DNA of 64,000 nucleotides, taken from assembly GCA_017634385.1 (NCBI GenBank), contig JAGBNN010000001.1:1-64000 (forward strand), written 5' to 3'. The position numbers and the translations under genes were made by a program. The number at the start of each line of letters is the position of its first letter. Positions within the stretch are counted from its first letter, which is position 1. A model generated the notes under the pieces. That model saw only the letters and a program-made list of their open reading frames with translations. It ran no database searches and was not told where the DNA came from. Shown one piece after another: positions 1 through 64,000 of the stretch. The stretch comes from Bacilli bacterium (GTDB taxonomy: Bacteria; Bacillota_I; Bacilli_A; RF39; UBA660).

Positions 1-180
1 CAATTTGATCCGTCTTTATTGAAATAAGTTATTACAAACTTTTTTTCAAAATTTCACTAGTGTGAAATCTTTTTGGCGTGGGATTCTTTTCCAATTTATA
101 ACTACTATTAAAAACTATTGACTTTTAATAGTTAGCCTCCTTTAATAGATTATTATCTTTTTATTAAATAATTCCACTAA
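1..180 (-). other. Unassigned leader-like stretch at left edge
   Basis: No convincing complete gene is visible. On the minus strand a strong Shine-Dalgarno-like AAAGGAGG lies at 135-142, but no ATG, GTG or TTG with an open frame follows at a usable distance. It sits beside a perfect 10-bp inverted repeat (ACTATTAAAA at 104-113, TTTTAATAGT at 123-132), and a second hairpin TTTCAC-TAGT-GTGAAA lies near 51-66. A minus frame is open from about position 55 to the edge, without a start codon. This could be the 5' leader of a gene outside the window or a decayed gene. Confidence 0.3.
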
Positions 181-181
181 A

Positions 182-202
182 AAAGAAGGATGTTCCTTCT
201 TT
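182..202 (-). terminator. Terminator of the ylbDEF operon
   Basis: AAAGAAGGA and TCCTTCTTT form a perfect 9-bp stem with a 3-nt loop. A run of T follows on the minus strand. The hairpin overlaps the ylbF stop codon. Confidence 0.8.
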
Positions 203-494
203 AATCAAGTACACTTAGTACTATATTATTTATTTTTGTAAATACTAATCTTAAATTATTTTGTAATTGTAAATATTCTTTTAATTCTGGTATTGAAAAT
301 AATTTTTTCCTTAAAAGTATTACTTCTTTATTAAATGTATCATTTTTAATATATTCATCTTTATTTAAAGTAAATTCTTTCATTAAAGATAAATATTCTT
401 CGTTAGAATTTAATATATTATTTAGTTCTCTTAATCTTTTTATTTCATCTGTATTATCTAATTTATCTATTATTTTAGTTACTTCTTCTTTCAT
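201..494 (-). CDS. ylbF: YlbF/YmcA-family regulatory protein
   Basis: A 97-residue all-helical protein of the YlbF/YmcA (Com_YlbF, DUF964) family. In Bacillus this family acts with YmcA and YaaT on RNase Y-dependent mRNA maturation and in competence and sporulation control. Family features are the heptad-rich helices and the segment NSNEEYLSLMKEF. I start at the ATG at 494, because it has a GTGAGG ribosome site 6 nt upstream; an in-frame ATG at 515 has none. It is the last gene of ylbD-ylbE-ylbF, with a 7-nt gap after the ylbE-like gene. The Bacillus ylbD/E/F gene order supports the call; the role is inferred from the family. Confidence 0.75.
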   Translation of the reverse strand: MKEEVTKIIDKLDNTDEIKRLRELNNILNSNEEYLSLMKEFTLNKDEYIKNDTFNKEVILLRKKLFSIPELKEYLQLQNNLRLVFTKINNIVLSVLD

Positions 495-501
495 ATATAC
501 C

Positions 502-723
502 TCACTTAAATGCATTCATAAATGTTTTTATTAAATCTATTTTATTAGATAGATCATTTATTTTATCTGTTGTTGTTAATTTATATGCTTTTTTCATTTC
601 TTCTTCTAAGTAATTTAACATATTTGGATTTCTATTTAATATTTTATACCAATATGAGTTTTCTCTTATATATCTTTGTAGTAAAGCATTATTCTTTATT
701 TTTATTATTGTTTCTAAATTCAT
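502..723 (-). CDS. ylbE: YlbE-like small protein
   Basis: A 73-residue protein resembling the YlbE family by the motif YIRENSYWYKILNRNP, which parallels the aromatic-rich helix of Bacillus YlbE (IREQPxWYRxLxRNP). Function is unknown. Its ATG overlaps the stop of the preceding ylbD-like gene by one base (TAATG), which indicates translational coupling. The order ylbD-ylbE-ylbF matches Bacillus, and that context carries much of the assignment. Confidence 0.6.
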   Translation of the reverse strand: MNLETIIKIKNNALLQRYIRENSYWYKILNRNPNMLNYLEEEMKKAYKLTTTDKINDLSNKIDLIKTFMNAFK

Positions 724-1055
724 TAGTCTTCAAACTTTTTATATAATGGTCTTGGTGTATATGTATCTTTATTAATTTCATCTTTTGTTATTAATGATTG
801 TACTAAGCCTAATGCTTTACTTATATTAGTTATATTTTTTTGTACACTATCTAAATCTACATTTTTAACCATATTTATTATATCATTTACTGATGTACTT
901 TCTTTATTAAAATATTTATTCCATACATTATCTTCTTCACCATACAAAGAATATATTTCAAATAATTTTTGCCATGAAGTTTCATTTTTATTTACTTTAT
1001 CTATTAATTCTGGATGTTTTTTTACAAATAATTTAAATTCATCTTTTAAAGACAT
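723..1055 (-). CDS. ylbD: YlbD-like (putative coat) protein
   Basis: A 110-residue YlbD-family protein: the N-terminus MSLKDEFKLFVKKHPEL and the following SWQKLFEIYSLYGEED match the family's conserved opening. YlbD is annotated as a putative spore coat protein in Bacillus. The reading frame extends upstream to 1220 over the glycine-tail codons of the neighbouring DUF2207 gene, but that part is low-complexity read-through. The true start is the ATG at 1055, which has AGGTGG 6 nt upstream. Whether this organism makes spores cannot be told from the window. Confidence 0.65.
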   Translation of the reverse strand: MSLKDEFKLFVKKHPELIDKVNKNETSWQKLFEIYSLYGEEDNVWNKYFNKESTSVNDIINMVKNVDLDSVQKNITNISKALGLVQSLITKDEINKDTYTPRPLYKKFED

Positions 1056-1095
1056 ATTACCACCTAGTAAAATATATGTCTTTTTTTTATTTTTA

Positions 1096-3504
1096 TTACC
1101 AGCTGCTTCCGCCGCCGCCTCCGCCGCCTCCGCCGGAGAATCCTCCACCACCAGAGAATGATCCGCCACCAGAAGATCCTCCTGATGATGACTCGTATGG
1201 TCTAGATGATGAAACTGCACTTACTGTAGTTAATGTATGTGAGAATGAATTTACAAATGTAGTAGCTTTAAATACACTATTTACATTTAAATTCGAATCA
1301 TACCACTCTGCTGGTTTTATATCTATTCCTTCAAATTTTTTACTCCATTTTTTAGATATACCAAGTACATATGCATATGGTAGTATATCATAGAAATAAT
1401 TTGGATTTTCTTCTACTAATAATTCTAGTTTTTCTTTTTCTACTTTTAGTAAATAATCTTTAAATCCAATTATCTTATCATATTTTTCTCTTACATCTTC
1501 TCTCATCTTTTTAGAAAATAATATAAATAATATATTTATTATTATAATTACTATAATTGAGTATTTATTTATTTTACTTAATTTCATTATATTACTATCA
1601 ATTACGTAATTATTAATTAAGCTATTTTCTATATTATATATAATAAACAATGCTAATATAATTACCATATATATTGCTATTGAAACATAATGAGACATAT
1701 TATATATTTTATGTTTTTTTCTTAATTGATTCATAGCAGATTCTAAAGATGTATAAAATGAATTTACTAAGTCTGATTTTCTAGTTTTTGTTCTATTATA
1801 TTTAAATAATCCATTGTATGTAGTTTTTACATAATTTTCTTCAAAGCCTAATTCTTTTTCTTTTATAAGTTCAAAATCATTTCTTTTCTTACTTACTATA
1901 GTAATATAACCTTTATTAGCAAGATATATTATTAAAGATATTATATGTTTTTTTAATACTTTTCCTTTATATATATAACCTACTTCTGCTGGTGTCATAT
2001 TATCAGGTGCATTATAATATGCTATAACAGGATTTTTCTTTTTATATCCAAATAACAAATATATAATACTTGATATTATTAGCAATGTTACTATTATTAT
2101 TGTTCTTGTCGCTTGGGCATTAAAATATGGATTAATATTTTTTCTTTCATTAACAAAATATCCTTCTGGTAATTTTATTCTTATTGATACATCATCCATT
2201 GAATTTAATGCATATCCAAAATAATCTTTTTTAAAAGATACATTAATACTTTTTTTATCATAACTAGATAGTAATTGTTTGTATTTAAATGAACTATCAC
2301 TATAACCTAAATTATATGTATCATTTAATATATCAATATCATATGCGTTAACTTCCTTTGGTAAATTTAATTTTAAATTAAATTCTTTTATAGGAACGTG
2401 TTCATCTTCAAATTTATATATAAATAAATCATCTATATCTGTAAAATCATCACCAAAATCTACGTCATAACTCATTTTATATTCATATATTTTATTAACA
2501 TCTGTATCACTACCATCATTTACTGTTATTGATAACTCATCATCATTCATATATTTAAAATAACCTGTATTTGTCTTAATATTATCAATGATATAATTTA
2601 TTTTCTGTTTTTTCTTCTTACTGCCTACTTTTCTATATATGAATCCTTTAGTTTTTATATTTCTTTCTATTCCAGTTATATATTTTTTATATTTAACAAA
2701 ATAAGTTTCTTCAACATGCATTGTATTATTTTCTTTTAAAGTTGCATTTATAGTAACTTTTTCATAATTTTCATTCGAATTATCTGGATTATTATACCAT
2801 GTATATTCTTGTTCATTTTGATAATATCCTTCTGGTAGTTCTATTCTTACAGTTAATCCTTCATATGAAGAAAGCGCATAACCATCTACCTGTTTTATAT
2901 TACCTTTTATTAAGTTATTTTCAATACTATAATTTATATCTTTATTATATGTTGCACCATATCTACCTATCGTAAAATTAATTTTTGTTTGGTCAAAATC
3001 TTTCGGCATTTGAATATAAAATTCTACATTTTTTATCATGCAATCCCACTGTGTACCTATTATATTATAATAAAGATCATCAAAATCTTTTATATAATCT
3101 TCTCCCATATCATAAGTATATTTAATTATATATTGTTTTTTACCAGTGATTGTTTTGTTTGGATCACCTATTTTAAATGTAAAATCACTATATCCTTTTT
3201 CTATTGTATATTTTTCATTTACACTATAATCAGATATTTTTGTATCAGATTCTATTTCTACTTTTTCATCATTTATCTTTCTTGAATAGGTATTATGCAT
3301 TGGTAATGTTCTTTTTATACCATGTTTTTCTTTAAAAAAGTTAGCATCTATTGTTTCTACTACATTTAACGAATGATTTTCATTTACATTTATTTCTACC
3401 TTATAATTATCTATTTCATAATCCTCTGAATATGCGTAAGCATTAAAAAAAGGAAGAAATGAAAAAGATAATATTAACATTAATTTAATTAATCTTTTTT
3501 TCAT
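1096..3504 (-). CDS. DUF2207 membrane protein, duplicated ectodomain, Gly tail
   Basis: An 802-residue predicted membrane protein. A signal peptide (1-24) precedes two tandem DUF2207 ectodomains (about 28-235 and 248-465), a membrane helix near 465-486, two more near 601-626 and 645-661, a conserved cytosolic block (676-723), and a C-terminal Gly/Ser tail ending in Trp. Each ectodomain carries the family signature of an FDQTKINF-like strand and VRIELPEGYF. DUF2207 proteins commonly sit beside LemA, as here. Function is unknown; an envelope role is inferred. The block at 676-723 is nearly identical to the next gene, so the two are tandem paralogues. The tail codons form a GC-rich patch in an AT-rich gene. 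Confidence 0.85.
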   Translation of the reverse strand: MKKRLIKLMLILSFSFLPFFNAYAYSEDYEIDNYKVEINVNENHSLNVVETIDANFFKEKHGIKRTLPMHNTYSRKINDEKVEIESDTKISDYSVNEKYTIEKGYSDFTFKIGDPNKTITGKKQYIIKYTYDMGEDYIKDFDDLYYNIIGTQWDCMIKNVEFYIQMPKDFDQTKINFTIGRYGATYNKDINYSIENNLIKGNIKQVDGYALSSYEGLTVRIELPEGYYQNEQEYTWYNNPDNSNENYEKVTINATLKENNTMHVEETYFVKYKKYITGIERNIKTKGFIYRKVGSKKKKQKINYIIDNIKTNTGYFKYMNDDELSITVNDGSDTDVNKIYEYKMSYDVDFGDDFTDIDDLFIYKFEDEHVPIKEFNLKLNLPKEVNAYDIDILNDTYNLGYSDSSFKYKQLLSSYDKKSINVSFKKDYFGYALNSMDDVSIRIKLPEGYFVNERKNINPYFNAQATRTIIIVTLLIISSIIYLLFGYKKKNPVIAYYNAPDNMTPAEVGYIYKGKVLKKHIISLIIYLANKGYITIVSKKRNDFELIKEKELGFEENYVKTTYNGLFKYNRTKTRKSDLVNSFYTSLESAMNQLRKKHKIYNMSHYVSIAIYMVIILALFIIYNIENSLINNYVIDSNIMKLSKINKYSIIVIIIINILFILFSKKMREDVREKYDKIIGFKDYLLKVEKEKLELLVEENPNYFYDILPYAYVLGISKKWSKKFEGIDIKPAEWYDSNLNVNSVFKATTFVNSFSHTLTTVSAVSSSRPYESSSGGSSGGGSFSGGGGFSGGGGGGGGGSSW

Positions 3505-3522
3505 ATTTTCCTCCTTGTTAGG

Positions 3523-5268
3523 CTACCAGCTTCCGCCGCCGCCTCCGCCGCCTCCGCCGCCAGAGAATCCTCCACCGCCAGAGAATGACCCACCACCAGA
3601 AGATCCTGATGATTCATATGGTCTTGATGACATTGTAGTAGATGTAGTTGCAAGTGTTCTTTCTAGTGAACTTGAAAATTTATTTACATCAAATCTACCT
3701 GTATTTATATCATACATATTACCAACATACCAAGTAGGTGCTGGCATAATAATTGATTCGAATTTTTTACTCCATTTTTTAGATATACCAAGTACATATG
3801 CATATGGTAGTATATCATAGAAATAATTTGGATTTTCTTCTACTAGTAATTCTAGTTTTTCTTTTTCTACTTTTAGTAAATAATCTTTAAATCCCATAAT
3901 TTTATTATAATATTTAGTTGCTTCTTCATTTCTTCTATTTCCAAATATTAAATATAAAATATTAAGCACTATTACTGCTATCATTAATAAAATTGATACT
4001 ACATTAAATAATTCATATTGATAGTGTAATCTATATGTCATTAATGCTGATGCAATCATTCTATAGAAAATAGTACCCATTATAAATAATATATAAAGTA
4101 ATATACATACACTATGAGATGCATCATATATCTTATGAGTCTTTCTTAATTTAGTTAAAGCTGAGTATAAAGTTGTATAGAAAGTATCTGTTAATTTACT
4201 TTTTGTAACTAAACCTTCTTCATCTGCTTTTCTAAATAGACCATTAAATGTTATTCTTGCATATTCTGGTTCTTCATCTGGAATTGGTTGTAACCTTTTT
4301 AAAGAAAATTTATTTTTACCTTCATCTATTATTTGTAAGTATCCTTTATTAGCAAAATAAGTTATTAATGATACTATTTGTTCATTTGAAGTTGCACCTT
4401 TATATAAATATCCAAGTTCTGCTGGTGTTAAATCATCTGGTACTGTATATTCTGGTACTAATATAAATGGTTTCTTTTTTCCAAATTTAAAGAATAAGAA
4501 TGTACTTAATAAAATTGCTATTACACATGATACTATTTCTACTATTAATAGTATAAATGTTGGATCTATATTTCTTCTTTCTCCTACAAAATACCCTTCT
4601 GGTAGTTCTATTCTAACAGTTAATCCTTCATACGCATTAAGTGCATTTCCAGTTATTCTATCTTTCTCTATAGTCCCAGTTATTTTATTATTATTTATAT
4701 CGTATTTTACATCTTCATAATATGTTGATCCATAATATCCCATTGGAAAGTTAATTTTTGTTTGATCAAAATCTTTTGGCATTTGAATAGTAAATTCTAC
4801 TTCTTTCATATTTGTATCCCATTCTGTACCAATTATGTTAAAGTATAATTCATCATATTCATCTATATTATCATCACCAAAATCATAATCATATTTAATA
4901 ATATATTGTTTTGGTCCAATAATTGTTGAAGATGCTGAACCTATTTTATATGTATATATATTATTTTCAAGTGTTTTTGTATATGGCTCATTAATACTTT
5001 CGTTTCTTATTTTAGCCTTATTTTTTGTATCAAAGTCATTTCTTTGAAATTTATTAACAATAGGTATTTTTCTAAATATACCATGTCTGTATTCTTTAAA
5101 ATTTACATCTATTGTTTCTGTTACATTTAATATATTATTTTCGTTTACATTTATATCTACTTTATATTTTTCTATTTCATAACCATAATCTTGTGCCTTA
5201 ACATTTATAGGCAATAATAAAAATAGAAAAAAAGATATAAAAAGTAAATAAAATTTATTCTTTTTCAT
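3523..5268 (-). CDS. DUF2207 membrane protein with Gly-rich tail
   Basis: A 581-residue paralogue of the adjacent downstream gene with one DUF2207 ectodomain. It has a signal peptide at 1-25, an ectodomain at about 28-230 (FDQTKINF, VRIELPEGYFVGERRNI), a membrane helix near 238-262, further helices around 390-460, the conserved block GFKDYLLKVEKEKLELLVEE, and a Gly-rich tail ending GSW. The start is ATG with GAGGAG upstream. It lies 17 bp after lemA and 18 bp before the longer DUF2207 gene, so the three form one operon. The family is usual in LemA neighbourhoods; the molecular role is not established. Confidence 0.85.
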   Translation of the reverse strand: MKKNKFYLLFISFFLFLLLPINVKAQDYGYEIEKYKVDINVNENNILNVTETIDVNFKEYRHGIFRKIPIVNKFQRNDFDTKNKAKIRNESINEPYTKTLENNIYTYKIGSASSTIIGPKQYIIKYDYDFGDDNIDEYDELYFNIIGTEWDTNMKEVEFTIQMPKDFDQTKINFPMGYYGSTYYEDVKYDINNNKITGTIEKDRITGNALNAYEGLTVRIELPEGYFVGERRNIDPTFILLIVEIVSCVIAILLSTFLFFKFGKKKPFILVPEYTVPDDLTPAELGYLYKGATSNEQIVSLITYFANKGYLQIIDEGKNKFSLKRLQPIPDEEPEYARITFNGLFRKADEEGLVTKSKLTDTFYTTLYSALTKLRKTHKIYDASHSVCILLYILFIMGTIFYRMIASALMTYRLHYQYELFNVVSILLMIAVIVLNILYLIFGNRRNEEATKYYNKIMGFKDYLLKVEKEKLELLVEENPNYFYDILPYAYVLGISKKWSKKFESIIMPAPTWYVGNMYDINTGRFDVNKFSSSLERTLATTSTTMSSRPYESSGSSGGGSFSGGGGFSGGGGGGGGGGSW

Positions 5269-5285
5269 ATCTTTACTCCTCTTTT

Positions 5286-5840
5286 TTACTTTTCAAAATC
5301 AGGAACAACATTTTGTCTTTGTTCTTCACTTGCTTCATACATCTTCATTGCTTGATATCCCATAATTCTAGCAACTATATTAGCAGGTATTACAATTATT
5401 GCAGTATTATAAATTTTAACTGCTGCATTGTAGTATCTTCTTGCTCCTACTAATTCTTCGTTTAATTTTTGAATTTGATCTTCAAGTTTAACAAAACTTT
5501 GATCAACTTTTAAATCAGGATAGCTTTCAGATAAAGCAAACAATTTGCTTAAAGCTCCAGTAATTTGGTTATCAGCTTCAATTTTTTCATCAATTGTTTG
5601 AGCTCCTAACCCTTTTGCTCTTGCATTAATAACATTTTCTAAAATATCATTTTCTGCTCCTACATGTCCTTTGATTGTACCAACCATAGAGTTGATAGCA
5701 TCATATCTTTGTGTTAGATATACATCTACATCTGCGAATGCATTTTCTGCACTCAATTTTTTTCTAGCAAGTCCATTAGCAACTCCAATAAACCAAATGA
5801 TTAATAGAGCTACAACAGCTATTACTATAATCCAAACCAT
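5286..5840 (-). CDS. lemA: LemA family protein
   Basis: A 184-residue LemA protein with one N-terminal membrane helix (about 2-18) followed by a long helical domain. Family signatures include LTQRYDAINSMV, SYPDLKVDQSFVKLEDQIQ, RRYYNAAVKIYN and a final VPDFEK. The length is typical. The RBS is GGAGAG ahead of ATG. It leads an operon with two DUF2207 genes, a recurrent pairing in bacteria. LemA proteins are membrane-anchored and of uncertain function, proposed to act in envelope processes. Confidence 0.93.
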   Translation of the reverse strand: MVWIIVIAVVALLIIWFIGVANGLARKKLSAENAFADVDVYLTQRYDAINSMVGTIKGHVGAENDILENVINARAKGLGAQTIDEKIEADNQITGALSKLFALSESYPDLKVDQSFVKLEDQIQKLNEELVGARRYYNAAVKIYNTAIIVIPANIVARIMGYQAMKMYEASEEQRQNVVPDFEK

Positions 5841-5911
5841 TTTCTTCTCTCCTTTACTAATTATAATTATATATTAAATTTTTTTATAAGTAAATTATAT
5901 TTTTTTATTTT

Positions 5912-6499
5912 TTACATTTTAGGTCCATTGTCAAGTTCTACAGTATTTTCATTATATTGTATTATCTTAACAGGAATTTTTATTTTTTCTGCTATTTCTT
6001 GTTCAATTTTAGGTAACACTTCATATATTTCATCTTCTTGCAAATCCAAATTATCAGACCATGAATCATCCATATCATCATATCCAAAAAATTCATCATA
6101 TCTAAATCCTATTACCAGTGTTCCATTTTTTGCCATACAATTATAATCAGCAATTGGTCCATACGGAATTAAGTTGTTTTCACTAACAGATTTATCCGTT
6201 AGAACATCACTTAATGTTGAATTAATAAATTCTTTTTTTACATCATATGTTGTTTCAGAATCTATTTTATCTAATAATAATTTTTTATCAGATTCAAGAT
6301 TTTCTAAATGAAAATCATTTCTTATATAAAAATAATTTAAAATAGATTTTTTTTGATATTCATCTTTTTCTTCTTCACTTGTTTTTTCATATTTCAAATC
6401 AGATGACGAAAAATTATTGTCATAATTCGTTAAAGAAGTTTCTTTAAATAAATATTCATATAATAAGATATAATATTTTTCTTTTAATAATTCTTCCAT
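5912..6499 (-). CDS. Probable immunity protein or partner of the T7SS effector
   Basis: A 195-residue soluble, strongly acidic protein that I do not recognise as a family. It is rich in Asp/Glu, for example FFGYDDMDDSW and LQEDEIYEVLPKIEQEI, and has no signal peptide or membrane helix. It starts 10 bp after the large effector gene and ends the WXG100 operon. A small acidic protein directly behind a polymorphic toxin is the usual place for an immunity gene, so that role is inferred from position only. A chaperone role is the alternative. Confidence 0.5.
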   Translation of the reverse strand: MEELLKEKYYILLYEYLFKETSLTNYDNNFSSSDLKYEKTSEEEKDEYQKKSILNYFYIRNDFHLENLESDKKLLLDKIDSETTYDVKKEFINSTLSDVLTDKSVSENNLIPYGPIADYNCMAKNGTLVIGFRYDEFFGYDDMDDSWSDNLDLQEDEIYEVLPKIEQEIAEKIKIPVKIIQYNENTVELDNGPKM

Positions 6500-6508
6500 A
6501 TTTACCTC

Positions 6509-9358
6509 CTAATTAATATCATAATATTCTAATCTAAAACCACCTTTTTGTAAATCTTCATAGGGTACTACATATGAATTTCCCCATGAACTAACTATAA
6601 ATCCATCATCGCATGTTCCTACAACATGTACAGCGTGACCATCGCCTTCCTTCCAACTAGCAGTTGATACATCTCCAGTATTATTTGTACTAATAAATCT
6701 TATATTATTAACTTTTTGTGGGTCTGATAATATACCAAGTTGAACTTGATATCCCATTTTTATATATTTTTCAGTATCATTAATAGCGTTTTGCATACCA
6801 CTATCTGAAAGAGGCATATTATTAAAGTCATGACCATATGTATTAGCAGTTTTAATTTGTTGTATTCCTTTTGTTTTTAGATAATTATTCATTATATCAA
6901 AATTAAAACCATTAGGTGATGACATATATTGTTGATTTTCAGTATATAATTTTTTTGTTTTAGTAAATTGATATGTTTTATTGCCATATGCATCATATAC
7001 TTCTGTTATTTTTAATAAATATTTTTTACCATCATTTGCATCTTTATACCAAAGACCCCCACCATTTGCATAATCATTTGTGTACAAATATATATCAAGT
7101 AATAATTCACCTTGATTTAACTGAAGTTTTCCTGATGAATTCGTAGTATACATATCAAATCCAAACTTTTGTTTAAATCCATTTGGGTCATTTTTATATT
7201 TAGAAAATATTCCATTACATACAGATGCATATGAACATGCGCCTTTACTATCTAAATTTTTCATAATAACTTTTACTTGACTATTACTAAATCCTTGATT
7301 TTTTAATTTATTTTTAAGTCTATTATAATCATTAGGATTAGTTTTTTTCAAATTAGTTAAATATCCTTGGTTTACACCAAATGTTGAATTTCCACCATCA
7401 TACATTTTAAAGAAATTATAATCAATAGCCACAGATGAGTTATTATATTTTTTACCAGTTTGTTTTGATACTATTTTACTATTACCCATTAAAGTTCCTT
7501 TTAGTTGGGTCATGTCTACATTTTTGTTTTTAGATACTTCTTCTGATACTACTTTTAAAAATTCTTCTCTTGATATTTCGTATGTTTTTCCATCTATATT
7601 AACATTAATTTTACTTGTTACAGCACCAGGAGCATTTGTGTAACCAGCTACTAAAACCCCAACAAAGAATGAATAAAAACTATCATTTTCTACTTGTGTT
7701 AAATCTATATTTTCTCCCAATATAACAGCTCTTAATCCAGCATCAATCCACTCTTGTGAAAATTCTTCTGTACCTTCTGATATTAAATTAGCTAAAGTAA
7801 ATCCAGATGTTTTACTTATTCCAGGTATTTTACCTAAGAAATATCCTAATGTTGCTTCACTTGCACCAGAGAATAATCCATATATCCATGCTGATTTTGT
7901 TGACGAACCATTTACTAAAGCTTGATGTTTTGCATTCCCACCTGCAGATACTCCCATTAATGTACTACCTACAGCTGAACCAACTGCTGGCGTAAATAAT
8001 GCTGTTGTTATTGCGCTAGCTGCAATAGCTGGAGTCATATTACCAATAGCAGAATGAACATCATATACTGTTCCATAATATCCTGTATTTTCTGCTAAAT
8101 ATGTTCTTACTATACATGCAGCATATTCATCTGATGTTAAATGTTTGTCATTAACTAATAAATTATACATACCATTATTAAAGTTTGTTACACCATCATC
8201 TATACCTTTAATACTTACAGTACTATACGAAGCAAGAAAACCTAAAATAGTTTCTCCTATATTTTGTCCATCTGTTTGCGAAGCATAATATATTTTAAAA
8301 TCTTCAATCCATTTTGCAGCATCTTCTGCACCTTTTGCTTTATTTATATCATCTGTTAGCAATGACAAATATTTATCTGCTTCTTTTCTTCCACGTGTTT
8401 TAAATAAATAATGATATATTAATTTTTGATCATCATTAGTATACTTATAAATATCACTTAATGATATAGAAGTATCATCTACATTAATTTGAAATATTCC
8501 AAAATCTTCTTCAGTATTATATTTTTTTTGATATTCTATGATTGCTAATAAATCAACATCATCAACATTATAATTCTTATTATTATAATATTCTTTATAT
8601 AAAGCATCTCCATCATAATCTATCAAGAAATTATTAAAATCTTCTGTATCCATTAGATTTTCATATGGTTCGATTTCTTTCATATGTTGTGCTTCTTTTT
8701 TATAATATTCCATTAGCGATACGTCACCTTTTAATTCATCTATTTTAGCTTTTATCGCTGGCATATCATTCAAATCAGGATACTTTTCTATATCTATTAT
8801 AGGCTGTGTATTCATAGCCGCTGTTTGCATTGCTTGATCATATTCTGATTCTAACATTTCTATATCACTATTATATTCAGCAATCAATTCATCAATATAT
8901 GTTATATATTCATCTAAATTTATTTCTTCTTCATTTGCATTTGGATCATAATCTGTTTCTGTATATGTAGATATATCATAATTTAAATCCATTTGTTTTA
9001 TAGTATCTCCTGATTCCATTACTTCTTCATTTATTTTATCTACAAAACCATTTAAATAACTATTTGTACTTGAATCTGTTACAGTACTTGTTCCACTTGC
9101 TAAAGATTCATCTAAATTATCCATATCTTTTATATAATCATCTAACCATGTGTTTAAAGATTGGTATCCTTTTTCAATTGTTGAATAATAATTAGCTATT
9201 TTTTCTCTCATTTGCATAACTACTGGATCAGTGCAAGTACTTATATATCCATTTGTAAAATATTTATAAGAACCTTCATCAAACCCAAATTTTTCAGATG
9301 AAATGCTATTTTTATAACTATTTAAACTCGTTTTATCCGCTACATACGTAACTCTCAC
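6509..9358 (-). CDS. T7SS-type effector with C-terminal papain-like domain
   Basis: A 949-residue secreted-effector candidate. The N-terminal half (1-430) is helical. Residues 441-474 form a small-residue hydrophobic stretch (Ala/Gly/Thr-rich), followed by SEGTEEFSQEWID (about 523-536), a segment seen in many Firmicutes polymorphic toxins. The C-terminus looks like a papain-like cysteine protease fold: Cys708 in GACSYASVCNGI, His908 in GHAVHVVG, and Asn927 in SSWGNSY are candidate catalytic residues. The start is GTG with GAGGGTG 6 nt upstream; there is no signal peptide. It follows three small WXG100-type genes in one operon, which suggests export by a type VII system whose ATPase is not in this window. 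Target unknown. Confidence 0.7.
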   Translation of the reverse strand: MRVTYVADKTSLNSYKNSISSEKFGFDEGSYKYFTNGYISTCTDPVVMQMREKIANYYSTIEKGYQSLNTWLDDYIKDMDNLDESLASGTSTVTDSSTNSYLNGFVDKINEEVMESGDTIKQMDLNYDISTYTETDYDPNANEEEINLDEYITYIDELIAEYNSDIEMLESEYDQAMQTAAMNTQPIIDIEKYPDLNDMPAIKAKIDELKGDVSLMEYYKKEAQHMKEIEPYENLMDTEDFNNFLIDYDGDALYKEYYNNKNYNVDDVDLLAIIEYQKKYNTEEDFGIFQINVDDTSISLSDIYKYTNDDQKLIYHYLFKTRGRKEADKYLSLLTDDINKAKGAEDAAKWIEDFKIYYASQTDGQNIGETILGFLASYSTVSIKGIDDGVTNFNNGMYNLLVNDKHLTSDEYAACIVRTYLAENTGYYGTVYDVHSAIGNMTPAIAASAITTALFTPAVGSAVGSTLMGVSAGGNAKHQALVNGSSTKSAWIYGLFSGASEATLGYFLGKIPGISKTSGFTLANLISEGTEEFSQEWIDAGLRAVILGENIDLTQVENDSFYSFFVGVLVAGYTNAPGAVTSKINVNIDGKTYEISREEFLKVVSEEVSKNKNVDMTQLKGTLMGNSKIVSKQTGKKYNNSSVAIDYNFFKMYDGGNSTFGVNQGYLTNLKKTNPNDYNRLKNKLKNQGFSNSQVKVIMKNLDSKGACSYASVCNGIFSKYKNDPNGFKQKFGFDMYTTNSSGKLQLNQGELLLDIYLYTNDYANGGGLWYKDANDGKKYLLKITEVYDAYGNKTYQFTKTKKLYTENQQYMSSPNGFNFDIMNNYLKTKGIQQIKTANTYGHDFNNMPLSDSGMQNAINDTEKYIKMGYQVQLGILSDPQKVNNIRFISTNNTGDVSTASWKEGDGHAVHVVGTCDDGFIVSSWGNSYVVPYEDLQKGGFRLEYYDIN

Positions 9359-9371
9359 ACTATCACCCTCT

Positions 9372-9836
9372 TTATATAATAATATTACTTGCTATACTGT
9401 TCATACTACTTTCGCTTGAACTTGATTGACTTTCTAAATTTGATATTTTTGTTTTTGTTTCTTCTATTTGTCTTTGAATACTTGCTTTTTCAGTATCGCT
9501 TTTAGCAGAATTCTTTTGTGTTTGAAGTGCATCCAATTGTCTATTTAGACCACTTATTTGGCTATTATAAGAAGATTTTGCTGCAGAAGCTTCTTGATAT
9601 TTTTGTATTTGATCTGCATTTGACAAACATTGATTTAAATACTCTTTTAATTCTGTATATCGTGTATTAATTAATTTATCTAATGCTTCTTTATATTTTT
9701 CTTTACTTTCTGCACACCACTTATCATTTCTATTTAGTTCTTCTAATACCCTTTGTGATGAAGATGTACTCAATGATTCTAAGCATTGATTTAAAGAATA
9801 TTTTAAACTACTTACATTTACATTTTCATATGCCAT
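9372..9836 (-). CDS. Coiled-coil WXG100-associated protein
   Basis: A 154-residue helical protein without a signal peptide. The N-terminal part has an early KWCAESKEKYKEAL segment that resembles a WXG turn. The second half (about 80-145) is a Gln/Ser/Lys-rich coiled coil. It sits between the small WXG100 genes and the effector, 13 bp from the latter. In LXG-type T7SS loci such small helical proteins act as targeting partners of the effector, and that is the inferred role. Confidence 0.55.
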   Translation of the reverse strand: MAYENVNVSSLKYSLNQCLESLSTSSSQRVLEELNRNDKWCAESKEKYKEALDKLINTRYTELKEYLNQCLSNADQIQKYQEASAAKSSYNSQISGLNRQLDALQTQKNSAKSDTEKASIQRQIEETKTKISNLESQSSSSESSMNSIASNIII

Positions 9837-9852
9837 ATTTATTTCCTTCCTA

Positions 9853-10134
9853 TTAATCTTCTATTAAATTTTTATTTGTTTTTTCCATATTTTCAGCTTC
9901 TTCATTTTTCTTGTTTAGATATTCTATGCAATTATCTAATTCTGTTATATATGTTTCAAAATTTGTTCTTTGTTTTCTTAGTTTTGATGTATACATATTT
10001 GAAGCACTACTATCCCAATTATTTGATATAAGTTGTATAGAATTATTCATACTTTCAATTATATTTTCAAAAGATTCCTTTGCTTTAGTAATATTTTCTA
10101 CAGAAGACATGAATGTTTTTTGATCAAATTCCAT
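9853..10134 (-). CDS. WXG100-like small protein
   Basis: A 93-residue helical hairpin protein with a WXG-type turn at NNWDSSASNMY in the middle and no signal peptide. Size and architecture match ESAT-6/WXG100-family proteins, although the Gly of WXG is replaced. It is second in the operon, 8 bp after the first WXG100 gene. It probably forms a complex with its neighbours and is exported or serves as an export adaptor. Confidence 0.65.
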   Translation of the reverse strand: MEFDQKTFMSSVENITKAKESFENIIESMNNSIQLISNNWDSSASNMYTSKLRKQRTNFETYITELDNCIEYLNKKNEEAENMEKTNKNLIED

Positions 10135-10142
10135 ATTATCAC

Positions 10143-10439
10143 CTACACTTCAATATTTTTAGACGCATAACTATTATCGATAGTTTCATATGCACCTGGT
10201 ACTTTCGAAATAAAAGTCTGAAAATCAGATAACACATCAATTGAGTCTATTAAATTTTTCAAATATATTTCTTCAAATGTTTTATAAAATTTATCTGCAT
10301 TTTCACCTTTCCAACCTTTTTTCATATCTGAAATATAACTTTTTATATTTTGGTGTTCCTTTTTCATGTCACTTATATTTTCTTTTATTTGTTCTGAAAT
10401 AGTAGATATAGAACTAGTATTTATTTGCATATTTTTCAC
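10143..10439 (-). CDS. WXG100 family T7SS protein
   Basis: A 98-residue WXG100/ESAT-6-family protein. The central turn GWKGENADKFYKTF matches the family WxG plus downstream aromatic pattern, flanked by two helices. It is the first gene of the effector operon and lies just behind a consensus sigma-A promoter (10467-10495). The RBS is GAGGTG before ATG. It is a secreted T7SS substrate or adaptor by family knowledge. Confidence 0.8.
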   Translation of the reverse strand: MKNMQINTSSISTISEQIKENISDMKKEHQNIKSYISDMKKGWKGENADKFYKTFEEIYLKNLIDSIDVLSDFQTFISKVPGAYETIDNSYASKNIEV

Positions 10440-10466
10440 CTCTATTATAGTGTACTACTATATATA

Positions 10467-10495
10467 ATTATACTATATTAAAATTTCAATGTAAA
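10467..10495 (-). promoter_or_regulatory. Sigma-A promoter of the WXG100/effector operon
   Basis: TTTACA and TATAAT are separated by 17 bp, about 30 bp upstream of the first WXG100 ATG. Confidence 0.7.
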
Positions 10496-10522
10496 CAATC
10501 GAAACAGCTATTTAACACAAAA

Positions 10523-10544
10523 AAAGTAAGCAAATGCTTACTTT
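10523..10544 (-). terminator. Terminator after parC
   Basis: AAAGTAAGC and GCTTACTTT form a 9-bp stem with a 4-nt loop, followed by T residues on the minus strand; it overlaps the parC stop. Confidence 0.8.
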
Positions 10545-13080
10545 ATTCAAGTACTTCAAAATCGTCTAAAAAATCATCAATTGTCATCATTTTATCATCA
10601 ATTTCTTTTAACGATACATCTTCTTTTTGTACTTCTTCTACTTCAATAATTTCTTCTATATCTTTTTTAGATTTTAGTTCCGGAGTAATAAATACATCTT
10701 TTATTTTTGATTTTGATATATTACTTCCAGTTGAATGTCTATCACTAATAGTTATTTCAGAATTCTTTATAATTGTTATTCCATTTTTAGTAACTATACC
10801 AAATTTATCTTTTGGATTAGTTATAAACATTTTCTTTATTCTATGAGGATTAGTTTTTACTTCTCGTATTATTAAAAGTCCTCTTCTTGCACGTGTTGAT
10901 TTTTCAAGTTCTTCTATTTTTACTCTCTTAGCAGTCATCTTATCTGTAAATATAGTTACATATTCATCATTTGAATTAAATAATGTAGCATTTATTACTT
11001 TATCATCTTTCAATTTAATAGCTTTTACTCCTGCTGCTTTTACTCCTGCGATAGGTATTTCATTTACAGAATACCATAAACTATAACCTTCATCTGTTAC
11101 AATTAATACTTCTTTATCATTAGAATTTGTAACATTTACTACTCTATCTTCATCCTTTAATTTAATTGAAGCCATTTCTTTAGAATATCTTGATACTTTA
11201 AAATCTGATAAATTAGTTCTTTTAACCATACCATCTTTAGTAAATATAGTTATTATTCCATTATCAAAATTAGTAACTGGTATTGAAGATATAATAGACT
11301 CTTCTGCTTTCATATTTATTATATTACTAATATGTTTTCCTAAATCTTTCCATTTTAAATCTGGAAGTTCATGTACTGGTACATATAAATAATTACCTAA
11401 ATCAGTAAATAAAAGTAATGTATCAAGTGTATTAAGTTCATATAACCCAATTACATAATCATTTTCTTTTAAATTAATATCTTCCATATTAGAAGATGCA
11501 AAACTCTTCTTAGATACTCTTTTTACATATCCTTCATTAGTAACTACTACAATTACATCTTCTTTTGTAATCATATCAGTTGCATCTATCTTTATTTCTG
11601 TTACTTCATCTTTAATTTCAGTCTTTCTATCAACTGCATATTCTTTCTTAATTTCAAGAAGTTCTTTCTTCATTTGACGAAGTAATACTTTCTTATCATT
11701 CAATATAGATTCTAAGAACGCAATTATTTTTTCTAAATTTGCTTTTTCTTCTTCAAGCGCTACTACATCTGTATTAGTTAATCTATATAATTTCATATCT
11801 ACTATAGCTGTTGCCTGTTCTGTAGAAAAATCAAATTCTTTAACTAAATTTTCTATAGCATCTAATCTATTCTTACTTTTTCTTATTACTGCAATTACTT
11901 CATCAAGTATACTCATTGCTTTTAAGTAACCTTCTACTATATGCATTCTAAGACGTGCATGTTCTAAATCAAATTTACTTCTTCTAGTTATTACTTCAGT
12001 TTGATGAGCTATATATGCATCAAGTATTTCTAAAATACCAACAAGTTTTGGTCTTCTATTTACTATAGCTATCATATTAAATGAATATGATATTTGCATT
12101 TCTGTATTTTTAAGTAAATAGTTAAGTATAAGTTCACTATTAGCATCTTTTTTAAGATCAATAGCAATTCTTAAATCTCCTCTTGCTGTTTCATCTCTAG
12201 CATCTACTATTCCATCTATTTTCTTTTCTATTCTTATATCATTAATCTTTTTAACTAGATTAGCTTTATTAACTTCAAAAGGAATTTCAGTTATAACTAT
12301 TTGATGAGTACTTTTTTCTTTTATTATTTCATACTTACATTTTACATTTATTTTTCCTTTACCTGTTTTATAAGCTTCTTCTATTTCTTTTTTTCCTTCT
12401 ACAATAGCTCCTGTTGGAAAATCAGGTCCTTTTACTATTTCAAATATATCTTCAAAAGAACATGTTGGTTTTTCTATTCTTTTAATAGTTGCATCTATTA
12501 CTTCACCTAAATTATGAGGTGGTATATTTGTTGCATAACCTGCAGATATTCCAGTAGACCCATTTACTAGTAAATTAGGAAATTTACAAGGAAGTACTGT
12601 TGGTTCCATTCTAGTATCATCATAGTTTGGAGCCATATTAACAGTATCTTTTTCTATATCTTTTAATAGTTCATTACTTATTTTAGAAAGTCTTGCTTCT
12701 GTATAACGCATTGCTGCTGCAGAATCTCCATCCATAGATCCATTATTACCATGCATATCAATATATGGAGTATTTTGTTTCCATTCTTGACTCATTCTTA
12801 CCATAGCATCGTATATAGATGAATCACCATGTGGATGGTAATTACCCATTATTTCTCCAACTGCTTTAGCACTCTTTCTATATTTTTTATCATATGTATT
12901 TTTACTTTCATACATACCATATAAAATTCTTCTTTGAACTGGTTTAAGACCATCTCTTACATCTGGAAGTGCTCTATCTTGAATAATTTCTTTAGCATAA
13001 GCAGCAAATCTATCACCCATTATTTCTTCTAGGGCATAATCATGAATTTTTTCAACAATAGTTTTTTCTTTCTTAGCCAT
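10543..13080 (-). CDS. parC: DNA topoisomerase IV subunit A
   Basis: An 845-residue ParC, the strand-cleaving subunit of topoisomerase IV that unlinks daughter chromosomes. ParC rather than GyrA is indicated by IIQDRALPDVRDGLKPVQRR and NTYDKKYRKSAKAVGEIMG, which match the ParC N-terminus. The catalytic Tyr is Tyr126 in AAMRYTEA. Quinolone-determining positions look wild type (HPHGDSS with Ser87; Asp91). The C-terminal half is the beta-pinwheel, with repeated strand patterns such as VVVTNEGYVKRV and IIREVKTNPHRI. The gene lies 11 bp downstream of parE in a two-gene operon. Confidence 0.96.
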   Translation of the reverse strand: MAKKEKTIVEKIHDYALEEIMGDRFAAYAKEIIQDRALPDVRDGLKPVQRRILYGMYESKNTYDKKYRKSAKAVGEIMGNYHPHGDSSIYDAMVRMSQEWKQNTPYIDMHGNNGSMDGDSAAAMRYTEARLSKISNELLKDIEKDTVNMAPNYDDTRMEPTVLPCKFPNLLVNGSTGISAGYATNIPPHNLGEVIDATIKRIEKPTCSFEDIFEIVKGPDFPTGAIVEGKKEIEEAYKTGKGKINVKCKYEIIKEKSTHQIVITEIPFEVNKANLVKKINDIRIEKKIDGIVDARDETARGDLRIAIDLKKDANSELILNYLLKNTEMQISYSFNMIAIVNRRPKLVGILEILDAYIAHQTEVITRRSKFDLEHARLRMHIVEGYLKAMSILDEVIAVIRKSKNRLDAIENLVKEFDFSTEQATAIVDMKLYRLTNTDVVALEEEKANLEKIIAFLESILNDKKVLLRQMKKELLEIKKEYAVDRKTEIKDEVTEIKIDATDMITKEDVIVVVTNEGYVKRVSKKSFASSNMEDINLKENDYVIGLYELNTLDTLLLFTDLGNYLYVPVHELPDLKWKDLGKHISNIINMKAEESIISSIPVTNFDNGIITIFTKDGMVKRTNLSDFKVSRYSKEMASIKLKDEDRVVNVTNSNDKEVLIVTDEGYSLWYSVNEIPIAGVKAAGVKAIKLKDDKVINATLFNSNDEYVTIFTDKMTAKRVKIEELEKSTRARRGLLIIREVKTNPHRIKKMFITNPKDKFGIVTKNGITIIKNSEITISDRHSTGSNISKSKIKDVFITPELKSKKDIEEIIEVEEVQKEDVSLKEIDDKMMTIDDFLDDFEVLE

Positions 13081-13091
13081 ATTTTCACTTC

Positions 13092-14990
13092 CTATATTTT
13101 ATAATTATCTTCTAAAGAAAATTCTACATTTTCTTCTATCCAATCTTTTCTTGGTTCTACATTATCACCCATTAAAATAGAAACTCTTTTATCTGCAAGT
13201 GCTGCATCTTCTATTTTAACCCTTATTAATAATCTATTTTCTGGATCCATTGTTGTTTCCCAAAGTTGAGATGCATCCATTTCACCTAGACCTTTATATC
13301 TTTGAATATCAGTTGGTCTTTTAGACTTAGTATATTCTTTTAATTCTTCATCATTATAAGCATATAATGTTTCCTTTGAAAAATCTATTTTATAAAGTGG
13401 TGGAGTTGCTATATAAAGTTTACCTGCTTCTATAAGAGGTTTCATGTATCTATAGAAGAATGTTATTAATAAAACTTGTATATGTGATCCATCAACATCA
13501 GCATCGGTCATTATAATAATCTTATCATAATTACAATCTTTAATATCAAAATCTGATCCAACACCAGCACCTATTGTATAAATAAGTGTATTTATTTCTG
13601 CATTTTTGTATGCATCTTCTATTTTTGCTTTTTCTGTATTTAATACTTTACCTCGTAAAGGAAGTATTGCTTGATATGATCTATCTCTACCTGATTTTGC
13701 AGAACCTCCTGCCGAATCACCCTCTACTATGAATAATTCATTTTTATTTGGATCTTTCTTTTGAGCAGGTGCAAGCTTATCAGATATATTTTTTTCTTTT
13801 TTAGTACCTTTTTCTTTTCTTGCTTCATCTCTTGCTTTTCTAGCTGCTTCTCTTGCCATCTTACCTTTTAAGGCTTTAGATAATATATTTACCGCTGTTT
13901 CTTTATTTTCTTCTAAATAATAACCTAATTTTTCAGTAACTATATTTTCAACAACAGTTTTAGCAATCGGAGTACCAAGTTTACCTTTAGTTTGTCCTTC
14001 AAATTGTAAAAGTGCTTCTGGTATTCTAAGTGATATTACAGCTGTTAAACCTTCTCTTACATCACTACCATCAAAATTCTTATCTTTTGCTTTTAAATAA
14101 CCATTTGCTTTAGCATATTCATTAAATACTTTTGTAAGTGCTGTTTTAAATCCTACTTCATGAGAACCTCCATCAGCAGTTTTAACATTATTAACAAATG
14201 ATATTATATTTTCATTATAGCTATCATTATATTGCATAGCTATTTCTACTTCTATCTTATCTTTTTCACCTTTAAAATCAAATACATTATTTAATGTGTT
14301 TTTACCTTCATTTAAATATTCAACAAAAGATTTAACTCCATTATCATAATGATATGTTACATCTCTTTTAGACTCTTCATCTACTACTTGAACAGTTAAT
14401 CCTTTTAAAAGGAAAGCATCTTCTTGCATTCTTTCACATATTGTTGTATATGAAAAATTAGTAGTTGAGAATATTGTATCATCTGGCATAAATCTAACGG
14501 TAGTACCTGTTTTATTAGTAGTTCCTACCTTTTTTAAAGGAGTATCTAGTTCTCCACCATTCTTAAAACTAATAGAATATTCAGCACCATCTCTTTTAGA
14601 AGTTACAATCATCCATTTAGAAAGTGCATTAACTACAGATGCACCAACACCATGAAGTCCACCAGAAACCTTATAGTTACCTTCTTCAAATTTACCACCA
14701 GCATGAAGTACTGTATAAATAACCTCTACAGTAGATTTACCTGATTCATGCTTACCAGTAGGTACACCTCTACCATCATCCGAAATACTAATTGATCCAT
14801 CTGAATGAAGTACTATTTTAATATTCTTACCATATCCATTCATAACTTCATCTATTGAATTATCAACTATTTCCCATACTAGATGATGAAGACCTCTTTT
14901 ATCAGTAGACCCAATATACATACCTGGTCTTTTTCTTACCGCTTCTAATCCTTCTAATATTTTTATAGATTTCTCATTGTATTCTGCCAC
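13092..14990 (-). CDS. parE: DNA topoisomerase IV subunit B
   Basis: A 632-residue ATPase subunit of topoisomerase IV. It has a GHKL ATPase domain (EIVDNSIDEV, DDGRGVPTG, GGLHGVGASVVNALS), a transducer domain, and a TOPRIM domain with EGDSAGGSAKSGRDR and the DADVDGSHI acidic cluster. RPGMYIGSTDKRGLHHLV is of ParE type. It is immediately upstream of parC. The ATG has GGAGAG about 10 nt upstream. Length is normal. Confidence 0.96.
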   Translation of the reverse strand: MAEYNEKSIKILEGLEAVRKRPGMYIGSTDKRGLHHLVWEIVDNSIDEVMNGYGKNIKIVLHSDGSISISDDGRGVPTGKHESGKSTVEVIYTVLHAGGKFEEGNYKVSGGLHGVGASVVNALSKWMIVTSKRDGAEYSISFKNGGELDTPLKKVGTTNKTGTTVRFMPDDTIFSTTNFSYTTICERMQEDAFLLKGLTVQVVDEESKRDVTYHYDNGVKSFVEYLNEGKNTLNNVFDFKGEKDKIEVEIAMQYNDSYNENIISFVNNVKTADGGSHEVGFKTALTKVFNEYAKANGYLKAKDKNFDGSDVREGLTAVISLRIPEALLQFEGQTKGKLGTPIAKTVVENIVTEKLGYYLEENKETAVNILSKALKGKMAREAARKARDEARKEKGTKKEKNISDKLAPAQKKDPNKNELFIVEGDSAGGSAKSGRDRSYQAILPLRGKVLNTEKAKIEDAYKNAEINTLIYTIGAGVGSDFDIKDCNYDKIIIMTDADVDGSHIQVLLITFFYRYMKPLIEAGKLYIATPPLYKIDFSKETLYAYNDEELKEYTKSKRPTDIQRYKGLGEMDASQLWETTMDPENRLLIRVKIEDAALADKRVSILMGDNVEPRKDWIEENVEFSLEDNYKI

Positions 14991-15087
14991 AATAATCTCT
15001 CCTTATGCTTTTATCACTATTTGTTATTATATCATACAATTTCAAGGTATAACAAGTAATTTTACATTTTTTAGTGTAAAGAAAAAA

Positions 15088-15105
15088 GGTTCTAATCAGA
15101 ACCTA
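15088..15105 (-). terminator. Terminator of the Gly-rich surface protein gene
   Basis: AGGTTCT-AATC-AGAACCT hairpin followed by T residues on the minus strand; it overlaps the stop codon. Confidence 0.75.
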
Positions 15106-16810
15106 AAACTGTTATCTTAACAAAACCATTACCACTATTACCTGTCATACTTCCGCTTCCATTAAATGTAGGCATCTCTTCATTACCAGCTTTCATAATG
15201 GTATTTGTAAATATTTTATTACTATAATGATATGAACAAGTTATATCTTCAGTTCCATCTGTACATCCATTCTTAGGAGTTATATTATCTTGTGCTTGAA
15301 TAGCTACACATCCTAGATGCCCTGAAATATATGATGAACCTCCTCCACCGGCTGAAGCATAGTTTGAACCACCACCACCATAATATCCAGCTCCACCTGC
15401 ACCAGAGTCATCATTTGAACCAGAACTACCACCTATTCCAAATGTTCCCAGATAACTTAAACCCGAAGGTCTATGTTCATCAGTATCTATACTATTACCT
15501 CCTGAAGTTTGCGTTCCTCCTGTACCGTGACATGTTGCGGCTCTAGAACCCATTGAAGTAGGATTTAGACCAATTAAACCACCACCAGCTCCTCCGCTAG
15601 CACACCAGTCACCACCTTCACAAGCAGATCCACCTCCACCACTAGCAACCATAATTCTTGATGCTAATGATGCTTCATTATTCCAATCGCCAGATACTAA
15701 TCTTATATCTGTGGCTCCTCCACCAGCACGGCCTGTTCCATCATCATTAGGAGATACGTTACCTCCACCATTATATCCGCCATTTTGTCTTGCTGCATTT
15801 TGTGGTTGAGAACCAATGTATAAATATAATTTTTGACCTTTAGTTAATTCGATATTACCTGAAGTATATGCACCATTTCCTCCAAGTTTATTTCCTACTG
15901 TACCACCTTGTGCCCCCCAAGCTTCTATTTTATAGTTACTTGTAGCTGGTGCGGTAAATGTTTGATAACTACCTGTGTATTCATATGTATATTCATTATC
16001 TTTTTGAAGTATATATCTTTTAGCATCATATGTATAATTAGCTCTTATTTCATTTATATCTAATGCTTTATCGTATACTCTTACTGAATATATATTACCT
16101 TTAAAATTAACAGTATTTTCAAGTGCATATCTACCTATAAATAAATTTGCTGTATATGTAACTCCTTTTGGTACATTATTTGTTGATACTTGAGCACCAT
16201 TTTTATAGAAAGTTACTCCTGATGATGTATACACAATCGATAATGTATGAATGTTTTCACTAAGATAATTCATACTTTGAGTAAATGCTCCTCCTGGTTT
16301 TGAATATATTTCTCCTCTATAATCACTATACAAATGAAGTGGTTGATAACCATCTCCATCACTTTTTCTAGCATCAAGTACATACGAATTACCTGTAATG
16401 TTAGGATATAAAGTTACTTCAAAAGTCATATTAGGTTTATAATCAATCATATTAGTAGAAACAACACCTGATCCAGAACCTGATAAAGAAAGTGTATTAT
16501 TTTTAAATGTTCCATTGGTTATTACACCGTCATTACCATTTCCAGATAAATCATCCCATGTTGAATTACCATCACCATGATCTAATGCATCATAATATAA
16601 AAGTAAATTGTTTTGTACATAGTCAGTATTACTTGATGATTGTCTATTATTCATACTATTTTCTGCTTTATCTTTTATTGCATCTTTCATTCTTCCACTT
16701 ATTGAAGATGAATTATTCATAGTTAAAAGTAGCATCATCACTACAATTAAAAATAATGCTAATAAACTAAATAACATAAAAGATGTTGCAAAACCTTTAT
16801 TATTTTTCAT
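15092..16810 (-). CDS. Surface protein with LamG-like and Gly-rich domains
   Basis: A 572-residue exported protein. An N-terminal hydrophobic anchor (about 10-30) is preceded by KNNKGFATS, somewhat like a prepilin leader. Residues about 70-250 resemble a LamG/concanavalin-like jelly-roll domain (LLYYDALDHGDG, IYSVRVYDKALDINEIR). Residues about 275-570 resemble the Gly-rich family found in ALK-type receptors and bacterial surface proteins (FTAPATSNYKIEAWGAQGG, then GGGG runs and a Cys-containing end). It is probably a carbohydrate- or protein-binding surface protein. No LPXTG motif is present. It is a single-gene unit. Confidence 0.7.
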   Translation of the reverse strand: MKNNKGFATSFMLFSLLALFLIVVMMLLLTMNNSSSISGRMKDAIKDKAENSMNNRQSSSNTDYVQNNLLLYYDALDHGDGNSTWDDLSGNGNDGVITNGTFKNNTLSLSGSGSGVVSTNMIDYKPNMTFEVTLYPNITGNSYVLDARKSDGDGYQPLHLYSDYRGEIYSKPGGAFTQSMNYLSENIHTLSIVYTSSGVTFYKNGAQVSTNNVPKGVTYTANLFIGRYALENTVNFKGNIYSVRVYDKALDINEIRANYTYDAKRYILQKDNEYTYEYTGSYQTFTAPATSNYKIEAWGAQGGTVGNKLGGNGAYTSGNIELTKGQKLYLYIGSQPQNAARQNGGYNGGGNVSPNDDGTGRAGGGATDIRLVSGDWNNEASLASRIMVASGGGGSACEGGDWCASGGAGGGLIGLNPTSMGSRAATCHGTGGTQTSGGNSIDTDEHRPSGLSYLGTFGIGGSSGSNDDSGAGGAGYYGGGGSNYASAGGGGSSYISGHLGCVAIQAQDNITPKNGCTDGTEDITCSYHYSNKIFTNTIMKAGNEEMPTFNGSGSMTGNSGNGFVKITVLGSD

Positions 16811-16861
16811 ACTTTCACCTATCTTAAATATATCATATATACACTATTTATTCAAGAAAAA

Positions 16862-16882
16862 AACAATGTATTTAACATTGTT
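16862..16882 (-). terminator. Terminator after the pyrophosphatase gene
   Basis: AACAATG and CATTGTT form a 7-bp stem followed on the minus strand by a T-rich run. Confidence 0.65.
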
Positions 16883-16887
16883 CTTTA

Positions 16888-18504
16888 CTAATTTAATTTT
16901 GAAATTATTAATGGTATTATTTGTTTTTTTCTAGATACTAATCCATCTATATAATGTGTTTGTTTAATATCTTCTATATTATATGCATCTTCTAATACAC
17001 TTTTAGCATCCTTAGTAAATAATAAATAAGAACCATTTTTTAATATATCTGTTACTAATATTATAGTAAATTTATATCCTTCTTTATTATTTATTTCTTC
17101 TAATTTTTCTAAATAAGCATCAAGTTCATCAAATATTCTATCTTTATCCAAAGTAAATACTTGACCTACTGCTATCTTACCATCTGTTACTGGGAATATT
17201 TTAAAGTCACTCTTTATTATTTCTTCTTTAGTTAGTCCTTCTAATGAAGTTCCTGCTTTAAACATTTCAAGAGCATACTTTTCATAATCTACGCCTGCGA
17301 TTAAAGATAAATTTTTAACTGCTTCTTCATCCATTGGTGTAGAAGTTGGACTTTGTAAACATAAAGTATCTGAAAGTATTCCAGATAACATTAAACCTGC
17401 TATTTCTTTTGGTATTTCTACATGTCCTTCTTGATACATATAATAAATTATTGTATTAGAAGATCCTACTGTCATATTTCTAAAATTTATAGGCATACTT
17501 GTATTTATATTTCCTATTTTATGATGATCTATTATTTCTAATATAGTTGCTTCATCTAATCCTAAAACACTTTGTTCTTTTTCTTGGTGATCTACAAGCA
17601 TTACTTTTTTACTATTTTTCTTTAATATTTCTGTTAATCTTATTAATCCTAAACATTCACCTTTTTTATTTAAAATTGGATAATTATTATGTTTTAATTT
17701 TTTAGTTGCTTCTTTAAAATCAGCATAATAATCATTTTCATAAAATACTTTTGAATCATCTTTCTTAACTATTGTTTTTATAGAATTAGATAAACCTATT
17801 AATTTAGATGTATTAAATGAATTATTTGCTGTTCTTATTATATTTACATTATTATCTTTTGCTATTTTTAGATGTTCTTCTTTTATTTCACCAAGACCAG
17901 TTATTATAAGTAATTTTATACCACTATTAACTGCATCTTCTATAATACTATGTCTATCTCCTACTATTAATATATCATCTTTAGTTAAATTAACATTATT
18001 TAAAAATGTTGTACTTCTATAAGATGCTACTATTATATGTCCTTTTATATCATCATCAAATCTTAATACTTCTTCTCCACTTATAGCATTTAAAATATTT
18101 TCATAAGTCGCATCTAATTTTTCAAAATCACCCATCATAAGTTCTTTAGCTATATCTTTTATTGTTAATATTCCTACATATTTATTATTATCTTTTACAA
18201 TTGGAGTACCAGTTACTTTGTTTTCATTTAAATATTTATATGCATTTAATAAAGAAACATTTTCATCTAAGAATAGACCTTTATGATACTCTATATCCTT
18301 TAATTGTAATTTAACATCATTTAAATATTTTGGTTCTGGTTGATTAAAATAATTAAGTACAAATTTTGTTTCTTTTGATATGTGTCCAAGTACTCTTGCT
18401 TCTGTATTTAATCCTTGTTTATTTTTTAAATAAGATAAACTTATTGCTGCTGTTACTGCATCAGTATCTGGATTTTGATGTCCAAATATATATATTTTGT
18501 CCAT
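16888..18504 (-). CDS. ppaC: Manganese-dependent inorganic pyrophosphatase with CBS/DRTGG
   Basis: A 538-residue family II inorganic pyrophosphatase (PPi to 2 Pi) with an internal regulatory insert. The DHH catalytic motifs are HQNPDTD (His9, Asp13, Asp15), MLVDHQE and EIIDHHK, followed by the DHHA2 domain with SRKKQIIP near the end. The insert (about 65-300) contains two CBS halves (NKVTGTPIVKDNNKYVG; NYPILNKKGECLGLI) around a DRTGG-like domain. Family members with this layout are regulated by adenine nucleotides. The start ATG is well placed after AAGGAG. Confidence 0.9.
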   Translation of the reverse strand: MDKIYIFGHQNPDTDAVTAAISLSYLKNKQGLNTEARVLGHISKETKFVLNYFNQPEPKYLNDVKLQLKDIEYHKGLFLDENVSLLNAYKYLNENKVTGTPIVKDNNKYVGILTIKDIAKELMMGDFEKLDATYENILNAISGEEVLRFDDDIKGHIIVASYRSTTFLNNVNLTKDDILIVGDRHSIIEDAVNSGIKLLIITGLGEIKEEHLKIAKDNNVNIIRTANNSFNTSKLIGLSNSIKTIVKKDDSKVFYENDYYADFKEATKKLKHNNYPILNKKGECLGLIRLTEILKKNSKKVMLVDHQEKEQSVLGLDEATILEIIDHHKIGNINTSMPINFRNMTVGSSNTIIYYMYQEGHVEIPKEIAGLMLSGILSDTLCLQSPTSTPMDEEAVKNLSLIAGVDYEKYALEMFKAGTSLEGLTKEEIIKSDFKIFPVTDGKIAVGQVFTLDKDRIFDELDAYLEKLEEINNKEGYKFTIILVTDILKNGSYLLFTKDAKSVLEDAYNIEDIKQTHYIDGLVSRKKQIIPLIISKLN

Positions 18505-18517
18505 TTACTTCATCTCC

Positions 18518-19876
18518 TTAGTTATTTTTATATTTTGAATCTATTCCTAAATATTCTTCTAAAGTTTTACCACTTTCATATACTTTTTTGGCATTTTCTT
18601 TTCCTAAATATCTTATGTGCCATGGTTCATATTTATAGCCTGTTATATTTTCTTTTCCTTTTGGATATCTTATTATAAAACCATATTTATAGCAATTTTT
18701 ATCTATCCATATTGCTTCAGGTGTTCCTTCAAATGCAGAACCTATTATATTTAAATCCATTGCATATCCTGATTGATGTTCAGAATGTCCAGGTCTTGCT
18801 GAATAAGTATCTGCTTTATCTTTACCATCTTCTTTAACATAGTTATTATATAATCCTTCTTGTGTTTTATATGATCTATATCCAGATTGAATCCATAGTT
18901 TAATATTATCTTTTGCTGCAGCTTCTTTCATTTCATTAAATGCATTTAATGCATCGTCATTAATCTTACCAGGATCATAATCTTTTGGAAGTGAATATGT
19001 TTTATTTACTATTAATATTCCATTTACATAAGTAATTCCATCTTTAGTTTCTATTTTATTTTCTTCTTCTTTAACTGTTATAGTAGCAGTTGCCTCTATT
19101 TTAGAAATAGTATGTTTAATAGTTATTTTATCTTTTCCTGCCTTTTTACCAACTATTTTATTATTTTCATTTATCATAAATATATCACCTATTTTAGTAT
19201 ATTCATAATCTTTTACAGTTGCTGTTTCTGGTATATATTTAACATTTAAATTCGCAACTGAACCTTTATTAATTGTACTATTGCTTACTTTAATATCATT
19301 TAATTTTACATAAGTAACAAAATATCTAACATAATGTTCATTTGGCTTTATTGTTACAGTATCCTTTACTTTATCAGCCATATATACTTGATTTACCTTA
19401 TCGTCTTCTTTAACACCATAAATATCAACTATACCATTTTTAGATAAATATTTTGGAAGAGTTATTACTACTTTATTAGATCTTTTTACTAAATCAGTAT
19501 TTTCAATAAATAATGCTTTTGAATTATTAAAATTAGCATATTTCAATCTTTTTGAATATGTCTTTATTTTTAAAGACATATTTCTTTTTACATTTTTACT
19601 AGATACATAGGCTTGTGTTTTTTTATCATTTATAACAATTGAGACATTATCTGATTTTATTAAATCAAGTGTCTTCTTATATATTTTTAATGTTTTGTAT
19701 TTTTTATAGACTACTGCATCTTTTGCAGATGACTCTACTACATTATTATATATCTTATTATTGTATATAATGTAATTAGTTACTTTTATTATAGTAATAA
19801 TAAATATTATTATAAATAAAACTGTGAAGACTCTATTCCATCTTATTCTTCCTTTTCTTTTTCTTCTTCTTTTCAT
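18518..19876 (-). CDS. VanY-type D-alanyl-D-alanine carboxypeptidase with Big_2 domain
   Basis: A 452-residue membrane-anchored peptidase. A very basic N-terminus (KRRRKRKGR) precedes one membrane helix (about 16-36). Middle residues include a bacterial Ig-like (Big_2) segment ending VGKKAGKDKITIKHT. The C-terminus is a VanY/peptidase M15B domain with zinc-site motifs RPGHSEHQSGYAMD and EPWHIRYLG, and SGYRSYKTQ. It probably trims the terminal D-Ala of peptidoglycan stem peptides outside the cell. I start at the ATG at 19876; an in-frame upstream ATG at 19942 lacks a ribosome site and adds a sequence overlapping a T-rich leader. Confidence 0.88.
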   Translation of the reverse strand: MKRRRKRKGRIRWNRVFTVLFIIIFIITIIKVTNYIIYNNKIYNNVVESSAKDAVVYKKYKTLKIYKKTLDLIKSDNVSIVINDKKTQAYVSSKNVKRNMSLKIKTYSKRLKYANFNNSKALFIENTDLVKRSNKVVITLPKYLSKNGIVDIYGVKEDDKVNQVYMADKVKDTVTIKPNEHYVRYFVTYVKLNDIKVSNSTINKGSVANLNVKYIPETATVKDYEYTKIGDIFMINENNKIVGKKAGKDKITIKHTISKIEATATITVKEEENKIETKDGITYVNGILIVNKTYSLPKDYDPGKINDDALNAFNEMKEAAAKDNIKLWIQSGYRSYKTQEGLYNNYVKEDGKDKADTYSARPGHSEHQSGYAMDLNIIGSAFEGTPEAIWIDKNCYKYGFIIRYPKGKENITGYKYEPWHIRYLGKENAKKVYESGKTLEEYLGIDSKYKNN

Positions 19877-19946
19877 AAAAAACACTTCCCTATTGTTATT
19901 TATATTATAACATAAAAAAAGAAAACAAAAAATATCATACATGAAA

Positions 19947-19967
19947 AAAGAACTTAAAAAGTTCTTT
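19947..19967 (-). terminator. Terminator after tRNA-Ser
   Basis: AAAGAACTT-AAA-AAGTTCTTT hairpin 11 bp downstream of the tRNA on the minus strand, followed by a T run. Confidence 0.75.
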
Positions 19968-19977
19968 TATTTTTTAA

Positions 19978-20068
19978 TGGCGGAGACAGAGGGATTTGAA
20001 CCCTCGCGGCAGTTACCCACCCTACACCCTTAGCAGGGGCGCCTCTTCAGCCTCTTGAGTATGTCTCC
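19978..20068 (-). tRNA. tRNA-Ser (GCT)
   Basis: A 91-nt tRNA with a long variable arm and encoded CCA. The acceptor stem GGAGACA pairs with TGTCTCC. The anticodon loop CTGCTAA gives anticodon GCT. The T-arm GGTTCAAATCC is canonical. Confidence 0.95.
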
Positions 20069-20081
20069 ATGACGCAATATA

Positions 20082-20110
20082 ATTTTAACATTTTATATTA
20101 TATCGGTCAA
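20082..20110 (-). promoter_or_regulatory. Promoter of tRNA-Ser
   Basis: TTGACC and TAAAAT with 17-bp spacing, directly upstream of the tRNA. Confidence 0.7.
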
Positions 20111-20119
20111 TATATATTT

Positions 20120-20896
20120 TTATTTTTTTACGTTATCTAACGCATAATTTAATACATAAGAACTATTATTTATACCATACATGTTTATTACACTGTCACC
20201 ATTTTCTCCAAAAGCTTGTGCTTCCATACCATCTACTCGTACTGTATAGAACTTACCATTTATTTCAATAAATTTATCCATTATTTTACACATATCTTCT
20301 AACACATCAATATTTGAAACTTTTTCTTTTAAATAATGATAATAATTTATTTCTTCTTCTATTTTATTATTTATAGGAAATGGCATTTTAGCAACATTTG
20401 CTTGTATACCACTAAATGATGCATTGTAAAAGCCAAAATTTATTCTTTTAATATTTTTATCTTTTAAACCTTCTAAAGATCTTTTTAACATTTCTAATCT
20501 TGCTTTTTCTTTTAAATCTAAGATTAATGTTCTATATTGTAGAGTTGCTAAATCTTCAAAATAAATACTTGTATCTTCTGTAGATAATGCTACTACTCTT
20601 TCTTGTTTATTTTTTGATTTTTCAGGTAATATATTTTTATCGCCTTCTAAAAATGAAATTATCGGTTTTTGTAAATTATACTCTACTATTTTTTTAGTAA
20701 ATTCTTGAGGATTTGAAGAACTCAATTCAATTAATTTTTCTTTTTCTTCATCGCTTAAATTAAAACTTTTATTTGGAATATAATAAGACTTTAAATCTGT
20801 TCTTATCATAGGTTCGCCTTTTACAACTTTTTCTTTGCAAGTAACTATTGTTTGTCTACTTGGTCTTAAGCTTTCCTCAGCACTTATACGTTTCAT
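20120..20896 (-). CDS. Uncharacterised 258-residue protein
   Basis: A soluble protein of no family I recognise, with no signal peptide or membrane helix. The N-terminal third is basic (SAEESLRPSRQTIVTCKEKVV); a mixed alpha/beta pattern follows, ending GINNSSYVLNYALDNVKK. I start at the ATG at 20896, which has AAGGAG about 8 nt upstream, rather than at an in-frame ATG 21 nt earlier. It stands alone between tRNA-Ser and the Mbeg1-like hydrolase gene. Confidence 0.7.
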   Translation of the reverse strand: MKRISAEESLRPSRQTIVTCKEKVVKGEPMIRTDLKSYYIPNKSFNLSDEEKEKLIELSSSNPQEFTKKIVEYNLQKPIISFLEGDKNILPEKSKNKQERVVALSTEDTSIYFEDLATLQYRTLILDLKEKARLEMLKRSLEGLKDKNIKRINFGFYNASFSGIQANVAKMPFPINNKIEEEINYYHYLKEKVSNIDVLEDMCKIMDKFIEINGKFYTVRVDGMEAQAFGENGDSVINMYGINNSSYVLNYALDNVKK

Positions 20897-20956
20897 AAAA
20901 ACAACTCCTTTTTGCAATATAATATTATAATAACTTTTTTAATTTTTGCAATAAAA

Positions 20957-20979
20957 AAAGATAAACAGAGTTTATCTTT
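20957..20979 (-). terminator. Terminator of the Mbeg1-like operon
   Basis: AAAGATAAAC and GTTTATCTTT form a 10-bp stem with a 3-nt loop, followed by T residues on the minus strand. Confidence 0.8.
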
Positions 20980-22054
20980 AAAACCATTTATATTCTTTAT
21001 TCAAATCTTTTAATACTTTAAAGAAATCATTAAGCATCTCAATAACAATTGGATCCATATTTTTTGATGATTTTAATATTTTAAATATCAAATTAATATT
21101 TTGTTTTAACTGAATTAATGATTGAATATTATTTTCCTCTAATATTATAAATACACTATTTACAAATTTTTCTCTTTTTTCATCATCATATTTATCAAGC
21201 CATGTTATTACACCTGTATCTAGTATTTCACTAAACTTACTTAATTTTTCTCTTTTAAAATGATCATATTCTATCTCCCAAGTATTAGCCATATGTGCCA
21301 TTAAACCTAATCTATTTGAATATATTACTTCATTTTTATTTGTATGTCTTAGTAATAATCCTACTATTGAATTTTGAGGAATTATATGTATAAATCTATC
21401 TTCTATAGACTTATATTCTTTCGATTCAATTTGTGCTTTTCTAAGTCCTTGTCCATCATTACTATAAACATTTAATATTCTTCTTTTAATGAAGTTATTA
21501 CAATACATAGATGCTACTAGTGCTAAATTACCACCTTTAGAATGTCCACCTATTATTAATTTCTTTGTTGTAAATAGAAAATTATGATTTATATAATCAA
21601 TTGCATATGTATGTGCTTCTACTGGAAACTCATATGCCATTTTACAATCTTCTTTCCATCCACTTATTAATTGATCTGTTCCTTCAAAAGCTATATAACA
21701 TAAATTTTTTTTAATTTCAAATGTTATAGCAGAAAATTGACTTGATTCATTTCCAATATATTTATAATTATATACAAGTACATCTTTAAATCTTGGTACA
21801 TCTTGCAATTTATCAAGTAAATTAACTGCATCTTTAGTTGCTAATATATTATATTTATCAGTCTTTTTACTATGATGAGAAAAATACCTAGTAGCAACTT
21901 CTTTAATTGTTATTTTATTTTTTTTATTAGTAGATACTATGTAATTTAAATTAATATACGAAAGAAGTGAGAAAATTACATTATCTACTTCATTAAATGG
22001 CTTATCATTAAAACTAAATTCTCCATAGTATTCTAAATAATTATATATATTCAT
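20978..22054 (-). CDS. Mbeg1-like (DUF2974) alpha/beta hydrolase
   Basis: A 358-residue protein of the DUF2974/Mbeg1-like lipase-type hydrolase family. The opening NYLEYYGEFSFNDKPFNEVD is the family signature, and GGHSKGG holds the nucleophile Ser172 in an alpha/beta hydrolase elbow. YIAFEGTD is the oxyanion-side strand. No signal peptide is present, so it probably acts in the cytoplasm; the substrate is unknown. It starts 4 bp after the CmpB-like membrane protein gene and is probably cotranscribed with it. Confidence 0.85.
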   Translation of the reverse strand: MNIYNYLEYYGEFSFNDKPFNEVDNVIFSLLSYINLNYIVSTNKKNKITIKEVATRYFSHHSKKTDKYNILATKDAVNLLDKLQDVPRFKDVLVYNYKYIGNESSQFSAITFEIKKNLCYIAFEGTDQLISGWKEDCKMAYEFPVEAHTYAIDYINHNFLFTTKKLIIGGHSKGGNLALVASMYCNNFIKRRILNVYSNDGQGLRKAQIESKEYKSIEDRFIHIIPQNSIVGLLLRHTNKNEVIYSNRLGLMAHMANTWEIEYDHFKREKLSKFSEILDTGVITWLDKYDDEKREKFVNSVFIILEENNIQSLIQLKQNINLIFKILKSSKNMDPIVIEMLNDFFKVLKDLNKEYKWF

Positions 22055-22058
22055 ATTA

Positions 22059-22748
22059 TTACCTTCTTAATAATTTTTCTGTATAATCATCTAAATATTC
22101 TTTTAACTTACCCATTTGTTTAAATGGAAGTATAAATGAATATTTTTCCATTGCAGCTTTTTGTGCATCTTTAATATGTATTTTTAATTTTTCATATTTT
22201 ACTACTATATTATTTTCTTTAGCATATTTTCTTATTTTGATATATAACTTAGTTGAATAGAATAAATCTATTACTACTACACCTGTAAATATACCAAGTA
22301 CATACGAAAATAATAAGTTTTGACTGAACCATTCTAATGCAAATTCTATATGTGGTGCGATAAAATAATAATATAATGCACCTACTAAAGTCCATACAAA
22401 TGAAAATAATGGACAAATTATTCCTTTATAGTTTAACCATCTATCTCTATAATCCCATAATCTTACATGATTTTTAAGAGCTATTTCTCCACCAATTAAT
22501 TCTAGTAGTGTCATGCATAATCCCATAAGTAATATCATTATTATTGGAGAAAATTCATAGTTACCTAAAAAATAATATATTACAGTGACTGAAACTAATC
22601 CAAATCCATATATTGGTAAATATGGACCTACTAAAAATCCTGGATTAATCCACTTTTTATGATATAGTCTTCTAAATATTAATTCTATAATCCATCCAAG
22701 TGTACTTCCTATAAAAAATATAAATACAAATTGTATAAATAAATACAT
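22059..22748 (-). CDS. CmpB-like (DUF1113) membrane protein
   Basis: A 229-residue integral membrane protein of the putative ABC-transporter type IV/CmpB family (DUF1113). The conserved N-terminus is FFIGSTLGWIIELIFRR followed by NPGFLVGPYLPIYGFG. About five to six membrane helices are visible, with a basic cytosolic C-terminus. A divergent second member occurs at 36622-37356. Function is unknown. RBS AGGTGATAGT precedes ATG. Confidence 0.85.
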   Translation of the reverse strand: MYLFIQFVFIFFIGSTLGWIIELIFRRLYHKKWINPGFLVGPYLPIYGFGLVSVTVIYYFLGNYEFSPIIMILLMGLCMTLLELIGGEIALKNHVRLWDYRDRWLNYKGIICPLFSFVWTLVGALYYYFIAPHIEFALEWFSQNLLFSYVLGIFTGVVVIDLFYSTKLYIKIRKYAKENNIVVKYEKLKIHIKDAQKAAMEKYSFILPFKQMGKLKEYLDDYTEKLLRR

Positions 22749-22841
22749 ACTATCACCTAATATTAATTATATATTATATAAAATGTAATTTATTCATTTA
22801 TATTTAAATTTTACATTTTTTTACAAAATATTTTGATTATC

Positions 22842-22863
22842 AGCTGTTAGAGCCATTCACGGG
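22842..22863 (+). repeat. Short tRNA-like remnant opposite tRNA-Glu
   Basis: Plus-strand CATTCACGGGT repeats 11 nt of the sense sequence of tRNA-Glu (variable loop into T-stem). The preceding CAGCTGTTAGAGC resembles a D-arm with one base missing. It lies just beyond the tRNA-Glu terminator, in inverted orientation. It may be a tRNA remnant or coincidence. Confidence 0.3.
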
Positions 22864-22865
22864 TA

Positions 22866-22904
22866 AAAAAAAAGAATCTTTCGATTCTTAATTTCTTAAT
22901 GGTG
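22866..22904 (-). repeat. 39-nt direct repeat, copy 1 (tRNA terminator and CCA end)
   Basis: Identical over 39 nt to 24000-24038. It contains the hairpin AAGAATC-TTTC-GATTCTT, which terminates tRNA-Glu, and the CCA end of the tRNA. The second copy terminates tRNA-Lys. The two copies bracket tRNA-Ile, tRNA-Glu and the M23 hydrolase gene. Confidence 0.85.
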
Positions 22905-22976
22905 ACCAGTACGGGATTCGAACCCGTGAATGCCGCCGTGAAAGGGCGGTGTGTTAAGCCACTTCACCAACTGGCC
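22900..22976 (-). tRNA. tRNA-Glu (TTC)
   Basis: A 77-nt tRNA with encoded CCA. The acceptor GGCCAGT pairs with ACTGGTC (one G-U). Anticodon stem CCGCC/GGCGG encloses loop CTTTCAC, anticodon TTC. It is downstream of tRNA-Ile in one unit. Confidence 0.95.
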
Positions 22977-22990
22977 ATTTCTAAAAAAAA

Positions 22991-23067
22991 TGGTGGACCT
23001 AGATGGACTTGAACCATCGACCTCACGCTTATCAGGCGTGCACTCTAACCAGCTGAGCTATAGGTCC
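22991..23067 (-). tRNA. tRNA-Ile (GAT)
   Basis: A 77-nt tRNA with encoded CCA. The acceptor GGACCTA pairs with TAGGTCC. Anticodon loop CTGATAA gives GAT. It is first of the Ile-Glu pair. Confidence 0.95.
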
Positions 23068-23087
23068 AAAACTCATAACGCTATTTA

Positions 23088-23116
23088 ATTTTACACTACT
23101 ATTTGCTAAAAATCAA
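23088..23116 (-). promoter_or_regulatory. Promoter of tRNA-Ile/tRNA-Glu
   Basis: TTGATT and TAAAAT with 17-bp spacing, about 20 bp upstream of tRNA-Ile. Confidence 0.65.
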
Positions 23117-23129
23117 TATGTTTTTAAAA

Positions 23130-23149
23130 AAAAGTAAGAAAATTTACTT
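23130..23149 (-). terminator. Terminator of the M23 hydrolase gene
   Basis: AAAGTAA and TTACTTT stem, followed on the minus strand by a T-rich tract. Confidence 0.6.
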
Positions 23150-23159
23150 TTTTCTTACT

Positions 23160-23942
23160 CTAAACATATCTTACTACATTTTTACAAGCATCTGAAACTA
23201 TTTGTCCAGAATAAACATATAAATATTCTATTGGATTTACTCTTGAACCATTTTTTGTTAAATCAAAATGAACATGATTACCTCTAGCATTACCTGTATC
23301 TCCCATAATTCCTATTTTTTCACCCTTTGATACTCTTTGACCAACACTTACATGTGATTTTTCTTTTAAATGCATATATCTACTAACATCACCATTATCA
23401 TGCCTTATTGCAACATAATTACCTGCATCTTTTCCATATGAATTAACGGTTACTACTCCATCAAAACATGCATATACTGTTTGATTTGGTCCATAATATT
23501 TACTACTCCACCCTAAATCAAGTGCTTTATGTGATGATGAATAATATTGTGTTATATTAATATAATTAACTGGATATCTATATTTAGTGTTTGATGGTGT
23601 GTTATTTAGTTTACTAAATGTTTTTTCTCCAGCAATTCCATCTACTACAAGATTATTATTTCTTTGAAAAGTTTTTATAGCACTTATAGTAGCATTACCT
23701 ACTATTCCATCTATTGCTAAATTAAATCCTTTAGAATTTAATTTACCCTGTAATTGTTTTATTACTTCAATCAACTTATTATTTGTATTTTTTCCATATA
23801 TGCCATCTACTTTTAATTCTGTAAATCTTTGAAAATTTTTATATGCTGCTTTTGTCTTAGTTCCTTCAATTCCATCAATACTCCCTTTATAGAAATAATA
23901 ATATGTTCTTAAATTTAATTGTCTTTGTTTTATATTTAACAT
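23160..23942 (-). CDS. Peptidoglycan-binding M23 endopeptidase, no signal peptide
   Basis: A 260-residue cell wall hydrolase. Residues about 1-115 are PG_binding_1-type repeats (VDGIYGKNTNNKL, IDGIVGNATISAIKTFQ, VDGIAGEKTFSKL). Residues about 120-240 are a LytM/M23 metalloendopeptidase domain with zinc ligands His138 and Asp142 (HKALDLG) and HVHFD (His223, His225), plus His191. It would cut peptidoglycan cross-bridges. No signal peptide or membrane helix is visible, unlike housekeeping M23 enzymes, which recalls phage endolysins. It is a lone gene between tRNA genes, bracketed by a 39-nt repeat. Confidence 0.88.
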   Translation of the reverse strand: MLNIKQRQLNLRTYYYFYKGSIDGIEGTKTKAAYKNFQRFTELKVDGIYGKNTNNKLIEVIKQLQGKLNSKGFNLAIDGIVGNATISAIKTFQRNNNLVVDGIAGEKTFSKLNNTPSNTKYRYPVNYINITQYYSSSHKALDLGWSSKYYGPNQTVYACFDGVVTVNSYGKDAGNYVAIRHDNGDVSRYMHLKEKSHVSVGQRVSKGEKIGIMGDTGNARGNHVHFDLTKNGSRVNPIEYLYVYSGQIVSDACKNVVRYV

Positions 23943-23999
23943 ATTTCACCTCCAATTTATATTATGAAGGTAATGTTTTATTGCATATTATTTAAAACT

Positions 24000-24038
24000 A
24001 AAAAAAAGAATCTTTCGATTCTTAATTTCTTAATGGTG
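24000..24038 (-). repeat. 39-nt direct repeat, copy 2
   Basis: Identical to 22866-22904. It holds the terminator hairpin and the CCA end of tRNA-Lys. Confidence 0.85.
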
Positions 24039-24109
24039 TCCCCTTAGGGATTCGAACCCTAGACCCACTGATTAAGAGTCAGTTGCTCTACCAACTGAGC
24101 TAAGGAGAC
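24034..24109 (-). tRNA. tRNA-Lys (CTT)
   Basis: A 76-nt tRNA with encoded CCA. The acceptor GTCTCCT pairs with AGGGGAC (one G-U). Anticodon stem ACTGA/TCAGT encloses CTCTTAA, anticodon CTT. Confidence 0.93.
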
Positions 24110-24122
24110 ATTCGACTATTTA

Positions 24123-24151
24123 ATTATAAAACATTTAATTTTTTTTTGCAA
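24123..24151 (-). promoter_or_regulatory. Promoter of tRNA-Lys
   Basis: TTGCAA and TATAAT with 17-bp spacing, just upstream of the tRNA. Confidence 0.65.
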
Positions 24152-24208
24152 TATTTTTATCATAATTAAAGTAAATATGTTATTATTATATAAATTAGGA
24201 GGGTTTCT

Positions 24209-24685
24209 ATGAAAATAATTACTAAGAATGTTGCTTTTATTCAAAAAAAAGATATCGTATATTTATTAAAATCTAGTATAAAAATTCCAGAATTTTTATA
24301 CTTACGAATGTTATCTGAAGTTGAAGATATATCTAATAAATATGAATTTGTAAAATTTAGTGAACGAGACGAAATAAAATTTCTAAAAAATATGGATTGG
24401 ATTATTGATTATAACGATATCAAAAATTTAAGTGAAGAGGAAATTATTCAAAGATGTAAAAATACAGCTGAAGAATTAAATTCTATAGCAGATAAATTTA
24501 ACAATATGAATGATAGAAAAAAAGAAAAAAATAAAGATATGATTGAAAGATGTGAATTACTAGACTATAAAATGCATTCTTTAAGAGATGCACTTTGGTT
24601 TAAACAAGGACATATAAAAATTGATTTACCTGAAATTATTGATTATAAAAAATATAAAAAATCTTTAAAAGATATATTCAAATAA
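24209..24685 (+). CDS. Uncharacterised 158-residue protein
   Basis: A soluble, mostly helical protein without a recognised family. A charged helix-rich centre (NDRKKEKNKDMIERCELL) suggests a short coiled coil. It has a strong ribosome site AGGAGGG 6 nt before ATG and is one of few plus-strand genes here. It is flanked by tRNA-Lys and, convergently, the InlB-repeat protein gene, with a shared terminator between them. Confidence 0.7.
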   Translation: MKIITKNVAFIQKKDIVYLLKSSIKIPEFLYLRMLSEVEDISNKYEFVKFSERDEIKFLKNMDWIIDYNDIKNLSEEEIIQRCKNTAEELNSIADKFNNMNDRKKEKNKDMIERCELLDYKMHSLRDALWFKQGHIKIDLPEIIDYKKYKKSLKDIFK

Positions 24686-24712
24686 AAAAAGTAGATTATT
24701 TATCTACTTTTT
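24686..24712. terminator. Bidirectional terminator
   Basis: AAAAAGTAGAT and ATCTACTTTTT form an 11-bp stem between convergent genes, with A/T runs on both sides. Confidence 0.8.
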
Positions 24713-25790
24713 AATTTGCGGTACATTCAAGTGTATCTATTTTTTTACAATTATCTCCATCTTTATTGTATCCCTCTGGACAAGAATATTCAGTTACTTT
24801 ATTTACTATTTTCATGCACCAGTTATTATAATACATTTCATCGCCTTCCATTGAACATTGTCTAATACTTGCATCTTCTCCACCTGTTTTAGTTATACAT
24901 TTTCCATAATATAATATTGATCCATTTGGACATACTTCTTTTGTAGTTGGTGAGACAACATTTTCTTTATTACAAGTTGCTCCTCCTTCGTTTGGTGTAC
25001 AACCTTCTGGACATGTATATGGTTCTTTCCAATTAGCTTTTAATGTTATATTTTTTTCTATTTTAGTATCATTTGTCATTACATTTCCTGTTTCATCCAT
25101 CCAACCTCTAAATACAAATCCAATTTTTGTTTTCTTTGGTGTTGGAAACAATAAAGTACTTCCCTTATTTATTGTTATACTACCTATCTTTTCAGTTGTA
25201 TCTGTGTCAAATGATATAGTTACTTTTTCTTTATCAGGTTTAAACCAATATGCATATATTGTTGTATCTTCTTCTATAACTTGATTTTTTAATATAATAA
25301 ATCCATCTTTATCTACCCAATATAAAAATTTCCATTCTTCGTGTTCTGGTTGTATTGGTAAAATAACATTTGAGTTTTTTGGAATAATTATATCCTTTAT
25401 TTTTAAACTTGTACCTGTTTCAAATTTTAATGTTACTGTTTCAACATTATCATCTCTATAAACTGGTTCTATGACTAAATTTTCAGTTATTTTTAAATTT
25501 GGTCTTATCGCTTCCATATCTTCGTTTACCCACGATACTAACTTTTTTCCTTCAGGTGGAGTGATTTCTGGAAGTTTCTCTATTACATTATTATTAACTA
25601 CTATTGATTTAGTTATTGTTCCTCCTCCAGTATTTACTATTACCTGATATTTAGGTTTCATAAAATTTAATACTAAAAATACAATTCCTACTATAAGAGC
25701 TACTGTAATTATTCCTATTAAAATAAATAACCATATTTTCTTCTTTGGTTTTTCACTATTAGCATCCATTAAATTTTTTTCTTCACTCAT
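24711..25790 (-). CDS. Membrane-anchored InlB B-repeat protein, Cys-rich end
   Basis: A 359-residue surface protein. A short cytosolic lysine-rich N-terminus precedes one membrane helix (about 18-42). Three InlB B-repeat (Listeria-Bacteroides repeat) units follow, recognised by endings such as KLVSWVNEDM, FLYWVDKDG and GFVFRGWMDETGN with TLKANW. The C-terminal 100 residues hold many cysteines (CPEGCTPNEGG, CPNGSILYYGKC, CPEGYNKDGDNC), probably disulfide-bonded outside the cell. Likely an adhesion or display role; the ligand is unknown. Confidence 0.75.
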   Translation of the reverse strand: MSEEKNLMDANSEKPKKKIWLFILIGIITVALIVGIVFLVLNFMKPKYQVIVNTGGGTITKSIVVNNNVIEKLPEITPPEGKKLVSWVNEDMEAIRPNLKITENLVIEPVYRDDNVETVTLKFETGTSLKIKDIIIPKNSNVILPIQPEHEEWKFLYWVDKDGFIILKNQVIEEDTTIYAYWFKPDKEKVTISFDTDTTEKIGSITINKGSTLLFPTPKKTKIGFVFRGWMDETGNVMTNDTKIEKNITLKANWKEPYTCPEGCTPNEGGATCNKENVVSPTTKEVCPNGSILYYGKCITKTGGEDASIRQCSMEGDEMYYNNWCMKIVNKVTEYSCPEGYNKDGDNCKKIDTLECTAN

Positions 25791-25904
25791 AATAACCTCC
25801 TATTATTATTTTAATAGTATTATATATAAATTTTTTTGTAAATATTTTTTTGTTTACTTTACACTTAAATGTGTTATTATAAATATAAAGAGGTGTATGA
25901 TTTG

Positions 25905-26894
25905 ATGATAAAGAATGAAATATATGACCAACCTGATATTGCTAGAAAAGTTTCGAATACTAAAATTCCTGATTTAGGAAAATATAAAAAAATCTTTATA
26001 ATAGCAAATGATTATTCATATAATTCAGGACTTGTTGGAAAATATTTAATTGAAAAATATAGAGATATTCCTGTAGATGTAGAATATTCATCTGAATTTC
26101 TATCTAAAAAAGCTTTTTTGAATGAAGATACACTTGTTATGACTATTTCTCATAATAGTAATGAAAGTATAGAAAAAATTAATAATATTGCTAAAGATAA
26201 TGGATGTGATACATTAGGTATATTTAATAATATTGATAATCTTGTTTCTAGTAAATTTGATAATATTATTTATACTGGTATTGATGAAGATTCTATTATA
26301 AGCGGATATACCGCTCAATTAGAAGTATTAGCAATGATGGCTTGTAGTCTTGCTAAAAATAATAGTAATGTTAAAAATTTGAAAGAAATAACTAGATTTT
26401 TAATAGATATAAAAAGATTACCATTATCAATAAAACAAGTATTAGATTTAAATGAAACTTTTATAGAAATTGCTAATGATATTTATGATAAGAAAAATAT
26501 ATTTGTTATTGGTAAAGGAATAGATTATGCTACTTCTAAAGAAGGTGCATTAAAATTAAAAGAAATTGCTCATGTTCCTTGTGAAGCTCTTACTTCTGAA
26601 GAATTAAAAACATCTTTAGTGGACACTGACAATTCTGTTATTGGTATCATTTCTAACAATGATAATAAAGATTCTACTATAAATCGTTTAAATAAACTAA
26701 AATCTACTGGTGCTAATGTAATTTATATTACAAATAGAGGTGTTGAAGAAGATGGTAATTTTTATACAAAAAAAATTGTATTGCCTGAGACTAGTCCTTT
26801 ACTTCAACCAATTGTTAATTCAATTGCATTACAGTTAATCGCATATAATATTTCTTTATTAGATAAACCTAAAGATTTAAAAAAAGAGTTTTAA
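25905..26894 (+). CDS. SIS-domain sugar-phosphate protein (GlmS-isomerase-like)
   Basis: A 329-residue protein with two SIS domains, equivalent to the isomerase half of GlmS without the glutaminase domain. EIYDQPDIAR is the GlmS-type opening; TISHNSNESIEKIN is the first sugar-phosphate loop; KEGALKLKEIAHVPCEALTSEELK is the second-domain signature. Such proteins include AgaS/FrlB-type deaminases or deglycases; the substrate is unclear. I start at the ATG at 25905, 9 nt after AGAGGTG. It is convergent with the LOG-family gene. Confidence 0.8.
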   Translation: MIKNEIYDQPDIARKVSNTKIPDLGKYKKIFIIANDYSYNSGLVGKYLIEKYRDIPVDVEYSSEFLSKKAFLNEDTLVMTISHNSNESIEKINNIAKDNGCDTLGIFNNIDNLVSSKFDNIIYTGIDEDSIISGYTAQLEVLAMMACSLAKNNSNVKNLKEITRFLIDIKRLPLSIKQVLDLNETFIEIANDIYDKKNIFVIGKGIDYATSKEGALKLKEIAHVPCEALTSEELKTSLVDTDNSVIGIISNNDNKDSTINRLNKLKSTGANVIYITNRGVEEDGNFYTKKIVLPETSPLLQPIVNSIALQLIAYNISLLDKPKDLKKEF

Positions 26895-26906
26895 TAACTC
26901 TTTTTT
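26881..26906. terminator. Bidirectional terminator at convergent gene ends
   Basis: AAAAAGAGTT and AACTCTTTTT arms around a short loop, between the SIS-domain gene (+) and the LOG-family gene (-), whose stops overlap here. Confidence 0.75.
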
Positions 26907-27424
26907 ATATACTCTATTATTTCATCTGATGTATTAAATACTTTGCATAAATTATTAAAATCATATTTATTTGATACATTATTATATATCTTATTAAACA
27001 TGTTTATTAAATCATTATAAAAACCATTTATATTAAACATAATTATCTCTTTGTTATGAATACCTGTTCTTTTTTCTTCAAGTAAACAAATAAATTCAGA
27101 TAAAGTCCCATATGATCCTGGAAGTAATAATATTACATCAGATAATTCACCTAATAATCTATTACTTTCTTCTAGAGATTTTACCATATGTACTTCATCT
27201 AATTCTAGACTATTTAATTCATCTTTATACATTTCATAACAAACGCCTATTACTTTTCTATTATTATTTTTAAAAGAATTATAACAAATACCCATTAATC
27301 CTCTATTAGCACATCCAAATACTAATTCATTTTTTTTTGCTAATTCTTCAGTTAAATATTTTGTTACTATCTTATATTCATCATTTATTTCTTCACTAGA
27401 TGAACAACTTATAAATATCTTCAT
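26891..27424 (-). CDS. LOG-family (TIGR00730-like) protein
   Basis: A 177-residue Rossmann-fold protein of the LOG/lysine-decarboxylase-like family. The nucleotide loop is LPGSYGTLSEF, a variant of the usual PGGxGTxxE; FGCANRGLMG is the second family motif. Canonical members are cytokinin riboside 5'-monophosphate phosphoribohydrolases, and the AMP hydrolase role here is tentative because the second Gly is Ser. I start at the ATG at 27424 with AGGTGA upstream; a GTG 9 nt earlier is weaker. Confidence 0.75.
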   Translation of the reverse strand: MKIFISCSSSEEINDEYKIVTKYLTEELAKKNELVFGCANRGLMGICYNSFKNNNRKVIGVCYEMYKDELNSLELDEVHMVKSLEESNRLLGELSDVILLLPGSYGTLSEFICLLEEKRTGIHNKEIIMFNINGFYNDLINMFNKIYNNVSNKYDFNNLCKVFNTSDEIIEYIKKSY

Positions 27425-27487
27425 ATACTTCACCTACTCTGATTATATCATAAATATTTATGACATTATAAAAAAATTTTTATTATA

Positions 27488-27513
27488 TATCATAACCAGG
27501 CGGGTCATAGGCA
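27488..27513 (+). repeat. Inverted partial copy of tRNA-Ile2 (CAT)
   Basis: The plus strand carries a ~23-nt segment matching the tRNA at 27643-27719 from anticodon loop into T-stem (TCATAACC, GGCGG, TCATAGG), with one substitution and one inserted base. It lies immediately beyond the tRNA-Leu terminator, in the opposite orientation to the tRNA. Confidence 0.6.
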
Positions 27514-27520
27514 TAAAAAA

Positions 27521-27536
27521 AACAGGTTTCCCTGTT
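27521..27536 (-). terminator. Terminator after tRNA-Leu
   Basis: AACAGG-TTTC-CCTGTT hairpin followed by a T run on the minus strand. Confidence 0.75.
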
Positions 27537-27546
27537 ATATACTTAT

Positions 27547-27631
27547 TGGTGCAGGTGAAGGGACTTGAACCCCCACCCCGTAAGGGACTAGATCCTAAGT
27601 CTAGCGCGTCTGCCAATTTCGCCACACCTGC
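27547..27631 (-). tRNA. tRNA-Leu (TAG)
   Basis: An 85-nt tRNA with long variable arm and encoded CCA. The acceptor GCAGGTG pairs with CACCTGC. Loop CTTAGGA gives anticodon TAG. Confidence 0.95.
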
Positions 27632-27642
27632 ACAAATAAAAA

Positions 27643-27719
27643 TGGTGGACCCTATAGGACTCGAACCTATGACCGCCCGGTTATGAGCCGGATGCTCTAA
27701 CCAACTGAGCTAAGGGTCC
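27643..27719 (-). tRNA. tRNA with CAT anticodon, probably tRNA-Ile2 (lysidine)
   Basis: A 77-nt tRNA with encoded CCA. The acceptor GGACCCT pairs with AGGGTCC. Loop CTCATAA gives CAT. The acceptor stem, D-arm TAGCTCAGTTGGTTAGAGC and GGCTCATAACC anticodon arm resemble the Bacillus and Mycoplasma isoleucine tRNA whose C34 becomes lysidine, more than elongator tRNA-Met. The amino acid is therefore probably Ile, reading AUA; tRNA-Met is the alternative. Confidence 0.85.
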
Positions 27720-27730
27720 ATGACTACTTA

Positions 27731-27759
27731 ATATTATCATAATATTTTTAAATTTTCAA
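27731..27759 (-). promoter_or_regulatory. Promoter of the tRNA-Ile2/tRNA-Leu unit
   Basis: TTGAAA and TAATAT with 17-bp spacing, ending 11 bp before the first tRNA. Confidence 0.65.
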
Positions 27760-27777
27760 TATATTTTTTCATTTTTT

Positions 27778-28206
27778 TTAATTTTCTATATTTTTTATTA
27801 TTACTTTGGGATATTTTTTCTTAAAAATTGTTAGAGCATCCTGTTCACAATACAATTCAACCTTACTGATAATTGCATTATTTATATCATTATCTAACTC
27901 ATTATACATATAATTTTCTTTTAGATTTTCTATATATTCTTCTTTTAAACTTTCTATTCCATCATTAAAACTTTCATTATTAAATGAATAATATTCTTTT
28001 ATTGAATTATTTATATATACTTTTTTTATATTATATTCATATGAAGCAAATGTTGCCATTTTTAATTTAAAATTACCTAAATCTAAATTTTCATTTTTAA
28101 AATCTAATTCATAATAATTATTATATTCATTAAATACTGGTATTTCAGTTGAATAAGTGTTTATTGGAATTAAAAAAAATATCAAAAATACAATAATTTT
28201 TTTCAT
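27778..28206 (-). CDS. Small exported protein of unknown function
   Basis: A 142-residue protein with a clear signal peptide (KKIIVFLIFFLIPINTYS, cut near residue 19-20) and no other membrane helix. The mature part is rich in Asn, Tyr and Glu and contains one Cys near the end (VELYCEQDAL). No family recognised. The ATG at 28206 has AGGTGATG upstream; an in-frame ATG 9 nt earlier is weaker. It directly follows uppS and may be cotranscribed. Confidence 0.7.
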   Translation of the reverse strand: MKKIIVFLIFFLIPINTYSTEIPVFNEYNNYYELDFKNENLDLGNFKLKMATFASYEYNIKKVYINNSIKEYYSFNNESFNDGIESLKEEYIENLKENYMYNELDNDINNAIISKVELYCEQDALTIFKKKYPKVIIKNIEN

Positions 28207-28250
28207 ATACATCACCTATTATATTTTCGACATTTTTCTATATATTATTC

Positions 28251-28955
28251 TTATTTTTTAGCATTTCCAAATCTTCTATCTCTTTTATTAAAAGCCAATA
28301 TAGCATCATCAAAATCTTCTTTAGAAAAATCTGGAAATTTTGTTTCTGGAAAATAAAATTCTGCATAAGAAACTTCCCATAATAAGAAATTACTTAATCT
28401 AAGTTCTCCACTTGTTCTTATCATAAAATCTACATCAGGTAGATCTTGATATAAATATTTTTTATATGTTTCTTCAGTAATATCTTCTGGTTTTACTCCT
28501 GCTTCTATTATTTTTTTAGTAGCGTCTACTATTTCTGCTCTTCCTCCATAATTTAGACAAACATTAAATACTCCACCTGTATTATTTTTTGTCATTTCAG
28601 TAAGTTTATCTCTTGCTTCTATTACCTTTTTAGGAAGTAGTTCATCTCTTCCAGAAAATACTACTTTTATGTTATTTTTCATAAAGAAATCTTTATCTTT
28701 TTTAAACATCATTACGAATAAATCCATTAAATGATCTACTTCTGCTTTATCTCTTTTAAAATTTTCTGTAGAAAATACATATACGCTTAAGTATTTTATT
28801 CCTTTAGAAAATATATATGTTCCTAATTCTTTTAAATTTTTAAATCCTGCATCATGTCCCTTTGTTCTTGGAAGATTTCTTTCTTTTGCCCATCTTCCAT
28901 TACCATCTACGATGATAGCAACATGATTTGGTAATTTTAAACCTGTATAATCCAT
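28251..28955 (-). CDS. uppS: Undecaprenyl diphosphate synthase
   Basis: A 234-residue cis-prenyltransferase that condenses isopentenyl diphosphates onto farnesyl diphosphate, making the C55 lipid carrier for wall polymers. Motifs in order: IIVDGNGRWAKERNLPRTKG with catalytic Asp17, SVYVFSTENFKR, and MIRTSGELRLSNFLLWE near 190-207. Length is slightly short but complete. The start is ATG with AGGTGAAA upstream. No cdsA or dxr is adjacent, unlike in many Firmicutes. Confidence 0.95.
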   Translation of the reverse strand: MDYTGLKLPNHVAIIVDGNGRWAKERNLPRTKGHDAGFKNLKELGTYIFSKGIKYLSVYVFSTENFKRDKAEVDHLMDLFVMMFKKDKDFFMKNNIKVVFSGRDELLPKKVIEARDKLTEMTKNNTGGVFNVCLNYGGRAEIVDATKKIIEAGVKPEDITEETYKKYLYQDLPDVDFMIRTSGELRLSNFLLWEVSYAEFYFPETKFPDFSKEDFDDAILAFNKRDRRFGNAKK

Positions 28956-28993
28956 ATTTTCACCTCACACTAATTATATCATTTAAAAATAAA

Positions 28994-29015
28994 AAAGAGA
29001 ATATTATTCCTCTTT
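28994..29015 (-). terminator. Probable terminator of the 149-residue coiled-coil gene
   Basis: AAAGAG and CTCTTT arms followed by A/T-rich sequence; weak stem. Confidence 0.4.
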
Positions 29016-29453
29016 CATTTGTAAAACTAAATTTAATGTGTCTTCTATTATTCCTTTTACTTCTTCAATACTATCTATTTTTTCTTCTTTAGAAGTATTT
29101 ACACTTTTATTTTTTCTTTCATCATTTTTTAATTTTTTCTTTAATTCTTCTATTTTTTCATTTAATTTTTTTTCTTTTTTAAATTGTTCTAAAAAGCATT
29201 CTAATATAACTTTTCTAGCATGTTTTTGATTTATATCATCTTCTTGATTTTGTTGTTTTGCTAATTCTTTCATATCTTTTACAAGATTATAATTTTCTTC
29301 CATTTTTGTATGTGCAGTTTCTAATTCAATTAATGCACTATAATATTCGTAACTATGATGAACATTAGCATACTCATTCATATATTTAGCGTCTATTTTT
29401 GATTCTGCTGGTTCAAACTTTCTTGTTTGTTTTCTATATTCTTTTCTTGTCAT
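29004..29453 (-). CDS. Uncharacterised coiled-coil protein
   Basis: A 149-residue highly charged, helical protein with long Lys/Glu coiled-coil stretches (EKKLNEKIEELKKKLKND) and no membrane segment. The N-terminus TRKEYRKQTRKFEPAESK is strongly basic. I recognise no family. It is monocistronic, between uppS and the CotF-like pair. Confidence 0.65.
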   Translation of the reverse strand: MTRKEYRKQTRKFEPAESKIDAKYMNEYANVHHSYEYYSALIELETAHTKMEENYNLVKDMKELAKQQNQEDDINQKHARKVILECFLEQFKKEKKLNEKIEELKKKLKNDERKNKSVNTSKEEKIDSIEEVKGIIEDTLNLVLQMKEE

Positions 29454-29506
29454 TATTACATCTCCCGTGATATATAATTTAACATAATATAAGGGTTATG
29501 TAAAGT

Positions 29507-29749
29507 TTAATTATTTAATTTTTTTATTGTTTGTGATATTTTACTTGCTGTTATATTTTCTTTTTTATACCAGCCAAATTCAACCATATTATCATATGTA
29601 TTTGCCTGTGAGGTTAAAATTGTATTTAAATCTTCTTTTAAGAGCTCTCTTATATCCACATTAGAACTTTCTAATGTACCATGAACATATACTTCTGTAG
29701 TACTTTTTAATACTAATAAATAGTTATTCATTATTAATTGATCATTCAT
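29507..29749 (-). CDS. CotF-like spore coat family protein
   Basis: An 80-residue protein matching the Coat F family core: TEVYVHGTLESSNVDIRELL, then a ferritin-like helix pair ending MVEFGWYKKENI. In Bacillus the family includes spore coat protein CotF; many anaerobic Firmicutes carry similar small proteins of unknown role. The start overlaps the end of the preceding CotF-like gene by 8 bp, showing coupled expression. Confidence 0.8.
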   Translation of the reverse strand: MNDQLIMNNYLLVLKSTTEVYVHGTLESSNVDIRELLKEDLNTILTSQANTYDNMVEFGWYKKENITASKISQTIKKLNN

Positions 29750-29933
29750 TTGATTTTTCCTCCAACTTATTAATTAGATATTCTTTTATTTTTTTATGAA
29801 TATTTAATTCTGATTTCATAAAATTAATTAAATTTTCATCTTCTAAATTATTTATTGATTCTTCTAATATTTGTATAATATTACTTTCATGACCTACTGC
29901 ATCTTCCATATATAACAATTCTTTTTGTGTCAT
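29742..29933 (-). CDS. Small CotF-like partner protein
   Basis: A 63-residue helical protein (MTQKELLYMEDAVGHESNI) resembling the short N-terminal partner found upstream of CotF-family proteins. I start at the ATG at 29933, which has AAGGAGG 8 nt upstream; the frame extends back to 29984 without a ribosome site. It overlaps the next gene by 8 bp. Ferritin-like helical hairpin; function unknown. Confidence 0.65.
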   Translation of the reverse strand: MTQKELLYMEDAVGHESNIIQILEESINNLEDENLINFMKSELNIHKKIKEYLINKLEEKSNE

Positions 29934-30057
29934 ATTATTTTCCTCCTTGTTATTAATATGACTTTTTATTTCTTTTTTATACATGTATTTTACTTTTAGA
30001 ATTGGTTTTAGTTTTTATAAATTACTATTTGTGATATTATTAATATAGGTGAAGTAT

Positions 30058-30300
30058 ATGGATAGAACATTTTTTATTACTGATGAAAACAATAATAAAA
30101 TAGAATGTGAAATTTTACATTGTTTCAAAGATAACGATAAAAATTTTATCATTTATAGTGATGGTAGTATTAATGAAGATGGCTCTAAAGAAGTTTTATC
30201 TAGTAAATTTATAATTGAAAATAATAAGATTACTCTACTTCCTATTGAAGATGATGAATGGGAAATAGTTGATAAAGAATGGAGTAAAATTTATGAATAA
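30058..30300 (+). CDS. DUF1292 family protein
   Basis: An 80-residue acidic beta-rich protein of the DUF1292 (YrzB-like) family: FFITDENNNKIECEILHCF, NFIIYSDGS and IEDDEWEIVDKEW are the family strands. Function is unknown. ATG at 30058 after ATAGGTGAAG. Its stop overlaps the start of the lysozyme-like gene by 8 bp. Confidence 0.8.
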   Translation: MDRTFFITDENNNKIECEILHCFKDNDKNFIIYSDGSINEDGSKEVLSSKFIIENNKITLLPIEDDEWEIVDKEWSKIYE

Positions 30301-31474
30301 GTTTATGCTTAGAGCTAATTATAAAACTACACATAATATAAATTATTGTGATTCTTATGATTTATTTGTTAATGGTATTAGAGTTAGAACTATTACTGGT
30401 AAAGAAGCTTCTGATTTAGAAAAAAATGTTATTAGAAATAACATTGAAGAAACTAAAACCAAACATGGATTATTTATTTATGATCAAAAATTTATTAAAA
30501 ACAATGTAAGAATACCTTCTAAATATGTAAAAAGAGATAATAAATATGGTAAAGTTGTGGCAGTCGCTACTCCACTTGTTATTATGGGTCTTTTATCAAT
30601 TTTAAGTTCTAATAAAAAAATAGATACTAAAGCGGATACTCCTTCATATGAAACAGTAATTGAAGTAGATGATGATATGAAAGAAATATCAAGCAACGAA
30701 ACACAAGAAGTAAATGTATATGAATCTAATGAATCATCATTAGAAGAATTACCTAATCTTGATTTTATATATCAAGATAATAATTTTAATGAGAAAAATA
30801 AATTTACTTTTGAATGGGAAGATATTTCTAACTTACAATATTCAGATGAATTTTTATACGAATCATATTTATCCCCTTATATTGAAAATTCATCTAAAAA
30901 ATGTGGTGAAGATAAAGTGTTAATAGCCGCTATAGTAGCTGCTGAAAATAAATTTGGAGTTAAAAATGATTCTGGTATTGGTGGACATGGTAGAATGCAA
31001 ACGGAACACATATGGGATGGAAATGAAGTAACATATTTTAATCATAATACTAATTCTTGGGATAGTAAATTAATAAATATAAATGATGTTGATAATAATG
31101 ATGAAATTGGTATTGATACTGGTTGTATGATTTTTAACAGTTATTATAATTATTTTTATAGTAACTATACACTTGATGATAAAGATTGTTTAATTGTATC
31201 ATTATTTGCTTACAATAAAGGTATTGGTAGTGGTATGGATGCTCTTTCATATTCACACAATCAAGAAAATGACACTTATGATATTAATAAAGCAATTTCT
31301 TATTTTAAAAATTTAGGTTATGGTGATGATGATTATTTAGAACATGTATTAAGTGGTATTCCAGATGAAACTGTATTAACAATGAAAACCTTTGATGGTG
31401 TTGAACATCAAATACTTATTGATAATTTAAAATATAATAAAAACGAAGAATTAAATAATTCTCCAGTATTATAA
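30293..31474 (+). CDS. Membrane-anchored lysozyme-like protein
   Basis: A 393-residue protein. An unusual N-terminal cytosolic segment (1-85; NKFMLRANYKTTHNINYCDSY) precedes one membrane helix (about 88-105), an Asp/Glu/Asn-rich linker (110-185), and an extracellular lysozyme-like/SLT-type domain. In that domain IAAIVAAENKFGV places Glu218 as the probable catalytic acid, followed by GGHGRMQTEHIWDG and SLFAYNKGIGSG. It would cleave glycan strands. Translation is coupled to the DUF1292 gene (8-bp overlap); GGAG lies 8 nt upstream of the start. Confidence 0.7.
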   Translation: MNKFMLRANYKTTHNINYCDSYDLFVNGIRVRTITGKEASDLEKNVIRNNIEETKTKHGLFIYDQKFIKNNVRIPSKYVKRDNKYGKVVAVATPLVIMGLLSILSSNKKIDTKADTPSYETVIEVDDDMKEISSNETQEVNVYESNESSLEELPNLDFIYQDNNFNEKNKFTFEWEDISNLQYSDEFLYESYLSPYIENSSKKCGEDKVLIAAIVAAENKFGVKNDSGIGGHGRMQTEHIWDGNEVTYFNHNTNSWDSKLININDVDNNDEIGIDTGCMIFNSYYNYFYSNYTLDDKDCLIVSLFAYNKGIGSGMDALSYSHNQENDTYDINKAISYFKNLGYGDDDYLEHVLSGIPDETVLTMKTFDGVEHQILIDNLKYNKNEELNNSPVL

Positions 31475-31498
31475 AAAGAAGTCTTATGACTTCTTTTT
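31474..31498. terminator. Bidirectional terminator
   Basis: AAAAAGAAGTC-TTAT-GACTTCTTTTT hairpin between convergent lysozyme-like (+) and HD-like (-) genes. Confidence 0.85.
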
Positions 31499-32118
31499 TA
31501 ATTTAAATCTTGCACTTCTTTAGATAATTTTTTAAATATATCATCTGTATAATATTGTCTATCATATAATATAAATGAATCTGATGCATTTTTTATTTGT
31601 GAAATAATTTCATTTGCAAGTTCTTCAGGGAAATATTTAGCATCTTCCTTAGCATTTTCTATATCTAATTTTCCATTCATATCATATATTTTAGCTTGTA
31701 AATCACTTTCTAATTTACTAACTTGGAATGCAAATTTTGCTTCTTTAGTTTCTTGTTTTGTAGCTTCTTGTAATAAATCTAATATTTCTTCTTGTTTAAT
31801 TAATCCATCTGTAATTTTTGTTATTGTTTCAATAGCTTGTGCTTGTCTTTCTTCTTTTGTTGGATAATCTCTTGTAGTAAATTCTTTTAATGACACTTTT
31901 TCTAATTCTTTAATAGTTATCATTTTTAAAGTTTTATACATATCTAAATTAAGATTATATTCATCATTAATTGCACTTGCTAAAACTACTGTTCCATAAA
32001 CATGTTCTGCTACTGATTCCAATCTATCACTAGATATTTCTAATTCAATCCATCCTGTTCTTATTACCTCTTTTAACTTATTTGCTGCTAAATAAAAGTT
32101 AATTATATTTTTATTCAT
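31498..32118 (-). CDS. YfbR-like HD-fold protein lacking HD residues
   Basis: A 206-residue protein resembling the YfbR/HD_3 phosphohydrolase family: KLKEVIRTGW and RLESVAEHVYG with His39 are preserved. The segment that should contain the HD pair (family LIHDLxE) reads TIKELEK, with Lys70-Glu71 in place of His-Asp. The later family Asp in KDxDKLE is replaced (QVSKLES). It is probably a non-catalytic, nucleotide- or protein-binding relative. Alignment by eye; no active-site claim is made. Confidence 0.65.
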   Translation of the reverse strand: MNKNIINFYLAANKLKEVIRTGWIELEISSDRLESVAEHVYGTVVLASAINDEYNLNLDMYKTLKMITIKELEKVSLKEFTTRDYPTKEERQAQAIETITKITDGLIKQEEILDLLQEATKQETKEAKFAFQVSKLESDLQAKIYDMNGKLDIENAKEDAKYFPEELANEIISQIKNASDSFILYDRQYYTDDIFKKLSKEVQDLN

Positions 32119-32176
32119 ATTATCCCTCGCTCTCTAAATTTATTTTATCAAATAAAATAAAATTTGTCTAGATTGC

Positions 32177-32968
32177 TTATTTGAAGTTATATTTTAATAA
32201 TTGATCACAACTATTATCATCATATGAATAACATGGATATACATATTGCTCTTCTTTTTTATAATCTATTTCTTTATAACTATTTATTATAATTACCATT
32301 ATGTCATATCCCGCTAAATCTTTTGTTTTTTGAAGAACTCCATCTATTTCATACCAAGTATTATCTTTTATTTTATTTTTATCATATTTAGCTATAAATC
32401 CTACTACTCCAGCATCTGCAGTACAACAACTTACTCCATATTTTCCTATTGTAAAATATCCTTGTGGTAAATATCCACCTTTTGTATTTGTAAATCCTCT
32501 TACTCTAATTGTTTTACCTACAAAATCATCTGGATTTGTTATATAAGTTATATAATTTGATAAATCATAATATAAATTATCTTGTATATCAAAATCTACA
32601 TTATCAAAATTATAATCACTCATGTTAACATCAAATTTATCTAAAGCAGCTGACCTTTTAGTTGCTTTTGTTTCTTTCTTTAAGTTAGTATTTCTATTAT
32701 TAGCAAATTCTGTAGTTAATCTTCCATCTCCTGCAAATATTAATGCTATTAATGGAAGAATTAATATTAAATCAGTTATTTTAAATTTATAACTTATTTT
32801 ATCAGAATAACAAATTATTATTCCTATTATTAATAATACGAATAATGTTGTCTTTAAATATATTTGCATTTGTGGCGCTAGAAAGTTTCCTAATATATTA
32901 TACTTCCATACAAATGCTATTATTAATGCATATAAGAAACATATTAATCCTAAAAACTTCTTTCTCAT
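32177..32968 (-). CDS. TIGR03943/DUF1980 family membrane protein (YcgQ-like)
   Basis: A 263-residue protein with three N-terminal membrane helices (within about 5-85) and an extracellular beta domain containing KTIRVRGFTNTKGGYLPQGYF, SCCTADAGVVGFIAKYD and ENTWYEI-like strands. The family (DUF1980, YcgQ) nearly always follows a DUF318 permease, as here with a 4-bp overlap. Proposed to take part in metal handling; unproven. The SCCTADA double Cys is a family feature. Confidence 0.85.
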   Translation of the reverse strand: MRKKFLGLICFLYALIIAFVWKYNILGNFLAPQMQIYLKTTLFVLLIIGIIICYSDKISYKFKITDLILILPLIALIFAGDGRLTTEFANNRNTNLKKETKATKRSAALDKFDVNMSDYNFDNVDFDIQDNLYYDLSNYITYITNPDDFVGKTIRVRGFTNTKGGYLPQGYFTIGKYGVSCCTADAGVVGFIAKYDKNKIKDNTWYEIDGVLQKTKDLAGYDIMVIIINSYKEIDYKKEEQYVYPCYSYDDNSCDQLLKYNFK

Positions 32969-33855
32969 AATATTCTCACCACCAATACACTAAATATAAA
33001 TATTACAATAAATATTAATGATATTAATGTTACTACAAAATTTTTCTTATAATTACCTAATAATACTATTGTATTTTTTATATCTATCATAGGTCCAAGT
33101 AATAAATATGCTATTATTGAACTTTGTGAGAATGTCGATAATAATGATTTTCCAACAAATGAATCTGATGTTGAACAAAGAGATATTAAATATGCAAATA
33201 ACAATAATGTAAATATTGAAAGTACTGGGTTATTATTAAACATTGTTAATACATCTCTTGGAAGTAATACTTGTACTACACTTGCAATTAATGATCCAAA
33301 CATTAAATATTTAACTACTTCGAATAAATCCTCACATGTATGTTTTACTATATGAATTATTGCATCTTTAACATTTTTTACTTTATGATGATGTTCGCAT
33401 TCACAATACTCATCTATATTATTAACCACAACTTTCTTTTTATTAAATATTATTCCCATAATTATTCCTATTATAAGTGAAATAACTATTCCAAAAATTA
33501 ATCGATACCAAAATATTTTTGGTTCTGTTTTATAAAATGCATAATACGTAGATAAGAGTACTACTGGATTAATTATTGGAGATGCAAGCATAAATGAAAC
33601 TGCTACATTTATTGGAACATCTTTTTTCAATAATCTTTTAGATACAGGTATTACTGCACAGTCACATGCAGGTAAAAAGAAACCTAAAAATACTCCTACT
33701 ATTGATCCTAAAACTTTATTTTTTGGTATCATTTTAGAAAGTCTTTCATTAGAAATAAATGTTTCTATTATTGATGATATTAATGCACCAAGTAATAGAA
33801 ATGGTAGACTTTCAAAAAATATTGAAGTAAATATTATTGCTATATTTTTTATCAT
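32965..33855 (-). CDS. Permease of the UPF0718/DUF318 family (YcgR-like)
   Basis: A 296-residue integral membrane protein with about eight helices. The family motifs are FFLPACDCAVIPVSKRLL and SMLASPIINPVVLLST, and LCSTSDSFVGKSL in the second half. A His/Cys-rich cytosolic loop (CECEHHHK) near the middle suggests metal binding. It overlaps the DUF1980 partner. The pair lies downstream of a Fur-family regulator and a heavy-metal exporter-like gene, so a role in transition-metal transport is inferred. Confidence 0.85.
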   Translation of the reverse strand: MIKNIAIIFTSIFFESLPFLLLGALISSIIETFISNERLSKMIPKNKVLGSIVGVFLGFFLPACDCAVIPVSKRLLKKDVPINVAVSFMLASPIINPVVLLSTYYAFYKTEPKIFWYRLIFGIVISLIIGIIMGIIFNKKKVVVNNIDEYCECEHHHKVKNVKDAIIHIVKHTCEDLFEVVKYLMFGSLIASVVQVLLPRDVLTMFNNNPVLSIFTLLLFAYLISLCSTSDSFVGKSLLSTFSQSSIIAYLLLGPMIDIKNTIVLLGNYKKNFVVTLISLIFIVIFIFSVLVVRIL

Positions 33856-33883
33856 TTTATCACCTACTTTATTATACTAAAAA

Positions 33884-33903
33884 AAGATTGATTATTCAAT
33901 CTT
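33884..33903 (-). terminator. Terminator after the ArsP_2-like gene
   Basis: AAGATTGA-TTAT-TCAATCTT hairpin with a T run on the minus strand, overlapping the gene end. It lies between the fur/exporter pair and the DUF318/DUF1980 pair, so the latter may depend on read-through or its own promoter. Confidence 0.75.
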
Positions 33904-34744
33904 ATAAAACTAGATCTACTAAAAGTCCTAATATTACTCCAACAAAATAAATTATTGAGAGTATTAATATATTTTCTTTTAAATTTTTATTTGTTTTAAA
34001 TAAAAGTAATATTCCAAGTCCTGAACCTGTCAATAAACCTGATAATAAATTACCTACTGTTATTAATTTAGATAAATATAATTCTGTCATTATTACACTA
34101 CTAGCACAATTTGGTATTAACCCTATTAAACTAGCGCAAAAATAAGTAAGTATATTCTTTTGAAGTAATAACTTTGATAAAGTATCTTCCCCTACTTTAA
34201 ATATAATGAAATTTATTACTAGATTTGCAAGTAATATAAATAATCCTATTTTTAGTGTATGTTTTATACTAGATAATATTATTCCATTTTTTTCACACGA
34301 ACAATGTTCCTCTTCACACATATCATGTATTTCATTTGTATATTCTTTATTTTTTGATTTAAAAATTATATCTATTATAAATCCAATTATTATACCTGCG
34401 ATAACTTTAAATCCTACTATTTTAATTAGAGTAAAAATATCTGCTTTTTCACTTAACATTATCGGAAGCATTTCATCGCTAGTAGACAAGAATACTGCGA
34501 TTAATGTACCCATAGTTATTACTCTCTTAGAAAATAAATTAGATGCAACTGTAGAAAATCCACATTGAGGTACTGCTCCCAAAAGTCCACCAAATATTGG
34601 CCCTAATTTCTTTTCTTTTGATAATATTTTTTCATTCTTATGACTTATTTTATGTTCTAATAACTCTAATATTAAAAACGTTATTAATAAATATGGAAGT
34701 AATTTTAAAGTATCAATCAATCCATCCATTATAATATCTAACAT
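33902..34744 (-). CDS. ArsP_2-family putative heavy-metal exporter
   Basis: A 280-residue integral membrane protein with about eight to ten helices of the putative 10TM heavy-metal exporter (ArsP_2) family. Motifs are FGGLLGAVPQCGFSTVASNL and LIPNCASSVIMTEL, a tandem pattern with Cys in each half. A cytosolic loop with His/Cys (HDMCEEEHCSCEK) may bind metal. It overlaps the Fur-family gene by 7 bp and shares its promoter. The substrate is unknown; zinc or manganese is plausible. Confidence 0.82.
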   Translation of the reverse strand: MLDIIMDGLIDTLKLLPYLLITFLILELLEHKISHKNEKILSKEKKLGPIFGGLLGAVPQCGFSTVASNLFSKRVITMGTLIAVFLSTSDEMLPIMLSEKADIFTLIKIVGFKVIAGIIIGFIIDIIFKSKNKEYTNEIHDMCEEEHCSCEKNGIILSSIKHTLKIGLFILLANLVINFIIFKVGEDTLSKLLLQKNILTYFCASLIGLIPNCASSVIMTELYLSKLITVGNLLSGLLTGSGLGILLLFKTNKNLKENILILSIIYFVGVILGLLVDLVL

Positions 34745-35130
34745 AATTTCACATCCTTACATTTATTACATATTCCATTGATTATTATTTTTTCTTTATT
34801 TGGAATAAACTTATGTTCTTTATGTATATGTTCTGATAATTCTAATATACAATCACAATCAATATGTTTCATTTCACCACATTTATCGCATTTTAAATAA
34901 AAATGATTTTCGTGATTACATTTACCTAAATATTGATAATATGTCATATTATCATTACCAACACTTTTTGTAACTAAATTTTCTTTTTCAAGTTTTTCAA
35001 TAAATCTATAAATTGTAGTTAGTCCTACTTTATTATTTAATTTACTATATATATCTTTTATAGTAAATTCTTTCTTTTGAGAACTTATTACATCCAATAG
35101 TAGATCTTTTTGTTTTGTATTATATGTCAT
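34738..35130 (-). CDS. Fur-family metal-responsive regulator (Zur/Fur type)
   Basis: A 130-residue Fur-family repressor. An N-terminal winged helix (VGLTTIYRFIEKLEKENLV) precedes a metal-binding domain with HENHFYLKCDKCGEMKHIDC and the C-terminal GICNKC pair; the two CxxC motifs form the structural zinc site. An additional DCDC is seen. A perfect 7-1-7 box overlaps the expected transcription start (35149-35163), so autoregulation is likely. Which metal it senses cannot be decided by eye. Confidence 0.9.
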   Translation of the reverse strand: MTYNTKQKDLLLDVISSQKKEFTIKDIYSKLNNKVGLTTIYRFIEKLEKENLVTKSVGNDNMTYYQYLGKCNHENHFYLKCDKCGEMKHIDCDCILELSEHIHKEHKFIPNKEKIIINGICNKCKDVKLC

Positions 35131-35148
35131 ACTAATTCCTTTCTAATT

Positions 35149-35163
35149 TGAAAATGATTTTCA
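35149..35163 (-). promoter_or_regulatory. Fur/Zur-type operator
   Basis: TGAAAAT-G-ATTTTCA, a perfect 7-1-7 inverted repeat, centred a few bases downstream of the -10 box and about 25 bp upstream of the regulator's start codon. It matches the classic Fur-superfamily box layout. Confidence 0.8.
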
Positions 35164-35168
35164 TATTC

Positions 35169-35196
35169 ATTATATCATTTATTTTTTTTAAGTCAA
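35169..35196 (-). promoter_or_regulatory. Promoter of the Fur-family regulator operon
   Basis: TTGACT and TATAAT with 16-bp spacing; the Fur-type box begins 5 bp downstream. Confidence 0.75.
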
Positions 35197-35201
35197 TAAA
35201 A

Positions 35202-35220
35202 AAAGAACAAAATGTTCTTT
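35202..35220 (-). terminator. Terminator of the 3-hydroxyacyl-CoA dehydrogenase gene
   Basis: AAAGAACA-AAA-TGTTCTTT hairpin followed by T run on the minus strand. Confidence 0.75.
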
Positions 35221-36188
35221 TATTTTTTATATTTGTAAAATCCTTCTCCTGTTGATTGCCCTAACTTACCTGCATCAATGTATTCGTTAAGTATTTCAAG
35301 CATTCCGTCATAATTATATGGAAGCATCATTTTTCTAAGCAATGGATCAAATACATCTGGTACTTTTTGATATTGTAAAACTATATTTTTTGCTGTCATT
35401 AAACCAACTGTATCTAATATTTGAAATGGTCCTTTTGGTGCGCCAGTTCCAAGTGTCCATGCCTTATCTATTGTTTCTGGATCAGATACTCCATTTGCAA
35501 GTAAATCCATTGCTGAAAGTAAGAATGGTACTAACATTGAATTAAGTAAGTATCCTGATTTTTCTTCTTTAGCTGTTAATGGTACCATATTAATGGCTTC
35601 TGCAAACTTAATTAATTCATTGAAATATTTATCATCTGTATCACTGTGTTTCATTATTTCAGCAATATTCATTTTCCAAATTGAATTTGCAAAATGAAGT
35701 GATAAGAATTTTTCTTTTCTACCTGTATATTTTGCAAGTTTAGATGGTAGTAGTGTTGATGAGTTAGTTACTACTACAGTTTTTTCATCTAATATTGGTG
35801 CTATTTGTTTATATAAACTTATTTTAACATCTATATCTTCAGTTATAGATTCTATTACTAAATCTGCATTTTTTAATGCTTTTTCTTGATCTGTTTCGAT
35901 TATAATATTTTCATATGCATTATTAGCATTTTTAATGCATTCTCTCTTTTTAAAATTATCTATACTTGCTATTCCATTTGCCCAATTATTTTTACCTTTT
36001 CTTGTAGACATTATTTTTATTGTATCTAGATACGTATCTTTTAATTTACCTAGTTTTTCTTTTAATGATACTATTTCTTCTTCATTTTTTACTAATACTG
36101 TTACATCAAATCCTGTATATGCTGTTTGATATGCTATTTGACTTCCTAATATTCCTCCACCTATTACTACTATTTTTTTATATTTCAT
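35220..36188 (-). CDS. 3-hydroxyacyl-CoA dehydrogenase family protein
   Basis: A 322-residue NAD-dependent dehydrogenase. The N-terminal Rossmann domain has VVIGGGILGSQIAYQTA, then DLVIESITEDIDVK and TNSSTLLPSKLAK; the catalytic His lies in FLSLHFAN. The C-terminal domain includes GYLLNSMLVPFLLSAMDLL and ends STGEGFYKYKK. Length fits the monofunctional family. No thiolase or crotonase genes are adjacent, so the pathway is unclear. RBS GGAGGTAAT before ATG. Confidence 0.9.
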   Translation of the reverse strand: MKYKKIVVIGGGILGSQIAYQTAYTGFDVTVLVKNEEEIVSLKEKLGKLKDTYLDTIKIMSTRKGKNNWANGIASIDNFKKRECIKNANNAYENIIIETDQEKALKNADLVIESITEDIDVKISLYKQIAPILDEKTVVVTNSSTLLPSKLAKYTGRKEKFLSLHFANSIWKMNIAEIMKHSDTDDKYFNELIKFAEAINMVPLTAKEEKSGYLLNSMLVPFLLSAMDLLANGVSDPETIDKAWTLGTGAPKGPFQILDTVGLMTAKNIVLQYQKVPDVFDPLLRKMMLPYNYDGMLEILNEYIDAGKLGQSTGEGFYKYKK

Positions 36189-36201
36189 ATTATTACCTCC
36201 A

Positions 36202-36621
36202 TTATTTTATTATTTCATATCTTTTTGTATTTATTACAATATTATCACATTCTAATTCAACTGATATAGCTTCTTTATTTATTAAATAAAATTTATATAT
36301 TGTAGTATTATCTTCACAAAATGTTTTACTCTCATTACCTATCTTTATATTATTAACATAGTTATAAAATTTTCTTATACTTTCATAATTAGTTATAACA
36401 TCACTATTCATTTCTGAATCATAAAGTTTTATTATTTCTAACTTTTCTATATTTTCTTCTTTTAATTTTTTATATTCATCAAAAGATTGTAATTTTCTTT
36501 CTACTTTCTTTTTTGGAAATATATTTTCATTTGATATTTTTAAAAATGAAAATGTAACTAGTGTTAAAAATAATAAAAATATTACACTTAATACTATCAC
36601 TATTTTTTTCATATTAGTCAC
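36202..36621 (-). CDS. Small membrane-anchored protein
   Basis: A 139-residue protein with an N-terminal membrane helix (about 5-28) followed by a basic, extracellular-type domain with two cysteines (SKTFCEDNTTIY; SVELECDNIV) that may pair. No family recognised. It abuts the CmpB-like gene upstream (stop and start adjacent), so the two are probably coexpressed. Confidence 0.65.
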   Translation of the reverse strand: MTNMKKIVIVLSVIFLLFLTLVTFSFLKISNENIFPKKKVERKLQSFDEYKKLKEENIEKLEIIKLYDSEMNSDVITNYESIRKFYNYVNNIKIGNESKTFCEDNTTIYKFYLINKEAISVELECDNIVINTKRYEIIK

Positions 36622-37356
36622 CTATTTAATAATTACATTTACTATAAAATCTATTGTCATAGGAATTCCTATGATAATACATATTAATCTTTTTTTAGAT
36701 ATTGATGTTTTCTTTAAAAATTTATCTATAAAAGGTTGTACTAAATAAAGTAATATTGTTCCTAATATTGCAAAATTTCTACTAGCATCAAAGCATACTC
36801 TTGCATTAATATTTAAAAAGTCATTACTATAATCCCATAATAAATTACCTGTTAATTTATCAATAGCAAAATGACTTACAAATTCTAGTGATGTAGTTAT
36901 TACCCAAATAAGTAAAAATACAAGTGCTACATTTAAATTAATTTTATTAAACTTTTTAAATTTTTGAATTATATAATTTATAACTACAATAAATAATAAA
37001 TTTAGTGATATTAATATAAGTCCGTAATTTTCGAAAAATACAGATAATTCATATATTTTAGGTGTTGTATATTCTATTATTGTTATGTATATAAATGTTA
37101 GTATTGTAAATATTGATAAACTTGTATAAATAATATTATTTGATTCATGTTTCTTTTTCATAAAATTTCGAAGTACTACTAAAAGTAATAATACTCCAAA
37201 TCCATATATTGGTAAAAATGGTCCGAATAACACTCCTCTATTTACAAATTTATGCTGCGCTATTAAAAACCACAATACTTCATATAACCATCCAAAAAAT
37301 GCATATACACAAAATATAATATAATTATCGCATATTTTATCTAATAATTTCTTCAT
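36622..37356 (-). CDS. CmpB-like (DUF1113) membrane protein, second copy
   Basis: A 244-residue integral membrane protein with about six helices. The family core is CVYAFFGWLYEVLWFL and NRGVLFGPFLPIYGFGVLL, with LEFVSHFAIDKL and LLWDYSNDFLN in the second half. It is a divergent paralogue of the gene at 22059-22748. Function unknown. Confidence 0.82.
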   Translation of the reverse strand: MKKLLDKICDNYIIFCVYAFFGWLYEVLWFLIAQHKFVNRGVLFGPFLPIYGFGVLLLLVVLRNFMKKKHESNNIIYTSLSIFTILTFIYITIIEYTTPKIYELSVFFENYGLILISLNLLFIVVINYIIQKFKKFNKINLNVALVFLLIWVITTSLEFVSHFAIDKLTGNLLWDYSNDFLNINARVCFDASRNFAILGTILLYLVQPFIDKFLKKTSISKKRLICIIIGIPMTIDFIVNVIIK

Positions 37357-37426
37357 TCTATCACCTATTTTAATTATATCACAATTTAGTTTTATTTACG
37401 CAAATTAGATATTTACTTTACAAAAA

Positions 37427-37448
37427 AAAGATACTTTTAAGTATCTTT
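37427..37448 (-). terminator. Terminator of the ankyrin-like gene
   Basis: AAAGATAC and GTATCTTT arms with a 6-nt loop, T run on the minus strand. Confidence 0.7.
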
Positions 37449-38244
37449 ATTTATTTTCATTAACTATTTTTCTTAATTCATCTATATTAACAATACTATC
37501 GCTTAAATCATTAACATAGCTATATGTATCTACTCCAGCACCATCTGTTAATTTTAAATCCAATCCCTTGTCCAATAATTTTTTAAATATATTTAATTCT
37601 TCTTCACTTATTTCTTTATCTCTTTTTATTAATTTTATATATAACTGTGCAACTGGCAAAGCTTTATGCCTTTTATTAACATCTACATTAGTATAATCTA
37701 AAATATAATTGATTATTTCCTCATCATAATAATCGTAATAAAACATATATTCAAGCGTTCCCCATGTTGATGAATTAGTTATTTTATTTATATCTTGACC
37801 TTTGTTTATAAAATATTTAACACACTCTAATTTTTCATATTTAATTGATACCCCAATAGGTAAAGTTCCTTCTAAACTTACACTATTAATTAATTCTGGA
37901 TTCTTTTTTAAAGCATTATCCAATTCATCTATATCACAAAAAGTTATTTCACGGTAAAACTTATCTATTATATTTTTTTCTAATTTTACTTGTTTTCCTT
38001 TATATTCCACTTTTTCATATTCTTTACCTGATAAGAAAATTGTTGTTAATAATAATGGTATTAAAAATATTATTGTAAGTATACCTGTAATTATTTGAAA
38101 AACTTTTTTCCATTTCTTATTTTTATCAAAAATTCTTAATATTGTAAATATAATAAATAACAATAATGATAGTATAAATAATACAAATATTATCAATAAA
38201 ATTATAAATATAAAGTTTGCAATTAGTATTCCACCTAAAGCCAT
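37447..38244 (-). CDS. Membrane-anchored ankyrin-like protein
   Basis: A 265-residue protein with two N-terminal membrane helices (about 7-37 and 47-70) and a C-terminal helical-repeat region. ELINSVSLEGTLPIGVSIKYEKLECVKYF and LLDKGLDLKLTDGAG are ankyrin-type units (shown here as fragments of the repeat pattern). Probably a protein-binding scaffold at the membrane. It is a single gene. Confidence 0.6.
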   Translation of the reverse strand: MALGGILIANFIFIILLIIFVLFILSLLLFIIFTILRIFDKNKKWKKVFQIITGILTIIFLIPLLLTTIFLSGKEYEKVEYKGKQVKLEKNIIDKFYREITFCDIDELDNALKKNPELINSVSLEGTLPIGVSIKYEKLECVKYFINKGQDINKITNSSTWGTLEYMFYYDYYDEEIINYILDYTNVDVNKRHKALPVAQLYIKLIKRDKEISEEELNIFKKLLDKGLDLKLTDGAGVDTYSYVNDLSDSIVNIDELRKIVNENK

Positions 38245-38312
38245 TTTATCACCCTTCTAATTATATCATATATTTTACTTATTTTTACACTAAATTAAAG
38301 TCAAAGAAAAAA

Positions 38313-38330
38313 GACAGTATTTCTACTATC
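38313..38330 (-). terminator. Terminator after the ABC-F gene
   Basis: GATAGTA-GAAA-TACTGTC (minus strand, one G-U) followed by TTTTTTC. Confidence 0.65.
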
Positions 38331-38378
38331 TAATTAAATGTAATATCTTAATCTTCTCATGTACTATAGCTTTTTCTT

Positions 38379-39980
38379 CTATTTCTTGTGTTGCATAAAA
38401 TAATCATAATTACCACAATATTCTATTATATTTTTATCCGATATATACAATACTTTATTCGCAAGTTTATTTATAAAATATCTATCATGTGACACAAATA
38501 GTATTGTTCCTTCATAATTTATAAGTGCATCTTCTAACGTTTCCTTTGTTGAAATATCAATATGATTTGTAGGCTCATCTAAAATTATAAAGTTACAATT
38601 ATCATGTATTAAAGTAAATAGCATTAATCTAACTTTTTCTCCACCAGATAATGTTGTCACTTTTTTAAATACATTTTCTCCATAAAACTGAAACTTATGC
38701 AAAGCACTTCGTAAATGTGATTCTTCACCATTAAAATACTTCCTAGCATAATCTAAAATTGTTATATCTTCTTTGAAATTAATTTGTTGAGGTATATATC
38801 CAATCTTAACATTACTTCCAACTTTTATATTATCACTCGAATTATTTATTATCATTTTTAGTAAACTAGATTTGCCACAACCATTGTTTCCAATAATGCA
38901 TATTTTGTCCTTATAAATAATATTAAGGTTAATATTATTTATTAATACATTATCTCCTATACTTAAGTTATAATCTACTATTGTTAAAACATCATTCCCT
39001 GATCTTTTTTCAATATCAAAATTAATTGGTAATTCCTTCTTTATAATTGGTTTATCTACTTTTTCAAGTTTTTCCAATCTTTTTCGTATGTTTTCAGCAC
39101 GTTTATAAAATGGTTCTCCACCCGGATATGCTAGTCGACCGAACTCTTCTAATTGTTTTATTTTCTTTTTTAAAGCCAAAATTAGTTTTTGTTGATCTTT
39201 ATATTCCTTAAATTCTTTTTCAATTCTTTCTTCATTTTCAATTAAATATTTAGAATAATTGCAATGAAAAATTATGGATTTACCATTTTCAATTAAAATG
39301 GTTTTATTTGTGACTTTATCTAGAAAATACCTATCATGTGACACAACAACTACAGTTCCATTATATTTATTTAAATATTCTTCTAACCATTCTATTGTAT
39401 TTATATCTAAGTGGTTAGTAGGTTCATCTAAAAGTAGGATGTCTGGATTTTTAACAATTATTGCTGCTAAAACAACTCTTTTTTGTTCACCACCTGATAA
39501 TGTATCATAGTTCTTATTTAATAAATGACTAATATTCATACCAGATGATACTTTATCAATCATTGTATTAATTTCATATCCGCCTAAATTAATAAATTTT
39601 TCTTGAATATCTATATATTTGTTAATAATACTGATATTTTCTGGTTCTTTAGTCATTTTATCTTCATATCTTTTTAATTGCTTTTCGATATCTAATAACT
39701 CCTTGAAACTATTATATAAAATATCTTTTACTTTTTCATTATTATAAATATTTTCTGGTTGCTGATTTAAATAACCAATTTTAGCACCTCTTCTTATAGC
39801 AATAGTACCACTATCAATGTTCTCAATTGAATTAATAATATTCAACACTGTAGTCTTACCACAACCATTTTCTCCGATTATAGAAACTCTATCACCAGTT
39901 TTAATTTCTATATTTAATCCATCTAATATATTTTTAAATCCAAAAGATTTTTTAATATTATTTAAACTTATCTCTATCAT
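38379..39980 (-). CDS. ABC-F ATPase, probable ribosomal protection protein
   Basis: A 533-residue soluble protein with two ABC cassettes and no membrane domain. Cassette 1: GENGCGKTT (about 36-44), LSGGEQKRV, LLLDEPTNHLD. The inter-domain linker (about 240-320) is charged and includes GRLAYPGGEPFYKRAENI. Cassette 2: GNNGCGKSS, LSGGEKVRL, ILDEPTNHID. ABC-F proteins act on ribosomes; the antibiotic-resistance subgroup dislodges drugs. An upstream leader-peptide attenuator (40007-40151) strongly suggests the drug-inducible type. The exact drug class cannot be read from sequence by eye; a housekeeping ABC-F is the alternative. Confidence 0.85.
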   Translation of the reverse strand: MIEISLNNIKKSFGFKNILDGLNIEIKTGDRVSIIGENGCGKTTVLNIINSIENIDSGTIAIRRGAKIGYLNQQPENIYNNEKVKDILYNSFKELLDIEKQLKRYEDKMTKEPENISIINKYIDIQEKFINLGGYEINTMIDKVSSGMNISHLLNKNYDTLSGGEQKRVVLAAIIVKNPDILLLDEPTNHLDINTIEWLEEYLNKYNGTVVVVSHDRYFLDKVTNKTILIENGKSIIFHCNYSKYLIENEERIEKEFKEYKDQQKLILALKKKIKQLEEFGRLAYPGGEPFYKRAENIRKRLEKLEKVDKPIIKKELPINFDIEKRSGNDVLTIVDYNLSIGDNVLINNINLNIIYKDKICIIGNNGCGKSSLLKMIINNSSDNIKVGSNVKIGYIPQQINFKEDITILDYARKYFNGEESHLRSALHKFQFYGENVFKKVTTLSGGEKVRLMLFTLIHDNCNFIILDEPTNHIDISTKETLEDALINYEGTILFVSHDRYFINKLANKVLYISDKNIIEYCGNYDYFMQHKK

Positions 39981-40006
39981 AATCTATTCACTCCTTTAAT
40001 TTAAAT

Positions 40007-40100
40007 AAAAAAACCAAACAGACGTAACCACATCCATTTGGCGGATGCAGGCACGACAAAACTGTCATACCTGCTAATAGATTTTTTTAGTCAGGTATGA
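40007..40100 (-). promoter_or_regulatory. Transcription attenuator of the ABC-F gene
   Basis: Between the leader-peptide stop and the ABC-F ribosome site, several competing hairpins can form on the minus strand. An early one pairs TCATACCTG (40092-40100) with CAGGTATGA (40065-40073). A second pairs GCAGGTATGAC with GTCGTGCCTGC, reusing the same arm. The last is an intrinsic terminator, CCAAATGGATGT with ACGTCTGTTTGG (12 bp, three G-U, GGTT loop; 40014-40041), then seven T. A short CATCC/GGATG hairpin would compete with the terminator arm. This is the layout of ribosome-mediated attenuation. Confidence 0.8.
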
Positions 40101-40151
40101 CTATGCTAAAACATACATGATTGTGCGTTCAAAATAATTTAACATAATCAT
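40101..40151 (-). CDS. Leader peptide of the ABC-F gene
   Basis: A 16-codon ORF, MIMLNYFERTIMYVLA, with GAGGAGAG directly upstream, starting about 16 nt after the -10 box. Its stop abuts the first attenuator hairpin. An inner ATG at 40145 could also serve. Antibiotic-stalled ribosomes on such peptides switch downstream ABC-F genes on; that role is inferred from the layout. Confidence 0.72.
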   Translation of the reverse strand: MIMLNYFERTIMYVLA

Positions 40152-40166
40152 CTCTCCTCAATTAGT

Positions 40167-40195
40167 ATTTTATATTATTAATTAAATAAAGTCAA
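40167..40195 (-). promoter_or_regulatory. Promoter of the ABC-F leader
   Basis: TTGACT and TAAAAT with 17-bp spacing. Confidence 0.75.
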
Positions 40196-40291
40196 CATCT
40201 TCAATTTTGCTCGTAATACTACTAATTTGTCATTAATATAGAGTCTAAATTAGAGCCTAGATTAATTTTAAATTTTCGAAACCCTTTATAT

Positions 40292-40391
40292 ACAAAAAAA
40301 AAGTGGATACCTTTCGGTATCCTTCAGGGGGTTTTGGTTACACTTTCACTTGAATTTGTAAAAGTGCTTTTACGTAACTATCGTTACGCTA
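40292..40391 (-). ncRNA. Candidate small RNA downstream of recG
   Basis: A ~100-nt free-standing transcription unit. A consensus promoter (TTGACA-17-TATTAT, 40397-40425) overlaps the recG stop codon. The RNA begins near 40391 with a perfect CGTAAC-GATA-GTTACG hairpin, then GTAAAA-GCAC-TTTTAC, then an unpaired C-rich AACCCCCTGAAGG, and ends in a GAAA-tetraloop terminator (GGATACC/GGTATCC, nine T; 40294-40322). No ORF is present. It matches no family I know. A C-rich single-stranded motif is typical of Firmicutes sRNAs that bind ribosome sites. Confidence 0.6.
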
Positions 40392-40396
40392 TAATA

Positions 40397-40425
40397 ATAA
40401 TATATTATTTTTATAAAAATGTCAA
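40397..40425 (-). promoter_or_regulatory. Consensus promoter at the recG stop
   Basis: TTGACA (perfect -35) and TATTAT with 17-bp spacing; the -35 box overlaps the recG stop. It drives the candidate sRNA. Confidence 0.75.
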
Positions 40426-42386
40426 TCCATATTTATATTTTCTTTTAGTATGTTTTTTAATATTGGATAATCATTTATTTTATCCAATATTTCTTCTGTA
40501 TCTTCTTTTGCTTTCATTAATAACTTATAATCTTTTGTTATACTTGCTAATTTAAATGACATATCTCCACTTTGTCTTATTCCAAATAAATCTCCAGATC
40601 CTCTTAAGTTTAAATCTTCTTCTGCAAGTGTAAATCCATCTGATATATCTTGCATTAAATTTAATCTTTTTGTATCTTTATTAGTCATTAATATACAATA
40701 TGATTGAAGTTCATTTCTTCCTACTCTTCCTCTTAATTGATGAAGAGTTGCAAGTCCAAATTTATATGCATCAAATATAACTATCATTGTTGAATTTTTT
40801 ACATCTACTCCTACTTCTATTACTGTTGTAGATATTAATATATCTATTTTTTTATTTAAATAATCTTCCATTATTTTATCTTTTTCTTTTGATGTCATTT
40901 TTCCATGAAGAATACCTATATTATTATTTTTAAAAGCTAATTTAAATTTTTTATGTAATTTTTCTATATCTTCTTCTCCATTTTCTGATTCTTCTATTAA
41001 TGGAGAAATAATATATATTTGATGGTTATTATCTAATTCTTCTTTTATCTTAACTAATACTTTTCTTATATCTTTATTATCAAATACTTTAGTAATTATT
41101 TTCTTTCTTCCAGATGGCATTGTATTTATAATAGATATATCCATATCTCCATATATTGTAAGTGCATATGTTCTTGGTATTGGAGTTGCACTCATATAAA
41201 GTACATCAGGTAAATTTCCTTTATTTCTTAAACTATTTCTTTGATTTACTCCAAATCTATGTTGTTCATCAGTTATTACAAGTCCTAAATTATTATATAC
41301 AATATCATCTTGAATTATTGCATGAGTTCCTATTATTATATTTACTTTTCCTTCTTTTATTCTTTCATAACTTTCTAACTTTTGTTTTTTAGTCATACTA
41401 CCTACTAATAGTTCTATATTTATATCATAATCTTTTAATAAATTAGTTATATTATTATAATGCTGTTTAGCAAGTACTTCTGTTGGTACCATTAATGCTG
41501 ATTGATATCCTGATAAATATAAAGCATACATTGCGATTATTGCTACTATTGTTTTACCTGAACCTACATCTCCTTCAAGCAATCTATTCATTCTCTTACT
41601 TGAATTTAAATCTTCTATAATATTATTTACTGCATTTATTTGATCTGTAGTTAATTTAAATGGTAATTCTTCTATAAATTTATTTACACGATTTACATTT
41701 ATTTTTCGCTCATAACCTATATTTAACATATTATTTTTTCTTTTTAATGCATTTATCTTAAGCATAAATAAAAATAGTTCTTCATATTTACATCTTTCTT
41801 GTGCTTTTGATACTTCCTTTACATTTATTGGATTGTGTATTAAATTTAAAGAATTATATTTATCTAAGAAATTATATTTTTTTATTATTTTTTCTGGTAA
41901 ATAATCTATTATGTCTTCTTTATTTAATGCATTTAATATAACTTTATTTACCCCTTTATTAGTCATTCCTTTTGTTAAATGATAAACAGGTTCTATTAGT
42001 GTTTCATCTCCTATTGGATATAATTTTATATCTGAAGCTGTTAAAGTATTTTTCACTTCTTCATATTTACCTATCACAGTTATTTCTTTTCCAATATTTA
42101 AATTATTTTTTAAAAATGCTCTATTATATATTATTACGTTTATTAATTTTCCACCTATATTTAGCTTAAATGTTAATCTATTAATTTTTCTAAAATAATT
42201 TGTTACGGGTATAGATTCTATAATACCTGATATTATTACATTTTCTTCATTCAATGAAGTTTGTTTTAATATTTCGTATCTATATGGATAATATTCTATT
42301 AAATCATTTATATTATATATATTTAATTTATTTAATAAACTAATTGTTTTTGGTCCTATTCCTTTAATATCATTTAACTGTTTCAT
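40422..42386 (-). CDS. recG: ATP-dependent DNA helicase RecG
   Basis: A 654-residue RecG, the branched-DNA translocase that reverses stalled forks. An N-terminal HhH/wedge domain (DIKGIGPKTISLLNKLNIYNI) precedes the helicase motor: EGDVGSGKT (Walker A), ITDEQHRFGVNQR (DExH box), YMSATPIPRT, and later LRGRVGRNELQSYC plus DLNLRGSGDLFGIRQSG. Shorter than E. coli RecG (about 690) but complete. ATG follows AAAGGGTATATT. It is flanked by candidate sRNA units on both sides. Confidence 0.96.
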   Translation of the reverse strand: MKQLNDIKGIGPKTISLLNKLNIYNINDLIEYYPYRYEILKQTSLNEENVIISGIIESIPVTNYFRKINRLTFKLNIGGKLINVIIYNRAFLKNNLNIGKEITVIGKYEEVKNTLTASDIKLYPIGDETLIEPVYHLTKGMTNKGVNKVILNALNKEDIIDYLPEKIIKKYNFLDKYNSLNLIHNPINVKEVSKAQERCKYEELFLFMLKINALKRKNNMLNIGYERKINVNRVNKFIEELPFKLTTDQINAVNNIIEDLNSSKRMNRLLEGDVGSGKTIVAIIAMYALYLSGYQSALMVPTEVLAKQHYNNITNLLKDYDINIELLVGSMTKKQKLESYERIKEGKVNIIIGTHAIIQDDIVYNNLGLVITDEQHRFGVNQRNSLRNKGNLPDVLYMSATPIPRTYALTIYGDMDISIINTMPSGRKKIITKVFDNKDIRKVLVKIKEELDNNHQIYIISPLIEESENGEEDIEKLHKKFKLAFKNNNIGILHGKMTSKEKDKIMEDYLNKKIDILISTTVIEVGVDVKNSTMIVIFDAYKFGLATLHQLRGRVGRNELQSYCILMTNKDTKRLNLMQDISDGFTLAEEDLNLRGSGDLFGIRQSGDMSFKLASITKDYKLLMKAKEDTEEILDKINDYPILKNILKENINMD

Positions 42387-42433
42387 AATATACCCTTTCT
42401 TTAAAATAATTATAACATATTTTCAAAAAACTC

Positions 42434-42461
42434 TTGACAAATATTAAAAAATAAGTAATAT
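42434..42461 (+). promoter_or_regulatory. Promoter upstream of the plus-strand candidate sRNA
   Basis: TTGACA (perfect -35) and TAATAT with 16-bp spacing, on the opposite strand to recG. Confidence 0.65.
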
Positions 42462-42467
42462 AAATGC

Positions 42468-42570
42468 TACCAATTCCCAAATGGCGAATTGGTGCTAGTA
42501 TCACACTAGCCAACCCCTTTTTATTCTTTTTTATGAAGTCGCATCTCAGGGGGAGCGACTTCTTTTTTTT
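42468..42570 (+). ncRNA. Candidate small RNA between recG and the 319-residue membrane protein gene
   Basis: A ~103-nt plus-strand unit, opposite to its neighbours. Hairpins: ACCAATTC/GAATTGGT (42469-42493), GCTAGT/ACTAGC (42494-42510), then a C-rich CCAACCCC and a U-rich spacer, and a terminator GAAGTCGC/GCGACTTC (42535-42562) with a 12-nt loop containing TCAGGGGG, followed by eight T. No ORF. The terminator loop is complementary to the C-rich motif of the sRNA at 40292-40391. No family recognised. Confidence 0.58.
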
Positions 42571-42576
42571 GCATAA

Positions 42577-42598
42577 AAAAAGTGCTTATTGCACTTTT
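42577..42598 (-). terminator. Terminator of the 319-residue membrane protein gene
   Basis: AAAAGTGC and GCACTTTT arms around TTATT, T run on the minus strand. Confidence 0.75.
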
Positions 42599-43545
42599 GT
42601 TGAATAATAATAAAAATTATTATTTTCATCTAATTTAAATGTATGAATAAATGTTGAAAGTTTATCTTCATTCTCTTCAAATAAAGCTTTTGGATCTTGA
42701 CCATTAGCTATTTTTTCTGTTTTAACAGAATACGCATATAAATCTATTGATTTTGTATCTACTGTTTCTGCATTTACTTTATCAATAATAGCAAATGCTG
42801 CTTTTTCTCTTATTATTAAATTATTATCTTTATCTAATTTATAATCAACCATTTCACTTATTTTATCTATTGAATATAAATTACCTTTACCCATAAATAA
42901 TGCCCAATATTTTTTAGTTTTTTGTACTTCTCCTCCTGGATATGGAAATTTTGTTGAAACAATATTATTTAAATCATACATTTTTTTAACTTGTTTATCC
43001 ATATCTTCTATAGTAGTGTATCCATCGCCTTGACATGTTTTAGCTTCACCACAAAAATCTGCTTCTACTTTTTCTGGAGTTGAAGATTTTACCATAATTT
43101 TATTATATGCCATAGCTAGTAATAATTCTTCATTCATTTGATTAGTTGTTATATCTCTTCCAATATATGCATTAGGTCCATAATCATCATCATTTTTTAA
43201 TCCTGTTTCATCTAAATCATACTCTGGTGAAAATGGTACATATTCTAAATATTCTTTAGCTTCACTTTCTGTTACTGTTATTTTTTCTTCTTTTGGTTTT
43301 TCTGGTTCTTTTACATTAAAATGATCCCACACTACATAACCTGCAAGTCCTAATACCATTAATACTAATAGTATGATAATTATTATTGGTCCTTTGCTTT
43401 TCTTTTCTTTCTTTATTTCATTTTCTTCTTGTTTAACAGGTTCAAATTCTATAGTTTCTTGTTGATCAATTACTGGAGATTGAACTGGTTGTTGAATTGG
43501 TTGTTCTTGAACTGGTTGAACATTTTGATTTTCATTATTATCCAT
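42586..43545 (-). CDS. Membrane-anchored extracytoplasmic protein
   Basis: A 319-residue protein. A Gln/Pro/Val-rich cytosolic N-terminus (NVQPVQEQPIQQPVQSPV) and a KKEKKSKG basic patch precede one membrane helix (about 52-73). The extracellular domain (about 95-319) includes a pair of cysteines (ADFCGEAKTCQGDG). No family recognised. The same 'acidic tail, lysines, single helix, ectodomain' plan occurs in the InlB-repeat protein at 24711-25790. Confidence 0.7.
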   Translation of the reverse strand: MDNNENQNVQPVQEQPIQQPVQSPVIDQQETIEFEPVKQEENEIKKEKKSKGPIIIIILLVLMVLGLAGYVVWDHFNVKEPEKPKEEKITVTESEAKEYLEYVPFSPEYDLDETGLKNDDDYGPNAYIGRDITTNQMNEELLLAMAYNKIMVKSSTPEKVEADFCGEAKTCQGDGYTTIEDMDKQVKKMYDLNNIVSTKFPYPGGEVQKTKKYWALFMGKGNLYSIDKISEMVDYKLDKDNNLIIREKAAFAIIDKVNAETVDTKSIDLYAYSVKTEKIANGQDPKALFEENEDKLSTFIHTFKLDENNNFYYYSTKVQ

Positions 43546-43630
43546 TTTAATCCCTACTTTCTATAATAATTATAACTTATTTTACATTTTTGTAATATAG
43601 TTTTTTATTTCAATTGTAAATAAATGTAAA

Positions 43631-43653
43631 AAAATGGCTTATTGAGCCATTTT
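43631..43653 (-). terminator. Terminator of the kinase-like gene
   Basis: AAAATGGCT-TATTG-AGCCATTTT hairpin with T run on the minus strand, overlapping the gene end. Confidence 0.8.
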
Positions 43654-44415
43654 TAATTCTAACTTTTTTTCTTCTTTTAATTGAATAAGAAATTGCTTCA
43701 TTAATTCATAATTAAATCTTCCATGACGTATTTCTGATAAAATATCTGGATTTATTTTAGTATTTTGAAATAATTCTTCTAAATAATCTTCATCTAAATG
43801 ATCTTCATCTTCATATGATTCTATATCAAAATAAAATAATTTTTCTAATATTAATAAATATAGATTCTCATACATCTTATTTCTATAATAATCTTTATCG
43901 TAATCCTCTAATTTTGTAGATTTACCATCAGTATCAATTATTCTTATTTTTTTTAGTTTTGGCAATAATACATTTTTAGGAGTTAAATCTACATAATATA
44001 TTCCATTTTTTTCAAGTTCATGTAAATTCTCATTTATTTCTAAGAATTTATTTATCTTATATTCTTTTGATGGTATATAATCTAAAATATCTAAGTTTGG
44101 TGAATATCTATGGAAATGAGTTAATGCTCCTGAAAATTCTCCATTTATAAATACAGGTCCATATACTAAATGAGTATTTTTTACTAGATTTCTTCTTTTA
44201 GCTATTTCTTCTATTCTATATTCATTATATATATCTTCTTGTTCTTCAAGCAAATTAGGCCTATATATTTTTATTAAATGTTTTTTATCTAATATATATA
44301 TTTTTCCTTCAGTTCCTTCTCCTATTTTTTTTAAATTTAATCCGTTTATATTATCAGTAAATATATATAATTTATTTCCATATAAATCATAATTATCTTT
44401 TTCAAGTTTTTTCAT
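43639..44415 (-). CDS. Protein-kinase-fold protein
   Basis: A 258-residue soluble protein with eukaryotic-like kinase landmarks: a Gly loop IGEGTEGKIYIL followed by LIKIY (Lys), a catalytic-loop match YVDLTPKNVLL (Asp, Asn), and IIDTDG in place of DFG. The segments are compressed and the C-terminal half is very acidic. Probably a small-molecule or protein kinase of the Firmicutes accessory type. I start at the ATG at 44415 with AAAGGATG upstream; an ATG at 44466 is unlikely. It is 69 bp from nifJ. Confidence 0.68.
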   Translation of the reverse strand: MKKLEKDNYDLYGNKLYIFTDNINGLNLKKIGEGTEGKIYILDKKHLIKIYRPNLLEEQEDIYNEYRIEEIAKRRNLVKNTHLVYGPVFINGEFSGALTHFHRYSPNLDILDYIPSKEYKINKFLEINENLHELEKNGIYYVDLTPKNVLLPKLKKIRIIDTDGKSTKLEDYDKDYYRNKMYENLYLLILEKLFYFDIESYEDEDHLDEDYLEELFQNTKINPDILSEIRHGRFNYELMKQFLIQLKEEKKLELKMAQ

Positions 44416-44473
44416 GTTATCATCCTTTAGCAATAAAAATATACTATTTATTTTAGATAAAGTCAATATAAAA

Positions 44474-44491
44474 CTAAGTATTTCTACTTAG
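44474..44491 (-). terminator. Terminator of nifJ
   Basis: CTAAGTA-TTTC-TACTTAG hairpin overlapping the gene end, followed by TTTTA on the minus strand. Confidence 0.6.
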
Positions 44492-47400
44492 CTTTATAAT
44501 TTTTATAATATTCAAATCTTTCTTTTGCATTTTCTTTATTTTGATTTAATAATTCTTTAGCAAGTTTACTATCTACTGCTTTTAACATAGTATATCTGTT
44601 TTCACCTTCTAAGAACTTATCATATAAATCAAAGTCTGGATTTTTAAAATCAAGTTCAAATTCTTTTTTATCACCATCATATCTAAATATTGGGAAATAT
44701 CCTGATTGTACTGCAAGTCTTTCTTCTTCTATTGATTTACTCATTCCTTTTTTAATACCATGATTTATACATGGAGCATATGCGATTATTAATGATGGTC
44801 CATTATGTTTTGCAGCTTCTTTAAATGCCTTTATAGCTTGAGCCATATTAGCTCCTAAAGATATACAAGCAACATATACATTATCATAATTCATCATCAT
44901 TTTAGCTAAATCTTTCTTATTTGTTTTCTTACCCATTGAATTAAATTTAGCGACTGCACCTTTATGTGTTGATTTACTTGATTGTCCTCCTGTATTTGAA
45001 TATACTTCTGTATCAAGTACTAATATATTTACATCTTCTCCTGAAGCCATTATATGATCTATTCCACCAAATCCTATATCATAACTCCATCCATCTCCAC
45101 CTATTATCCATACATCTTTCTTTTGAATATATCCTTTAAGTGGTATTAATTCTTTTACTTCATCGTAATTTATATTTTCCATTATTTCTTTTGTTATACT
45201 TGAATTATTCTTATTAGATAACCATTTATTAAACATTTCTATATTTTTAAGTCCTAATCTCTTTGTTAATCTATCTTTCATTATATGTTCTATTTTATTT
45301 TGCATTAAATCTATAGTTAATTTCATTCCTAAACCATATTCTGCATTATCTTCAAATAATGAATTAGACCAAGATACATTATAAGGATTAGATGGAAGAG
45401 ATCCTCCATATATAGAAGAACATCCTGTTGCATTTGCAATTATTATTCCATCATTAAATATTTGAGTTAGCATTTTTATATATGGTGTTTCTCCACATCC
45501 TGCGCATGCTCCTGAATATTTAAATAAAGCTTCATTAAACGCAAGTCCTTTTATTGTATTATCCATATATAATTTTTTATTTGTTACATCATTTATTTTA
45601 TTATTTATTCTTTCTACGTTCTTAGCATCTTCCATCATTAGAGCTTTTGCTCCTACTTTACCAGGACAAGTATTTGCACATACTCCACAGCCTGTACAAT
45701 TTTCATAAGAGAATTCTAAAGCAAATTTATATTCAGTATTTCCTATTGTATCTATTACTACTACATTAGGATTATTTTTTATTTCTTTTTCATTTAATAA
45801 TTTAGGAGTAATACATCCATGTGGACATACTATAGAACATTGATTACACTCTATACAATTTTCTTTTATCCATCTTGGTAATCTTTCTGCGATATCTCTT
45901 TTTTCCTTTTTAGTTGTATCGCATTCAAACGTACCATCTTTATGTTCTTCTAAATCTTTAGTAGTTAATTCATCACCTTTAAGATGACTTACATAATCAA
46001 ATACTCCATTTAGATTTGTTTCTTTTTCTTCTAAATCTTTCCATTCACTTTTTACTTTTATTTTTATTATATTTTCTTCTACTTCTTTTATAGAATTTAT
46101 ATTATTTTCTACTATTTCTTTTCCTTTTTTAGTAAATTTATCTTTTATAGATTTTTTTACTCCTTTTAAATATTCTTCATATGGAAGAAGTTTAGTTATA
46201 TTTATAATAGCTGATTCCATTATAGTACTTATTTTATTTGGAATATTATTTTTACTTGCTATTTTATATGCATCTATTATATAAAATTTAATATTCTTTT
46301 TAGCAAGTTGTTTCTTTATATTATTTGGAAGGAACTTTTCTAATTCTTCACCTTTCTTATCTGTATTTAATATAAATATTCCATTTTTTCTTATTCCAGA
46401 TAATACATCATATCTATTTAAATAAATATCTTTAGTTACTACTACTATATGAGGATTTTCTATATAGTAAGATGCTTTTATTTGTTCTTTATCTATTCTT
46501 ATATGACTCTTTGTTACACCACCTGATTTTTTAGAATCATATTGGAAATATCCTTGAGTAAATCCTTCTGTTGTTTCTCCTATTTGTTTTACAATATCTT
46601 TAGATGCTGAAATCATTCCATCTGATCCATATCCATATATTAACATTTCAATATTTTTCTTAGTATTTTTTAATTTTGCTTTCTTTAAACTTTTATTAGT
46701 TATATCATCTGTTATTCCTATAGTAAATGAATTAATTGGATTTTTACTATCTAAATTTTTATATACTGCATATAAATCTTCTAAATTAGTATCTTTTGAA
46801 GAAAGACCATATCTTCCTCCTACTACAAATGGTTTATTTTTAACATCATTTAATATATTTACTACATCAGTATATAATACATCTCCAGTTGCTCCTGCTT
46901 CTTTTGCTCTATCTAATACTGCTATTTTTCTTACTGTTTTTGGAAGTACGTCCATAAAATATTTTTTAGAAAATGGTCTAAATAAGTGTACTTCTATTAA
47001 ACCTACTTCTTCTTTATTTTCATTTAATATATCAACTAATTCTTTTATTGATGAACATACTGATCCCATTGCTACTATAACCTTAGTAGCATTTTTTGAA
47101 CCATAATAATTAAATGGTTTATAATTTGTTTTAAATTTATCATTTACTTTTTCCATATAGTCATTTACTATATCAGGCATTTGTTCATAATATTTATTTC
47201 TAGCTTCTATATTTTGAAAATATACATCATCATTTTGAGCAGTTCCTCTTATTTTTTTAGAATATAACATACTTTCTTTTCTAAAATTATCTATTTCTTT
47301 CTTAGGAATTAAACTCTTTATATCGTTCATATCAAATAATTCTATTTTATTAAGTTCATGACTTGTTCTAAATCCATCAAAGAAATTTACAAATGGTATT

Positions 47401-47888
47401 CTTCCTTTTAATGTTGATAGATAAGATATTAATGTCATATAAGGAACATCTTGTACTGAAGAAGATGCTAAATAAGAAAATCCACTACTTCTTGTAGCAT
47501 ATATATCAGAATGATCTCCGAATATGCTAAGTGCATGTGTTGCGACTGTTCTTGATGCTACATTTATTACACATGGTAGCATTTCTCCTGCTATTTTATA
47601 CATTGAAGGTATCATTAATAAAAGTCCTTGTGATGATGTATATGTACTTGCAATTGTACCTGTTTGAAGTGCTCCATGACAAAGTGCTATAGCTCCTGCT
47701 TCACTTTGCATTTCTACTAACTTTACTTCGCTATTAAATATATTTTTTCTTCCGTTGTTTGCCCATACATCAATATATTCACTCATTGGTGAAGCTGGAG
47801 TTATTGGATATATTCCAGCTACTTCTGTAAACATATATGATACATAACTACATGCTTCGTTACCATCTATTACTTTATATTTTTTCAT
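44484..47888 (-). CDS. nifJ: Pyruvate:ferredoxin (flavodoxin) oxidoreductase
   Basis: An 1134-residue single-chain PFOR that oxidises pyruvate to acetyl-CoA and CO2, reducing ferredoxin. Domains in order: N-terminal pyrimidine-binding domain (YPITPASPMSEY), transketolase-C-like domain, two [4Fe-4S] ferredoxin sites (CIECNQCSIVCPHGC and CTGCGVCANTCPG, about 700-760), proximal cluster CAGCGETPY, and TPP-binding GGDGWSYDIGFGGIDH. The C-terminal APCINHG Cys is present. Complete for the family. It indicates anaerobic pyruvate metabolism. ATG follows AGGTGGTAAT. Confidence 0.96.
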   Translation of the reverse strand: MKKYKVIDGNEACSYVSYMFTEVAGIYPITPASPMSEYIDVWANNGRKNIFNSEVKLVEMQSEAGAIALCHGALQTGTIASTYTSSQGLLLMIPSMYKIAGEMLPCVINVASRTVATHALSIFGDHSDIYATRSSGFSYLASSSVQDVPYMTLISYLSTLKGRIPFVNFFDGFRTSHELNKIELFDMNDIKSLIPKKEIDNFRKESMLYSKKIRGTAQNDDVYFQNIEARNKYYEQMPDIVNDYMEKVNDKFKTNYKPFNYYGSKNATKVIVAMGSVCSSIKELVDILNENKEEVGLIEVHLFRPFSKKYFMDVLPKTVRKIAVLDRAKEAGATGDVLYTDVVNILNDVKNKPFVVGGRYGLSSKDTNLEDLYAVYKNLDSKNPINSFTIGITDDITNKSLKKAKLKNTKKNIEMLIYGYGSDGMISASKDIVKQIGETTEGFTQGYFQYDSKKSGGVTKSHIRIDKEQIKASYYIENPHIVVVTKDIYLNRYDVLSGIRKNGIFILNTDKKGEELEKFLPNNIKKQLAKKNIKFYIIDAYKIASKNNIPNKISTIMESAIINITKLLPYEEYLKGVKKSIKDKFTKKGKEIVENNINSIKEVEENIIKIKVKSEWKDLEEKETNLNGVFDYVSHLKGDELTTKDLEEHKDGTFECDTTKKEKRDIAERLPRWIKENCIECNQCSIVCPHGCITPKLLNEKEIKNNPNVVVIDTIGNTEYKFALEFSYENCTGCGVCANTCPGKVGAKALMMEDAKNVERINNKINDVTNKKLYMDNTIKGLAFNEALFKYSGACAGCGETPYIKMLTQIFNDGIIIANATGCSSIYGGSLPSNPYNVSWSNSLFEDNAEYGLGMKLTIDLMQNKIEHIMKDRLTKRLGLKNIEMFNKWLSNKNNSSITKEIMENINYDEVKELIPLKGYIQKKDVWIIGGDGWSYDIGFGGIDHIMASGEDVNILVLDTEVYSNTGGQSSKSTHKGAVAKFNSMGKKTNKKDLAKMMMNYDNVYVACISLGANMAQAIKAFKEAAKHNGPSLIIAYAPCINHGIKKGMSKSIEEERLAVQSGYFPIFRYDGDKKEFELDFKNPDFDLYDKFLEGENRYTMLKAVDSKLAKELLNQNKENAKERFEYYKNYKAK

Positions 47889-47920
47889 ATTACCACCTAC
47901 AATATAATTATAACATAAAA

Positions 47921-47944
47921 AAATAACTAAGTAATTAGTTATTT
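47921..47944 (-). terminator. Terminator of the lipoprotein gene
   Basis: AAATAACTAA-GTAA-TTAGTTATTT, a 10-bp stem with T run on the minus strand. Confidence 0.8.
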
Positions 47945-48597
47945 TTATATAATAAAGTATATTCGTTTTCTTCTTTTACTATAGCTGGTTCTTTAGCTTC
48001 AGAAAGTATATATTCCATACCACTTTTCATTTCTTTATATTTTTCTACAGTTGGATTATCTACTGTAATATAATTTTCAAGTGGTTTGTGATCATTTCCC
48101 ATATCATCTCTTGTTGTTACTTTGATATTAACAACTTTATCACCTTGTTTAAACAATCCTGATATTGGCATGTAATAATCTGCACCATTTTGATGAGTAT
48201 TTACTTTTACAACACACATTTCACCAGAATATTCACAATCAATATATTCATATCCTGCATCATATCCAGTTATATTGTAATTATAAACGTATTTAGTTTC
48301 ACCATTTGCAGCTACATATTTCCATACATATTTTGGTGTTTTATATTCATCAATTTTAAAATCAGTATCTTTTACGTTTGGATCTACATTTGTTTTATAT
48401 TCTTCTACTATTTGTGCAATTGTTTGATTTGATATTACTTCTTCTGCTTCACTAGGTCCAGCTACTTCTTCTGTATAAGCTTCTGTTACAACTTCTGTAG
48501 TTGGTTGTGGATTTTCTGCTTTTTTACCACATCCTGTTAATAATAATGATGCTAACATAGTTGTATATATAGCCTTTCTTAATTTTATATTTTTCAT
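47935..48597 (-). CDS. Lipoprotein of unknown function
   Basis: A 220-residue protein with a signal peptide and lipobox LLTGC (Cys23), so it is lipidated and membrane-held outside the cell. A Thr/Glu/Val-rich linker (TEVVTEAYTEEVAGPSEAE) precedes a beta-rich domain with YVYNYNITGYDAGYEYIDCE and VVKVNTHQNG. No family recognised. It lies upstream of nifJ's 5' side with its own terminator. Confidence 0.75.
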   Translation of the reverse strand: MKNIKLRKAIYTTMLASLLLTGCGKKAENPQPTTEVVTEAYTEEVAGPSEAEEVISNQTIAQIVEEYKTNVDPNVKDTDFKIDEYKTPKYVWKYVAANGETKYVYNYNITGYDAGYEYIDCEYSGEMCVVKVNTHQNGADYYMPISGLFKQGDKVVNIKVTTRDDMGNDHKPLENYITVDNPTVEKYKEMKSGMEYILSEAKEPAIVKEENEYTLLYKNN

Positions 48598-48661
48598 AAA
48601 AATTCCCCTCTTTCAAAAAGCTTGTATATCATATCATAAATACATATATTTGTCAAAAAAA

Positions 48662-48680
48662 AAGAACATTATTTGTTCTT
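48662..48680 (-). terminator. Terminator of the second WXG-like operon
   Basis: AAGAACA and TGTTCTT arms with T run on the minus strand; overlaps the last gene's end. Confidence 0.7.
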
Positions 48681-49017
48681 AATCTGATGATATATAAGCA
48701 CTATGATCAACGTAATATTTTGATGGTGATGCTATTTGACCAATATCTAATGATTTATTTGGTAAATTTTTTTCTATTTGTAATAAATTTTCTAAATAAT
48801 TTGACCACCAATTATCTATTGAATCTCGTAATTTCATTACATTATCATAATCACCCATAATATTAGACCAAATATCTTTTAAAAAAATATTTGTATTTAA
48901 TTCTGAATACATTGATTCAAGTTTTTTATAACCAGTATTTAGATTATTTGTATAAGTTGTAAAATCACTTTGTTTCAATGCATTTAATCTATTATAACTA
49001 ACTAAAAATTCATTCAT
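48679..49017 (-). CDS. Helical protein of the second WXG-like operon
   Basis: A 112-residue helical protein with no signal peptide. Two helices flank Trp-containing turns (FLKDIWSNIMGDY; SIDNWWSNYLENL), reminiscent of WXG/LXG helical hairpins though no exact WxG is present. It is the last of four small genes (50174 to 48679) and lies 2 bp from the repeat protein gene. Inferred to be part of a T7SS-like complex. Confidence 0.5.
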   Translation of the reverse strand: MNEFLVSYNRLNALKQSDFTTYTNNLNTGYKKLESMYSELNTNIFLKDIWSNIMGDYDNVMKLRDSIDNWWSNYLENLLQIEKNLPNKSLDIGQIASPSKYYVDHSAYISSD

Positions 49018-49019
49018 AA

Positions 49020-49604
49020 TTAATGTCCCCTTCTATAAGCAGTCTGTTGTGCTGCTCTATAATTTGATGCACTTTGTGCCCTTTGGCTAGCACTTTGTTG
49101 TGCTGCTCTATAATTTGATATACTTTGTGCTCTTTGTTGTGCTGCTCTATAATTTGATGCACTTTGTGCTCTTTGTTGTGCTGCTCTATAATTTGATGCA
49201 CTTTGTGCCCTTTGACTAGCACTTTGTTGTGCTGCTTGATAATTTGATATACTTTGTGCTCTTTGTTGTGCTTTTTGATAATTTGTTGCACTTTGTTGAA
49301 GTTCTATTTTTTGTTTGATTTTTTGTTGTATTGCTTGATACGCAGTTAAACTTTTTACTCGATTTTGTGCTTGTACGTATCCTGATATATTTCTCACATT
49401 TTGTTGTGCTTTTTGATAATTTGATATACTTTGTGCTCTTTGTTGTGCATTTTGATAATTGGTACTTGAATCATCATAATAATATATATTCGACCCACCT
49501 CGTGCTGAAGAACCAGTAGCGGTTTTTGTAACTTTTCTTTGCTCAACATTCATTATTATTTGAGCTAATTCATTTAATTTTTCTATTACTGTTTCATAAT
49601 CCAT
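49020..49604 (-). CDS. 13-residue-repeat protein of the WXG-like operon
   Basis: A 194-residue protein. A short N-terminal segment (1-45; METVIEKLNEL-like helix) precedes at least nine degenerate 13-residue repeats with consensus NYRAAQQRAQSAS, interrupted by SASQ inserts. Composition (Gln, Ala, Arg, Ser) is unlike the Lys/Asn/Ile-rich neighbours. The repeat predicts a long amphipathic helix. Function is unknown; its place between WXG-like genes suggests a structural or export partner. Confidence 0.6.
   Translation of the reverse strand: MDYETVIEKLNELAQIIMNVEQRKVTKTATGSSARGGSNIYYYDDSSTNYQNAQQRAQSISNYQKAQQNVRNISGYVQAQNRVKSLTAYQAIQQKIKQKIELQQSATNYQKAQQRAQSISNYQAAQQSASQRAQSASNYRAAQQRAQSASNYRAAQQRAQSISNYRAAQQSASQRAQSASNYRAAQQTAYRRGH
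49030..49300. repeat. 39-bp minisatellite inside the repeat protein gene
   Basis: Tandem units of 39 bp (and 51-bp variants), near identical at DNA level, e.g. repeated TGTTGTGCTGCTCTATAATT. Unit length divisible by three keeps the frame open, and a second minus frame (49010-49291) stays open only because of it. Confidence 0.85.
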
Positions 49605-49619
49605 ATTGTTTCACCACCA

Positions 49620-49877
49620 TTAATTAATTTCATCGATTTGTTTTGCTAAAATAACCGCTCTTTTAAAATCTTTCATATTCTTTAATAAAATATCAATATT
49701 TTCTCCATTATTTGAAATTGCTGTTTTTAATTGTTTTGATGCATTACTTTGCCATTCAATGGAATTTAAATAATCATAAAGATTTGAATTTTTTGCTAAT
49801 TCTAAATTTAAAATAATTTCATCAATCATTCCTTCAATCTGACTTAAATTTACATCACTAAATAATTTTTCTTCCAT
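49620..49877 (-). CDS. WXG-like small protein
   Basis: An 85-residue helical hairpin with the turn IEWQSNASKQLK, close to a WXG100 core without the Gly. No signal peptide. It lies 9 bp after the first gene of the operon. Inferred T7SS-type small protein. Confidence 0.6.
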   Translation of the reverse strand: MEEKLFSDVNLSQIEGMIDEIILNLELAKNSNLYDYLNSIEWQSNASKQLKTAISNNGENIDILLKNMKDFKRAVILAKQIDEIN

Positions 49878-49886
49878 ATTTTCCTC

Positions 49887-50174
49887 CTATATTGATTTAT
49901 TCGAAAAATAATCATCAAATTTTTTATATGAATTTAAAGATAATCTTTGTTTAGTTATCATTTCTGTTGTTTTTTTATAATACTCATTACATTGATTAAT
50001 ATATTCTTCCATTATAGAAGTGAAATTTTTTGCACTAGATGATTTCCAATATTGATTTAAATCAATAAGTAAGTCTTTCATTTTTTTTGTAGAACTATTT
50101 ATTATATCTAATGAATTTTCAAATTCCGAAACATTTTTTAAAAACATATCATTTTCTATATAAATATCTTTCAC
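49887..50174 (-). CDS. WXG-like small protein (operon leader gene)
   Basis: A 95-residue helical hairpin with the turn NQYWKSSSAKNF, a WXG-like core (Ser for Gly). Similar in plan to the proteins at 9853-10134 and 10143-10439. It is the first gene behind a promoter with an overlapping palindrome. Confidence 0.65.
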   Translation of the reverse strand: MKDIYIENDMFLKNVSEFENSLDIINSSTKKMKDLLIDLNQYWKSSSAKNFTSIMEEYINQCNEYYKKTTEMITKQRLSLNSYKKFDDYFSNKSI

Positions 50175-50234
50175 AATACACCTCCATCAAATTATTATTT
50201 TTCTATATATAAAAACATCATATTTTTACATCCT

Positions 50235-50250
50235 ACTATACAAGTATAGT
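50235..50250. promoter_or_regulatory. Palindrome over the -10 of the second WXG-like operon
   Basis: ACTATAC-TT-GTATAGT, a perfect 7-2-7 inverted repeat beginning inside the -10 box. Its position suggests a repressor operator. Confidence 0.55.
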
Positions 50251-50276
50251 ATACACTTTTTTACTATTGTTTTCAA
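50248..50276 (-). promoter_or_regulatory. Promoter of the second WXG-like operon
   Basis: TTGAAA and TATACT with 17-bp spacing, about 75 bp upstream of the first gene. Confidence 0.65.
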
Positions 50277-50283
50277 GAAAAAA

Positions 50284-50304
50284 AAAGAACATTATTTGTT
50301 CTTT
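50284..50304 (-). terminator. Terminator of typA
   Basis: AAGAACA and TGTTCTT arms followed by a long T run on the minus strand; overlaps the stop. The hairpin is the same as at 48662-48680. Confidence 0.75.
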
Positions 50305-52109
50305 TCTCTTGCGTCGAATTTCTTTCTTTCTTCTGTATTTAATATTCTTTTTCTCATTCTAAAGTTTTCTGGTGTTACTTCAACTAGTTCATCAGTATTT
50401 ATATATTCAAGTGCATATTCTAATGTTATAGGTCTTGTTTTCTTTAAAACTACTGTATGATCCTTACCAGCACTTCTTGTATTTGTTAAATTTTTACCTT
50501 TAACTACATTAACTGCTAAATCGTTTTCTCTGTTATTTTCACCAACAATCATACCTTCATATACATCTACACCTGGTTCTACAAACATAATACCTCTATC
50601 TTCTAAAGCTCCAAGTGCATATGCAGTTGTTTTACCATTTTCCATAGATACAAGTACACCTAAACTTCTTTCACCAACTTCTGCTTCTGCTTTAGGTAAA
50701 TATTCTTTAAATGTATGGTTTAATATTCCATATCCTTTTGTCATTGTCATAAAGTCTGTAGAGAATCCAATTAATCCTCTTGAAGGAACTGTATAATGAA
50801 GTCTTACTAAACCTGGTAAATTTTCCATTGATTCCATAGTTCCACCTCTTCTACCTAAGGCTTCTATTATAGATCCTACACAATCTTCTGGAGATTCTAT
50901 TTGAACATCTTCATATGGTTCACATTCTTTACCATCTATTTCTTTTATAATAACTTCTGGTTTTGATACTTGAAGTTCATATCCTTCTCTTCTCATATTT
51001 TCAATTAATATAGATAAATGAAGTTCTCCTCTTCCTGATACTATCCAACTTTCAGCATCATTTGGTTGTATTTTAAGTGAAACATCACTTTCTGCTTGTT
51101 TTCTTAATCTTTCTTCTATTTTAGATGCTGTTACAAACTTTCCTTCTTTTCCTGCGAATGGTGATGAGTTAACACCAAAAGTCATTTGAAGTGTTGGTTC
51201 ATCTATTCTTAAATGAGGAAGTGCTTCTTCTTTTCCTTCAGTACATATTGTTTCACCAACTTCTAAATCTGGAAGTCCTGATATAGCAATTATATCTCCT
51301 GCAGAAGCTTCATTTACTTCTATTCTTTTAAGTCCTAAATAACCATATATTTTTTGTACTCTAAATTTCTTAATTGATCCATCTAATCTTACACATGAAA
51401 CCATTTCATTAAGCTTAATTTTACCTCTAGTAACTCTACCTACACCTATTCTTCCAACATAATCATTATAATCTAAAAGTGCTGGTTGAAATTGAAGTGG
51501 ACTTTCTTCATCCATATTTGGTTCTGGTATTTCATTTATTATTAAATCTAATATTGGATCCATTGTTTCTTTTTGTGTAGATACATCTGGATCTAATGAA
51601 CATGTTCCATTTACTGCTGATGCATATGCTACTGGGAATTCTAATTGATCTTCATTAGCATCAAGTTCTATAAGTAAATCAAGTATTTCATCTACTACTT
51701 CAGTAGGTCTTGCTGCTGGTTTATCAATTTTATTAATAACTACTATTGGTTTTAATCCAGCTTCCATGGCCTTTTTTAGTACAAATTTAGTTTGTGGCAT
51801 AACACCTTCATATGCATCCACAACTAAAAGTACACCATCTACCATGTGCATTATTCTTTCTACTTCTCCACCAAAATCAGCATGTCCTGGAGTATCTAAT
51901 ATATTTATTCTATAATCCTTATAATTAATTGCTGTTGGCTTTGCAAGTATTGTTATTCCTCTTTCTCTTTCAATATCATTTGAATCCATAGCTCTTTCAT
52001 CTACTTGTTCATTATCTCTGAATGTTCCAGATTGTTTAAGTAGTTGATCTACTAATGTAGTTTTACCATGGTCTACGTGTGCGATTATTGCTATATTTCT
52101 TTTCTTCAT
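50292..52109 (-). CDS. typA: Translational GTPase TypA/BipA
   Basis: A 605-residue ribosome-associated GTPase involved in ribosome assembly and stress responses. G motifs: [20 protein letters not shown], and NKIDKP. Switch I is [11 protein letters not shown]. The BipA-specific C-terminal domain is present ([37 protein letters not shown]). I start at the ATG at 52109, preceded by GGGAGAAG; an in-frame ATG at 52151 lacks a ribosome site. Confidence 0.96.
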
Positions 52110-52196
52110 AATACTTCTCCCTTTTTTTAAACCTTTGATATTATAGCACATTTTTACGAAAATACAAACAATTTACTTAATTTACTTTACATAAAA

Positions 52197-52218
52197 AAAA
52201 GAATTACATAAATTCTTT
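52197..52218 (-). terminator. Terminator of the 145-residue helical protein gene
   Basis: AAGAATT and AATTCTT arms; T run on the minus strand. Confidence 0.6.
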
Positions 52219-52641
52219 TAAATTTTCTATCTCTTCTTGTTGAAATTTTAAGAAGTCTTTACCTAAATTGTATATTTTTCTATCTACTGTATCTTTGTAA
52301 TTTTTTAGCCTAGTTTCCATATCAACAATTCCCATAGTAATACCTTCTGTTAACATATGTGCGATTGCTGAATCACTATTATCTTTGTTTACTTCTTTTT
52401 TTATTCCCATAATTGATCCCATTTTCGCCATTATTCCATTTGATTTTAATTCAAAATTATTTTTCTTTATTAATTTTTTAGATTCATCTTGAAACTTATT
52501 ATACTCTTTCATTTCATAATCTGCTAATTTCTTAATTTTATTATCTTTATCTCCTAAATCTTTTAATAAAGCTTTTATTGTAAAAACTCCCATTTCACTA
52601 TTTTTATAAATATATTCAAGTAATTCCATATTTTCATCCAT
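52204..52641 (-). CDS. Helical (ferritin-like?) protein of unknown function
   Basis: A 145-residue all-helical soluble protein with a possible four-helix plan: ELLEYIYKNSEMGVFTIKALL, DYEMKEYNKFQDES, IAHMLTEGITMGIVDME and DFLKFQQEEIENL. The pattern resembles DUF-type ferritin-like bundles, but iron ligands are not clear. I start at the ATG at 52641, with AAAGGAAG upstream. Confidence 0.6.
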   Translation of the reverse strand: MDENMELLEYIYKNSEMGVFTIKALLKDLGDKDNKIKKLADYEMKEYNKFQDESKKLIKKNNFELKSNGIMAKMGSIMGIKKEVNKDNSDSAIAHMLTEGITMGIVDMETRLKNYKDTVDRKIYNLGKDFLKFQQEEIENLKEFM

Positions 52642-52743
52642 AATTATCTTCCTTTCAATTATATTCTTTACAAATGTTTTAATTTTATTCATTGACTAAA
52701 AGAATATATCGTATATAATATTTACCCAAAGAAGGGTGAAAAT

Positions 52744-53589
52744 ATGGTATATAAACAAATAGAAGAAGATTTAAGTGAAAATACTTTTATTGAAGATGAA
52801 ACATTACTTGATTATATATATCAAAGAATTAATGAACTAAATCTTGATGATTACATTAAATGTTCTATTACAGATAATGATAGTGATTCTGAATATAATT
52901 TTCATAATTTATCACTTGTATATAATCCTAATGAATGTTTATTTGAAAATGCTGACAGACGTATACCAGATTTAACTCATTTACTTTCTAATAGAGAAAA
53001 GAATACTGGTATTATTAAAGATCCAAATATATCTAATATATATAACTTATGTAGTATTAATCATGAAATTGCGCATGCATATCAAAATAAAGTTATGCAT
53101 GAAGAAGATCATTCTTTAATGAAAGCAATATATTTAAGAGATTATTATTCTCAATCTATTGATTATGATAAATTTAATGCATATTTTTATAATAAATTTC
53201 ATGATAACTTTTTTATGGAATATAGTGCGAATATAGAAAGTTATTTAGAAACTATTAGTTTATTAAATGCATTACATATACCTAGTTTAGAAAAAGATTT
53301 AAAAAAATTGAATATGATGGTTGCAAGACATATATTATTTTTATATAAAGATATAGAAAAGAATAGAATATCTTGTCCTGTTAAAAATTCTATGAAATTA
53401 TATGATGTTATTACTACTGATAGTCCTAAATATAATTTATCTGAATATAAGAATGAAAAAAAACCACAAAGTCAATTCGAAAGATTACTTTATGGTTTTC
53501 CAATAAACTATAGAACTTATAATTATTTAAATTCTATATCTAAAAATCATATTAAAACTCTTAATTTATTTGATGAAATACATAATTAA
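52744..53589 (+). CDS. Putative zinc metalloprotease (HExxH)
   Basis: A 281-residue soluble protein with a zincin motif: SINHEIAHAYQ (His107, Glu108, His111), and a candidate third ligand Glu159 in FFMEYSANIES on a following helix. No signal peptide, no membrane helix, no known family. Plus-strand gene with GAAGGGTG upstream of ATG, divergent from the helical protein gene and convergent with the NodB gene. Possibly an intracellular toxin-like or regulatory protease. Confidence 0.65.
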   Translation: MVYKQIEEDLSENTFIEDETLLDYIYQRINELNLDDYIKCSITDNDSDSEYNFHNLSLVYNPNECLFENADRRIPDLTHLLSNREKNTGIIKDPNISNIYNLCSINHEIAHAYQNKVMHEEDHSLMKAIYLRDYYSQSIDYDKFNAYFYNKFHDNFFMEYSANIESYLETISLLNALHIPSLEKDLKKLNMMVARHILFLYKDIEKNRISCPVKNSMKLYDVITTDSPKYNLSEYKNEKKPQSQFERLLYGFPINYRTYNYLNSISKNHIKTLNLFDEIHN

Positions 53590-54491
53590 TTATTTACTCC
53601 ATGATGTATTTCAGTTGTATAATCATTTATACTTGAAAATGTATAGCCCATATCTAATGCGGCTTTTATTATGCCATCTAATGAATCTCTTGTTGATATT
53701 TTGACATCATGCATAAGCACCATATTTGTTCCTCTATCACTGTTTTGAAGTGCTCCTACTACATTTGCATATTCTTGTTCACTATTTGCACCACCTGCAT
53801 CATTAGAATCTATATTCCAATCATAATATTTATATCCTTTTTGTGTTAAGTCTTGAGAAAGTCTTGTCATTATTCCTTTATTATATGCTCTACTTATTGT
53901 ATTAGAACTTCCGCCAGGAAATCTTACATATTTACTTTCTATACCTGTATATTGTTTTACTAAATTACTTATTTTATTTAAATCTTCATAATAATTATTT
54001 TCATTTGCATATACATAACTATATTTATGAGTACATGTATGAAGTGCGATTGTATGACCTCTTTTAATTATTTCTTTACTTATATTTTCTAAATTATCCG
54101 AGCAAGTTACAAAGAATGTTGCTTTTACATTATATTTATCGAGTGTATTTAGAATATCCATTGTATATATAGAAGGTCCATCATCAAATGTTAAATATAT
54201 AACTTTTATATTATTTTTTATTCTATAATCAGTTATTTCTTTTTCATAGATTTCTTTTTTCCTTTTATTTTCTTCTATTTTCTTTTTCATCTTTTTATTA
54301 CTTGATATTTCACTTTTTAACAATATATCTAATTTATTTTCTTCTTGTTTTAAATTATTATATTCTTCTTCTTTTATTTTTATTGGCTTAATTAAATTTT
54401 TATATATTTTTTTAGTATAAAGAGCAGATACTGACATTGTTATTACAAATAAAACAATAATTATAATTACAACTATTTTCTTATTTTTCAT
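53586..54491 (-). CDS. Membrane-anchored polysaccharide deacetylase (NodB)
   Basis: A 301-residue protein. An N-terminal membrane helix (about 5-25) precedes a coiled-coil stalk (40-95) and a NodB deacetylase domain: TFDDGP (101-106), metal ligands HTCTH (His151, His155), RFPGGSS, and LMHDVK. It probably deacetylates GlcNAc in peptidoglycan or a wall polymer, protecting from lysozyme. It overlaps the upstream coiled-coil gene by 11 bp. Confidence 0.92.
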   Translation of the reverse strand: MKNKKIVVIIIIVLFVITMSVSALYTKKIYKNLIKPIKIKEEEYNNLKQEENKLDILLKSEISSNKKMKKKIEENKRKKEIYEKEITDYRIKNNIKVIYLTFDDGPSIYTMDILNTLDKYNVKATFFVTCSDNLENISKEIIKRGHTIALHTCTHKYSYVYANENNYYEDLNKISNLVKQYTGIESKYVRFPGGSSNTISRAYNKGIMTRLSQDLTQKGYKYYDWNIDSNDAGGANSEQEYANVVGALQNSDRGTNMVLMHDVKISTRDSLDGIIKAALDMGYTFSSINDYTTEIHHGVNN

Positions 54492-54750
54492 ATTTTTTTA
54501 ATTCTTCCTTTAGAGTATCAATATACTTACTTGAATTATTTAATTGATCTTTTTTTATACTATTTTCTTGTTTTATTTGACTTAAATGCTCTTCTTTTAT
54601 TTTTATTTGTATTTTTTCATCATTTATTCTTTTATCAATATTTTTAGCTATATTATTATATTTATTCAATATAACTATCGATGATATTAATAAAATTAAT
54701 ACAAAAACAATAATTACTGTTAATAATATTTCTACAACTCTATCTTTCAT
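54481..54750 (-). CDS. Small membrane coiled-coil protein
   Basis: An 89-residue protein with one N-terminal membrane helix (about 8-30) and a long Lys/Gln/Glu coiled coil. It overlaps the deacetylase gene, whose stalk looks similar, so the two may pair at the membrane. Unknown family. RBS GGAGTAATATT before ATG. Confidence 0.65.
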   Translation of the reverse strand: MKDRVVEILLTVIIVFVLILLISSIVILNKYNNIAKNIDKRINDEKIQIKIKEEHLSQIKQENSIKKDQLNNSSKYIDTLKEELKKYEK

Positions 54751-54798
54751 AATATTACTCCTTACTTATATATAATATCACAAAATAATTAAAATAAA

Positions 54799-54813
54799 AG
54801 ACCTTTAAGGCCT
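54799..54813 (-). terminator. Terminator of the OapA-like gene
   Basis: AGGCCT-TAA-AGGTCT (one G-U) followed by TTTTA on the minus strand, 37 bp after the stop. Confidence 0.6.
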
Positions 54814-54849
54814 ATTATTAATATTGTTAAAAATAAATTAATTTTTATA

Positions 54850-55371
54850 CTATTTTTTAAATATATTTAATATCTTCCCAACTCTAAATGTTATACTTTC
54901 TGAATTCTTTATTGCTTTTGTTTTACCATATGCTTTTCCTGTAATAGTTAAACTTGCGATTATTGCAGTTGTGATTAATACTACAAAAGATGTATTTAAA
55001 TTATAATCATTAGCAATTGTTGTTGCTACTAAAACTCCTGCAGAACCTGATACTACTCCACATACATCTCCTACAACATCATTACATATAGAAGCAAGTT
55101 TATCTGAATTTTTTAAAAGTTTAACTGAATGATAAGATCCTTTTACTTTTTTTGATGCCATTGAATGAAATGGAGTTTCTTCTGCGGCTGTTATAGCAAC
55201 TCCTATCATATCAAATATTATTGCTATAAAAATAAATACTAATATTACTAATATTCCTAATATTGTATTTATTTTTGGTATAAATGATTCAGATACTAAT
55301 GACATTAATATTGATAAACCAAAAGAAAGTAAACATACTGTTATTAACCATTTAATTCTATTATTCTTCAT
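54850..55371 (-). CDS. oapA: OapA-like (CorB/DUF21-related) membrane protein
   Basis: A 173-residue integral membrane protein with helices at about 7-27, 35-58, 105-125 and 130-150. The middle cytosolic region reads AAEETPFHSMASKKVKGSY, then NSDKLASICNDVVGDVCGVVSGSAG; this resembles the OLE-associated protein (OapA) and the DUF21 half of CorB-type Mg transporters. OapA binds OLE RNA at the membrane in Bacillus halodurans. The ATG at 55371 has AGGTGA 5 nt upstream; an ATG 18 nt earlier would include that site. It lies 27 bp downstream of the terminator of the long RNA at 55398-56014, as oapA does behind ole. Confidence 0.72.
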   Translation of the reverse strand: MKNNRIKWLITVCLLSFGLSILMSLVSESFIPKINTILGILVILVFIFIAIIFDMIGVAITAAEETPFHSMASKKVKGSYHSVKLLKNSDKLASICNDVVGDVCGVVSGSAGVLVATTIANDYNLNTSFVVLITTAIIASLTITGKAYGKTKAIKNSESITFRVGKILNIFKK

Positions 55372-55397
55372 TTTATCACCTATATTCATTATAACAT

Positions 55398-55421
55398 AAA
55401 AAAACCAGATATACTGGTTTT
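55398..55421 (-). terminator. Terminator of the long noncoding RNA
   Basis: AAACCAG and CTGGTTT arms around a 5-nt loop, followed by seven T on the minus strand. The oapA-like ribosome site lies 15-20 bp beyond, so oapA needs read-through or a promoter inside the RNA. Confidence 0.85.
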
Positions 55422-56014
55422 ATTTCATTAAAAAAATATGATTGGTACTAATATAATTAACTTTGCGTCATAGGTCAAGTAGGATTTCCCACGAATCAAC
55501 TTTTCGTTACCAAAAAGCGGTTCCCCTTTAATGATTGTATATACCGTTACCTAAGTATACGACTTGATTGCCACTTAGTACGCACTGCAAACTTATATCA
55601 GCATACAGCCTAGGAGATTTCCTCCCTGATAGGTATCTATTATTAGTCTTTTTTGCAAATACAATTTCATACAGTTTAATCCATATAAATAATTTTGGCC
55701 AAAAATATATCTACACACTCTATAATCCCAATGTATTCACTCAAGGCAAGCTACTCTACTAAGGACTCTCGTCACAAAGTAGGTTTATCTTAATCTATAC
55801 TAATTTCGGTTTAGTAAGAAGATTAAGTCTCTACGTTAAATGGGAGTTATCTTATATGCCATTATAAGTTTCCCATATAACTAGTCTTCCAGCACCCACC
55901 CGAATCTGGGCGAAACAAGCAAGCACAAGAAGCTTCACAGGTATGCTCTTTAACGAATTTTTAGGCTCGTCTTCATAATAGATGTATCAACTAGGATACT
56001 GCACCCTTCATACG
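55398..56014 (-). ncRNA. ole: Large structured RNA, probable OLE RNA
   Basis: About 617 nt with no usable ORF, bounded by a consensus promoter and an intrinsic terminator. It is much less AT-rich than other intergenic DNA and contains many local hairpins: GTATC-CTAGTT-GATAC near the 5' end, CCC/GGG around AGATTC, a long stem at 55789-55827 (CTTAATCT with AGATTAAG, then TACTAA with TTAGTA), and GGAG-GAAAT-CTCC. Size and the following OapA-like gene match OLE RNA (about 610 nt; ornate, large, extremophilic). RNase P RNA and tmRNA signatures are absent. ROOL RNA (about 580 nt) is the main alternative. Confidence 0.68.
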
Positions 56015-56020
56015 TGTATA

Positions 56021-56049
56021 ATCTTACCATATTTTCACTATTTTGTCAA
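56021..56049 (-). promoter_or_regulatory. Promoter of the long RNA
   Basis: TTGACA (perfect -35) and TAAGAT with 17-bp spacing. Confidence 0.78.
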
Positions 56050-56084
56050 AAAAAATGGCTATTATATCATATGCATAAAAAAAG

Positions 56085-56104
56085 AAGAAAATTACTTTTC
56101 TTCA
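56085..56104 (-). terminator. Terminator of the zinc-ribbon membrane protein gene
   Basis: GAAGAAAA-TTAC-TTTTCTTC hairpin with T run on the minus strand; overlaps the stop. Confidence 0.75.
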
Positions 56105-56904
56105 TAACAATAATACATATTATATGTTTTTACATTCATTATAACACCATGCTTTTTAGTGTTTTTAGCTGCTATTCCAAATTCATATTCTGATGCATAT
56201 GGTGTATCTTGTTTAATTCCATTTTCATAGAATTCTTCACCTGTAAGATTAAGACTATAATATTTATATTCTCCACTTGCATTTGTTTTGTCTAAATCAG
56301 AGAATGTATATGTTCCTTTAACATAATTATTTTTTGTATCTCCATATTTTCCCCATAAGAAAGTATTATCTCTATTTAATTCTAATCTTACTATATAATT
56401 ACTAGATTCACCTGATCCTGAAAAACTTTTACAATTATATTTACCAGCAACATAATTATCTGATGTTTCTCTTTCAAGTTCATTATAAAATTTATTTAAT
56501 GCTTTATTTATATCACTACCATCTTTTCCTGCTTCTTCAGCAAAAGTACCTATTCCTACTGCAGCAATTAAAATTGGGAATACTACAAATGCCATTATAA
56601 TTGATATTAATATTGATGCTGTATTTAATATTATACCTGAAAATCTTTTTCCTTTTTTACATAAGTTAACTATACCAAGTACTAACCCTACTATTGCAAG
56701 TGGTATTGATAAGAATATTGGTAGAAATACAACGCATGTAACTGATAATACTAAAGCTATAATACCAATTATCATTGATGCAGTTGCCATTTTTTCTTTT
56801 TTCTTTCCTTCTTCTTTGATTTCGTTGGTTAATGAATTTCCACATTTACTACAAAATTTTACTCCTTCATTATTTTCTGCTCCACACTTTGAACAAAAAT
56901 TCAT
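56092..56904 (-). CDS. Zinc-ribbon membrane protein
   Basis: A 270-residue protein. An N-terminal zinc ribbon (CSKCGAENNEGVKFCSKCG, residues 4-22) precedes a linker, two to three membrane helices (about 40-125, with the DUF4190-like GLVLGIVNLCKKGKR turn), and an extracellular beta domain (about 155-270) with YNCKSFSGSGESSNYIV. Probably a sensor-like or housekeeping membrane protein; no specific role known. Confidence 0.75.
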   Translation of the reverse strand: MNFCSKCGAENNEGVKFCSKCGNSLTNEIKEEGKKKEKMATASMIIGIIALVLSVTCVVFLPIFLSIPLAIVGLVLGIVNLCKKGKRFSGIILNTASILISIIMAFVVFPILIAAVGIGTFAEEAGKDGSDINKALNKFYNELERETSDNYVAGKYNCKSFSGSGESSNYIVRLELNRDNTFLWGKYGDTKNNYVKGTYTFSDLDKTNASGEYKYYSLNLTGEEFYENGIKQDTPYASEYEFGIAAKNTKKHGVIMNVKTYNMYYCYEEK

Positions 56905-56986
56905 ATTATCACTCCTTTACTAGATTATATCATATTTTTATTTAATAGAATATCTAATTATGATATAATTATTACGAGGTGTAAAG

Positions 56987-58024
56987 ATGGAAAATAAGAA
57001 AATAAAAGTTAATATGCTTTCAATGGCTGACTCTGTTGATGGGCAAGGTGTTGGTTCTGCTTATTTAGAATTAATTAAATTATTAAAAACTCGTGGTAAG
57101 GATGATTTTGAAGTACTTTTAAATGATAAAGTTAAAAATAGTGATATTATTCATGCACATACTATTGAACCTAGAAATTATATAAAATTAAAATCTAGTA
57201 AAAAACCTACAATCGCATATGTTCATTTTTTACCAGATACATTAGATGGTTCTATAAAATTACCTAAATTTGCATTTGGTATATTTAAAAAATATGTTAT
57301 AAGTTTTTATAAAAGTGCAGATCATTTAGTTGTAGTTAATCCTATATTTAAAAAAGATATGGTTAAAGCTGGTCTTGATGAAGAAAAAATTACTTATATA
57401 CCTAATTTTGTATCTAAAGAACAATTTTATAAAAAGACTGATAAAGAAATTAAAGATTTAAAAAAGAAATATAATATTGAAGATAAATTTACGGTTTTAG
57501 GTGCTGGCCAAGTTCAAACAAGAAAAGGTGTTTTAGATTTTGTTAAAGTAGCAGAAATGTTACCTGATGTTAATTTTGTGTGGGCTGGAGGTTTCTCATT
57601 CGGTGCGATTACTGATGGTCATAAAGAACTTCAAAAAGTTATGGATAATCCTCCTAAGAATGTTAAATTTTTAGGTATTATTCCTAGAGATGAAATGAAT
57701 GATTTATTTAATGCTTGTGATCTATTATTTGTTCCATCTTACAATGAATTATTTCCTATGACTATTCTAGAAGCAATGAGTACAGATACTCCTTTACTTC
57801 TTAGAGATTTAGAATTATATGAAGACATATTATTTAATAAATATAATAAAGCTCATGATAATGATGAATTTGCAGAAAAAATAAATAAATTAAAGAATAA
57901 TAAAACTGAATATAATAAAGCTGTAAAACTTGCTAAAGAAGTATCTCAATTTTATAGTGAAGAAAATGTTTATAAAATGTGGAAGGATTATTATACAAGT
58001 TTAGTAAATGAAAAAACTAATTAA
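56987..58024 (+). CDS. GT4-family glycosyltransferase
   Basis: A 345-residue GT-B glycosyltransferase of family 4. Motifs: the acceptor-side GQGVGSAYLELIKLL, IIHAHTIEP, IPNFVSKEQF, the donor-side GAGQVQTRKGVLDFVKVAEM, and FVPSYNELFPMTILEAMS (the E-x7-E type motif). Similar proteins in streptococci and mollicutes glycosylate diacylglycerol or wall carriers; the acceptor is unknown here. RBS GAGGTG before ATG. It overlaps the next gene by 17 bp. Confidence 0.85.
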   Translation: MENKKIKVNMLSMADSVDGQGVGSAYLELIKLLKTRGKDDFEVLLNDKVKNSDIIHAHTIEPRNYIKLKSSKKPTIAYVHFLPDTLDGSIKLPKFAFGIFKKYVISFYKSADHLVVVNPIFKKDMVKAGLDEEKITYIPNFVSKEQFYKKTDKEIKDLKKKYNIEDKFTVLGAGQVQTRKGVLDFVKVAEMLPDVNFVWAGGFSFGAITDGHKELQKVMDNPPKNVKFLGIIPRDEMNDLFNACDLLFVPSYNELFPMTILEAMSTDTPLLLRDLELYEDILFNKYNKAHDNDEFAEKINKLKNNKTEYNKAVKLAKEVSQFYSEENVYKMWKDYYTSLVNEKTN

Positions 58025-58679
58025 ATGTATATGTATATTTGCATTAATATTTATAAATGTATATATACATCTTTTTTCTTTTAATAAAACTCTTATTGAT
58101 ATTTTATTAATAACATTTACTTCTATATATTGTTTATTCTCGGGAAGAGAATCTTTTCCATATAAAGAAGATACTTTTAGATATATATTTATTTATATAT
58201 TTTGGAATATGAATTATTTAGTGTTTATTAAACATTTAAGTTCATTAGATAGTCTTATTAATACTCTTCTTTTTAAGAATGTATTTATTGATATTTTAGC
58301 AGTTTTAGCAATTTCAAATATATTACTACTTATTATTAAACAAAAAAGAATACTAAATATTATTTTCTCATGTATATTTATTATTCTATTTATATTTTTA
58401 AAGAATTATATATTTATATATGTTTCTATATTCTTAATTGGAAATATATTAAAAATAAAAGACTTATTTAGTGTAAGGACTAATATTTTTAAAATAATAG
58501 ATTACACAAGTATAGGTATTCTTATAATTCATAAATTATTATTATTTTTATTAATCGATAGTAAAGTAATAAGTTCTGATATATCAGATTTTATTGGTTC
58601 GATTGTTTTAATATATGTTATAGGTTTTACACTTTCTTATTATATAAAACAATTTCCTATAATTAGAAATATAATATAA
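58008..58679 (+). CDS. Polytopic membrane protein coupled to the glycosyltransferase
   Basis: A 223-residue membrane protein with about seven to eight helices and few loops. The start lies inside the end of the GT4 gene (17-bp overlap), so translation is coupled. The second half (DYTSIGILIIHKLLLFLLI) recalls the C-terminal helices of acyltransferase-3 enzymes, but catalytic His/Arg are not evident. Function unknown. Confidence 0.68.
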   Translation: MKKLIKCICIFALIFINVYIHLFSFNKTLIDILLITFTSIYCLFSGRESFPYKEDTFRYIFIYIFWNMNYLVFIKHLSSLDSLINTLLFKNVFIDILAVLAISNILLLIIKQKRILNIIFSCIFIILFIFLKNYIFIYVSIFLIGNILKIKDLFSVRTNIFKIIDYTSIGILIIHKLLLFLLIDSKVISSDISDFIGSIVLIYVIGFTLSYYIKQFPIIRNII

Positions 58680-58681
58680 AA

Positions 58682-58704
58682 AAACAACACTAAGTGTTGT
58701 TTTA
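58682..58704. terminator. Bidirectional terminator
   Basis: AAAACAACAC and GTGTTGTTTT arms around a 3-nt loop, between the plus-strand membrane protein gene and galE. Confidence 0.85.
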
Positions 58705-59709
58705 TTTTTGATTTTTTTGGAAATTCCAACCATCTCTACACATATCTTCTAAAGTTTTTTCACAAACAAATCCAAGTTCATTTTTAGCTTTTGTTGGATC
58801 TGAATAACACATAGCAATATCTCCTTCTCTTCTTGGAGCTATTTTGTATGGAACATCTACATTATTTACTTTTTTAAATGTTTCTACAATATCAAGTACA
58901 CTATATCCAGTACCTGTTCCTAAATTATAAATATATATTCCTGATCCTTCTTTTTCTAGTTTATTAAGAGCAAGTAGATGACCTTTTGCTAAATCTACTA
59001 CATGTATATAATCTCTTACACCAGTACCATCTTTAGTATTGTAATCATTACCAAATATAGATAATTCTTGTAATTTACCTGCAGCTACTCTAGTTATATA
59101 TGGCATTAAATTATTTGGAATACCTTGTGGATCTTCACCAATAAGTCCACTTTCATGTGCACCAATTGGATTAAAGTATCTAAGTATCGCTATATCCCAT
59201 GTATTATCTGAAATATATAAATCTTGAAGTATATGTTCTATAAATAATTTAGTAGTACCATATGGATTAGTAGTTCCACCAATTTCACATTCTTCTGTTA
59301 TAGGAATAACTTTTGGATCTCCATATACAGTAGCACTTGATGAGAATACAAACTTTTTAACATTATATTTCTTCATTGTTTCTAAAAGAATTATTGCACC
59401 TGATATATTATTTTCATAATATTCAAGTGGTTTTTGTACTGATTCTCCTACTGCTTTAAATCCAGCAAAGTTAAGTACTGCTTCTATATCATTTTCTTCA
59501 AATACTTTTTCTAAAGCATCTCTATCTAAATAATTAATTTCATAAAATTTAAAATCTTTTCCTGTTATCTTTTTTATAGCATCTAATGCTTCAGGTTTAC
59601 TATTAGAAAAGTCATCAATTATAACTATTTCTTTACCTGCATTTAAAAGTTCTACACATGTATGAGAGCCAATATAACCAGCTCCACCTGTTACTAATAT
59701 TTTACCCAT
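58702..59709 (-). CDS. galE: UDP-glucose 4-epimerase
   Basis: A 335-residue extended SDR enzyme interconverting UDP-Glc and UDP-Gal. [10 protein letters not shown] is the NAD-binding Gly motif (about 8-17); FSSSATVYG supplies the catalytic Ser; NPYGTTK is the YxxxK pair; [14 protein letters not shown] follows. Complete. It starts the next section of wall-polymer genes, 10 bp after the ABC-2 permease gene, supplying UDP-galactose for the polymer. Confidence 0.95.
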
Positions 59710-59718
59710 AATTTCCTC

Positions 59719-60483
59719 CTATACTTCTTCAGCAAATCCTTTTTCTAGTTTTTTAAATATCATTATTCCTAATATTAAGAATAATACACTAAATATTAAT
59801 ACAAACACTAATGTTTCCATATCTGGCATAATACCACTATATAATATATCTCTATATGAATTTATTATTGTTGTCATTGGATTTAATTTTAATAACCATG
59901 CTTTTTTACCAAATAAATCACTTGAATATAATATTGGTGTTGCATAGAATAACATTTGTATAAAGAAGTTAATTATATATTCAGCATCTCTTATATATAC
60001 ATTTATAGCACTTGTTATAAATATGATTGCTAATGATAAAATATATTGAGTTAATATAACTATTGGTAATAATAATATATACCAACTATATCCTATTCCA
60101 CTAAAGAATAAGAAAATAAATATTATTGGTAGTGATATTAGAAAATTAACTAAACCACTAGTTGCTACGGAAATAGGTAATATTTCTCTTGGAAAATAAA
60201 CTTTTTTGATAATTCCTGCATTTCCCAAAATTGTAAATGTTCCTTGAGAAATTACTGTTGTAAAAAAGTTCCAAGGAAGTATTCCTATTACTATATATGT
60301 AACATAATGATCAGGTCCTGATCTTAATATAAATGGAAATACTATTGCATAAACTAATGTCATTAAAAGTGGATTAATAAATGACCATAATACTCCTAAA
60401 AATGATCCTTTATATTTTCCTCTTATTTCTTTTTTAATATTACTTTTTAATAATTCTCTATATTGATATAAACTTTTAAACAT
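59719..60483 (-). CDS. ABC-2 polysaccharide exporter, permease (TagG/Wzm type)
   Basis: A 254-residue permease of the teichoic acid/O-antigen export family with six membrane helices. The family N-terminus is YRELLKSNIKKEIRGKYKGSFLGVLWSFINPLL, here in two parts: an amphipathic helix and the first membrane helix; NVYIRDAEYIINFFIQ and LNPMTTIINSYRDILYSG are further signatures. I start at the ATG at 60483, with GGGTGA upstream at the end of the ATPase gene. Works with the ATPase at 60489-61229. Confidence 0.9.
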   Translation of the reverse strand: MFKSLYQYRELLKSNIKKEIRGKYKGSFLGVLWSFINPLLMTLVYAIVFPFILRSGPDHYVTYIVIGILPWNFFTTVISQGTFTILGNAGIIKKVYFPREILPISVATSGLVNFLISLPIIFIFLFFSGIGYSWYILLLPIVILTQYILSLAIIFITSAINVYIRDAEYIINFFIQMLFYATPILYSSDLFGKKAWLLKLNPMTTIINSYRDILYSGIMPDMETLVFVLIFSVLFLILGIMIFKKLEKGFAEEV

Positions 60484-60488
60484 ACTAA

Positions 60489-61229
60489 TCACCCACAAAC
60501 CTTAAGATATTCTTCAATAACTTCAGATGTTTTACCATCAAGTCTAACTTCACCTTCATGTATCCATACTGCTCTATTACATAAATCTTTTATTGATCCT
60601 AAGCTATGACTTACTATTACTATAGTTTTATCACTATTTTTTAGTTCATTTAGTTTTGCAAAACATTTATCTTGGAAATGTTGATCCCCTACTGCTAATA
60701 TTTCATCTATAAGTAATATTTCTGCATCCACATTTATCGCAACTGAAAACGCAAGTCTCATATACATACCTGATGAATATGTTCTAACAGGACTATCTAT
60801 AAATTCTCCAAGTTCAGAAAATTCTATTATTTGATCAATTCTTTTTTCTATTTCTGCACGTGTTAAGCCAAATATAGACGCATTAAAATAAATATTTTCT
60901 CTACCTGTAAAATCCGGATGGAAACCAGCACCTAATTCAAGTAATGAAGTTAATTTTCCATTTGTTAATATTTTCCCCGAAGTAGGATAAATAATTTTTG
61001 TCATTAATTTTAATAAAGTAGATTTACCACTACCATTAACTCCAATTAATGCTACTGTTTCACCCTTTTTTATATTAAGATTTATATTTTTTAAAACTGT
61101 TCTATAATCAGCTTTTTTATGATTCCAAAATACTAATCTTTCTTTCAAAGTACTTGGTTTATCATAAAACAATTTAAATTTCTTTGTCATATTTTGTACT
61201 TTTATAGCATAATCTTCTTGTACTTTCAT
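60489..61229 (-). CDS. ABC-2 polysaccharide exporter, ATPase (TagH/Wzt type)
   Basis: A 246-residue ATPase of wall-polymer export systems. ALIGVNGSGKSTLLKLM (Walker A), GAGFHPDFTGRENIYFN, TYSSGMYMRLAFSVA (signature) and ILLIDEILAVGD (Walker B) are typical of the TagH/Wzt/RfbE group. It is short and lacks the C-terminal carbohydrate-binding domain of Wzt. Transcribed with its permease and the glycosyltransferases upstream. Confidence 0.93.
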   Translation of the reverse strand: MKVQEDYAIKVQNMTKKFKLFYDKPSTLKERLVFWNHKKADYRTVLKNINLNIKKGETVALIGVNGSGKSTLLKLMTKIIYPTSGKILTNGKLTSLLELGAGFHPDFTGRENIYFNASIFGLTRAEIEKRIDQIIEFSELGEFIDSPVRTYSSGMYMRLAFSVAINVDAEILLIDEILAVGDQHFQDKCFAKLNELKNSDKTIVIVSHSLGSIKDLCNRAVWIHEGEVRLDGKTSEVIEEYLKVCG

Positions 61230-61239
61230 AAAACACTCC

Positions 61240-63345
61240 TTAAATCCTTTCTATTAAATTAGAAATTCTTCTACAGATACCCTTCATAACATCTTTAGTT
61301 TTTCTCTTAATTCTTCTTAATTTTCTTTTCTTATTTCCACCAGGTGCTATTAAATTATTTTCTTTTAATATTTTATTTGCTTGTTCTTTTATTTCTTTAC
61401 TTGCTACTATTGGTTTTAATGTATAAGATAATTTTATTTTTGTATCTATTTTAGCTTTTTCATCAAATAAATTATTTACTGCCTTTACAAATTGTTCAAA
61501 ACCTTTTTCTAGTGGATAATCCTTCATATAATCAAGTCCAGCTTTTGACATTTTGTTAAGAGTTTTTTCATCATCTAATAACTCTATAATAGCAGTTGCT
61601 ATTGCTTCTGGAGATGGTTCTGCAAGTCTTACACCACCTTCTGGGAAATCATATAAATTATTTTCTTTATATATTTCAACTACAGGTAATCCAGCAGCCA
61701 TCATTTCAAATGGTATTCTTGATGGATTTGAAGCACTTATGCAAAAACCAACTTTACATTTGTTATATAATTCATTACATTTATCTATTGGTATTATACC
61801 TAATTTTTCTACATCAAAATCTAAATCTCTTTTTGCATCTGATCCGTATAAATATATTTTTACATCTGGTCTTAATGTTTTAACAATTTTTAATGCTTTT
61901 AGACCTAAATCATCACATCTTCTAGGTTTTTCTGGTTGGAAAATATAGCATAATGCATTTTCTTTCTTAACATCTTTTAATTTTTTATAAACATTTAAAT
62001 CTGCACAAAAATCAAAATATTGAGAATTTAATCCATATTCATTTATCATTTTATGTGATAACCATTTTCCTATTGTAATTGGGCTATATCCTAGTCTATA
62101 TGAATTTTCAGTTTTTATATAATTATCTCCCATTGGTAAGAACCATGGTTCAAAATCTTGAATAAAATATCCTTTTTTAGGGCAATCTAAATTTTTAACA
62201 AAATCAATTGTTGTCCAACCTGTTGCAAATACTAAATCATATTCTTGTCTAAATACTACTCCTACATAAACATTAGCTGCACAGAAGCCATAATAATCAT
62301 TAATTTTTTTAGCAACCATTTCGTTTGTTGATAGATAGTCTTCTTCAACATATATATCACATTCATACCCTGCTTTTATTAATGCATTTACATTTTGAAT
62401 AATTGTTCTGTGTCCACCAGATCCTTTTCCTGGATGTGGTATAACCCAAGCTATTCTTTTCTTTCTTGTTTCCTTTGTTACTTCGTGATCCATATAACTC
62501 CTCCTAAGTCTTTGTGTTTTATATATTTTCATATCTAAATCATATTTTTCTGCTATTTCTTCTTGAATTTTACATATTTCTTTATATTCTTTATCAGCTT
62601 TTATTACTGTACTTACAGATTTACTATGTTTTCTAAAATAATTTAATGATTTATTATTAAATGCAATTTTACCATTTTCTAATACTTTATAATAAATATA
62701 CCAATCTCCTGCCACCTTAAATTCAGTAGCTTCATCTAATATCTTATCGTAATTTCCTTTTTTCCATACTACACCAGATACATTTAAAATTGTATTAGTA
62801 ACACTTAAATAATTTTTTATTTCTTCTTCACCAGATACTACATATGGTTTATTCCATTTATCTACTCCAAACATATTGTATAAATCTTGTGAATTTTTTG
62901 CTATTAAATTATTATTTTCATCTATTCTTGCAGAATCAGTATATGATAAAACTACTTCCTTATCATCAAAAGCTTTCATACATGTCTCTAAGAATCTAGG
63001 ATTTGAACTATCATCTGCTTCTGCTATCCAAAAGTAATCTCCTTTTGCTTCTTTAATTCCTTTTTTCCATTGTTTAAATACACATCCACTATTTTCTTTG
63101 TTTTTTAAAAATTTTACTGGGACATCCTTTATTTCTTTTATTTTTTCTTCTATAACAGATACACTATTATCTGTAGACTTATCATCTAAAATAATTAATT
63201 CATATATTGGATAAGATTGTCTTAATATTGAATCTATTCTTTCAATTATGAAATTTTCATAATTATAATTTGGAATAATAACAGATACTTTCTTTATATT
63301 TTCTGTTATTTTACTTACATTTTCTTTATATATGTCTATCTTCAT
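61240..63345 (-). CDS. Bifunctional GT2-GT4-like glycosyltransferase
   Basis: A 701-residue protein of two fused transferase domains. The N-terminus (about 20-250) is GT2: VSVIIPNYNYENFI, DDKSTDNSV, and DYFWIAEADD. The second half (about 305-650) is GT-B with HPGKGSGGHRTIIQNV and YFIQDFEPWFLPMGDNY, close to the WsaF/rhamnosyl family, ending with a basic tail (NKKRKLRRIKRKTK). I start at the ATG at 63345 with AGGTGG 9 nt upstream; a GTG 18 nt earlier adjoins the previous stop. It would assemble the exported glycan. Confidence 0.85.
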   Translation of the reverse strand: MKIDIYKENVSKITENIKKVSVIIPNYNYENFIIERIDSILRQSYPIYELIILDDKSTDNSVSVIEEKIKEIKDVPVKFLKNKENSGCVFKQWKKGIKEAKGDYFWIAEADDSSNPRFLETCMKAFDDKEVVLSYTDSARIDENNNLIAKNSQDLYNMFGVDKWNKPYVVSGEEEIKNYLSVTNTILNVSGVVWKKGNYDKILDEATEFKVAGDWYIYYKVLENGKIAFNNKSLNYFRKHSKSVSTVIKADKEYKEICKIQEEIAEKYDLDMKIYKTQRLRRSYMDHEVTKETRKKRIAWVIPHPGKGSGGHRTIIQNVNALIKAGYECDIYVEEDYLSTNEMVAKKINDYYGFCAANVYVGVVFRQEYDLVFATGWTTIDFVKNLDCPKKGYFIQDFEPWFLPMGDNYIKTENSYRLGYSPITIGKWLSHKMINEYGLNSQYFDFCADLNVYKKLKDVKKENALCYIFQPEKPRRCDDLGLKALKIVKTLRPDVKIYLYGSDAKRDLDFDVEKLGIIPIDKCNELYNKCKVGFCISASNPSRIPFEMMAAGLPVVEIYKENNLYDFPEGGVRLAEPSPEAIATAIIELLDDEKTLNKMSKAGLDYMKDYPLEKGFEQFVKAVNNLFDEKAKIDTKIKLSYTLKPIVASKEIKEQANKILKENNLIAPGGNKKRKLRRIKRKTKDVMKGICRRISNLIERI

Positions 63346-63362
63346 CTTCAAAACCACCTCCA

Positions 63363-64000
63363 CTATTTTAACATATAATCAACATTTTTACTAAAGTTGT
63401 CATTATAATAATCATCACTATCAATATATTTTTGCCAATGTTCAATTATATATGACCATTCTTGAATAAATCTTTTTTGTTTTTCTGGTGTTGTATCAAG
63501 TCCTCTAGATTTTGATTCATAATGATATAATTCCACATTTGGAAGAAATACATTGTTATATCCTTTATCTAATAATTTCAAGTTAAAATCAACGTCATTA
63601 AATGCAACTTTTAAATCTTCTTCAAGTCCTTTAACTTCTTTATATTTTTTCTTTGATACCATTAAACAAGCTGCTGTACAAGCACTATAATCATATGGTA
63701 CTTTTAACTCATATTGAGAAGATATATAGTTTCTTGGTTTTGCATAATGAGCATGGCCAGCAAGTCCACCCTTTCCCATTATAATTCCAGCATGTTGTAA
63801 AGTTTCGTCTGGGAATATTAATTTTGCACCTACTGTTCCAACATTGTCTTGTGAAGCATATCCTACCATTATATCAAGCCATTCAGGTGTTATTACTTCA
63901 ATATCATTATTTAACATTAAAATATAATCACCTTTTGACATTTTAACTGCTTCATTATTTAAATATGAGAAATTAAATTCACACTCTATTCTTTTATAAG
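63363..64000 (-). CDS. GT2 glycosyltransferase, 5' part outside the window
   Basis: Partial gene whose reading frame continues past the right edge. FSYLNNEAVKMSKGDYILML is the internal GT2 motif before the DxD-like NND. AFNDVDFNLKLLDKGYNNVF and HYESKSRGLDTTP are the acceptor-side signatures of long rhamnan/teichoic polymerases. An inner ATG at 63941 is not the true start because homology continues upstream of it. It ends 18 bp before the next gene's ATG. Confidence 0.85.
   Translation of the reverse strand, partial: YKRIECEFNFSYLNNEAVKMSKGDYILMLNNDIEVITPEWLDIMVGYASQDNVGTVGAKLIFPDETLQHAGIIMGKGGLAGHAHYAKPRNYISSQYELKVPYDYSACTAACLMVSKKKYKEVKGLEEDLKVAFNDVDFNLKLLDKGYNNVFLPNVELYHYESKSRGLDTTPEKQKRFIQEWSYIIEHWQKYIDSDDYYNDNFSKNVDYMLK

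What the first reader, a model, noticed from the sequence alone, without database searches (positions are those of the whole stretch)
54850..56049. Probable OLE RNA with OapA partner in a gut-type Bacilli
A ~617-nt transcription unit (TTGACA-17-TAAGAT promoter to a 7-bp terminator) with no ORF and many hairpins is followed 27 bp later by a membrane protein with AAEETPFHSMASKK and CNDVVGDVCG. OLE RNA (about 610 nt) with OapA is a membrane ribonucleoprotein of extremophilic and anaerobic Firmicutes. Finding it beside typA and wall genes in an AT-rich non-extremophile would widen its range. Identity as OLE is inference from size, layout and the protein.
Basis: partly seen in the sequence, partly recalled or inferred. 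Interest (0 to 1): 0.88.

Follow-up and report, generated by a model that had tools for sequence, protein, structure and literature searches.

The report
OLE RNA in a gut-type bacterium
The stretch is a gene for OLE, one of the largest structured non-coding RNAs of bacteria, next to the gene for its membrane partner OapA, in an uncultured small-genome relative of Bacilli; OLE in such gut bacteria was already reported in 2024, so it is a solid new member and not a new kind.

Summary
Rfam OLE (RF01071) matches 56023-55426 on the minus strand over its whole length, 355.5 bits, E 7.8e-101. The downstream gene has the published OapA marks: CNNM-like fold, DxxxD motif, no CBS domain. OLE lies between its own promoter and an 8-pair terminator; the promoter pattern recurs at 30 of 38 related loci against 32 of 7400 shuffled stretches. 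98 of 149 base pairs change on both sides across 34 sequences, above all 500 shuffles. The range-widening claim is out of date: PMC11332333 (2024) reports OLE with OapA, largely without OapB and OapC, in uncultured RF39 and TANB77 gut bacteria. My counts agree: in the order of the nearest relative OLE is in 119 of 193 genomes and OapA in 119, 118 having both; OapB is found in 0 of 193 and the OapC family above cut-off in 0 of 193. The oddest thing is in relatives, not the window: 378-381-nt OLE RNAs without stems P5-P8, so without the OapC and bS21 sites, directly before oapA.

The parts
56044..56049 (-). -35 hexamer TTGACA of the OLE promoter
   Evidence: pattern conserved in 30 of 38 related loci
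56021..56026 (-). -10 hexamer TAAGAT of the OLE promoter (17-nt spacer)
55426..56023 (-). OLE RNA, whole Rfam model; its first bases overlap the -10, so the transcript probably starts near 56014
   Evidence: cmscan 355.5 bits, E 7.8e-101, model 1-616; pairing and covariation
55401..55421 (-). intrinsic terminator between OLE and oapA (8-pair stem, 5-base loop, then T run)
55388..55398 (-). TATGTTATAAT, possible extended -10 promoter for oapA; overlaps the outer ATG at 55389, which speaks for the inner start
   Evidence: sequence; same string after OLE in L007, L003 and (as TATGTTATACT) L084; function inferred
54850..55371 (-). oapA, 173 aa from the likely start (listed ORF 54850-55389, 179 aa)
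56092..56904 (-). zinc-ribbon membrane protein gene upstream (context, not part of the particle)
   Evidence: Pfam Zn_Ribbon_1; same position in L007 and L084
50292..52151 (-). typA/bipA (context; follows oapA in L002, L003, L004, L005 and L007)
   Evidence: TIGR01394 906 bits

Best explanation
This is a complete, probably working OLE RNA gene with its partner gene oapA, in an uncultured, AT-rich, probably anaerobic small-genome Bacilli lineage (RF39-type, inferred). The RNA is made from its own sigma-70 type promoter and ends at its own terminator (inferred from conserved sequence). It should take the OLE fold, pair with a second copy through kissing loops including a self-complementary L9.3, and bind the four-helix membrane protein OapA, giving a membrane-bound RNA-protein particle (by homology with Halalkalibacterium halodurans OLE). 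Its relatives lack OapB, the OapC family and MpfA, so here the particle is most likely the reduced OLE-OapA form, perhaps with ribosomal protein bS21, doing a stress or Mg2+ job that MpfA-type proteins do elsewhere (inference). The biochemical activity of OLE is not known in any organism.
For: OLE model hit; 133 of 149 pairs standard; covariation over 34 sequences; conserved promoter; L9.3 loop palindromic and switching between GGCC 22, AGCT 6 and GTAC 5 of 34; OapA marks; 118 of the 120 genomes of the order sample that have OLE or OapA have both; OapC family above cut-off 0 of 9 and 0 of 193 against 28 of 40 comparison genomes; OapB 0 of 9 and 0 of 193 against 28 of 40; CNNM hits in the 9 nearest genomes are oapA alone; bS21 in 176 of 193.
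Against: No expression data. The window's own genome is not held, so absence of OapB, OapC and MpfA rests on relatives, most of them draft genomes of unstated completeness. OLE score (355.5) is below those of Oscillospiraceae-type OLE (376-472), so the RNA has drifted. In some close relatives there is no terminator and OLE reads straight into oapA (L001, L006, L008, L051, L124). 8 of 38 loci lack the promoter pattern. bS21 is present in nearly every genome of the order, OLE or not, so its presence is no sign of partnership.
Confidence: 0.88

Rival explanations
1. OLE here works mainly in cis, as a long leader or attenuator that controls oapA through the terminator between them.
For: A terminator lies between OLE and oapA in the window, and in several relatives OLE runs directly into the oapA ribosome-binding site.
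Against: In G002 OLE and oapA are on different contigs, each with one of the window's flanks; in L003 and L004 about 0.95 kb and in G127 about 1.4 kb lie between them, and in G211 they too are on different contigs. A strict terminator was found in only 9 of 38 loci. OLE acts in trans with OapA in H. halodurans (PMC9723947, passages).
Confidence: 0.08
2. A decaying OLE, a pseudogene on its way out in a shrinking genome.
For: Relatives have small genomes (0.8-1.4 Mb); 73 of 193 genomes of the order sample have neither OLE nor OapA; the order also holds shortened OLE RNAs.
Against: Strong compensatory change across the order, conserved promoter, intact oapA, retained palindrome.
Confidence: 0.03
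3. Another large RNA class (ROOL, GOLLD or new) that only resembles OLE in size.
For: Size and AT-rich gut host would also fit ROOL.
Against: Only OLE reaches its threshold there, at seven times its gathering score and over the whole model.
Confidence: 0.005

Closest known systems
OLE RNA of Halalkalibacterium halodurans with OapA, OapB and OapC (RF01071; PMC9723947, PMC12265935, PMC12286853, passages seen)
   Same: Whole OLE model, oapA next door, loops reported as dimer contacts retained, GNRA-type loops at the stems described as the OapB site retained (reading).
   Different: Own promoter and terminator instead of a place inside a long operon; relatives have no OapB and no OapC family protein.
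Variant 2 OLE of RF39 and variant 1 OLE of TANB77 gut bacteria (PMC11332333, section 4 read)
   Same: Same kind of host (inferred), OLE with OapA, no OapB or OapC.
   Different: Variant 2 lacks P7 and P8; the window's RNA aligns through that region with hairpins and is near full length, 598 against 616 model positions. In the order sample 81 of 119 OLE hits are 543-618 nt, 36 are 479-541 nt and 2 are 378-381 nt.
MpfA/CorB-type CNNM Mg2+ transporters
   Same: The OapA model's best solved match is archaeal CorB 7m1t (Foldseek E 0.011, TM 0.61 by query; no match under E 0.001).
   Different: No CBS or CorC domain; DxxxD motif, which CNNM domains lack according to PMC11332333.

Membership tests
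OLE RNA (RF01071) | Score above Rfam's gathering threshold over the whole model | tested here: met
   355.5 bits against 50, model 1-616
OLE RNA (RF01071) | Conserved secondary structure supported by covariation | tested here: met
   the structure is Rfam's, carried over through the window row
OLE RNA (RF01071) | oapA in the same genome, usually in tandem | tested here: met
   Window layout; 34 of 38 related loci adjacent; 118 of 120 genomes
OLE RNA (RF01071) | Self-complementary L9.3 loop (dimer contact) | tested here: met
   UUUGGCCAAA in the window
OLE RNA (RF01071) | Transcribed, membrane-located, stress phenotype | not testable with these tools
   Needs experiments
OLE RNA (RF01071) | k-turn beside P5 (OapC site) | tested here: inconclusive
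   5' strand pattern (C, 3 bases, GA) found in 33 of 34, but the 3' strand could not be placed reliably
OLE variant 2 (RF39) | P7 and P8 missing | tested here: not met
   The window aligns with paired hairpins through that part of the model; assignment of P numbers to model hairpins is mine, from the papers' descriptions
OapA | DxxxD motif | tested here: met
   DVVGD; both D invariant in 29 of 29
OapA | Short CNNM-like membrane protein without CBS or CorC domains, four membrane helices | tested here: met
   173 aa, only CNNM below cut-off; four long helices in a model of pLDDT 84.8; CorB as best fold match
OapA | Direct sequence match to H. halodurans OapA | not tested
   That sequence was not at hand
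Full OLE particle with OapB and OapC | OapB and OapC genes present | tested here: inconclusive
   Absent from the nearest relatives (0 of 9 each) and the order sample (0 of 193 each, OapC family counted above cut-off); the window's own genome is not held

The most novel reading that the evidence does not exclude
In this order OLE has been cut down to its working core. Beside the near-full-length form of the window there are 378-381-nt mini-OLE RNAs (L051, L138, L139) without P5-P8, that is without the OapC k-turn, the bS21 site and the L5-L6 dimer contact, but with the 5' conserved block, the P4-type hairpin, a shortened P9 carrying a UGAUCA palindrome, the 3' domain, and oapA directly downstream. 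If functional, they show that OLE needs only OapA, one or two dimer contacts and the 3' domain, and they offer a small natural construct for finding its biochemical activity.
Probability: 0.5. Interest if true: 0.62.

Novelty: new member of a known kind. Interest (0 to 1): 0.36.

Why it matters
OLE is one of the largest conserved bacterial RNAs whose biochemical job is unknown. This locus is a clean example from a lineage whose relatives keep the RNA and OapA together (118 of the 120 genomes that have either) but show neither OapB nor OapC. It helps to separate what is essential (OLE fold, palindromic L9.3, OapA) from what is optional. It does not widen the known range, since RF39-type gut bacteria were already listed. 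The mini-OLE RNAs of the same order would matter more, as natural minimal constructs.

Tried and rejected
Considered and rejected: ROOL, GOLLD or another RNA family; an ordinary CorB/MpfA for the protein; a pseudogene.

Led nowhere or only partly: a search of OapA against solved-structure sequences gave nothing alone and one irrelevant hit at E 2 as a profile. No NCBIfam model matched it. The k-turn test was inconclusive for the 3' strand. Folding the shortened P9 of the three mini-OLE RNAs alone did not consistently give a hairpin that shows the palindrome in its loop, and none was clearly more stable than shuffles (z -0.4, -1.9, -1.0). KOW-domain hits have the sizes of L24 and NusG and could not test OapB, so I used a profile of 3 OapB sequences, one of which matches the solved OLE-associated protein B 7k9b at E 1.4e-8. 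The order-wide OapB search had no positive inside it, as the tool warns; its control is, 28 of 40 comparison genomes, 3 of which supplied the profile. PF01248 holds other L7Ae proteins too, so its presence in comparison genomes is not proof of OapC. Infernal was run with stricter filters over the order, so OLE counts there are lower bounds. The pairing of OLE and OapA genomes was made by comparing the lists by eye.

Literature: searches. PMC11332333: outline, passages and section 4 in full. PMC9723947, PMC12054373, PMC12286853, PMC12265935: passages only. Others: listings only. Supplements were not open, so I cannot say whether a supplement lists 378-nt OLE RNAs; I ran no search for that length.

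Full report
What is there. On the minus strand, between a zinc-ribbon membrane protein gene (56904-56092) and a small membrane protein gene, lies a 598-nt match to the whole Rfam OLE model (56023-55426, 355.5 bits, E 7.8e-101). A consensus-type promoter ends at its 5' edge and an 8-pair terminator follows its 3' end. The promoter match alone is not beyond chance in this AT-rich stretch (8 found, 7.1 expected). What makes it credible is that 30 of 38 related OLE loci, window included, have TTGAC[AT]-16..18-TAnnnT at the same place, 24 of them with a 17-nt spacer, against 32 of 7400 shuffled upstream stretches. Of the 8 without it, one (L122) has no upstream sequence. None of 13 Oscillospiraceae-type OLE loci has it.

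The RNA. 133 of 149 modelled pairs are standard in the window, against at most 53% in 1000 shuffles. In an alignment of 34 OLE RNAs of 543-618 nt, from the window, its relatives and their order, 85.6% of cells pair against 73.7% in shuffles; 98 of 149 pairs change on both sides; sliding one side by 1-3 columns drops pairing to 40-45%. The alignment is MAFFT's and was not fitted to the structure, which is Rfam's, carried over through the window row. The shorter OLE RNAs of the order were not in this alignment. The loop that the cryo-EM paper calls L9.3 (PMC12286853, passages) is self-complementary in the window (UUUGGCCAAA). Over the 34 sequences its core is GGCC in 22, AGCT in 6, GTAC in 5, and the loop is missing in 1. 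The paper names GGCC, GAUC and AGCU; GTAC extends the same pattern. A central 6-base palindrome occurs in 26 of 33 against a shuffle mean of 7.0 and maximum of 16. P numbers are assigned to model hairpins by me from the papers' descriptions.

The protein. The downstream ORF gives 173 aa from the likely start. Pfam finds only the CNNM membrane domain, below its cut-off (25.2 against 28.4 bits); 20 of 29 aligned relatives match it at E 0.01. The DxxxD motif, which PMC11332333 says distinguishes OapA from CNNM domains, is invariant in 29 of 29. The model (pLDDT 84.8) has four long helices, and its best solved match is archaeal CorB 7m1t (E 0.011, TM 0.61; none below E 0.001). PMC11332333 reports the same resemblance, to CorB 7M1U, for H. 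halodurans OapA. Of 837 related proteins (120 listed), sources name a few, as DUF21 domain or hypothetical protein and one (P0108) as CorB.

Relatives. Of the 9 nearest genomes searched (0.8-1.4 Mb), 8 have OLE. In the order of the nearest relative OLE is in 119 of 193 genomes and OapA in 119 of 193; 118 have both, G112 only OLE, G175 only OapA. The L7Ae family that contains OapC gives no match over its cut-off in the 9 nearest or in the 193 (one weaker hit inside a 618-aa frame), but does in 28 of 40 comparison genomes. OapB is found in 0 of 9 and 0 of 193 against 28 of 40. In comparison loci L125, L126 and L128 an OapB gene lies between map and infA; in 8 of the 9 nearest genomes map runs directly into infA, and in G001 adk does. 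CNNM hits are oapA alone in 7 of 9 and absent in 2, so no MpfA was seen, while 12 of 14 control genomes ring. bS21 is in 176 of 193, with or without OLE. The tool does not name the order; titles of the nearest records read Bacilli, Clostridiales, Firmicutes, Erysipelotrichaceae or Tenericutes, two from rumen or reticulum. RF39 is my inference from these, genome size and PMC11332333.

Layout. An oapA frame directly follows OLE in 34 of 38 related loci; it is about 0.95 kb on in L003 and L004, about 1.4 kb on in G127, and on another contig in G002 and, among genomes outside the 38, in G211. In G002 the glycosyltransferase and zinc-ribbon genes precede OLE, and typA follows oapA, so the window's two flanks sit on two contigs; a real rearrangement or an assembly fault would both look so. 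This argues against OLE being only a leader of oapA. A strict terminator after OLE was found in 9 of 38. In L001, L006, L008, L051 and L124 OLE runs directly to the oapA ribosome-binding site.

How it most likely works. Shown here: a conserved transcription unit by sequence, a conserved fold, a conserved palindromic loop, and near-perfect co-occurrence with OapA. From the literature (passages): OLE forms a dimer without protein (PMC12286853); OapA binds near P2 and P4a and the RNA sits at the membrane (PMC9723947); its loss makes H. halodurans sensitive to cold, alcohols and Mg2+ (PMC9723947, PMC12054373). Inferred: in this lineage the particle is OLE plus OapA, perhaps with bS21, standing in for MpfA-type Mg2+ handling. 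The biochemical activity is unknown.

What is new. The identity is as good as certain, but OLE in RF39 and TANB77 gut bacteria, largely without OapB and OapC, was reported in 2024 (PMC11332333). The window adds a near-full-length member. In the same order sample 36 of 119 OLE hits are 479-541 nt and 2 are 378-381 nt; a third 378-nt one lies in L051. These three lack most of model positions 74-277, that is P5-P8, score 134-139 bits, and sit directly before oapA. They keep the 5' conserved block, the P4-type hairpin and the 3' domain, though part of the P13-type stem does not pair in register. PMC11332333 describes variants with short or missing P7 and P8 in the text that I read; its supplement was not open. 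The three are too alike for covariation to test their fold, and folding their P9 alone was inconclusive.

Noticed in passing
L051:4626-5003, L138:1001-1378, L139:1001-1381: Mini-OLE RNAs of 378-381 nt without P5-P8, with a UGAUCA palindrome in the shortened P9 and oapA directly downstream.
   Followed up: partly
L084 and L002 (both genome G002): OLE and oapA lie on different contigs, each keeping one of the window's flanks: glycosyltransferase and zinc ribbon beside OLE, typA beside oapA. Rearrangement or assembly fault not told apart.
   Followed up: partly
Alignment A2, rows L101, L106, L110, L114, L123: The L9.3 palindrome core is GUAC in these five, a core not named beside GGCC, GAUC and AGCU in the passages that I saw of PMC12286853.
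   Followed up: partly
Order of G001, 73 of 193 genomes: Neither OLE nor OapA found, so the pair seems to be lost or gained together inside one order.
   Followed up: no
window 49887-50174, minus strand: 95-aa WXG100-like protein, below the Pfam cut-off (20.2 against 27.3 bits).
   Followed up: no
window 6509-9358, minus strand: 949-aa ORF without any Pfam match at E 0.001.
   Followed up: no
window 44484-47888, minus strand: Pyruvate:ferredoxin oxidoreductase, which fits an anaerobic host.
   Followed up: no
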